Positions 1-38,069 of a DNA stretch of 38,069 nt are shown piece by piece. This DNA is from Verrucomicrobiota bacterium. GTDB lineage: Bacteria > Verrucomicrobiota > Verrucomicrobiia > Opitutales > Opitutaceae. The translations under genes and the position numbers were made by a program. How positions within the stretch are numbered: the first letter of the stretch is position 1; each line of letters starts with the position of its first letter. The stretch is taken from positions 1-38,069 of the forward strand of contig QQNC01000005.1 of the NCBI GenBank assembly GCA_003402695.1, written 5' to 3'. The notes beneath the pieces are model-generated. The model saw nothing but the letters and a program-made list of their open reading frames with translations. It was not told the DNA's origin and ran no database searches.

Positions 1-1412
1 AGATCCTTCCGATGGGTGACGAACAGCGGGATCCTGGTGCCGTCCTGCGACGTGACCCAGACCTGCTCCGTCACGTAGGGCGACGCTTCAAACGCGACCT
101 TCGCCTGCTGGAAGACCTCGCTTTGCTTTGTGTCGAGGTCGAAGCGCACGCTCGTCGGCGGCGACAGGAACGAGGAAAAATCGTAGAACAGCTCCGGCTC
201 GTCATCGCTCCCGCTGATGCCCGCCACACTGCCAATCCCCGGCAGCGGGATGGCGCCGAGCGGCTGGCCGTCAGCGGCGAACACAGCGAGCCGGCTTTGC
301 ACGTCGTGCAGGTAGTTCACCACCAACCGCCCACCGATGTACCGGACGCTGTCAATGTTGTCGGCGCTCTCCGGCACGAGGGTTTTCCAACCCGCGGGAG
401 CCGGGGACTTGAGGTCGATCGCGACGATCTTGCCGCGGGGCGCACTGAGGTTGGTGGAAACGAGCAGCGTGTCCGCCTGGTTGCCTACGACGCCATAGTT
501 GGCGTTGAAATCGGGGAGCAGTGGCACAATCGGACCGTCGAACTTCGGATGCTGCGGGTCCACCAGGTCGCGGTAGTAAATCGCGTTCTTCGTCAGCCCC
601 GGCTGGTTGAGGTAGATCAGCAGGTAGCGCCCGTCGTCCGTCACCCCGGCGCTGAAGAGCCACTCCGGATGTTCCGGCAGCTCAAAGATCAGCACGTCGG
701 CGCTTTGCGCGGTCCCGAGCCGGTGATAGTAAATTTTCCTGTTGGCCAGTTTGCCAAAGAGCTTGTCGCCCTTCGCCACCTCGGGATAACGGCCATAAAA
801 AAAACCCTGGCTGTCCTTCGTCCAGCTGAGGTTGGAGAACTTCACCCACTTGAGATGATCCGCGGCATCCTGCCCGGTCGCGATGTCGCGCACGTAAAAC
901 TCCTCCCAGTCCGAGCCCGCCGCCTTCAGCGCGTAGCCCAGCCACTTGCCGTCGCTCGAGGCCGACGCGAGGCCGAGGGCCACCGTGCCCTCTTTCGACA
1001 GCGTGTTCGGGTCAATCAGCACCCGCGGCGGACTCGCCAGCGTGTCCTGCACGTAGAGCACCGACTGGTTCTGCAGGCCGTCGTTCTTGGTGAAGAAATA
1101 GCGTCCGCCGCGTTTTCCCGGCAGGCTGAACCGCGGATAATTCCAGAGCTGCGTCAGCCGCGCCCGGATCGCGCCACGCTCCGGCATCCGCGCCAGTGCA
1201 CTGGCCGTCACCGCGCGTTCACCGGCGATCCACGCCTGCGTCTCGGGCGAGTCAATCGCCTCCATCCAGCGATACGGGTCGGCGACCTTCGCGCCGCCGG
1301 GATAAATATCGACGACGTCGCCGCGCGAGGCGGCGGGATAGGTCCAGGGAGCGGATGCCGCCAGGAGTGGAAGGCAAAGCGTGGAGCACAGCAGGGGAAG
1401 CTGTTTGCGCAT
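1..1412 (-). CDS. Prolyl oligopeptidase family protein (S9A), secreted; C-terminus (catalytic domain) beyond window edge
   Basis: Minus-strand translation from 1412 reads MRKQLPLLCSTLCLPLLAASAPWTYPAASRGDVVDIYPGGAKVADPYRWMEAIDSPETQAWI..., a signal peptide followed by the S9A N-terminal 'DPYRWME' motif and beta-propeller-like sequence open to position 1. Absent from the supplied ORF track because it has no stop in the window. Confidence 0.85.
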   Translation of the reverse strand, partial: MRKQLPLLCSTLCLPLLAASAPWTYPAASRGDVVDIYPGGAKVADPYRWMEAIDSPETQAWIAGERAVTASALARMPERGAIRARLTQLWNYPRFSLPGKRGGRYFFTKNDGLQNQSVLYVQDTLASPPRVLIDPNTLSKEGTVALGLASASSDGKWLGYALKAAGSDWEEFYVRDIATGQDAADHLKWVKFSNLSWTKDSQGFFYGRYPEVAKGDKLFGKLANRKIYYHRLGTAQSADVLIFELPEHPEWLFSAGVTDDGRYLLIYLNQPGLTKNAIYYRDLVDPQHPKFDGPIVPLLPDFNANYGVVGNQADTLLVSTNLSAPRGKIVAIDLKSPAPAGWKTLVPESADNIDSVRYIGGRLVVNYLHDVQSRLAVFAADGQPLGAIPLPGIGSVAGISGSDDEPELFYDFSSFLSPPTSVRFDLDTKQSEVFQQAKVAFEASPYVTEQVWVTSQDGTRIPLFVTHRKD

Positions 1413-1511
1413 GGCCGAAACGTTGGCCCGGCGCCCCACCGAGGCAAGCGAAGTGCGATCAACGGCAACGGCGGGTTGCCACGCGGTCGCCCGGCGGTTT
1501 TGGTGGTGGGC

Positions 1512-2129
1512 ATGGATGCTTCCTCCCCCGCCACCCGCCTCGCCCGCCAGATCGAGTTCATTTTCGAGGTGGACCAGCTGAAGGAGATTTTCCGCCAGAC
1601 GGTCAACCCACGGAGCCGCCGCGCCGAGAATGACGCCGAGCATTCCTGGGCCCTCTGCCTGTGCGTCATCACGCTGGCCGAGCACGCCAACTTCCCCAAC
1701 TTGAACGTGCTGCACGTGCTCAAGATGGTCATTCTCCACGACCTGGTCGAAATCGACGCCGGCGACACCTTTGCCTACGACACCGCCGCCATGGCCGGCC
1801 AGCACGAGCGCGAGGCCCGTGCCGCCGACCGCATCTTCGGCCTCCTGCCCCCCGACCAAACCCGCGAGTTCCGCGCGCTGTGGGATGAGTTCGAGGAGAA
1901 GCTGACCCCCGAGGCCAAGTTCGCGACCGCCGTGGACCGTTTCCAGCCGATGCTGCTCAACTGCCGCACCGAGGGCGCCGCGTGGAACCGCCACGGCGTC
2001 ACGCAGGACCGCGTCCTCGCCCGGAACCAGCACATCGCCGACGGCTGCGCCGAACTCTGGCGTTTCGCCGCGAACATGGTCCAGGAAGCCGTGGATGCGG
2101 GCCACCTGAAGCCGGGACCCGCAGCCTGA
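1512..2129 (+). CDS. HD-domain hydrolase (YfbR/HDDC2-like 5'-nucleotidase family)
   Basis: In-frame Met at 1512 within ORF 12..2129; MDASSPATRLARQIEFIFEVDQLKEIFRQT...ENDAEHSWALCLCVITLAEHAN...VILHDLVEIDAGDTFAYD has the HD signature (H...HD...D). Confidence 0.85.
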   Translation: MDASSPATRLARQIEFIFEVDQLKEIFRQTVNPRSRRAENDAEHSWALCLCVITLAEHANFPNLNVLHVLKMVILHDLVEIDAGDTFAYDTAAMAGQHEREARAADRIFGLLPPDQTREFRALWDEFEEKLTPEAKFATAVDRFQPMLLNCRTEGAAWNRHGVTQDRVLARNQHIADGCAELWRFAANMVQEAVDAGHLKPGPAA

Positions 2130-2148
2130 TTCAATCCACCGGAAGTTT

Positions 2149-2259
2149 AGCCACAAAGAGGCACAAGGGCTCAGGGGCTCTGAAGGAGTCGCCATTGCGC
2201 CTATAGGCGCGCGGGAGGGTTGATACGCAGCCCCTGAACCCTTGTGCCTTTTTGTGGCC
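2149..2259. repeat. Nested inverted repeat between convergent genes (31-nt arms 2149-2179 / 2229-2259 with an inner 14-nt perfect palindrome)
   Basis: agccacaaagaggcacaagggctcaggggct versus reverse complement of agcccctgaacccttgtgcctttttgtggcc: 28/31 identical by hand. Inner GCGCCTATAGGCGC at 2197-2210. Confidence 0.8.
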
Positions 2260-2266
2260 AACCACC

Positions 2267-3535
2267 TCAGCTCAGGTCGCGGATCGACCCGAACTCCGGG
2301 TCAAACAAGCGCCGGTACGTCCGCACGATCATGCCGTCGGTCAGACCGGCCAGGTAGTCGCAAATCTGCCGCGCCTTGCCGGCGTGGGTCGTCTCGGCGT
2401 CGATCAGCTTGCCGACGCGGGTCGGCAGGATGTTGATCACGCGCGGACCCTTCTCGACGTAGTTGCTCCAGCAGGAATTCCACAGGTCGAACAACACGCG
2501 CCGCGCCTTGTGCTCGATCTGCTGCAGCTGCGGGCTCTCGAAGATGATGTCGTTCGCCATCTTCTTGAAAAAGTGCGCCTCGCGCTCCGCCGCCGGCTCC
2601 ACCACCAGCTCAAAGCGGTAGCGATTGGTCTTCGCCGCCATGAAGTTTTCCCGTTCCCGCAGCCGGCACGCCTTGATGAAGGCGCCGATTTTCTGCGAGA
2701 AAACGCTCTCCAGCCGGTCGCCGCGCATCGCGTCGAACAGCCCGTCGAGCAGTTTTTGCTGCTGTGGCCCGATCGCCTCGTTCGCCGCCCAGGCCTCGAC
2801 CTTCTCGAATGAGAGCACGCCCGCTTTCACGCCGTCCACGATGTCGTTAAGCGAGTACGCCGCATCATCCGCCCAGTCCATGATCTGGCACTCGACGCTC
2901 TTGAACGAATTCAACTTCTCGTCCGCGTGCAGCCCCTTCGGGATCTTCGCCCCGCCGAGCACAAAGCCCCGCACCTCGACCTGCGGGTCGTAGAGGAAAT
3001 GGTTTTGCGGGGGCTGCGGGAACTCCTTGAAGAGCTTCTTGTACTTCAACACGCCGTCGAGCAGCGCGCGCGTCGGCTGCATGCCGCGGACACTCGTCTC
3101 GTTCTGGTAAATCGTCGCCGTGAGCAGGTGCAGGGTCTGCGCGTTGCCCTCGAACCCGCCCCACTTCACCATCAGTTCCTGCAGTGTGCGTTCGCCCGAG
3201 TGGCCGAACGGCGGATGCCCGAGGTCATGCGACAGGCACACCGCCTCAACGAGGTCGCTGTCGATGAAGAAATCCTCCTGCAACAGCCCGCCCCGCGAAC
3301 TCAGGAAGTGGCAGATGGAGCGGCCAATCTGTGCGACTTCCATCGAGTGCGTGAGCCGCGTGCGGTAGAAATCGTACTCGCCCGAGAGGAACACCTGCGT
3401 CTTCGACTGCAGCTTCCGGAAGGCGTGGGCATGGATGATGCGGTCACGGTCGATCTGGAACGCACTGCGGTAGTCGGGCTTTCGCGCCGCCCCGTAGGCC
3501 TCGGTGTCGAACGCGTTGTAAAAGCGGTTCTGCAT
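2267..3535 (-). CDS. dgt: Deoxyguanosinetriphosphate triphosphohydrolase (dGTPase, HD superfamily)
   Basis: MQNRFYNAFDTEAYGAARKPDYRSAFQIDRDRIIHAHAFRKLQSKTQVF...YRTRLTHSMEVAQIGRS...LSHDLGHPPFGHSGE, typical dGTPase. The ORF-track start (4111) is over-extended. Confidence 0.92.
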   Translation of the reverse strand: MQNRFYNAFDTEAYGAARKPDYRSAFQIDRDRIIHAHAFRKLQSKTQVFLSGEYDFYRTRLTHSMEVAQIGRSICHFLSSRGGLLQEDFFIDSDLVEAVCLSHDLGHPPFGHSGERTLQELMVKWGGFEGNAQTLHLLTATIYQNETSVRGMQPTRALLDGVLKYKKLFKEFPQPPQNHFLYDPQVEVRGFVLGGAKIPKGLHADEKLNSFKSVECQIMDWADDAAYSLNDIVDGVKAGVLSFEKVEAWAANEAIGPQQQKLLDGLFDAMRGDRLESVFSQKIGAFIKACRLRERENFMAAKTNRYRFELVVEPAAEREAHFFKKMANDIIFESPQLQQIEHKARRVLFDLWNSCWSNYVEKGPRVINILPTRVGKLIDAETTHAGKARQICDYLAGLTDGMIVRTYRRLFDPEFGSIRDLS

Positions 3536-3568
3536 GGGAATCGCTTCGACACGAAAGCCAACGCGCCC

Positions 3569-4075
3569 ATGATGCAATTTGATTCCATGCCCCGCGCCCC
3601 GTTCCCCACGGCCCTCGGCACCTGTGCCGTTTCCTGGAGTGAAACCGGCCTCACCGGCTTCGAACTGCCCGACGCGCCCGGATTGGCCGACGCTGCCGCC
3701 CAGCCGCCCGCCGCCATCGCCGCCCTGATCGTGCGCGTGCAACGCCATCTGACCGGCGAGTTGCAGGATTTCGCCGACGTGCACTACGATTTGAAGCGGG
3801 TGCCGGAGTTTCCCCGCGAGGTCTACCATGCCACGCTCGCCGTGAAGGCCGGCCAGACCGCCAGCTACGGCGATATCGCCGCCCGGCTTGGCTATGCCCC
3901 CGGCATGAGCCGGGCCGTGGGCACCGCACTGGGCGCCAACCCGTGGCCGCTGCTCGTGCCGTGTCATCGCATCGTGTCGGCCGACGGCAAAATGACCGGC
4001 TTTTCCGGCCCCGGCGGCGTGAAAACCAAGCTCCGCCTCCTCGCCCTCGAGGGCGCCCAGCTGTTCGCCGAGTAG
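3569..4075 (+). CDS. ogt: Methylated-DNA--[protein]-cysteine S-methyltransferase
   Basis: MMQFDSMPRAPFPTALGTCAVSW...GQTASYGDIAARLGYAPGMSRAVGTALGANPWPLLVPCHRIVSADGKMTGFSG; PCHR(I/V) active-site motif. An alternative start is 3587. Confidence 0.92.
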   Translation: MMQFDSMPRAPFPTALGTCAVSWSETGLTGFELPDAPGLADAAAQPPAAIAALIVRVQRHLTGELQDFADVHYDLKRVPEFPREVYHATLAVKAGQTASYGDIAARLGYAPGMSRAVGTALGANPWPLLVPCHRIVSADGKMTGFSGPGGVKTKLRLLALEGAQLFAE

Positions 4076-4088
4076 CCGGCCGTTTGAC

Positions 4089-4136
4089 GTGGGTTGCTCG
4101 CTCGCAGGCAACGTTGCGCGCCAGTGGGCAACCCAC
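4089..4136. repeat. Intergenic nested hairpin (outer GTGGGTTGC/GCAACCCAC, inner palindrome GCAACGTTGC)
   Basis: Perfect 9-nt outer arms 4089-4097 and 4128-4136; perfect 10-nt palindrome gcaacgttgc between them. Confidence 0.6.
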
Positions 4137-4221
4137 CCCGCCTAACTCCGGCCATTAACTGAGCTACGAGACCCGAAAATCTCGGCTTCGGGGTTGTTTC
4201 GCGAACGAGTACCGCCACACT

Positions 4222-5280
4222 GTGGGCAACCTTATCTCCATGCCTGCCCAAATGATGCGCGCCATTGCCAAGCTAACGCCCGGCCCCGGGGTCCAGATGA
4301 CCGAGGTCCCGGTGCCCAAGCCCGGCATCAACGACGTCCTCATCAAGATCCGCAAGACGTCCATCTGCGGCACTGACGTCCACATCTACAACTGGGACGC
4401 CTGGGCCGAGAAAACCATCCAGACCCCGATGGTGATCGGCCATGAATTTGTCGGCGTCATCGAGGAGGTCGGCAGCAATGTGGTCGGCTTCACCAAGGGC
4501 GACCTCGTGGACGGTGAAGGCCACATCGTCTGCGGCATCTGCCGCAACTGCCTCGCCGGCCGCCGCCACCTCTGCAAGGACACCAAGGGCGTCGGCGTGA
4601 ACCGCCAGGGCGCGTTCGCCGAATACCTCTGCATTCCCGCCAGCAACGCCGTCCACGTCGACCCTGCCATTCCGCTCGACGTGCTCTCCTGCTTCGACCC
4701 ACTCGGCAACGCCACCCATACCGCGCTGCAGTACGACCTCGTGGGCGAGGACGTCCTCATCACCGGCGCCGGCCCCATCGGTTGCATGGCCGTCGCCATC
4801 GCCCGCCATGCCGGCGCGCGCAAGATCGTCGTCACGGACGTCAACCCCGACCGCCTCGCCCTCGCCAAGAAAATGGGCGCGACGCGCACGGTGGATGTTT
4901 CCCAAGAGAAGCTCCCCGAGGTGCAGCGCGAAATCGGCATGAAGGAGGGCTTCGACATCGGCCTCGAGATGTCCGGCAATCCCCGCGCGTTGAACGACAT
5001 GATCGACAACATGTCCCACGGCGGCCGCATCGCCCTCCTCGGCATCATGCCGGGCGCCGCCGCAGTGGATTGGAACAAGGTCGTCTTCAACATGCTCACG
5101 ATCCGCGGCATCTACGGCCGTGAGATGTACGAAACCTGGTACAAGATGACCGCCATGATCCAGAGCGGCCTCGATATCTCCCCCGTCATCACGCACCGCT
5201 TCCCGTACACGGAGTTCCAGCAGGGCTTCGACCTGATGCGCTCCGGCAAGAGCGGCAAAATCGTGCTGACCTGGAGCTGA
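4222..5280 (+). CDS. tdh: L-threonine 3-dehydrogenase (zinc-dependent MDR family)
   Basis: [68 protein letters not shown]... strongly Tdh-like. Start may be 4240. Confidence 0.95.
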
Positions 5281-5283
5281 GCC

Positions 5284-6498
5284 ATGACGCCCGCCTACCT
5301 CGCCCACCTCCGGCAAACCCTCGCCGACATCGAGTCGGCGGGCCTCTTCAAGCGCGAGCGCGTCATCACCACGCCGCAGAGTGCGCACATCACCGTCACC
5401 CCTGCGACCGGCTCAGGGCCGGCGGCGGGGAAACAGGTCATTAATTTCTGCGCCAACAACTACCTCGGTCTCGCCGATCATCCCGAGATCATCGCCTCCG
5501 CCCATGCCACGCTCGACCGGTGGGGCTACGGCCTCGCCTCGGTGCGGTTCATCTGCGGCACGCAGCAGATCCACAAGGAACTGGAGGCCAAGCTCAGTGC
5601 GTTCCTCGGCACCGACGACACCATCCTCTACGGCTCGTGCTTCGACGCCAACGGCGGGGTGTTTGAAACCATGCTGGCCGCCGAGGACGCCGTCATCAGC
5701 GACGAACTGAACCACGCTTCGATCATCGACGGTATCCGCCTCTGCAAAGCCCAGCGCTACCGGTACAAGAACAACGACATGGCCGACCTCGAGGCCAAGC
5801 TCAAGGAGGCCGACGACGCCAAGGCCCGGTTCAAGCTCATCGCCACCGACGGGGTGTTCTCGATGGACGGCTACATCGCCAACATGAAGGCGATCTGCGA
5901 CCTCGCCGACAACTACGGTGCGCTCGTGATGATGGACGACAGCCATGCCGTCGGCTTCATGGGCAAGACCGGCCGCGGCACGCACGAACACTGCGGCGTG
6001 ATGGGCCGGGTGGACATCATCTCCGGCACGCTCGGCAAGGCCCTCGGCGGCGCCAGCGGCGGCTACCTCAGCGGCAAAAAGGAAATCATCGACCTCCTCC
6101 GCCAGCGTTCCCGCCCCTATCTTTTTTCCAACACCCTCGCGCCGGTCATCGCCGCGGCGTCAATCACCACGCTCGACCTCATCACCCGCTCGACCGCCCT
6201 GCGCGACCGGCTCGAGGCCAGCACGACCTACTTCCGCGCGGGCCTGACCAAGGCCGGCCTGACCCTCCGACCCGGCACCCACCCCATCGTCCCCGTGATG
6301 CTCGGCGACGCCGCCCTTTCGCAGCGATTCGCCGCCAGGATGCTGGAGAAGGGGGTGTATGTCATCGGCTTTTTCTATCCCGTCGTACCGCAGGGCACGG
6401 CGCGCATCCGCACCCAAGTCAGCGCGGCCCACAGTCGCGAGGATCTCGACTTTGCAATCAAGGCGTTCGCCGAGGTGAAGCAGGAACTGGGACTTTAA
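5284..6498 (+). CDS. kbl: Glycine C-acetyltransferase (2-amino-3-ketobutyrate CoA ligase)
   Basis: [18 protein letters not shown]...[21 protein letters not shown]...[15 protein letters not shown]; 3 bp downstream of tdh. Confidence 0.95.
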
Positions 6499-6500
6499 TT

Positions 6501-6929
6501 ATGACCGCAAAAATCACCGCCCCTCTCTGCCGCAAACTCGAGAAAGCCGCGCGCACCGCCGCGCAGTCCTCGTATTCGCCGTACTCCAAATTTCGTGTCG
6601 GGGCCGCCGTTCTCGCCGGCTCGGGAAAAATCTACTCGGGCACCAACGTTGAGAACGCCTCCTATGGCCTCTGCAATTGCGCCGAGCGCACCGCGATCTT
6701 CACCGCCGTCGCCGCGGGTGAACGCACGATCCAGGCCGTCGCCGTCTACACGCCGACGAAAATGGCCACTGCCCCGTGTGGCGCATGCCGCCAGGTCATC
6801 AATGAATTTGGTCCGTCGGCGCTCGTCATCAGCGTCTGCAATTCCGCCGAGCGCACCGCGACCACCCTCGATCGCCTGCTGCCTGCCGCCTTCGGTCCGA
6901 AGGATTTGCGATCGCCGAAGAAGCGCTGA
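6501..6929 (+). CDS. cdd: Cytidine deaminase
   Basis: SYSPYSKFRVGAAVLAGSGKIYSGTNVENASYGLCNCAERTAIF...APCGACRQVINEF; zinc-binding CAE and PCxxC motifs. Confidence 0.93.
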   Translation: MTAKITAPLCRKLEKAARTAAQSSYSPYSKFRVGAAVLAGSGKIYSGTNVENASYGLCNCAERTAIFTAVAAGERTIQAVAVYTPTKMATAPCGACRQVINEFGPSALVISVCNSAERTATTLDRLLPAAFGPKDLRSPKKR

Positions 6930-6948
6930 CCCCTCGCGGCGGGACCGA

Positions 6949-7341
6949 CTACAACATCTGTCGGTGTCCCGCAGATGTCAGAACCGTAATCGTCCGCTCC
7001 AGCGTGTCCGCTTTCACGAGCAGATAATCCGTCTCAAACGTGGCCACGGCCAGCAGGCTGATCTGCGCGACCGCCAGCGGCGACGCGAATGACGCGATCA
7101 CACCGACGGTGGAAAACGGGAACGGCCCGACCACCTTTAGCACCCGCCAATCCCGCTCCGCCTTGATCTCCCCCGGCACCCGATCCGCGGGACACATGAC
7201 CGAGAGTTCATCCGCGGTGGACGTGATGCTCACGAAATTCCCCGCCGCCCAGCCCGGCACCGGCGTGCCCGCCGGCAGCCGGCAGACCGCATGGAGACCC
7301 GGCAGAACGACAAACCCGCGACCGACTGACTCCGCCCTCAC
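6949..7341 (-). CDS. ACT domain-containing protein
   Basis: MRAESVGRGFVVLPGLHAVCRLPAGTPVP...FVSITSTADELSVMCP...WRVLKVVGPFPFSTVGVIASFASPLAVAQISLLAVATFETDYLLVK; ACT-type pattern; start overlaps hisS stop. Confidence 0.75.
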   Translation of the reverse strand: MRAESVGRGFVVLPGLHAVCRLPAGTPVPGWAAGNFVSITSTADELSVMCPADRVPGEIKAERDWRVLKVVGPFPFSTVGVIASFASPLAVAQISLLAVATFETDYLLVKADTLERTITVLTSAGHRQML

Positions 7342-8645
7342 ATGAAAAAATCCCGCACCACCGCCTGGACATCCGCGCGCGGCACCTCGTGCTCGGTGCG
7401 GTCACTGAGGTCGCGGATCTTCACCACGCCCTTGGCCAGCTCGTCTTCGCCGTAAATGAGCGCGAGTTTGGCGCCAGAGTCGGCGGCCAGCTTGAACTGC
7501 TTCCCAAAGGCGACTTCCTTCATCGGATAATCCACGCGGCGTCCGGCGGCGCGCAGCGTCTGGACGTCGGCAAACGCCGCCTTCCGTCCCGCCTCGCCAC
7601 CGATCACGCAATAGACGTCCGGCGCCGACACGAACACCGGGGCCAGCCCGCGCTGTTCCAGCAGCAGCGCCGTGGTCACATCCCCGATCGCAAAACCCAC
7701 CGCCGGCAGCGCTGGCCCGCCGAGTTTTTCAACCAAGTCGTCATAGCGGCCGCCACCCGCCAGCGCGCGCAACTCGCCCTTGCGGTCGAAAGCCTCGAAC
7801 ACGAAGCCCGTGTAATAGGCCAGCCCGCGCACCACGCCGAGATCGACCTCGATGAACCGCGTCAGCCCCATGGCCTCGAGTCCGCCCAGGAGTTTTTTCC
7901 AATCCACGAGACGCGCTGTAAGCTTGTCGCTGTTGAGCGAGGCAAAGGTCAGCTCGAGCGCCGCAAAGGTCTTGATCTGTAGAAACGCCAGCACCTTCGC
8001 CTTCAGGTCGGGATCGAGCGCCCCAAACTGCTCCTGGTAGGCCTTGAACGCGTCGTCGCCATACTTCTCGTGCTTGTCCACCGCCACGAGCATCGCCCGC
8101 ACCCGCGACTCATCCAGCCCGAGCGCCTCGAGGTAATAAAACCACAGGTTCCGGTCGCTGAGTCGCACATAAAAGTCCTGCTCGGTCAGCCCGAACGCGC
8201 AGAACGACTGCACCAGGAACGCGATCAACTCGATCTCGGCCTCGGGACCCGGTTCGCCAAAAATATCCACGTTGAGCTGGCGGAACGCCCGGTCGCGTCC
8301 CTTCTGCATCCGCTCATACCGGTAAAATTCCGCGATGCTGAACCACTTGATCGGCCGCTTGAGCGCATTGGCCTTGGCGCCGACCAGTCGACAGACCGTC
8401 GGGGTCATTTCCGGACGCAGGGCGACCTCGCGACCGCCCTTGTCCGTGAAACTGAACAGCTGCCCCTCGATTTCGTCGCCCGACTTGGCCTTGTAGAGCT
8501 CCAGTGGCTCCAGCACCGGGGCGTCATATTCCGCAAAGCCAAAGACATGGGCGGTGCGCCGCCAGAGATCGAAAATGTGCTTACGGCGCGAGAAGTCCTC
8601 AGGATAAAACTCGCGGAAGCCGGGGAGTGACTGAAACGTCGCCAT
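7338..8645 (-). CDS. hisS: Histidyl-tRNA synthetase
   Basis: MATFQSLPGFREFYPEDFSRRKHIFDLWRRTAHVFGFAEYDAPVLEPLELYKAKSGDEIEGQLFSF...LAGGGRYDDLVEKLGGPALPAVGFAIG; class II aaRS/HisRS motifs. Confidence 0.95.
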   Translation of the reverse strand: MATFQSLPGFREFYPEDFSRRKHIFDLWRRTAHVFGFAEYDAPVLEPLELYKAKSGDEIEGQLFSFTDKGGREVALRPEMTPTVCRLVGAKANALKRPIKWFSIAEFYRYERMQKGRDRAFRQLNVDIFGEPGPEAEIELIAFLVQSFCAFGLTEQDFYVRLSDRNLWFYYLEALGLDESRVRAMLVAVDKHEKYGDDAFKAYQEQFGALDPDLKAKVLAFLQIKTFAALELTFASLNSDKLTARLVDWKKLLGGLEAMGLTRFIEVDLGVVRGLAYYTGFVFEAFDRKGELRALAGGGRYDDLVEKLGGPALPAVGFAIGDVTTALLLEQRGLAPVFVSAPDVYCVIGGEAGRKAAFADVQTLRAAGRRVDYPMKEVAFGKQFKLAADSGAKLALIYGEDELAKGVVKIRDLSDRTEHEVPRADVQAVVRDFFM

Positions 8646-8703
8646 TGGGTCGAAAATGGCGAACCGGCCCGAGGCAGGGCGATGCTAATTTTTGCCCACC
8701 CAC

Positions 8704-8731
8704 AAAAAAGGCCGGGCTGGGCCCGGCCTTT
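8704..8731 (-). terminator. Rho-independent terminator of the HU-like gene
   Basis: AAAGGCCGGGC-TGG-GCCCGGCCTTT preceded on + by an A-run (U-run on minus transcript). Confidence 0.85.
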
Positions 8732-8756
8732 GAAAAGAGTCTTGGTGAAGCAGAAT

Positions 8757-9077
8757 TTAGATGCCCGTTTGCAACTTGGCGAGGTCGAGCTTCTTGAGCT
8801 GTTGCTTGAGAATCTTGCCCGACTTGAACTTCACCACGGCCCGCTGGGGAATAACCACCTCAGCCTCGGGCTTGTTGGGGTTGCGGCCGATGCGCGCCTT
8901 GCGCACCTGGACCTCGAGTACACCGAAGTTGCGCAACTCGACATTGCGACCGTCGGCGAGAGCCTTTTGTATGATGTCGAGCGTGAGCTGAACGGTCTCG
9001 ACGACCTGTTTCTGGGGGAAACTGGTCTTTTTGTAGATTTCCAAGACGATCTCTCGTTTGGTGAGGTTGGTGGACAT
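8757..9077 (-). CDS. HU/IHF family DNA-binding protein
   Basis: MSTNLTKREIVLEIYKKTSFPQKQVVETVQLTLDIIQKALADGRNVELRNFGVLEVQVRKARIGRNPNKPEAEVVIPQRAVVKFKSGKILKQQL; HU/IHF core with GRNP motif. Confidence 0.93.
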   Translation of the reverse strand: MSTNLTKREIVLEIYKKTSFPQKQVVETVQLTLDIIQKALADGRNVELRNFGVLEVQVRKARIGRNPNKPEAEVVIPQRAVVKFKSGKILKQQLKKLDLAKLQTGI

Positions 9078-9119
9078 GGGTTTTCCTTTGTTTCGTAAAA
9101 GCCTGTTCCAGACACCTCT

Positions 9120-9149
9120 AAATTACTCGCAGATGTGGAATTGCGTCAA
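9120..9149 (-). promoter_or_regulatory. Candidate sigma70-type promoter for the HU-like gene
   Basis: On minus strand: TTGACG (9149-9144), 18-nt spacer, TAATTT (9125-9120), about 43 nt upstream of the ATG. Confidence 0.5.
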
Positions 9150-9195
9150 CTATTATGGGTGAGATTATTATCTAGCCGACAAACGCCCTTTTTCC

Positions 9196-9897
9196 ATGCC
9201 CGATCCCACTGCCGTCAATTCCATGTTTGCCCGCATCGCCGGGCGCTATGATTTGGCCAACCACCTGCTCAGTGGCGGGCTGGACGTCTGGTGGCGGCGC
9301 TGCCTGGTGCAAGCCGTGGCACGCCAGACCCCGGCCGAGGTGCTCGATCTCGCTACCGGGAGTGGAGACGTGGCGTTTGCGCTCAGCCGCGGACTGCCCG
9401 CCGGCACGGCGATTACGGGCATGGATTTCTGCCAGCCCATGCTGGACCAGGCCGACACCAAAAAGACCTCCCTTCCGGCCGATCGCCAGGCCACCCTCAC
9501 TTTCCGCCCCGGCGACGGGCTGGCCCTGCCACTGCCGGATGCCTGCTTCGATGCCGTTACCATCTCGTTCGGGCTGCGCAACATGGCGGACCGCGATCGA
9601 TCCCTGCGCGAAATGCACCGCGTGCTGCGGCCGAATGGACGGCTGTACGTGCTTGAGTTTTCCCAGCCGTCAGCCTGGTTCCGCCCGCTCTATTTCTTTT
9701 ACCTGCGCCGGCTGCTGCCGCTGATCGCGGGGGTCGTCACTGGTGACCGCGCTGCGTACGTCTATCTTAACGAGACCATCGAGCAGTTTCCCGGACGCGA
9801 TGCGTTAGCAGCGCAAATCAGCGCCGCCGGTTTCCGTCAGGTGACCGCACGCGGGCTGACTTTCGGCACCGTGGCGTTGCACGAGGCGGCCAAATAG
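9196..9897 (+). CDS. ubiE: Demethylmenaquinone/ubiquinone methyltransferase
   Basis: MFARIAGRYDLANHLLSGGLDVWWRR...VLDLATGSGDVAFAL...DAVTISFGLRNMADRDRSLREMHRVLRPNGRLYVLEFSQP; UbiE/MenG signatures. Confidence 0.93.
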   Translation: MPDPTAVNSMFARIAGRYDLANHLLSGGLDVWWRRCLVQAVARQTPAEVLDLATGSGDVAFALSRGLPAGTAITGMDFCQPMLDQADTKKTSLPADRQATLTFRPGDGLALPLPDACFDAVTISFGLRNMADRDRSLREMHRVLRPNGRLYVLEFSQPSAWFRPLYFFYLRRLLPLIAGVVTGDRAAYVYLNETIEQFPGRDALAAQISAAGFRQVTARGLTFGTVALHEAAK

Positions 9898-9911
9898 ACC
9901 GCGCGGGCAAC

Positions 9912-10229
9912 TCAGTTGAAGGACTTGCCGCAGCCGCAGGTGCTCTGGGCCTGGGGATTGTTGATCGCAAAGCCCTTGCCATGCAGACCGTCGTCAAAGT
10001 CGATGGCCGTTCCATCCAGGTAGGCCAGACTCGAGGGATCCACGAGGAAGCTCACGCCCTCGCTCTCCAACTCGGCATCGCCGTCCTTCCGCTCGTCAAA
10101 GGACATGCCGTACTGAAAACCCGAGCATCCGCCCGTCTCGACAAAGACCCGCAGGCGCTTCGCCGGGGCGTTGAGCTCGGCCTGCATGGTGCGCACGCGA
10201 TCCGCGGCGCGACTGGAAAGGGTGATCAT
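9912..10229 (-). CDS. erpA: HesB/IscA-type iron-sulfur cluster assembly/insertion protein
   Basis: RVFVETGGCSGFQYGMSF...NPQAQSTCGCGKSFN; conserved GGCSG and CGCG cysteines. Confidence 0.88.
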   Translation of the reverse strand: MITLSSRAADRVRTMQAELNAPAKRLRVFVETGGCSGFQYGMSFDERKDGDAELESEGVSFLVDPSSLAYLDGTAIDFDDGLHGKGFAINNPQAQSTCGCGKSFN

Positions 10230-10297
10230 GGCCCCACAGTGGATCGGAAAACCCGTGTGTCAAATTTCCGTGAAGCAGATTCCGCGCCGAATTCTGA

Positions 10298-11332
10298 TTG
10301 AACACTTGCCAGTCCCCGCAACGGGGCCTTTTCTCACTCGTCGTGTCGGCCATCAAAAATCTTTTCAACGAGATCCAATACGAGATGCTGCGCAAGCTGG
10401 CCGAGGGCGGCATGGGCGTGGTGTACGAGGCCGTGCAGCTCGGCGCGGGGAATTTCCGGAAAACCGTCGCCGTGAAGCTGATCCGCGAGGAGTTCTCCGC
10501 CATCGAGGAGTTCCAAAAAAACTTCATCGGCGAGGCCCGGCTCGTGGCCGATCTCATCCATACCAACATCGTCCAGACCTACCACCTCGGCCAGGTCGGC
10601 GGGCAGTATTTCATGGTCATGGAGTTTGTCCGCGGCGTGAACCTCGAGGTGTTCATCGACAAGCACCGCGAGCTCCGGAAGCAGATCCCCGTCGATCTCG
10701 CCGCCTTCATCGTCTCGCGCGTCGCGCGCGGCCTCGCCTACGCCCACCAGAAAAACGACCGCGAGGGCCGCCACCTTAACATCGTCCACCGTGACATCGG
10801 CCCGAAGAACGTCCTCATGGCCCACGAGGGCGACGTGAAGCTCACGGACTTCGGCATCGCGAAGGCCCTCGACCTGATGTACAACGAGGAAGGCAAGGTC
10901 ATCGCGGGCAAGGACGAGTACCTCTCGCCCGAGCAGGCCAACTACGCCGTGACCGACGCCCGCGCCGACCTCTTCCCCCTCGGCATTGTCCTCACTGAAT
11001 TACTGCTGGGCAAAAATCTCTTCCGCTCCGCGGACCGCGCCCAGTCGCGCCGGAACATCCTCACGATGCCCATCCCGCAGTTCTCCACGCTGCGCCCGGA
11101 TATCAACCCCAAGCTTGAGGCCATCATCCAGAAGGCACTCACGCGCGACCGCGACCAGCGGTACCAGTCCGCGTTCGCCATGCTCACCGACCTGGAGATG
11201 TACCTCTACAGCGACGGCTACGGCCCCACCACCGAGAAGCTCGGCGTCTACCTGAAGGATATCTTCGGCATCACCGAACTCGGCGGCACCCAGGTTTCTT
11301 CCCGCCCCCCCTACCCCACGCCCCTGCGATGA
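10298..11332 (+). CDS. Serine/threonine protein kinase (Hanks-type), cytoplasmic; real start may be GTG at 10343
   Basis: [17 protein letters not shown]...KTVAVKLI...[13 protein letters not shown]...[11 protein letters not shown]...[30 protein letters not shown]; kinase subdomains I, II, VIB, VII, VIII, IX. Confidence 0.92.
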
Positions 11333-11356
11333 TAACCCACAGCATTCATCCAGTAC

Positions 11357-12835
11357 ATGAGCGGGCCCGGATTTAGCCACGATCTCCGCCAGCGGCAGAC
11401 CCAGTCCCTCGTTCTTGCGCCGCAGCTTCGCCATTCCCTGAAGATCCTGCAGGTCGCCGCGCTTGATTTGCGTTCGGTCATCCAGGAGGAGCTGCAGGCG
11501 AATCCCACGCTCGAGGAGCTGCCAATGGATGGCGAGAGCATCGACAAGACCGAGACGCCTGACGCCCCCGACGAACCCGCCACGGATGCCGCCTCGGCCG
11601 AGCAGGGCGACCACCGCGAGGAAATGGATTTCGGCAAGGAATTCGAAATTCTCGGAAAGATCGACCAGGACTGGAAGGACCACTTGTCCAGTGCCGGCGG
11701 CACCCAGTCGTACACGGCGGATGACGCCGAGAAACGGCAGCATTTCTTCGACTCCCTCACCTCGGAAACCTCCCTGCAGGAGCACCTGATGCAACAGGTG
11801 GCGCTCGACGAACTCGCCCCCCCGATGCTCGAGGCGCTGCGGCAACTCGTCGGCAACCTTGATGACCGCGGCTACCTGGCCCAGCCGCCCGCGGACATCG
11901 CGCTGCAGACCAACCTGCCCTACGACACCGTGCTCCACGCGCTGAAGCTCCTCCAGAGCTTCGACCCGCCCGGCATCGGCAGCCAGACCCTCGCCGAATG
12001 CCTGCTCGCCCAACTGGCCGCCCGCGGCCGGGGCGAATCGCTCGCGGCCCGCCTGCTGCGCGAACACTTTGAGCTGCTCGCGCGCCGCCGCATTCCCGAG
12101 CTCGCCCGCAAGCTCGGCGCACCCGCCGACGACGTGCAGGCCGCCATCGAGGAGATCAGCAAGCTCGACCCTGCGCCCGGCCGCCGCTTCGCCGAGGACA
12201 ACAACCGCGTCGTCGTCGCCGATGTCACCGTCGAGAAGGACGGCGATGAGTGGAAAATCCACCTCAACAGCGACTACATCCCGCGCCTGCGCATTTCCAG
12301 CACCTACCGCGACCTCATCGCCAAGGGCACCCTGTCGAAGGAGGAGCGCGAGTATCTCCGCGAACGCATGCGCTCGGGCAAGTTCCTGATCGACTCGATC
12401 GAGCAGCGCCAGCGGACCATTGAGCGCATCACCCGCGAGATCATCAGGGCGCAGACCCCATTCTTCGCGCACGGCGTCTCGCAGCTGCAGCCGCTCACCA
12501 TGACGCAGATCGCCGATATCGTCGGCGTGCACGAGACGACCGTCAGCCGGGCGATTGCAAACAAGTACATGAAGACGCCGCACGGCATCTTCGACTTCAA
12601 GTTTTTCTTCACCACCGGTTACCAGGCCGACAGCGGCGCCGCCGTCTCCAACACCAGCGTGAAGGAAATGCTGGCCGCCATCGTCGCCGGCGAGGACAAG
12701 GCCGCCCCGCGGAGCGACCAGGAACTCGTCGTGAAGCTCCAGGAAAAAGGCCTCAGCCTCGCCCGCCGCACCGTCGCCAAGTACCGCGAGGAGCTCGGTA
12801 TCCTGCCGAGTAATCTCCGCCGCGACTACAAGTAG
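11357..12835 (+). CDS. rpoN: RNA polymerase sigma-54 factor
   Basis: LRQRQTQSLVLAPQLRHSLKILQVAALDLRSVIQEELQANPTLE...IADIVGVHETTVSRAIANKYMKTPHGIFDFKFFF...LSLARRTVAKYREELGI (RpoN box ARRTVAKYRE). Confidence 0.97.
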   Translation: MSGPGFSHDLRQRQTQSLVLAPQLRHSLKILQVAALDLRSVIQEELQANPTLEELPMDGESIDKTETPDAPDEPATDAASAEQGDHREEMDFGKEFEILGKIDQDWKDHLSSAGGTQSYTADDAEKRQHFFDSLTSETSLQEHLMQQVALDELAPPMLEALRQLVGNLDDRGYLAQPPADIALQTNLPYDTVLHALKLLQSFDPPGIGSQTLAECLLAQLAARGRGESLAARLLREHFELLARRRIPELARKLGAPADDVQAAIEEISKLDPAPGRRFAEDNNRVVVADVTVEKDGDEWKIHLNSDYIPRLRISSTYRDLIAKGTLSKEEREYLRERMRSGKFLIDSIEQRQRTIERITREIIRAQTPFFAHGVSQLQPLTMTQIADIVGVHETTVSRAIANKYMKTPHGIFDFKFFFTTGYQADSGAAVSNTSVKEMLAAIVAGEDKAAPRSDQELVVKLQEKGLSLARRTVAKYREELGILPSNLRRDYK

Positions 12836-12839
12836 GCCA

Positions 12840-13877
12840 CTAGGCCAGCCCCGCGCTCGGCTCCACCCGCAGGCCCAGGCCCGCGGCGCGCTCCGTGCCC
12901 GCGGCATCCGCCCACGCGGCAAACGCGATCATGCCGGCGTTGTCGCCCGTGTGGTGGGGCTGCGCCGCCAGAAACGGGATCCGCCGGCGTTTGGCCTCCG
13001 CCTCGAGTGCGCTGCGCAGCGCACGGTTGTTCGCCACGCCGCCGGACAACCCGAGACTGCGAAATGATCCCGCGCCCTGCTCCAGCGCCGCGCGGGTCTT
13101 CCGCGCCAGCGCGTCGAGCACCGCCTGCTGATAGCTGGCGCAGAGATCCGGCAGCCGCGCCGCTACGTCCGCCGGAGTCATTTTCTCAATCTGGTAGCGC
13201 AGGCTGGTCTTCACGCCGGAAAAACTGAAATCCAGCTCGTCCTTCCGGCCGATGCCACGCGGAAAATCGAACGCATCCGGCCGGCCTTTCAACGCCCGCT
13301 GCTCGATCAACGGGCCGCCGGGATAACCCAGGCCGAGCAGCTTCGCGCCCTTGTCCAGCGCCTCGCCCGCCGCATCGTCCCGCGTGGACGACAGCACCGC
13401 GACCCGGCGTTCGGCACTGAGCGTAAAGAGCATCGTGTTGCCGCCCGAAACAATCAGCCCGAGATGCGGCAGCAGCTCCGCCAGCCGCGCGTCGAAATTC
13501 CCCGGTAGCTCCGCGTGCCGCGCGATGAACGGCGACCAGACGTGGCCGCGCAGGTGATTCACGCCCGTCACCGGCACCTTGAGCGCGAGCGCGAGCGATT
13601 TCGCCGCCGCCCCGCCAATGGCCAGGCAGGCTGCAAGGCCGGGGCCGTTGGTCACCGCAACTTGGGTCACCTGGTCAAACCCCACCTCCGCCTTGGCGCG
13701 GGCCAGCAGTGGCCCGAAATGCCGCAGGTGCTCCCGCGTCGCGAGATCGGGCACCACGCCGCCATGCCGCTCGTGCAGTGCGATCTGGCTGTGCACCCAC
13801 TCGCCCATAAGTCCCCGGGCGGGGTCAAACAACGCGACCGCGGTCTCGTCGCACGAGCTTTCGAGCGCCAAAATCAT
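12840..13877 (-). CDS. tsaD: tRNA N6-adenosine threonylcarbamoyltransferase
   Basis: MILALESSCDETAVALFD...VAVTNGPGLAACLAIGGAAAKSLALALKVPVTGVNHLRGHVWSPF...LSGGVANNRALR. Confidence 0.95.
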   Translation of the reverse strand: MILALESSCDETAVALFDPARGLMGEWVHSQIALHERHGGVVPDLATREHLRHFGPLLARAKAEVGFDQVTQVAVTNGPGLAACLAIGGAAAKSLALALKVPVTGVNHLRGHVWSPFIARHAELPGNFDARLAELLPHLGLIVSGGNTMLFTLSAERRVAVLSSTRDDAAGEALDKGAKLLGLGYPGGPLIEQRALKGRPDAFDFPRGIGRKDELDFSFSGVKTSLRYQIEKMTPADVAARLPDLCASYQQAVLDALARKTRAALEQGAGSFRSLGLSGGVANNRALRSALEAEAKRRRIPFLAAQPHHTGDNAGMIAFAAWADAAGTERAAGLGLRVEPSAGLA

Positions 13878-13883
13878 GGGTGG

Positions 13884-15185
13884 TCAGGGTTCGAACGGCG
13901 CGGACCGCTCCCGCAGCAGCGTAATGCCCTTGAGGACGTCGAGCGCGGCCTGCAGCTGGCGGTCCTCGATCGGCGCAAAGCCAAACCGATCCTTGAATTC
14001 CTTCGGGTCCGCCACGTCGGGCCGCAGGTGCTGCAGCCGCAGCCGACTGTCCTCCTCCGGCGTCATCACGACCTCCACCTGCGGGGTGATGCCCTTCTCG
14101 TGGATGCTTACGCCGCTCGGGGTGAAATAACGGGCGGTGGTCAGGCGCAGCCCCTCCCCATTCTTGAGCTTGAAGATGGACTGCACGGAACCCTTGCCGA
14201 AGGAACGCTCGCCCACGACCACTGCGCGGCCGGTGTCCTTGAGCGCACCCGTGACCACCTCGGCCGCACTGGCGCTGCCGGAATTGATCAGGAGCGCGAC
14301 CGGCAGCCGGAGCGGATCACCGTCGGCGCCCGCTCGGAACTCCTCGCGATCCGCGGCCTTGCGGCCCTGCGTGTAGACGATCAGCTCGCCCTTCTTGAAA
14401 AACGGCTCCGCCACGTCCACTGCGGCGTCGAGCAGCCCGCCGGGATTGTTGCGGAGATCAATGACGAGGCTGTCGATACCCTCCTTCAGCAGCCGATTGA
14501 GCGCGGTGTCGAATTCCTCGGCCGTATGGTCGGAAAACTCGGTCAGCTGGATGTAGCCGGTGTGGTCCGCCAACACGTGCACATCGCGCACACTCTCGAG
14601 CTTGATCAGCTCGCGCTCCAGCGTGAGGTCAATCGTCTGGCCCGTGCCCGGCCGCAGCAAACTCACGGCCACCTTGGTGTGCGGCTTGCCGCGCAGCCGG
14701 TCGATCACGCCTTCCATCGACAGGTTGCGCTCCAGCACCTTGCCATTGACGCTGACGAGTTCATCACCGCGCAGGATACCGGCCTTTTCGCCGGGCGAGC
14801 CCGCGATCGGAGCGATGACGACCACGCGGCCCTTGCGCATCTCCACCTGCACGCCGATGCCACTGAAATCCCCGCTCAATTCCTCCTCGAGCTGGTTGTA
14901 ATCCTTCGATTCCAGAAATTCCGAGTGTGGGTCCAGCGACTCCACCATCCCGTGGATGGCCGACTTCGCGAGGTGGTCATAATCCGAGGACTTGGCGTCA
15001 AAGTAGTTCTCGTTCACCAGCTGCATCACCTCGCGCAGGTACGACGAGGAGTGATCGAGTTCGCGGTTGGGAAACAACCCCCAGGCCAGCGCCAGCCGTG
15101 CCGCACCCAGCGACAAGACCAGGCCGAGCACCAAGCCGGCCGCGATGATGAGAATCCGTTTGAGCATGCAGGCGACTGTGTGCAT
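13884..15185 (-). CDS. S41 family carboxy-terminal processing peptidase with PDZ domain
   Basis: TM/signal MLKRILIIAAGLVLGLVLSL; PDZ GIGVQVEMRKGRVVVIAPIAGSPGEKAGILRGDELVSVNG; DLRNNPGGLLDAAVDVAEPF; SASAAEVVTGALKDTGRAVVVGERSFGKGSVQ. Confidence 0.92.
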   Translation of the reverse strand: MHTVACMLKRILIIAAGLVLGLVLSLGAARLALAWGLFPNRELDHSSSYLREVMQLVNENYFDAKSSDYDHLAKSAIHGMVESLDPHSEFLESKDYNQLEEELSGDFSGIGVQVEMRKGRVVVIAPIAGSPGEKAGILRGDELVSVNGKVLERNLSMEGVIDRLRGKPHTKVAVSLLRPGTGQTIDLTLERELIKLESVRDVHVLADHTGYIQLTEFSDHTAEEFDTALNRLLKEGIDSLVIDLRNNPGGLLDAAVDVAEPFFKKGELIVYTQGRKAADREEFRAGADGDPLRLPVALLINSGSASAAEVVTGALKDTGRAVVVGERSFGKGSVQSIFKLKNGEGLRLTTARYFTPSGVSIHEKGITPQVEVVMTPEEDSRLRLQHLRPDVADPKEFKDRFGFAPIEDRQLQAALDVLKGITLLRERSAPFEP

Positions 15186-15201
15186 CTGCTTCGGTTTGTA
15201 A

Positions 15202-16197
15202 ATGGGTTCGTCGCTTCCATCCTCCTCCGCGCCCGCCGCGGAATTCCTTGCCGCCTTCCGCGCCACTGCCGGCGCGGCCGGGTGCCTGACGTTTGCCCAG
15301 TTCATGCAACTCGCGCTGTACCACCCCACGCTCGGCTATTACCGGCGGGACCGCACTCGCGTGGGTTATGGCGCCGGCACCGATTTTTTCACCGCGAGCA
15401 CCAGCGGCCCGGTCTTTGGCGAAATCCTCACCGCTGCGATCGGGACCCTGCTCGCGGGCCGCCACCCCGGCGATTTCTCCTTCGTGGAGATCGGCGCCGA
15501 GCCCGGCGGCGGGATCCTGGCCGGAGTCTCCCACCCTTTCGCGACCGCGCGCACCGTGCAGGTCGGCGAGCCCCCGGCGCTCTCCGGCCCGTGCATCGTA
15601 TTTTCCAACGAGCTCTTCGATGCCCAGCCGTTCCGGCGATTTGTTTTCCGCCGCGGTGCTTGGCTCGAGGTGAATGTGGCCCTGCGCGATGAGTCACTTG
15701 TCTTCCTCGAACAGCCCGCCGCCCCGGTGACCGGCCTGCCGACCGCGGCGCCCGAAGGCTACGTCATCGACGCCCCGCTCGCCGCCGCCACCTTGGCCGG
15801 CGAACTCGCCTCCCCGCCGTGGACCGGGCTCTTTGTCGCCTTCGATTACGGCAAATCCTGGCGCGAACTGACGGAGGCCTGCCCCGCCGGCACCGCCCGC
15901 GCCTACCACCGCCATCAACAGTCCAACGATCTGCTCGCCCGCCCCGGTGAACAGGATCTCACCTGCCACATCTGCTGGGACTGGCTGGCCGCTGCACTCT
16001 CGGCGCACGGCTTTACCACTCCGACGCTGGAGTCGCAGGAGGCGTTTTTCATCCATCACGCCGCCCACTACATCGCCACCACCACCACCGCGGAGGCCGC
16101 GCACTTCAGCCAGAAGAAACTCTCCTTGCTCCAACTGCTCCATCCCTCCCACTTGGGTCAGAAATTCCAGGTCCTGCATGCTTGGCGCGACCGGTAA
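15202..16197 (+). CDS. SAM-dependent methyltransferase, MidA/NDUFAF7 (DUF185) family
   Basis: LTFAQFMQLALYHPTLGYYRRDRTRVGYGAGTDFFTASTSGPVFGEILTAAI...FVEIGAEPGGGIL...IVFSNELFDAQPFRRFVFR...LFVAFDYGKSW. Confidence 0.8.
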   Translation: MGSSLPSSSAPAAEFLAAFRATAGAAGCLTFAQFMQLALYHPTLGYYRRDRTRVGYGAGTDFFTASTSGPVFGEILTAAIGTLLAGRHPGDFSFVEIGAEPGGGILAGVSHPFATARTVQVGEPPALSGPCIVFSNELFDAQPFRRFVFRRGAWLEVNVALRDESLVFLEQPAAPVTGLPTAAPEGYVIDAPLAAATLAGELASPPWTGLFVAFDYGKSWRELTEACPAGTARAYHRHQQSNDLLARPGEQDLTCHICWDWLAAALSAHGFTTPTLESQEAFFIHHAAHYIATTTTAEAAHFSQKKLSLLQLLHPSHLGQKFQVLHAWRDR

Positions 16198-16262
16198 AAT
16201 TCCCCTTGCCTCGCCTCCGACCCGACCTTTACTCCTAACCCTTTAACCAACTCAAAACCACC

Positions 16263-16493
16263 ATGGCCAGAATCTGTGCAATCACCGGTCGCCGCCCCGT
16301 CAAGGGCTCGATCATCAACCGCAAGGGTCAGTCGAAAAAGAGCGGCGGCATCGGCACGCACGTGACCAGCATCACGAAGCGCAAATTCCGCCCGAACCTG
16401 CAGCGCATTCGCGTGCGCCTCGCTAATGGCGGCACCAAGCGCATGCTGGTCTCCGTCAAGGCCATCAAGGCCGGCCTCGTCCAGAAGGCCTAA
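16263..16493 (+). CDS. rpmB: 50S ribosomal protein L28
   Basis: MARICAITGRRPVKGSIINRKGQSKKSGGIGTHVTSITKRKFRPNLQRIRVRLANGGTKRMLVSVKAIKAGLVQKA. Confidence 0.96.
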   Translation: MARICAITGRRPVKGSIINRKGQSKKSGGIGTHVTSITKRKFRPNLQRIRVRLANGGTKRMLVSVKAIKAGLVQKA

Positions 16494-16516
16494 GTCATTC
16501 CAGTCCTTTACTTTCC

Positions 16517-16546
16517 GCCCGCGGCCTACCGGCCGCGGGCTTTTTT
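16517..16546 (+). terminator. Rho-independent terminator downstream of rpmB
   Basis: GCCCGCGGCC-TACC-GGCCGCGGGC-TTTTTT, perfect 10-bp stem. Confidence 0.93.
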
Positions 16547-16617
16547 GTACGTGGATATACGCATCCCGCCCAATTCGTCTTTCGCCGGTCCTTTTTCGTC
16601 CCACATTGGCGGCCTAA

Positions 16618-17073
16618 ATGGACCAGCCTGACCCCTCCAAGCCACCTCAGGTCCCCGCCGTCGTTCCGAGCTTGAGCGCGGGCCCCTTTGAGCTGTTGTC
16701 CGGCCGCGTGCTCGTCGTGGAGGACGACCTGCTGAATCAGCACCTCATCCGTCGCATGCTCGAGAAACATGGCCTGAAAATTACGGTCGTGGGCACCGGT
16801 GAAGCCGCGGTGGAGACCGCGTTGCGCGATCCGTGGGACGTGGTGCTGATGGATTGCCTGCTGCCAGGCATCGATGGATTCGCCGCCACCCGCGCGATCC
16901 GCGCCGGGCTCAACGGCCGACCGCTGCCAATCGTCGCGCTCACGGCCAATGTGCAACCGGATGACCGTGCTGAGTGCGCCGCCGCCGGCATGGATGACTT
17001 CCTGCCCAAGCCCGTCAAACGCGCCGACCTTTACGCCTGCCTGAAAAAATGGCTCGCCCTCCGCCAGCCCTGA
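16618..17073 (+). CDS. Stand-alone response regulator (REC domain)
   Basis: RVLVVEDDLLNQHLIRRMLEKHGLKITVVGTGEAAVETALRDPWDVVLMDCLLPGIDGFAATRAIR...PIVALTANVQPDDRAECAAAGMDDFLPKPVKRADLYACL. Confidence 0.92.
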   Translation: MDQPDPSKPPQVPAVVPSLSAGPFELLSGRVLVVEDDLLNQHLIRRMLEKHGLKITVVGTGEAAVETALRDPWDVVLMDCLLPGIDGFAATRAIRAGLNGRPLPIVALTANVQPDDRAECAAAGMDDFLPKPVKRADLYACLKKWLALRQP

Positions 17074-17109
17074 TCAGGGTGACGCCGGCCGCCCTCATCG
17101 TGCCACTCG

Positions 17110-18363
17110 CTACAGGGCGCGGAAGACCACCGCGGCGTTCTGGCCGCCGAACCCGAGGTTATTGCTCAGAACAGTGCGCACCTTCGCGGCGCGGGCGACA
17201 TTCGGCACGTAATCGAGGTCACAGTCGGGATCGGGCTCCTCGAGATTGATGGTCGGTGCAATCATGCCGGTCTGGATGGTTTTGACCGCGATGACCGACT
17301 CGATGCCACCCGCGGCACCGAGCAGGTGGCCGGTCATGGACTTCGTCGAGCTGACCGCAAGTTTGCGGGCGTGCTCACCAAAAAGTTTCTTGATGGCGAG
17401 GGTCTCAAACTTGTCGTTGTAAGGCGTGGAGGTGCCGTGGGCGTTGATGTAGTCCACCTCCTCCGGCTGCACCCCGCCGCACGCCAGGGCCCGCTTCATC
17501 GCCAGCGAAAGGCCCTTCCCCTCCGGATCCGGCTGCGTGATGTGAAAGGCATCGCAGGTGGCGGCATAACCCACCAACTCGCAGTAAATCCGCGCGCCGC
17601 GGGCCTGGGCATGCTCCAGCGACTCGAGGATCAGGATGCCCGAGCCCTCGCCCATGATAAAACCGTCGCGGTTCTTGTCGAAGGGCCGGCAGGCCTTCTG
17701 CGGCGTGTCGTTGCGCGTGCTCATCGCCTTCATCGAGCAGAAACCCGCGTACGACTGCTGCGTGATGGCCGCCTCGCTGCCACCGGCCACCATCACATCC
17801 GCATCGCCGCGCCGGATGGCGTGGAACGCCTCGCCGATCGCGTGCGTGCCGGTGGCACAGGCGGAGACGATGCCGAAATTGGGTCCGTGGGCCCCCAGGT
17901 CAATGGCGACGAGACCGCTGGCCATGTTGCCGATGAGGGCGGGGATCATGAACGGTGAAACCCGGCGCAGGCCGCGTTCGCGCAGCACGTCATGCTGCGT
18001 TTCAATTGTCTGCATGCCGCCGATGCCGGAACCGATGATGACGCCGACGCGATCGCCGTTTTCATGGGTCACGTCGAGCTGGGCGTCCGCCACCGCCTGC
18101 CGGGCGGCGACGAAGGCAAAGTGCGTGTAGCGGTCGTTGCGGCGGGCCTCCTTGGGATCCATGTGCTGCGCCGGATCCCAGTCGCGCACCTCGGCGCCGA
18201 TCTGGCTGGCATAGGCGGTCGGGTCGAAATGCGTGACCCGGTCGATGCCACACTTCCCGGCCAACAGGCTGGCCCAGAAATCAGTCACATTGTGCCCGAT
18301 GGAGGCGACCACCCCCAAGCCCGTGATCACAACCCGGCGCTGCAAAAGAGGGGGCGGTTCCAT
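17110..18363 (-). CDS. fabF: 3-oxoacyl-[acyl-carrier-protein] synthase II
   Basis: RRVVITGLGVVASIGHNVTDFWASLLAGKCGIDRVTHFD...GPNFGIVSACATGTHAIGEA...INAHGTSTPYND...STKSMTGHLLGAAGGIESV. Confidence 0.96.
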   Translation of the reverse strand: MEPPPLLQRRVVITGLGVVASIGHNVTDFWASLLAGKCGIDRVTHFDPTAYASQIGAEVRDWDPAQHMDPKEARRNDRYTHFAFVAARQAVADAQLDVTHENGDRVGVIIGSGIGGMQTIETQHDVLRERGLRRVSPFMIPALIGNMASGLVAIDLGAHGPNFGIVSACATGTHAIGEAFHAIRRGDADVMVAGGSEAAITQQSYAGFCSMKAMSTRNDTPQKACRPFDKNRDGFIMGEGSGILILESLEHAQARGARIYCELVGYAATCDAFHITQPDPEGKGLSLAMKRALACGGVQPEEVDYINAHGTSTPYNDKFETLAIKKLFGEHARKLAVSSTKSMTGHLLGAAGGIESVIAVKTIQTGMIAPTINLEEPDPDCDLDYVPNVARAAKVRTVLSNNLGFGGQNAAVVFRAL

Positions 18364-18397
18364 GCGGGCGGTGGGCTACTTCCTGATGTCCAGAAAC

Positions 18398-18445
18398 AAA
18401 AAAGGCGTTCTGCGAAAATTTCCGTGGGGAAACAGGCAGAACGCC
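18398..18445 (-). terminator. Rho-independent terminator/attenuator between acpP and fabF
   Basis: Minus strand: GGCGTTCTGC...GCAGAACGCC followed by TTTTTT; perfect 10-bp outer stem plus inner TTTCC/GGAAA. Confidence 0.8.
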
Positions 18446-18468
18446 AAAGATTTTAACGAAACGAGGAC

Positions 18469-18732
18469 TCAGGCTTTGCCGGCTTTGGCTTTGATGTAGT
18501 CGATGACCTGACCGACCGTCTGGAGCTTCTCGGCGTCCGACTCCGGAATCTCGCCTTTGATTTCGTCCTTAAATTCCTCTTCGAAAGCCATGATCAGCTC
18601 GACGGTGTCGAGTGAGTCAGCCCCGAGATCGTCAAGAAATGAGGCCGTCGGCGTAATCTGCTCTTCGTTCACGTTGAGCTGATTAACGATGATCTCTTTG
18701 ACGCGTTGTTCGATGGTTTTTTGGTCTGACAT
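18469..18732 (-). CDS. acpP: Acyl carrier protein
   Basis: [57 protein letters not shown] phosphopantetheine site. Confidence 0.97.
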
Positions 18733-18760
18733 GATGATAAATTCGGGTGATTTAGAGGGT

Positions 18761-19510
18761 TCACATCGCCATGCCGCCGTCAACGGCAAAAACTTGGCCC
18801 GTGATGTATCCGGCCTCTTCCGCGCAGAGAAAAGCGGTCATGTTCGCGATATCGGCGGCTTCTCCAAAGCGTTTCAGGGGTACGGCTTCGAGGATTTTTG
18901 CTGAAACCTCGGGATTATTGACGAATTCGGTCGTCATGTCGGTCTTGATGAACCCCGGCGCCACGGCGTTGACGGTCACACTCCGGCCGGCGAATTCGCG
19001 GGCGAGGGTCTTGGTCAGACCGATCATGCCGGCCTTGGCGGCGGAATAGTTGGCCTGGCCGGCGTTGCCCATGATGCCGCTGACCGAGGTGATATTGACG
19101 ATCCGGCCCCAGCGGGCGCGCGTCATCGGGCGGGCGAGGTGCTTGGTCCAGTGGAAGCAGCTCGTGAGATTGGTCGTGATGACGTCGTTCCAATCGGCCT
19201 CGCTCATGCGGAAAAGCAGGCCGTCCTTGGTGATGCCGGCGTTGTTCACCAGGATGTCGATCGTGGGGAACTCGGCGAGCAGGGTCTCCGCGGCCTTCGC
19301 GACGGCCGCGCCATCCGCCACATCCACGGCGATGGACTTCGCCTTGCCGCCGGAGGCGGTGATGGCGGCGGCCACGGCGCCACAGGAATCGGCGGACTTG
19401 GAGACACAGATGACGGTCACGCCGTGTCGGGCCAGGGTTTCAGCGATGGCCTTGCCGATGCCGCGACCGGCGCCGGTGACCAAGGCGGTGCGATTGGTGA
19501 ACGTGAGCAT
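18761..19510 (-). CDS. fabG: 3-oxoacyl-[acyl-carrier-protein] reductase
   Basis: [30 protein letters not shown]...[26 protein letters not shown]...[20 protein letters not shown]...[11 protein letters not shown]. Confidence 0.95.
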
Positions 19511-19530
19511 GGGGAACGCGCGTTGCGCGT

Positions 19531-19637
19531 AGGGAGAAAGGAGCAGGGAGAAGGGTGCAGGAACAAACAAATAATCCGGCCCCCGGGTCTTTTCTTTCCG
19601 TTGCTCACTCTTCCCTGCTCCCTGCCTCGTGCTCCTT
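19531..19637. repeat. Intergenic element with purine-rich left arm and pyrimidine-rich right arm
   Basis: agggagaaaggagcagggagaaggg ... cttccctgctccctgc...ctcctt; GCAGGGAG-like arms; resembles the arrangement at 37961-38069. Confidence 0.5.
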
Positions 19638-19660
19638 CCCCCGCCGCGCGGAACGCGCGG

Positions 19661-20830
19661 CTAATACACGTCGCGCTGGTAACGCTTGTCCTTCTTGAGC
19701 TGCTTGATGACTTCCGCCGCGGCCGCGGCCTCCATGCCACCCTGTTGGGCGATGACCTCGAGCAACGCCGTGTCCACGTCCTTGGCCATGCGCTTGGCGT
19801 CGCCGCAGACGTAGAAATAGGCCCCCCCCTTAATCCAGGACCAGAGCTCAGCCGCGTTTTCGCGCATCCGGTCCTGGACATAGACCTTGAGTGTCTGGTC
19901 GCGGGAAAAAGCCGTGTCGAGACGCGCCAACCGGCCCTGCGCCTGCCAGGCGGTCCATTCCTCCTCGTACAGGAAATCCATCGCCCGGTGCTGGTCGCCA
20001 TAGAAGACCCAGTTGCGCCCGCTCGCCCCGCTCGCGACCCGGTCCTGCATAAAGGCCCGGAAGGGCGCGATACCAGTGCCCGGGCCGACCATGATGACAT
20101 CCTTCGTGCCGTCGTCCGGCAGGCCAAAATGCGAATGCGAAACAAAGACCGGCGCCGGGGTCACGCCCAGCTGCACCCGATCCGCCAGAAACGTCGTGCA
20201 CACCCCCACCCGGTCGCGGTGATTCGTCTCATAGCGTACCACCGCCACCGTGAGGTGGATCTCTTCCGGGTAAAGTTTCGGAGAGGACGCGATCGAGTAG
20301 AGTCGCGGCATCAGCCGGCGCATGTGGTCCACCAGTTCCTGCGGCGTGAGCTTCGCGCTGGGAAATTCCGCCAGCAGATCCACGAACTCCCGCGCCTCGA
20401 GATAGGACGCCAGCACCTCCTTCGACTCCGGCAGCAACAGGCCGTCCAGCCGGCTCTTTTCATCGGCCTGGGTCGCCTTGGCGGCGAGGGTCTCGACGAT
20501 TTTCTTCGTCGGACCCGCCAGCGCCAGCCGGTTGCGCAGGGCTTCCCGCACCGGAATCGGCGCCGGCAGCTTGAGCATCACCGGCGAAACCAGCTCCTCA
20601 CCCGTGGCCCCCAGCCGGGACAGAATCTCGGATACTTCGGAGGCCCGGTTCTCGCCAAACACGCCCAGCGAGTCACCCGCCTTGTAGTGCAGCCCGCTAC
20701 CCGCGAGGTTGACGGCGAAGTGCCGGGTTTCCTTCGCGGATCCCGGTTGGTTCAGCAGCCGGTTCTCGACGATGCGGGCGAGAAACGGACGGTCCTTGGA
20801 GTAAGTGGTGGCGTCAACGGAAGCAGACAT
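19661..20830 (-). CDS. CysJ-like FAD/NADPH-binding reductase (sulfite reductase flavoprotein family without the flavodoxin domain)
   Basis: LHYKAGDSLGVFGENRASEV...RLYSIASSPKLYPEEIHLTVAVVRY...GVCTTFLADRV...VIMVGPGTGIAPFRAFMQDR...GAYFYVCGDAKRMAKDVDTAL. Confidence 0.88.
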   Translation of the reverse strand: MSASVDATTYSKDRPFLARIVENRLLNQPGSAKETRHFAVNLAGSGLHYKAGDSLGVFGENRASEVSEILSRLGATGEELVSPVMLKLPAPIPVREALRNRLALAGPTKKIVETLAAKATQADEKSRLDGLLLPESKEVLASYLEAREFVDLLAEFPSAKLTPQELVDHMRRLMPRLYSIASSPKLYPEEIHLTVAVVRYETNHRDRVGVCTTFLADRVQLGVTPAPVFVSHSHFGLPDDGTKDVIMVGPGTGIAPFRAFMQDRVASGASGRNWVFYGDQHRAMDFLYEEEWTAWQAQGRLARLDTAFSRDQTLKVYVQDRMRENAAELWSWIKGGAYFYVCGDAKRMAKDVDTALLEVIAQQGGMEAAAAAEVIKQLKKDKRYQRDVY

Positions 20831-20936
20831 GGCTGAGCGGATGAAAACGGCGCACCGTTGGCGCTGGCAAGCACGGTTTCACCCGGTGCGTAGGCTTGCT
20901 ACGTCCCAAAATCTCCCGCCAACTGGCAGTCACTTT

Positions 20937-21725
20937 ATGTCCGCCGTCGAACCCATCCGCCTCCAAAAATATATCGCTGACGCCGGCGTGTGCTCCCGGC
21001 GCACCGCCGAGGCGCTCATCTACCAGGGCGAAGTCTGGGTCAATAGCACCAAGGCCACCGTGGGGCAGAAGATCACGCCCGGCGTCGACAAGGTCACGGT
21101 CAGCGGCAAGCCCGTGCGCACCGTGGCCCAACCGAGGATCACCCTCGCGATGAACAAGCCGCGCGGGCTCATCTGCTCCAACGACGACCCGCTCCATACC
21201 GAGACCATCTTCAGCGTCCTCCCGCGCGAGCTGGCCAAGTATCGCTTTTTCTGCGCCGGCCGCCTCGACCTCGACAGCGAGGGCCTCGTCATCCTCACGA
21301 CCGATGGCGACCTCGCCCACCGCCTGATGCATCCGTCCAACGTGGTGGTGAAGCGCTACCACGTGATCCTCAAGCAGCCCTTCCCTTCCGCGCGCCTGCC
21401 GCTACTCGTCAAGGGCATCGTGCTGGAGGGCGAACGCCTCAAGGTCGAGCGCGCCGCGCTCATCAGCCCGAACGCCTCCAAGGGCTCGACCAACCTCGAC
21501 GTGCACATGCACCACGGCAAAAAGCGCGAGATCCGCCTGCTGTTCACGACCCTCGGCTACGACGTGAAGCGCCTCCGCCGCTACCAGATCGGCGCACTGC
21601 AGCTGAAGGGAATCCCGTTGCACGCCATGAAAGTCCTTTCTACGAAAGAGATCGAATTGCTCTTTCAATCGCCGCGCACCCCGCGCGCCGCCCTCGAAGC
21701 CTCCTCCACTCCCGTCGAATCCTGA
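20937..21725 (+). CDS. RsuA/RluB-family 16S/23S rRNA pseudouridine synthase
   Basis: S4 domain IRLQKYIADAGVCSRRTAEALIYQGEVWVNS; catalytic FFCAGRLDLDSEGLVILTTDGDLAHRLMHPS. Confidence 0.93.
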   Translation: MSAVEPIRLQKYIADAGVCSRRTAEALIYQGEVWVNSTKATVGQKITPGVDKVTVSGKPVRTVAQPRITLAMNKPRGLICSNDDPLHTETIFSVLPRELAKYRFFCAGRLDLDSEGLVILTTDGDLAHRLMHPSNVVVKRYHVILKQPFPSARLPLLVKGIVLEGERLKVERAALISPNASKGSTNLDVHMHHGKKREIRLLFTTLGYDVKRLRRYQIGALQLKGIPLHAMKVLSTKEIELLFQSPRTPRAALEASSTPVES

Positions 21726-21727
21726 TC

Positions 21728-22585
21728 ATGAAGACCATCCTCCGACTCCTGACCGTGTTGCTGGCCACTGCCGCCTCCGCGCTGGCCACGCCCTTGGCTG
21801 CGACCACCGCGGTCCACACCAAGCCCGACGAGACCGCACCCACCCTCACCGTCCTCAGCGCCGGCAGCGAGCCCATGCCGACGCTGGGCAGCACCATGGC
21901 CAACACTCCCGCCGGCTGGATGGCCGTCGAGCTGCCGGGCCCGTTTGACGGCTACGTGCAGAACCGCGACATCACCAAGAGCCTCGATGTGCGCGACGGC
22001 GCCGCCATTTACCTCGCACCCAAGCCCGAGGCCGGCGTCCTCGCCACGATGGAAAAGGGCGACAAGAGCAACATCACCGGCCTCCACGGGAAGTGGACCC
22101 AGATCAGCCTCCAGAAAAAGCTCACCGGTTACATCCGCCTCACCGGCGAGGGCAGCTATGGGGCGCCGGCGACCGGCGCCCCGGCCCAGCTGTCCATGGC
22201 CCTCCGCGACACCAACAATGCGCCCAGCGCCCAATACGCCCCGGTCTCCCCTGCACCCCTGACGCCCGTCGCGTACGGCGTGACCACCGCCGGTCACCCC
22301 GCGCCCATGGTCAATCTCGGCGACGGCGGCTCCAGCACCCTGCCCCGGCTGTTCCAGGGCAAGTTTGTCTCCACGCGCAGCGCCTTCAAGCCCCGCCGGC
22401 CCTTCGACTGGGCGCTCGATGACGACAGTGGCGAGCGCTACGCCTACCTCGACATGAGCAAGCTGCTGCTCACCGAGCAGCTCGACAAATACATCGACCA
22501 CCACGTCGTCGTGTACGGCGCCGCCAAGTCCATGGCTGGCCGCAAGGACATCGTGATCGTGGTCGAGAGCCTGCAGCTCAGGTAA
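21728..22585 (+). CDS. Secreted SH3-like domain protein
   Basis: Signal peptide [20 protein letters not shown]; two SH3-like segments ([24 protein letters not shown]..., [48 protein letters not shown]). Confidence 0.65.
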
Positions 22586-22637
22586 TTTCTCCCTCCCCCG
22601 GCCGGCCGCACCCGCCAGCCGGCCTTCTTTTCATCCC

Positions 22638-23513
22638 ATGGAACTCATCGACGGAAACCAAATTGCGGCGGCGCTGATCGCCGAGCTCAAGGCCGAGGTT
22701 AACGCGATCAGCGGTCGCAAGCCCTGTATCGCCCTTGTCCGCATTGGCGATGATCCCGCCTCGCTCTCCTACGTGACCAAAAAGGAGAAGACCGCCGCGG
22801 AGATCGGCCTTATCAGCCGCATCATCCTGCCGCCCGTCACCATTTCGCAGCCCGAACTGTTCGCCCTGATCGACCAGCTCAACGCCGATCCGACCGTGGA
22901 CGGCATCCTCGTCCAGTCGCCCCTGCCCAAGCACATCAACGAGGTGGCGGTCTTCGGGCGGGTGTCAGCCGCCAAGGACGTGGATGGGTTCAACACCCTC
23001 AACCTCGGCAAGATCGCCCAGGAGGACGAGACCGGCTTCGCCGCCTGCACTCCCGCCGGCATCATGGAATTGCTCGCGCGCAGCAAGGTGGACTTGAAGG
23101 GCAAGCACATGGTGGTCGTCGGTCGGTCGCTGATCGTGGGCAAGCCCATCGCGCTGCTCGCGCTCCAGAAAAAAGCCGGCGCCAACGCCACCGTCACCAT
23201 CTGCCATTCCGGCACCGCCAACCTGCCCGCGATGGTCCGCCAGGCCGACGTGCTCGTCGCCGCCATCGGCCGGCCTGAGTTCATCACCGCCGACATGGTC
23301 AAGCCCGGCGCCGTGGTCATCGACGTCGGCATCAACCGCGTGCCTGACGCCACCAAGAAGAGCGGCTTCCGCCTCGTGGGTGACGTGCATTTCCCCTCGG
23401 TTTCGGCCTTGGCCAGCAAGATCACGCCGGTCCCGGGCGGGGTTGGGCCCATGACGGTCGCGATGCTGATGAAGAACACCGTCAAGGCGTTTCGTCTCCA
23501 AACCTCGCACTAG
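22638..23513 (+). CDS. folD: Methylenetetrahydrofolate dehydrogenase/cyclohydrolase
   Basis: [29 protein letters not shown]...[14 protein letters not shown]...[16 protein letters not shown]...VIDVGINRV...[22 protein letters not shown]. Confidence 0.96.
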
Positions 23514-23554
23514 CTTGCGCCGGGGCATTTCCGCCGCTTGGCTTTTGCCCGCAA

Positions 23555-24688
23555 ATGGCCGCCGCTCCCACCATCCTGATCGTCGACGATCAGCCGATCA
23601 ACGTTCAGCTGCTTAAACGCAAGCTGGAGCGCGAGGGTCTGCACGTGGTGCCCGCCTACAGCGGAAGCGAGGCCTTGGACCTCATCGCGAAGTCCAAGCC
23701 CGACCTGATCCTGTTGGACGTGATGATGCCAGACATGGACGGCATTGAGGTCTGCCGCCGGCTGCAGGCCTCGCCCGACACTCACTCCATCCCCGTTATT
23801 TTTGTCACGGCCCGCACGTCCAAGGAGGGTAAGATCGAGGGCCTGAGCGTGGGGGCGGTCGACTACATCACCAAGCCCATCGACCTCGACGAAACGCTGG
23901 CCCGCGTCCAGACCCAGCTCCGGTTCCTCTCCGTCAACCGGGAGATGGTCGACCTCCAGCGCCGGCTCGTGGACGCCCGCCGGGCCGCCACCATCGGCGC
24001 CGTGACGCAGGGCATCGCCCACAACCTCAATAATCTTCTGGGCGTTGTCATCGGCCACCTCGACCTGATCAAGGCCTACTACGACAAGCCCGAGCAGGTG
24101 AAGAAGAACGCGGCGCAGATCGACAACGCCATCGCCCGCATCGTCTCGATCATCAAGCAGCTCAGCCTGCTCGTGGTCCGGACCTATCCCCCGTTCACGA
24201 AGGGCAACCTCCAGACGCTGCTCGAGGGCAGCGTGCTGCGGTTCCAGACCGACAACAAGCTCACCGCGCCTGTCACCATCGACAACCCGCTCGGCGAGCT
24301 GCAAATCGACACCAACTACGAGGTGTTCGAGGAGGTCGTCTCAAAGGTGCTGATCAATGCCTGGGAGGCCTACGACACCCCGCCGGCCACCCCGCGGCCC
24401 ATTTCCATCCACACCAAGTTCGCCGACAAGCCCGGCAAGGAAAAATTCATCGAAATCCGCATCGACGACGAGGGCCACGGCATTGACCCCGAGATCCGTG
24501 ACCGCGTGTTTGAACCCTTCGTCAGCACCAAGCACACGGTCGGCGTCGGCATGGGCCTCACCATTGCGCGCCATGCGCTCCGCAACCTCGATGGCGAAGT
24601 GATGCTGAATGCGCGCGAGGGCGGCGGCACGAGCACAATCCTCCACCATCCGCTCGAGCAAAAGCCGCGCAAACGCCACGATGCTTAA
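23555..24688 (+). CDS. REC domain-histidine kinase fusion protein
   Basis: ILIVDDQPINVQLLKRKLEREG...LILLDVMMPDMDGIEVCRRLQ...DYITKPID then H-box GAVTQGIAHNLNNLLGVVIGHLDL, N-box KVLINAWEAY, G-boxes DDEGHGIDPEIRDRVFEPFVSTK, GVGMGLTIAR. Confidence 0.92.
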   Translation: MAAAPTILIVDDQPINVQLLKRKLEREGLHVVPAYSGSEALDLIAKSKPDLILLDVMMPDMDGIEVCRRLQASPDTHSIPVIFVTARTSKEGKIEGLSVGAVDYITKPIDLDETLARVQTQLRFLSVNREMVDLQRRLVDARRAATIGAVTQGIAHNLNNLLGVVIGHLDLIKAYYDKPEQVKKNAAQIDNAIARIVSIIKQLSLLVVRTYPPFTKGNLQTLLEGSVLRFQTDNKLTAPVTIDNPLGELQIDTNYEVFEEVVSKVLINAWEAYDTPPATPRPISIHTKFADKPGKEKFIEIRIDDEGHGIDPEIRDRVFEPFVSTKHTVGVGMGLTIARHALRNLDGEVMLNAREGGGTSTILHHPLEQKPRKRHDA

Positions 24689-25490
24689 ATTTTCCTTCCT
24701 CGGTGCCGGCAACATGGCCTCCGCCATGGTGGACGGCCTGCTCGCCAAGGGCACCGTCACCCCGCCCGACCTCACCTGCCTCGGCGGCAGCGGCCGCAGC
24801 GCCGCCACCCTCGCGGCCCGCACCGGGATCAGCCTGGCCGCGGGACTCGAGGAACTCACCCGCGCGGCCGACGTCCTGGTCATCGCCTTCAAGCCCCAGC
24901 AGCTCGCCGCTGCCGATCCGCGGCTCGCGACGCTCACGACGGGCAAGCTCGTGATCTCTGTTCTCGCCGGCAAACGCCTCGCCCGGCTCGCCACCACCTT
25001 CCCCGCGGCGCGCAATCTGGTCTGGGCGATGCCCAACACCCCCGCCCGCATCGGTGCCGGCATGACCGCGTGGTGCAGCCGTGCGCCGCTCAGCGCGGCG
25101 GACCGGGCGACCGTCGCCGCCCTGCTCGCGGCCCTCGGCAATGCGGTCGAGGTGGATGAGGCGCTCATGGATGTCGCCGCGGCGGTCAGCGCCAGCGGGC
25201 CCGCGTTTCTTTTCGAATTTGCCGCCGCCCTGCGCGATGGCGGTGTCGCCGGCGGTCTGCCGCCGGAAACGGCCAAGACCCTCGCCGTCGAAACCGTGCT
25301 TGGCGCCGCCCGCCTGCTGGCCCGCTCCGGCACCGACCCGGAGGAACTGCGCCGTCAGGTAACCTCGCCCAAGGGCATGACCCTCGCCGGACTGCAGCGC
25401 ATGGAAGCACGCGATTTCCGCGGTCTGATGAGGGAAACCATCCTGGCCGCCAAGGCCCGTTCGGAGGAAATGGCCAAGGACGCCCCATGA
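24681..25490 (+). CDS. proC: Pyrroline-5-carboxylate reductase
   Basis: MLKFSFLGAGNMASAMVDGLLAKG...LVWAMPNTPARIGAGMTAW...SASGPAFLFEFAAALRDGGVAGGLP...QVTSPKGMTLAGLQ. Confidence 0.94.
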   Translation: MLKFSFLGAGNMASAMVDGLLAKGTVTPPDLTCLGGSGRSAATLAARTGISLAAGLEELTRAADVLVIAFKPQQLAAADPRLATLTTGKLVISVLAGKRLARLATTFPAARNLVWAMPNTPARIGAGMTAWCSRAPLSAADRATVAALLAALGNAVEVDEALMDVAAAVSASGPAFLFEFAAALRDGGVAGGLPPETAKTLAVETVLGAARLLARSGTDPEELRRQVTSPKGMTLAGLQRMEARDFRGLMRETILAAKARSEEMAKDAP

Positions 25491-26518
25491 GCCCCCTGCA
25501 CGGCCGCATCCTGGTCACCGGCGGGGCCGGTTTCATCGGCAGCGCCATCGTCTGGGCGCTCAACCAGCGCGGTTACACCGACATCGTCATCGTCGATTTC
25601 CTCGCCCCGGAGAACAAGCGCACCAGCTCGCTCGCCGACCTCGACGAGAAGCGCAAAAACCTGCGGCCGTTGAAATTCACCGAATACGTCGAAGCTGACG
25701 CCTTCCGCCGGCGCCTGACGAAGGACCCGCTCGCCTTTGGCCGCTTCACGGCGATTTTCCACCTCGGCGCCTGCTCCTCCACGACCGAAAACGACGCGGC
25801 TTACCTCGACGACAACAACCTCGCCTACACGCGCGAGCTCGCCGAATGGTCCCTCCGGCATGGCGCCCGGTTCATTTACGCCTCCTCGGCCGCCACCTAT
25901 GGCGATGGCACACAGGGAATGGACGACAAGGATGACAATCTCACCCGGCTGCACCCGCTCAACCTCTACGGCGACTCAAAGCACAACTTCGATCTGCTGG
26001 CGCAGAAGCAGGGTTGGCTGCCCCGCATCGTCGGCGTGAAATACTTCAATGTCTTCGGCCCGAACGAGGACCACAAGGGCGACATGCGCTCGCTCGTGAA
26101 CAAGGCTTACCAGCAGATCCAGGCCACCGGACGCGTGCAGCTCTTCAAGAGCCACCGCCCCGACTTCAAGGACGGCGAACAGATGCGGGATTTCCTCTAC
26201 GTGAAGGATGCAGTCGAGATGACGCTGCACTTCGCGGAGAAGGCGCCCGCGGCGGGCGGCCTCTACAATCTCGGCTCCGGCCAGGCCAACACCTGGCTCA
26301 CGCTCACCCGCGCCATCTTCGCCGCACTGGGCCGCGAACCGGCGATCGATTTCATCGCGATGCCCGAAGTCCTGCGCGGCAAGTATCAGTACTTCACTCA
26401 GGCCGAGGTCGAAAAGCTCCGCGCCACCGGCTACGACCGGGCGATGACCCCGCTCGCCGAGGCCGTCCGCGATTACGTGCAAGGCTACCTCGTGCCGCGC
26501 AAGAAGCTCGGCGAGTGA
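25487..26518 (+). CDS. hldD: ADP-L-glycero-D-manno-heptose 6-epimerase
   Basis: GRILVTGGAGFIGSAIVWALNQRGYTDIVIVD...FHLGACSSTTENDAAYLDDNN...YASSAATYGDG...NLYGDSKHNFD...VGVKYFNVFGPNEDHKGDMRS...VYGC-like epimerase layout. Confidence 0.93.
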   Translation: MSPLHGRILVTGGAGFIGSAIVWALNQRGYTDIVIVDFLAPENKRTSSLADLDEKRKNLRPLKFTEYVEADAFRRRLTKDPLAFGRFTAIFHLGACSSTTENDAAYLDDNNLAYTRELAEWSLRHGARFIYASSAATYGDGTQGMDDKDDNLTRLHPLNLYGDSKHNFDLLAQKQGWLPRIVGVKYFNVFGPNEDHKGDMRSLVNKAYQQIQATGRVQLFKSHRPDFKDGEQMRDFLYVKDAVEMTLHFAEKAPAAGGLYNLGSGQANTWLTLTRAIFAALGREPAIDFIAMPEVLRGKYQYFTQAEVEKLRATGYDRAMTPLAEAVRDYVQGYLVPRKKLGE

Positions 26519-26624
26519 GTTTGAAGGCGGAGCGCGTGGTCCCTAACGCGTTGCCTGGCTCCGCCAGCGGTGAAACGTGAGCTCAAATCCCCGGCGCGTT
26601 GGGGAAAAACGCGCTCCACCTCGG

Positions 26625-26655
26625 AAATAAAAAAGCCGCGCTGGTTCAGCGCGGC
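26625..26655 (-). terminator. Rho-independent terminator of the respiratory operon
   Basis: GCCGCGCTG-GTT-CAGCGCGGC with A-run on + (U-run on minus transcript) at 26625-26634; 24 bp downstream of the last cytochrome gene. Confidence 0.85.
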
Positions 26656-26679
26656 TTCGTGGTGACCCCGGCGATCGCC

Positions 26680-27345
26680 TCAGGGCAGCTTCAGCAGCTC
26701 TTCCGCCGACCATTCCTTGCGGTCGGCTTCCTTCGCGTGGATGGCGGCGACCTGCTCGGACGTGACGGCGGGAGCCTTGTTGCCGAACGACGCGCGGATG
26801 TAAGTCAGCACGGCGGCGATCTTGTCATCGCTCCAATTGTAGCCGGAAGCGGCGACCTTGCCGAACACGGGCATCGCGGCGGCGCTATAGACGGTGCCCT
26901 TGACCGACACGGGGCCCTTCAGGCCGTGCAGCACGATGCGGATCAACCGCTCCTCGGAGCCATTGACCCACTCGGACTCGGCGAGCGGCGGGTAAACGCC
27001 GGGCACGCCCAGACCGGTGACCTGGTGGCAGGTGGCGCAGACGAGCTCGAAATTCTTTTTGCCCAGCACCATCGGGTCGATCTTCGCCACTGCGGTCACG
27101 CCCTTGGTGGAGTGGCCATTCTCGTTGAACACGGTCGCATCGTAGCGGGCCGAGTACTGATTCAGGTAGGTGCCGGCGTAGAAGATGAGTCCGCTGAACA
27201 CGAACAGCAGCACGAGCGGCAGCATCTTGTAGTGGGCCCCGTCGTCGGGCTTGCGGCCCAGCAGCTTCTCGTGCGCGGCCTGCAGGCTTTCATCCGAGGC
27301 GCCGGCTTGCTCCACGCGCGGATCTTTGGGCGTCAGGTCGCTCAT
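26680..27345 (-). CDS. Membrane-anchored monoheme cytochrome c
   Basis: N-terminal TM MLPLVLLFVFSGLIFYAGTYL; single heme motif FELVCATCHQVTGLGVPGVYPPLAESEWV; distal Met region AAAMPVFG. Confidence 0.9.
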   Translation of the reverse strand: MSDLTPKDPRVEQAGASDESLQAAHEKLLGRKPDDGAHYKMLPLVLLFVFSGLIFYAGTYLNQYSARYDATVFNENGHSTKGVTAVAKIDPMVLGKKNFELVCATCHQVTGLGVPGVYPPLAESEWVNGSEERLIRIVLHGLKGPVSVKGTVYSAAAMPVFGKVAASGYNWSDDKIAAVLTYIRASFGNKAPAVTSEQVAAIHAKEADRKEWSAEELLKLP

Positions 27346-27971
27346 TTGGATTCACCCTCCTTGGTGGCGGCCGGCTCAACCGGCCGGGCCTCAGGATATT
27401 CGTAGACGTTGTTCAGGCTCTGCAAATAGGCGACCAGGGACACGGCGCGGTGCGTGGGGATGATCTCGTAGCCCGCCGGGGCGGCGGCCTTGAGCGCATC
27501 CGCCGAGCGTTCGCCGGTGATCTTCCGCTCCTCAAAGAGGAACCGGTAGGCCGGCATGCCGCCATGCGGCTCGTAAAGGTACTGGGTCAGGCGGGTGGCA
27601 TCCACCGCGAGAGGCCGGGCGCCAAACGTCGCGAGATCCGGGCCGACCCGGCTCTCGCCGAGCTGCACGTGGGCTTGGCTGACATAATCGCGGGCCACGC
27701 TCTGGCGGTCGCCCCACCCGCGGGCCTTGTCGCTGCCAAAGTCCGGGCGGCGCACCTGCTGGGTGTGGCACGCGGCGCAGCCGAGGTCCTGGTAGACGAG
27801 CTGGCCCTGCGCGGCGATGCCGGGCATGCGCTCGGGGAAGGCCTTGCCCTCGTTCTCGTCAAAGTAAGGCGCGAGATGGCCGAGTTGGACATGGGAACCC
27901 ATCACGATGCCGGTCCAGGCCAGCGCCACCGCGAGGAAAAGTCCCAGGAAAAAGGTGAAGCCGTTTTTCAT
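27342..27971 (-). CDS. CcoO-like monoheme cytochrome c (cbb3 oxidase subunit II homologue)
   Basis: MKNGFTFFLGLFLAVALAWTGIVMGSHVQLG...QGQLVYQDLGCAACHTQQVRRPDFGSDKARGWGDRQSVARDYVSQAHVQLGESRVGPDLATFG...GGMPAYRFLF; CcoO-type CAACHTQQVR signature. Confidence 0.88.
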   Translation of the reverse strand: MKNGFTFFLGLFLAVALAWTGIVMGSHVQLGHLAPYFDENEGKAFPERMPGIAAQGQLVYQDLGCAACHTQQVRRPDFGSDKARGWGDRQSVARDYVSQAHVQLGESRVGPDLATFGARPLAVDATRLTQYLYEPHGGMPAYRFLFEERKITGERSADALKAAAPAGYEIIPTHRAVSLVAYLQSLNNVYEYPEARPVEPAATKEGESK

Positions 27972-29386
27972 GACACGGACGCCTCCATCGTCGGAGCCGG
28001 GTTGAAGACCGCGGGAGCCACTGACTTGGCGGCCGCGAGCCAGAAGAGATGGGTGGCGAGCAAAAGATTACCGAGCAGCAGGATGGCCTGCCCCGCCGTG
28101 GCCGCGAGCAGCCAGGGACGGACATGACCGGCGATGTCCGCGAACGGGATCGCTGCGGTATTCAAATCGTGGCCTTGCACGCAGCCGGCGCCGATCAGGG
28201 TCACCACCAGGACAATCGTACCCGTGAGCGCGGCGGCGTAATGCGCGCGGATCAACGGGACCGACGGCCAGGCCAGGCCGGTGATGCGCGGGACGAGGAA
28301 GTAAATGGCGCCGTACATCAGCATCGAGAAGGCGCCGTTGAGCGCCAGTTGGGCCTGGCCCTCGCTGAAGTGGGTGAACTGGGTGTGCACCGCCACGCCG
28401 CGCATGGCCGTGTAGGCGTCGAGGAACCCGCCGGCCACGTAGGCCGCGAGACCGAAGGCGACAAACTTCAACACCGTGCTGCCGCCGCTGCAAAACGCCC
28501 CGCGGAGGTTCACCGCGACCACGATGTAGTGGAACAGCAGCAACGCGCAGGAGACCACGGCAATCGTGGCGACCCAGGCCGGCACCGGTCCGCCGATCAG
28601 GTGGCGGCCGCCCGTCCAGGCGCCGACAAAGAGCAGCGTCCAGAAGCTGAGCTGGGCAAAATCATAGCTGGGGATGATCCGGCCGGTGATCTTCGGCACG
28701 AGGTAATACGCGGCGGCGAGCGCCAGCGGCGCGAGCCAGAGCGTCCACGCACCCTGCACAAACCACCCGGCTACGAGTGCCTGCAGGACGCCGCGCTCGG
28801 GGGCGAAGACCAGCATCATCTGGGCGATGGAGAAGAGCCACGGGAAGAGGAACAGCGCGGCCACGGCGTACCATTGCGCGGCAAAGGTCATTTCCTTGCG
28901 GCGACCCGTCCAGGCCAGCACGCCGGGCACGGCAATCGTGCCATAGGCCACCAGCAGCATCGGGAGGACGTAGGCGGGCAGGTGCAGCCAGGCATTGGAG
29001 GTCATGTCGCCGGTGGCGATGCCCGCGATGCCGAGGATGAGGGCGAAATTCCAGAACAGCGTGCCGGCGACGACCCAGTTCAGGGAGCGCAGCGGCGCGC
29101 CACCGAGGCGGGCCAGCAGCCACAGGGCGACGGCGAGACCGGAGTTGGCGGCCCAGCCGTAGATGAACGCGGTTTCCTGGATGGCGGACAAACGGCCGTA
29201 AGTCAGAGCGGAGCAGCCGGCCATGAATTCCGGGGTGTGCAATTGCACGAGATTCGCGAGCGCCAGGATGCCGCTCAGCACCAGCCACAGCAGGGCGGAA
29301 CCCAGCAGCAACAGCAGCGGCCACCGCGCGGAGGTGTCGATCTCGGTGACTTCGGCCGCATCAGCGGCTTGGGGGGCAGTGGTCAT
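27968..29386 (-). CDS. Divergent cbb3-type heme-copper oxidase subunit I (CcoN-fold) lacking most canonical heme/CuB histidine ligands
   Basis: Multi-TM MTTAPQAADAAEVTEIDTSARWPLLLLLGSALLWLVLSG...; alignable landmarks YGRLSAIQETAFIYGWAANSG, GWFVQGAWTLWLAPLALAAAYYLVPK, FVGAWTGGRHLIGGPVPAW, FSEGQAQLALNGAFSMLMYGAIYFLVPRI. ORF-track start 29500 is over-extended; ATG at 29386 is better. Confidence 0.85.
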   Translation of the reverse strand: MTTAPQAADAAEVTEIDTSARWPLLLLLGSALLWLVLSGILALANLVQLHTPEFMAGCSALTYGRLSAIQETAFIYGWAANSGLAVALWLLARLGGAPLRSLNWVVAGTLFWNFALILGIAGIATGDMTSNAWLHLPAYVLPMLLVAYGTIAVPGVLAWTGRRKEMTFAAQWYAVAALFLFPWLFSIAQMMLVFAPERGVLQALVAGWFVQGAWTLWLAPLALAAAYYLVPKITGRIIPSYDFAQLSFWTLLFVGAWTGGRHLIGGPVPAWVATIAVVSCALLLFHYIVVAVNLRGAFCSGGSTVLKFVAFGLAAYVAGGFLDAYTAMRGVAVHTQFTHFSEGQAQLALNGAFSMLMYGAIYFLVPRITGLAWPSVPLIRAHYAAALTGTIVLVVTLIGAGCVQGHDLNTAAIPFADIAGHVRPWLLAATAGQAILLLGNLLLATHLFWLAAAKSVAPAVFNPAPTMEASVS

Positions 29387-29408
29387 TACAAAAAGGTGGG
29401 TGCGGCAA

Positions 29409-29705
29409 TTACTTCTTGGCCGCGTATTTCTGCACGGTGAGTTCCATGGCGACATCCAGCGGGAGCTGGACCACGCCGGCCTTCTGATCGACCCAGCCAT
29501 AGCTCGCGGCCTGCTTCGACTGCTTGGCCTGGAGATCCGCCAGGTTCTGCTTGCGCTGCTCAGCAGTGCGAATGCCGTCGCCGGTGAACGGCCCGGTCTG
29601 GTGCGGCAGGTAGATGGAGTAAACTACCGCGGCGAACAGCGCGAAGCCGGCCAACACTGTCAGGATGGTCACGAGCGGGGCGGAACGGGAAGGTTGGTCA
29701 CTCAT
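29409..29705 (-). CDS. Small single-TM protein of the ACIII/oxidase operon
   Basis: 98 aa; TM APLVTILTVLAGFALFAAVVYSIYL; C-terminal GWVDQKAGVVQLPLDVAMELTVQKY, which resembles small oxidase-associated proteins. Confidence 0.75.
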   Translation of the reverse strand: MSDQPSRSAPLVTILTVLAGFALFAAVVYSIYLPHQTGPFTGDGIRTAEQRKQNLADLQAKQSKQAASYGWVDQKAGVVQLPLDVAMELTVQKYAAKK

Positions 29706-30942
29706 GGTGGGTGAGGCTCTCGCCGACGCGCGGGTCGCGGATCGGGATCAGCTTGGTCGTCGGGAAGCTCTTCAGGTAGGCCCAGATGCAGACGCCACCG
29801 ACCCCGATGACTGAGGTCAGCACCCAGAGCAGGTTGAGCGAAAGGAACGGGAGCGAGTCGCCGTGCTCATCCTTCAACGCCGGGAGGATGTTGTAGCAGA
29901 GGTCGATCAGGATGATTGTGAGGGTCCAGTAGGCGATGCGGCGGATGATGGGCGGCGTGACCTTGAAGCGATACGAGAGCAGCGCACAGAATGGGACGAC
30001 GAAGTGGCCGAAGAGGATGACGAGGCCGACGTACCACCATTGGTTGGTCGAGCCGTCGTGGTTCAACTCGCGGAGGTTGTACCAGAAGGTTTCCTCGGGG
30101 ACGTTGGCGTTCCAGATCAGGAAGTACTGGGAGAACGTGACGTAGGCCCAGAACACCGTGAAGGCCAGCATCAGCATGCCGATGCTGTGAAAGTGATTCG
30201 TGTTGATGATGCCCTTGTAGTCGCCGCGGTTGAGGAGCCAGACCATGATCAGCACGCCGCCGCAGAGGGCGCCGCGGGCACAGTTCGCGAAGAACCACAC
30301 GCCGTACATCGTCGAGAACCAGTGGTACTCCAAGCTCTTGATCCAGTAGATCGCGGCGAAGGTCAGCGTGAGCGCCGCGATCGGCAGGCCGATGGCGGAG
30401 TTGAAGCGGTTCTGGTAAGTCCACTGGACGTCACCGTCGGAATCCTGCGTGAAGGAGGCCTTGCGCAGGCGGGCGGAGAGCCAGACCCAGGCGGCGAAAA
30501 ACACGAGGGTCATGACCGTGAACGTGTAGATGTTCAGGAAGCCCTCTTTCTTCAGGTAAAGGATGTCGGTGCCGACCGTGCCGTGGCCGTGCAGGACGTG
30601 GGACTTGTCCATCCAGGGCCAGACAAAGCCCGGCTTGCTCCAGGCCAGGATGAGCAGGGGCAGGAACAGCACGAAGAGCCACTTGAACGCCGCGAGGCCG
30701 TGTTCCCACTGGCGGCGGATGACCACGGACCACGACGCATCGGTGATGTGGTGGATCAGGATCATCAGCAACATGCCGATGGCGATGGCGGTCCAGTAAG
30801 AGACGCCCACGAGGTAGGACAGCGCCACGCCGTGCTTCTCGGGCGCGAACAGCGCCGCCAGGGCGGTCGCGGCGAGGCCGATCAGGCCGATGGTGAGCGC
30901 CTTGCCGGCCGGGGCGGCGGTGGAGTTAGCGGGGGTGCTCAT
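29698..30942 (-). CDS. actF: Alternative complex III integral membrane subunit ActF
   Basis: Multi-TM protein SYLVGVSYWTAIAIGMLLMILIHHITDASWSVVIRRQWE...TFSQYFLIWNANVPEETFWY...; position after ActE in act operon. Confidence 0.88.
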   Translation of the reverse strand: MSTPANSTAAPAGKALTIGLIGLAATALAALFAPEKHGVALSYLVGVSYWTAIAIGMLLMILIHHITDASWSVVIRRQWEHGLAAFKWLFVLFLPLLILAWSKPGFVWPWMDKSHVLHGHGTVGTDILYLKKEGFLNIYTFTVMTLVFFAAWVWLSARLRKASFTQDSDGDVQWTYQNRFNSAIGLPIAALTLTFAAIYWIKSLEYHWFSTMYGVWFFANCARGALCGGVLIMVWLLNRGDYKGIINTNHFHSIGMLMLAFTVFWAYVTFSQYFLIWNANVPEETFWYNLRELNHDGSTNQWWYVGLVILFGHFVVPFCALLSYRFKVTPPIIRRIAYWTLTIILIDLCYNILPALKDEHGDSLPFLSLNLLWVLTSVIGVGGVCIWAYLKSFPTTKLIPIRDPRVGESLTHHE

Positions 30943-31577
30943 TTCAGGCCAAGGGTTTCACGGGCGTTGGCGTCGGTGACATCCGCCGCGGTGCCCAGCT
31001 GGGCGCGCTGGAGGGCGCGGACATAAAGGATGACAGCCCAGCGGTCCTCGGGGAGGAGCTTGTCGGCGTAAGGCAGCATGTTCTTGTTGGGCGAACCGTG
31101 CGTGATGGTGTTGAAGAGTTCGCCCTCGGCCATCTGGCGCAGGCGGTCGTCGTGGTACGTGGGGGTGGCGCCCATGCCGTACTGCTTCGTGATGCCATTG
31201 CCGTCGCCCACCGCGCCGTGGCAGGGCGCGCAGTAGATGGTGAAACGGTCCTGGCCGCGGGCCATGAGCTGGTGGTTGACCGCGACCGGGAAGCCGCGGA
31301 CCCAGCTGCCGTCGGCGTGCTTGCCGGCGTAGAGCGCATCGTCATTGCGCAGCGGATCACTTGAAACCACGCCCGCGGGCAGCGGACGGTCGGCGCGGCC
31401 GTCCGCGAAGAATTTGCTTTCGCCCTGCGGCTTCGGCTTGGGCTGGCGCTTCATGCCGGGGAAGGCCCATTCCGGAAAGACGTCGATCGGCGAGCTCGTG
31501 AACAGGGAGCCGCGGAATCCGAAGAGGGAAACGAGCAGCACGACCGCGAACGCAGTGATGAGGTAGACGTTGCGCAT
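30939..31577 (-). CDS. actE: Alternative complex III monoheme cytochrome c subunit ActE
   Basis: DRFTIYCAPCHGAVGDGNGITKQYGMGATPTYHDDRLRQMAEGELFNTITHGSPNKNMLPYADKLLPEDRWAVILYVRALQ; CxxCH plus act operon context. Confidence 0.9.
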   Translation of the reverse strand: MRNVYLITAFAVVLLVSLFGFRGSLFTSSPIDVFPEWAFPGMKRQPKPKPQGESKFFADGRADRPLPAGVVSSDPLRNDDALYAGKHADGSWVRGFPVAVNHQLMARGQDRFTIYCAPCHGAVGDGNGITKQYGMGATPTYHDDRLRQMAEGELFNTITHGSPNKNMLPYADKLLPEDRWAVILYVRALQRAQLGTAADVTDANARETLGLK

Positions 31578-31580
31578 GGC

Positions 31581-32114
31581 TCAGGCTTCCAGCTCCTTGA
31601 TCGACTTGCCGCCGGCCTTGGCGAGCAGCGCGGTGGTGTTGGCGAGGTTGAAGCGCGGATCGCGCGCCTCGATCACGATGAAAAAGGCGTCGTCCATGCC
31701 CCGCTTGATCTGGTCGTACTTCAGGACCGGGTGGTAGTGACGCGGCAGGCCGTTCACGACAAACATGCCGATGATCGTCGCGAAGGCGGTGAAAAGAATC
31801 GTCAGCTCGTAGGAGACCGGGAAGGCGAACATCGGGCTGAACAGCGGCTTGCCGCCGACGATCAGCTTGTAGTCCGAGGCGCCCGTCCACCAGATCAGCG
31901 ACATGCCGGTGCAGAAGCCGATGAGGCCGCCGGCGAGGGAGATGCGGGGCACGATGGAGCGCTTCAGGCCCATCGCCTGGTCCAGGCCATGCAGCGGACA
32001 CGGGGCGATGACGTCCCAGTTTTTGTAGCCGGCGTCACGCACCTGCTGCGCCGCGTGGTAGATTTCCGGCGCGGTTTCGAAGGTGGCGATCAGGCCATAG
32101 GAGGGTGCAGCCAT
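31581..32114 (-). CDS. actD: Alternative complex III subunit ActD (DUF3341)
   Basis: MAAPSYGLIATFETAPEIYHAAQQVRDAGYKNWDVIAPCPLHGLDQAMGLKRSIVPRISLAGGLIGF...; ATG at 32114 rather than 32537. Confidence 0.93.
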   Translation of the reverse strand: MAAPSYGLIATFETAPEIYHAAQQVRDAGYKNWDVIAPCPLHGLDQAMGLKRSIVPRISLAGGLIGFCTGMSLIWWTGASDYKLIVGGKPLFSPMFAFPVSYELTILFTAFATIIGMFVVNGLPRHYHPVLKYDQIKRGMDDAFFIVIEARDPRFNLANTTALLAKAGGKSIKELEA

Positions 32115-32125
32115 GGTCGGGAAGA

Positions 32126-33547
32126 TTAGGGGTGGTCGCCGCCGTGCACGTCCGCCTGGGGCGTGACAGCCTTGAGTTCCGCCATCGGCATGATGGGCAG
32201 GAAACGGATGAAGAGGAGGAAGAGCACCGAGAACACGCCGAAGGTGCCAAAGAAGGTGAAGATCTCGACGATGGACGGGCTGTAGTAACCCCAGCTCGAG
32301 GGCAGGAAGTCGCGGGCGAGCGAGGTGACGATGATCACGAAGCGCTCGAACCACATGCCGACGTTGACGAAGATCGAGAGGATCCAGACGAACCACGTGC
32401 AGTGCCGGACCTTCTTGAACCAGAAGAACTGCGGCGTGATGACGTTGCAGCTGATCATGATCCAGTACGCCCAGGCGTAGGGCCCGAAGGCGCGGTTGAT
32501 GAAGGTGAAGCCCTCGTACGGATTCGCGCTGTACCACGCGATGAAGAACTCCATCGCGTAGGCGTAGCCGACGATCGTGCCGGTCGCCAACGTGATCTTA
32601 CACATGCAGTCGATGTGATACTGCGTGATCAGGTCCTCGAGCTTGTAGACCGCACGGAGCGGCAGCATGAGCGTGAGCACCATGCCGAAGCCGGAGAAGA
32701 TGGCGCCCGCGACGAAGTACGGGGGGAAGATGGTCGTGTGCCAGCCCGGGAGCAGCGACACCGCGAAGTCGAACGACACGATGGTGTGCACCGAGAGCAC
32801 GAGCGGCGTGGAGATGCCGGCGAGGATGAGGTACGCCATCTCGTAGTTGCTCCAGTGGCGGTTGGAACCGCGCCAGCCCAAGGCGAAGAAGCCGTAGAGG
32901 AACGAGCGGAGCTTGTTGCCCGCCGCCTCAAAGCGGTCGCGCAGCACCGCGAGGTCGGGCAGCAGGCCGATGTACCAGAACAGGACGGAGACCGTGCCGT
33001 ACGTCGAGACGGCGAACACGTCCCACTCGAGCGGCGAACGGAAATTCTGCCAGAGATAGTTGGAGTTCGGGATCGGGAACAGGAACCACGCGTACCAGAT
33101 GCGGCCGACGTGGAAGACCGGGAAGATGGCGGCGCAGACGACGGCGAAGATCGTCATGGCCTCGGCGGCGCGGTTGATGGACGTGCGCCACTTCTGGCGC
33201 AGCAGGCAGAGAATGGCCGAGATCAGGGTGCCGGCGTGGCCGATACCGATCCAGAACACGAAGTTGACGATGTCCCACGCCCAGTTGACCGGGTTGGCAT
33301 GGCCCCAGACGCCGACGCCCGTGGCGACGAGGTAGGTCAGGCCGGCGACGGTGAACGACGCGACGAAGCAGGCGACCGCGAAGCACCACCACCACCACAC
33401 CGGGGTCTTGCCCTCGATGATGCCGCAGATCTTCTCGGTGATCCACGAGAAGCTGCGGTTGTTGGCAACCAGCACGGCGCGCGGCAGCACCGCGGGCTTC
33501 ACTTCCCCAAGAATGGCCGGCGCAGCGGCGGATTCGGCGTGGGCCAT
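32126..33547 (-). CDS. actC: Alternative complex III subunit ActC (NrfD/PsrC-like)
   Basis: Multi-[34 protein letters not shown]...[10 protein letters not shown]-like [38 protein letters not shown]. Confidence 0.94.
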
Positions 33548-36500
33548 TAGCTGAGCCCTCCCACGCGTTTGACCGCGTCAATCATGGCGTGGCCAGGTTC
33601 CTGCTTTTCCACGGCCTCGGGGTGGTGACCGCCGGGGTGGTTCTTGAGGTTGTATTCCTTGCGGCTGTACGGAATCGAGATCGCGGCGTAGTCGGGCATC
33701 GACGGGTTCGGGTTGCGGAGCTTGCCGAGATAGGTGGTGCGGGGACGGATGTTGAGGTAGCCGAGCAGCGCGTAGTCCTGCTGGCGGGCCTTGGCCTGGG
33801 AAACGGCGCTCCCGGCATCGAGGATGTTGCCGAAGACGATGGCCTCGACCGGGCAGACCTGCTGGCAGGCCGTCTTGATGGTGCCGTCCGGGACGCGGAC
33901 GTCATCGAGCGAAACGGCGGCGCCGTTGTGCTCCTGGTTGACCTTCACCTTGTGCCGGATCTTCCCGTTCTGGATGCGTTGCACGCAGTAAGTGCACTTT
34001 TCCATCACGCCGCGCATGCGGATCGTAACCTCGGGATTCTTCACCATCTGCACGAGCTCGGGCATGCCCTTCGGGCCGAGCTGGCTGAGGTAGAGGCTGT
34101 CGAGCTGGCGCTGGTTGTAGTCGAAGAAGTTGAAGCGGCGGACCTTGTACGGACAGTTGTTCGCGCAATACCGGGTGCCGATGCAGCGGTTGTAGGCCAT
34201 CGTGTTCAGGCCTTCCTCGTCATGCACGGTGGCGTTGACGGGGCAGACGGTCTCGCACGGGGCGAGCTCGCACTGCTGGCAGGCGATGGGCTGGAGCGAA
34301 ATCTGGGGATCCTCGGGCAGCTCGTGGTTGCCCGGGCCACCGAAGGCGCCGGCGTCGGCGTTGCCATCGGAGTAGTAGCGGTCGAGGCGGATCCAGTGCA
34401 TCTCGCGGCCGCGGAGGACCTGATCCTTGCCGACGATCGGGATGTTGTTCTCGGCCTGGCAGGCGACGACGCAGGCGTTGCAGCCGATGCAGGTGTTGAG
34501 GTCGATCGACAAGCCCCACTGGTGGATGCCGTCGAACTTCGGGGTCGAGTAAAGTGAACCGCCGCGGGGAATCTCAGCGGCGCGCTGCGCCGGCGTCATC
34601 TCCGTGCCGAGTTCGCCCAAAACGGACGGGCTGTGCGACTCCATGCCGATGCCCTTGACGTAGGCCAGGCCGGGACCGCCCTCTTTCGTGACTTCGTCGA
34701 AATTGGCTTCGCGAACGAGATCGCGGCCTTCCATCGACCAGTGCTCCTGGACGTTGGCGAGCTGCGTGCGTTCACCGGTGTCCACCAGCGTCGCGCCGGT
34801 GGCAAAGCTCATCGCCGCCGTCGTGCGGAGCGGATAGGCGCTGGTGCCAGCACCCTGCCCCACGTGGCCGGTCGCGGTGCGGCCGTAGCCGAGCGCGATG
34901 ACGAGCGTGTAATTCGAAAGGCCGGGCTGGATGTGCACCGGGCCGCGGATCTTGCGGCCACCGACGGTGACCTCGAAGACGCGGGCGTTTTCCTTGCCAA
35001 TCTCAAATTCGTTTTCCTCGACGCGCGCCACCTGCAGCAACGCGCCCTTGGGGTTGATGCCGAGTTCCTTGCCGAGCTTCGGGCTAACCAGGATGGCGTT
35101 GTCCCAGGAAATCTTCGTGATCGGGTCCGGGCATTCCTGCAGCCAGCCGTTGTTGGCGAAGCGACCGTCATCCATCTTGTGGTCGGTGACGAAGCGGACC
35201 TCGAGATTCTTGGCGGACAGGACCTCAAACTTCGGCGTGGACGCAAACAGGGTGCTCGCGCCGGCGAGGTCGTAGCGGACGCCCACCTTCGGATAGGCCG
35301 AATCAGCCAGCAGACCGTCGTGGAGGAACTGGCGGAAGGTTTTCTCGGCGTCGGCGCCGGGGTTCAGGCCCGTGATCGTCGCGTAGACCTGCGCGTAGCC
35401 ATCGGTCATTTCCTCACCCAGGATGTGACTGAGGATCTCGATCTCGGTCAGGCCGTTGAACAGCGGCAGAATCATCGGCTGCACCGGGACGATCGTGCCG
35501 TCCACCGTGCGGGCGTCGCCCCACGACTCGAGATAATGCGTGCTCGCGATCTGCGTGGTGGTCAGCGCGGAGGTCTCATCGGCGTAATAACCGACGCGGA
35601 TGACTTCGGGCACGGACTTCTGCAGGCTGCTCCACTCGAGATCGGCCGGGGCGTTGTAGGCGGGATTGCCGCCGAGAACGACGAGGGTCTTGACCGAGCC
35701 ACCCTTGATCGCGGTGGCGAGGGCGGAAATCGTGGAGGCACCGCTGGCACCGATTTCAACGAAATCAACCGTCTTGCCGACGTTCCCGAGGGCGGAATTC
35801 AGCGCGTAGACGATCGCGTGGACCGCGGCGGACTGGTGCGCACCGGCGACGACCACGCACTCGCCGGCATGATCACGCAGGTCTTTCGCGCAGGCGGTGA
35901 GCCACTTTTCCTGATCCTTGAAATCGAGACCCTGGGCCAGCGCATCGAGCGATGACGAACCCATGACCTTGCTCGCGAGGGCCGCGGCGAAGGCCGCCAT
36001 GTGGCTGCTGGCGAGGCGCAGACGGTGATCCGCCATGCTGCCGGTGAGGCTGAGGCCGCTCTCCACGACGTAGAGGCGGTTCATCGCGTCAGCGCGCGAC
36101 TTCACGCGGCGGCCCTGGGCGAACTCGCGGGCATAAAGCAGACTGCCGGCCTCGGCGTGGAAGAAATCGGCATCGAGGCTGACAATGCGCTTGGCCTTGG
36201 CGAAATGGTAGAGGGGCTTGACGTCGCGACCGAAGGCGGCGCGGGCGGCGGCCGCGGGCGGCTCGTCCTGCACCGGCTCAAACTCCGCCCAGATGGCCCG
36301 GGGGAACTTGGTCTTCAGCTTGCCCAGCAAGCGGGCCCGGGTCGGGGAACTGGACTCCTCCGCAAGAAAAGCGAGGCCTTCGCCCCCGTTGGCCGAGGCG
36401 GTTTGGCCGAGGCTGGCCAGCAGCGCGGTCACCTGGGCGGACGTGGCGTCCGCGCCCTTGATCGTGTGCTTGATGGCGCGGTCCGGATCGTAAAGGTCGA

Positions 36501-36936
36501 GCACGGAGGCCTGGGCCAGCAGCGTGCTGGCGCCACCGTGCGGGGCGTAGCTCGGGTTGCCCTCAAGCTTGGTCGGACGACCCTGGTGGGTCTCGGCGAG
36601 CAGCGGGATGGCGGACTTGCGCAACGGCATCGCCGTCGCGAAATAAAGCGGCAGACCCTGAATCACACCCTCGACCGACTTGCCCCACGGCAGCACATAA
36701 CGCTCGGGACGGCGGCAGCCGGCGAGGCCGAGGCCACCCAGCGCGAACGAAGCGGCCATGATCTTGGTGAACTGGCGGCGGTCGACGCCCTCCATGGACG
36801 AGGAGCCCTCGGGGAATTCACGCGCCAGCTGCGCCTTGAAGCCCGGCGTGGCGGCCAGCTCATCGAGGCTACGCCAGTATTTCGGACCGGTGAGTTCGCG
36901 TTCCGAGGATTCAGGATGGTGAAATTTGCGTTTCAT
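33547..36936 (-). CDS. actB: Alternative complex III subunit ActB (molybdopterin-oxidoreductase-like plus ferredoxin-like Fe-S domains, Tat-type signal)
   Basis: [23 protein letters not shown] Tat/lipobox-like N-terminus; Fe-S motifs [56 protein letters not shown]...CQQVCPVEA. Confidence 0.95.
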
Positions 36937-37586
36937 CGATGGCAGCCGGAGCAGCTTTGCGGAGGTTTGATGTTCCGGTCGGTCAGGAATTTATGCGCGG
37001 CCGCTAAGCCGGACTTCTGGGCGATGGTCGGCGAGTTCAGGTTGTAGATGTCGCCCTTCTCCCGGACAAATCCCGCGGGGTCGCGGTGGCAGTCGAGGCA
37101 GAAGCCCATGCTGAGGGGCTTGGCGTGGGCGACGACTTCCATCTCGTTAATCTTGCCGTGACATTCCACGCAGCTGACGCCGCGGTTCACATGGATCGCG
37201 TGGTTAAAATACGCGTAATCAGGCACTTGGTGAATCTTGACCCACGGCACAGCCTCACCGGTTTCGTAGCTGTGGCGCACGACTGCAAGCAGGGGGCTGT
37301 CCTTCTTCACCTGGTTGTGGCAGTTCATGCACGTCTGCGCGGTCGGCAGGTTGGCCACGCCGGACTTCTCGATGTTGCTGTGACAGTAACGGCAGTCGAT
37401 GCCGAGCTGGCCGGCATGGAGGGCGTGGCTGTACGGCACAGGCTGGACCGGGGCGTAACCGACGCGCGTGTACTTCGGCGTCATGTAATAATTGGCGCCG
37501 GCCGTCACAATGCCGCTCAGCACCACCAGATACACAATGATCTGGAGCGGCAGCTTGTTCGCGGATTTGGGAAAGATGTTCGACAT
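36933..37586 (-). CDS. actA: Alternative complex III pentaheme cytochrome c subunit ActA
   Basis: Five CxxCH motifs: CRYCH, CMNCH, CVECH, CLDCH, CSGCH; N-terminal TM. Confidence 0.94.
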   Translation of the reverse strand: MSNIFPKSANKLPLQIIVYLVVLSGIVTAGANYYMTPKYTRVGYAPVQPVPYSHALHAGQLGIDCRYCHSNIEKSGVANLPTAQTCMNCHNQVKKDSPLLAVVRHSYETGEAVPWVKIHQVPDYAYFNHAIHVNRGVSCVECHGKINEMEVVAHAKPLSMGFCLDCHRDPAGFVREKGDIYNLNSPTIAQKSGLAAAHKFLTDRNIKPPQSCSGCHR

Positions 37587-37615
37587 GGACCAGGGATACT
37601 CCGTTTAGCCGTGGC

Positions 37616-37801
37616 TCAGACCGTGCCGGCGTGACGCGCGACGGCCCGGGATTCAGCCCGAAGGGCAAAAATCGGCGCCGCGGCCAAGCTCGGAGCAGCC
37701 ACCGCGGTGGGTTTCGCGAGGATTTTCGGGGCAAGGCCGGCAACGGCAACCAGACCGGTCAATTTGGCCAGAAATGTTTTACGCGATAGGTCGTAGCTCA
37801 C
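37616..37801 (-). CDS. Possible small leader protein with a Tat-like signal (GTG start), upstream of actA
   Basis: VSYDLSRKTFLAKLTGLVAVAGLAPKILAKPTAVAAPSLAAAPIFALRAESRAVARHAGTV; SRKTFLAK plus hydrophobic stretch. The start is uncertain (ORF track gives 37924) and no clear RBS was seen. Confidence 0.45.
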   Translation of the reverse strand: MSYDLSRKTFLAKLTGLVAVAGLAPKILAKPTAVAAPSLAAAPIFALRAESRAVARHAGTV

Positions 37802-37921
37802 GGGTCGTCGTTGTAGAGTTGGAATCGCCGTCGAAGGAACGCGGCGGAGTTTCCGTTGTAAATCAAAATTTCCGGGGGAATTTTCTTTCTCCCAGTCATA
37901 AGCGCTGGCTTGCCGCCTGCG

Positions 37922-37941
37922 CACTCCGACTTATCGGAGTG
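37922..37941. repeat. Hairpin upstream of the act operon
   Basis: CACTCCGA-CTTA-TCGGAGTG, perfect 8-bp stem. Confidence 0.6.
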
Positions 37942-37960
37942 GCGGGAGCGGGAAAGGGAT

Positions 37961-38069
37961 GAGGGAGCAGGGAGAAAGGGGCCGGGAAGACTGAGCTGAC
38001 TCATCGCAGCCTCCTACCCTTGCCTCACATTCTTGCCCGCGGCACCTTACTCCCTTCTCCCTTCTCCCT
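37961..38069. repeat. Intergenic element with purine-rich and pyrimidine-rich arms (continues past window edge)
   Basis: gagggagcagggagaaaggg (37961-37980) ... tactcccttctcccttctccct (to 38069); similar arm composition to 19531-19637. Confidence 0.45.

Follow-up and report, generated by a model that had tools for sequence, protein, structure and literature searches.

The histidine ligands are the defining trait of heme-copper oxidases, and the locus described here raises the question of what a cbb3-type subunit I would be kept for, behind the genes of alternative complex III (ACIII), once those ligands have gone. The gene, referred to here as N, lies in a stretch of 38,069 nucleotides from an Opitutaceae genome of the Verrucomicrobiota, termed the window here:

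27968-29386, minus strand: N, a CcoN-like subunit I without the ligands of heme b, heme b3 and CuB, 472 amino acids

The frame is open throughout with no stop inside, in keeping with the intact reading frame of the original prediction, and homology to CcoN spans the whole length of the protein (PF00115, together with an hhalign probability of 100). The PF00115 match reaches 120 bits (cut-off 34.8), the match to the ccoN family TIGR00780 reaches 82.6 bits, far below the equivalog cut-off of 583 bits, and the closest solved structures are the CcoN chains 9g6b, 3mk7 and 6xkw. A 463-codon frame (28049-29440, plus strand) lies antisense over N and appears by eye to be a GC-rich mirror frame and no gene.

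Alignment to Pseudomonas stutzeri CcoN places Gln at His60 and His207, Gly at Tyr251, Arg at His257 and Gln at both His345 and His347, with only His258 retained. N thus reads Q,Q,G,R,H,Q,Q against H,H,Y,H,H,H,H and has lost six of the seven residues that make up the cbb3 active site. The claim that the heme and CuB histidines had been replaced, mostly by glutamine, is confirmed in this alignment, and the five codons named for it all proved correct on re-reading:

29177-29179, minus strand: Gln70 codon, at the position of CcoN His60, the low-spin heme b ligand (alignment and profile alignment)
28754-28756, minus strand: Gln211 codon, at the position of CcoN His207, CuB (alignment and profile alignment)
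28604-28606, minus strand: Arg261 codon, at the position of CcoN His257, CuB; the adjoining His262 (CcoN His258) is retained
28355-28357, minus strand: Gln344 codon, at the position of CcoN His345, heme b3 (alignment and profile alignment)
28349-28351, minus strand: Gln346 codon, at the position of CcoN His347, heme b (alignment and profile alignment)

Among the features required of a C-type oxidase, the six histidine ligands of heme b, heme b3 and CuB are reduced to one, and the cross-linked catalytic tyrosine (Tyr251) is replaced by glycine. A full-length CcoN family sequence is present, yet under the ccoN equivalog cut-off, as are CcoO and CcoP with covalent heme motifs (FixO and Cytochrome_CBB3 domains), P having a single motif. 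The nitric oxide reductase NorB, which shares the fold, requires histidine ligands for its hemes and FeB, and these columns are also lost.

The possibility that alternative histidines fill the ligand columns was rejected by a profile alignment and a histidine census. The profile was built from only the 89 relatives that retain no more than one ligand, intact relatives being left out so that the register was not borrowed from them, and was aligned with hhalign to two canonical CcoN sequences. The match had a probability of 100 over 427 columns and an identical register at all four motifs, and therefore no other histidine enters a ligand column. This HMM-HMM alignment and column scoring, proposed with the original prediction, upholds the ligand loss, and other histidines in the heme and CuB positions, which would have refuted it, are absent from the ligandless-only profile alignment. 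In the census, the sole histidine to reach 70% conservation among ligandless relatives was H382 (92%), which is invariant in intact copies too, and no histidine pair conserved across ligandless proteins was found. The complex containing the window's N is inferred from these columns, without biochemistry, to bind no b heme or copper; a residual metal site in ligandless N cannot be excluded, given that His258 remains in 46 of 105 ligandless proteins. Residue 286 of the window's protein (28529-28531) is a new histidine in place of an invariant proline (CcoN 282), possibly with a new function. The intact ACIII-linked N of six loci (L027, L029-L032 and L034) also lack the glutamate at the canonical CcoN Glu323 position; its absence even from intact ACIII-linked copies indicates a divergent C-type subfamily.

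Relatives were searched only within the Verrucomicrobiota. An N protein is present in 50 of 57 close relatives (E<=0.001, a count that includes canonical CcoN matches). At E<=1e-40 it is found in 114 of the 120 genomes from the family and in 89 of 388 sampled across the phylum. The number of active-site residues kept by 142 of the relatives is bimodal: 37 proteins keep all seven and 105 keep none to three (0 in 29, 1 in 68, 2 in six and 3 in two), with none keeping four to six. Sequence or assembly error was rejected as the source of the loss, the same state being present in many genomes, and chance was ruled out by same-genus copies and about 90 further copies with the same kind of loss. Replacement residues vary with the lineage, being rich in Gln in the window's clade, with Ala/Arg/Trp, Phe/Glu/Ala or His/Ser/Gln/Lys combinations outside it.

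The window's copy belongs to a minus-strand cluster with the order ActA-ActB-ActC-ActD-ActE-ActF-(98 aa)-N-O-P, in which 4-nt overlaps at N/O and O/P support the translational coupling of N to its neighbours that had been proposed:

36933-37586, minus strand: ActA, with five CxxCH motifs
33547-36936, minus strand: ActB, Fe-S protein of 1129 amino acids with Fer4 domains
32126-33547, minus strand: ActC, NrfD family, 473 amino acids (PF03916, 82.6 bits)
31581-32114, minus strand: ActD-like protein (start chosen at MAAPSYG)
30939-31577, minus strand: ActE-like mono-heme cytochrome c
29698-30942, minus strand: ActF-like protein, 414 amino acids, named from its position and its homologues in the ACIII cluster
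29409-29705, minus strand: 98-amino-acid protein between actF and N, with one predicted hydrophobic helix, present in most relatives
27342-27971, minus strand: O, CcoO/FixO-like mono-heme cytochrome c (PF02433, 38.8 bits; CAACH; Met of MPAY retained)
26680-27345, minus strand: P, CcoP-like mono-heme cytochrome c of the CBB3 type (PF00034/PF13442; CATCH)

The 98-amino-acid protein has no Pfam or NCBIfam match and terminates in a YGWVDQKAGVVQLPLDVAMELT motif. The actA-B-C-D-E-F set that characterises ACIII is complete here, and all six genes occur in 82 loci. All 97 ligandless loci have ActF next to N, and full ActA-F is present in 59 ligandless loci where the flanks suffice. Intact N occurs outside ACIII clusters too, with three intact copies having no ActF nearby in their locus, in one case because of a contig end. 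Two intact members of the CcoN subfamily without ACIII linkage (L095, with an unusually long frame of 999 codons, and L112) come from genomes that also carry an ACIII-linked copy (G024 and G472, respectively). The association of N, O and P with ACIII is observed as genetic linkage, and their physical assembly is inferred, without structure, expression or biochemistry.

The c-heme partners have been kept. The CxxCH motif of O is present in 96 of 97 ligandless loci, the lone exception ending at a contig edge, and that of P in all 95 ligandless loci possessing P; these motifs, the surrounding residues and the P methionine are as conserved in ligandless clusters as in intact ones. The axial methionine of the O heme, judged by its alignment column, is present in 32 of 32 intact against 68 of 96 ligandless loci, where the substitutes include ten His, six Cys and five Lys (21 of 96), the rest being mostly non-ligands. 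Exchange of this methionine for His, Cys or Lys (e.g. in L059, L066, L101 and L163) never occurs in intact loci. The O heme may have been retuned in ligandless loci, or may be failing in a few lineages.

Trees of the linked genes point to repeated loss of the ligands. With ligand columns removed, the N gene tree requires three changes between intact and ligandless states, and on this tree the ligandless branches are longer and could attract one another. The ActB+ActC tree requires 17 changes, 13 of them forced by well-supported branches, and rejects a single ligandless clade (AU p 1.4e-6). The O+P tree requires ten, seven of them forced. Genus g20 is mixed, with G030 and G317 intact and G462, G473 and G486 ligandless, and the O+P tree groups L096, L197, L163 and L199 with support 97. 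In family f11 the ligandless L128 and L200 lie amid intact sisters. Recurrent loss of ligands is the simplest reading of these trees; transfer of N between lineages could be responsible for part of the change counts.

Such recurrence, along with strongly varied replacement residues and the longer ligandless branches, is also what could be expected of a decaying remnant that lost its oxidase function and persists only through translational coupling in the operon, an explanation that is largely refuted and retains hardly any credibility. Pairwise dN/dS, an analysis proposed with the original prediction, is 0.08-0.33 for ligandless and 0.08-0.14 for intact N (pairs with dS <1.5), overlapping intact copies and the O, P and ActF neighbours and indicating purifying selection, and the higher values are inflated by upstream extension in some frames. 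No stop within the match is found in any N copy reported, and the gene persists in nearly all genomes of the family, as given above. Glycine, proline and tryptophan positions that look structural are still 90-100% conserved in ligandless N, the conserved, structural-looking positions being G64, W112, P137, W208, P231-K232, W249, P267, P269-W271, Y362, P366-R367 and G389. A pseudogene was rejected on dN/dS values that are not near 1 and an undisrupted frame. The view of N as a selected and not a decaying gene is accordingly supported by dN/dS, intact frames, actF linkage, the kept c-heme motifs and repeated evolution.

Oxygen reduction has other candidates in these genomes. A whole search of the window genome identified three further PF00115 proteins besides N:

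Contig C4: A-type PF00115 protein with a CuA partner
Contig C43: fused cbb3 with all ligands present
Contig C24: B-type-like PF00115 protein

All ligandless genomes among the 80 of a census also encode another heme-copper oxidase (PF00115). The single PF00115 protein of G046, G041 and G192 is an intact ACIII-linked N, and G013 and G437 have no PF00115 oxidase and no N either. In 12 class-level loci, of which 11 are ligandless, N is followed after 1.4-2.6 kb by the start of an A-type coxA in the same orientation. Replacement by N, O and P of a subunit II (missing CuA) of the adjacent coxA was considered and rejected, PF00116 matches being found nearby in those genomes.

N is probably a former C-type (cbb3-like) oxidase core that now serves as a redox-silent membrane scaffold of ACIII, holding two c hemes toward separate oxidases, although its role as an anchor is inferred. 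N would pack with the membrane helices of O and P and hold their hemes c beside ActA and ActE. Electrons would pass from menaquinol through the ACIII hemes to the P and O hemes c and on to a distinct terminal oxidase of the aa3, ba3 or fused cbb3 kind. Where coxA adjoins N, this last step would be direct, within a supercomplex; it would otherwise run through a soluble carrier, as is probable in the window genome. The catalytic centre would thus have been outsourced, the former oxidase keeping nothing but its electron exit. In Flavobacterium johnsoniae, aa3 receives its electrons from ACIII alone, and ActE is dispensable (PMC8552683), so alternative exit cytochromes are plausible. An AlphaFold2 model of the window's N, made from a four-sequence alignment, had a mean pLDDT of 35 and was not used.

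The same residues and genomes bear on other possible roles. Heme-free energy coupling, with N providing a proton channel or quinone site for ACIII, is unlikely: some polar positions are still conserved (K232, R367, H382 and Y227/Y228), but these are common to intact copies and may be structural, whereas further polar residues invariant in intact N, among them R57, N62, E122, H156, H291, R437 and H448 (CcoN numbering), have for the most part gone, and no quinone motif was identified. Slightly less probable is an assembly or regulatory subunit, a pseudoenzyme partner of the real oxidases outside the electron path, which would fit the restriction of ligandless N in the census to genomes with other oxidases but not the fact that N is always coupled to ACIII and to O and P with their c hemes. 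The idea of an unusual electron carrier, with a heme or metal on other ligands such as H258/H382 or the H286 of the window's clade, is very doubtful. H286 is found in 45 of 97 ligandless and 0 of 33 intact proteins, every carrier being within the window's Gln-type clade; the remaining ligandless lineages are without it, and the absence of a histidine pair shared by ligandless proteins also counts against such a carrier. The redox-silent scaffold agrees with the earlier proposal of a selected, repurposed subunit unable to house the binuclear centre, supported here by the ligand loss, from which the absence of cofactors is inferred. Among the functions proposed for such a subunit, an electron-transfer platform or scaffold is favoured, and nothing specific speaks for a proton or quinone role.

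The genomes with pMMO genes belong to the ligandless ACIII-linked group. In G096, taken as Methylacidiphilum fumariolicum SolV, the ACIII-linked N (L208) reads S,E,S,S,H,F,V against HHYHHHH, the heme motifs of O and P are intact and an aa3-type coxA lies directly behind N. Two further methanotroph loci, L207 and L209, are similar, with a ligandless ACIII-linked N and an aa3-type coxA directly next. A canonical ccoN was not found in G096, where no TIGR00780 match exceeds 28.5 bits (cut-off 583); its PF00115 proteins comprise four with A- or B-type-like scores, one at 198 bits that is perhaps NorB, and N at 49.5 bits. The methanotrophs G125, G096, G108 and G311 also have a second ActC-like gene in a long frame (702-791 codons), perhaps marking a second ACIII-like complex.

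The ACIII-linked genes of Methylacidiphilum and Opitutaceae have been described as a functional cbb3 oxidase (PMC6688271, PMC8498564). The gene cluster is the same, but the ligand columns do not support this reading. The three genes behind ActABCDEF listed as 'Cox I-IV' (PMC13274419) are possibly, by inference, the same N-O-P module. It seems reasonably likely that cofactor-free oxidase core subunits arose several times in ACIII clusters as a permanent electron-exit anchor, and that several published 'cbb3 oxidases' of the Verrucomicrobiota, including that of SolV, are of the same kind and reduce no oxygen. A literature search found no mention of the ligand loss; an earlier mention in Refojo 2010 or 2012 is not excluded.

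The module resembles cbb3 CcoNOP (P. stutzeri, 3MK7) in the order of its N, O and P homologues, the full-length CcoN register and the c-heme motifs of O and P, and differs from it in lacking most of the active site, in having one heme motif in P instead of two and in its location behind actA-F. As in the ACIII-caa3/aa3 supercomplexes of F. johnsoniae and Rhodothermus marinus, ACIII genes are linked to an oxidase-like module and to c hemes able to pass electrons, but the partner in those organisms is a working A-type enzyme, whereas the window's N has lost its cofactor ligands. The inferred model also shares an anchored c heme between complexes III and IV with the Rhodobacter bc1-cbb3 supercomplex containing cytochrome cy (PMC8361435), in which cytochrome cy is itself anchored in the membrane; in the window a dead oxidase core would do the anchoring.

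Wholesale ligand loss that recurs while gene, operon and partner hemes are all kept is unexpected, and the intact and ligandless copies form a natural progression between oxidase and scaffold, even within a single genus, which makes the question of how ACIII hands over its electrons directly testable. The counting of cbb3 among the oxidases of verrucomicrobial methanotrophs, which has been tied to high O2 affinity, is an annotation unsupported by the ligand columns and is corrected here, and low-oxygen respiration inferred from genomes needs a check of these columns.
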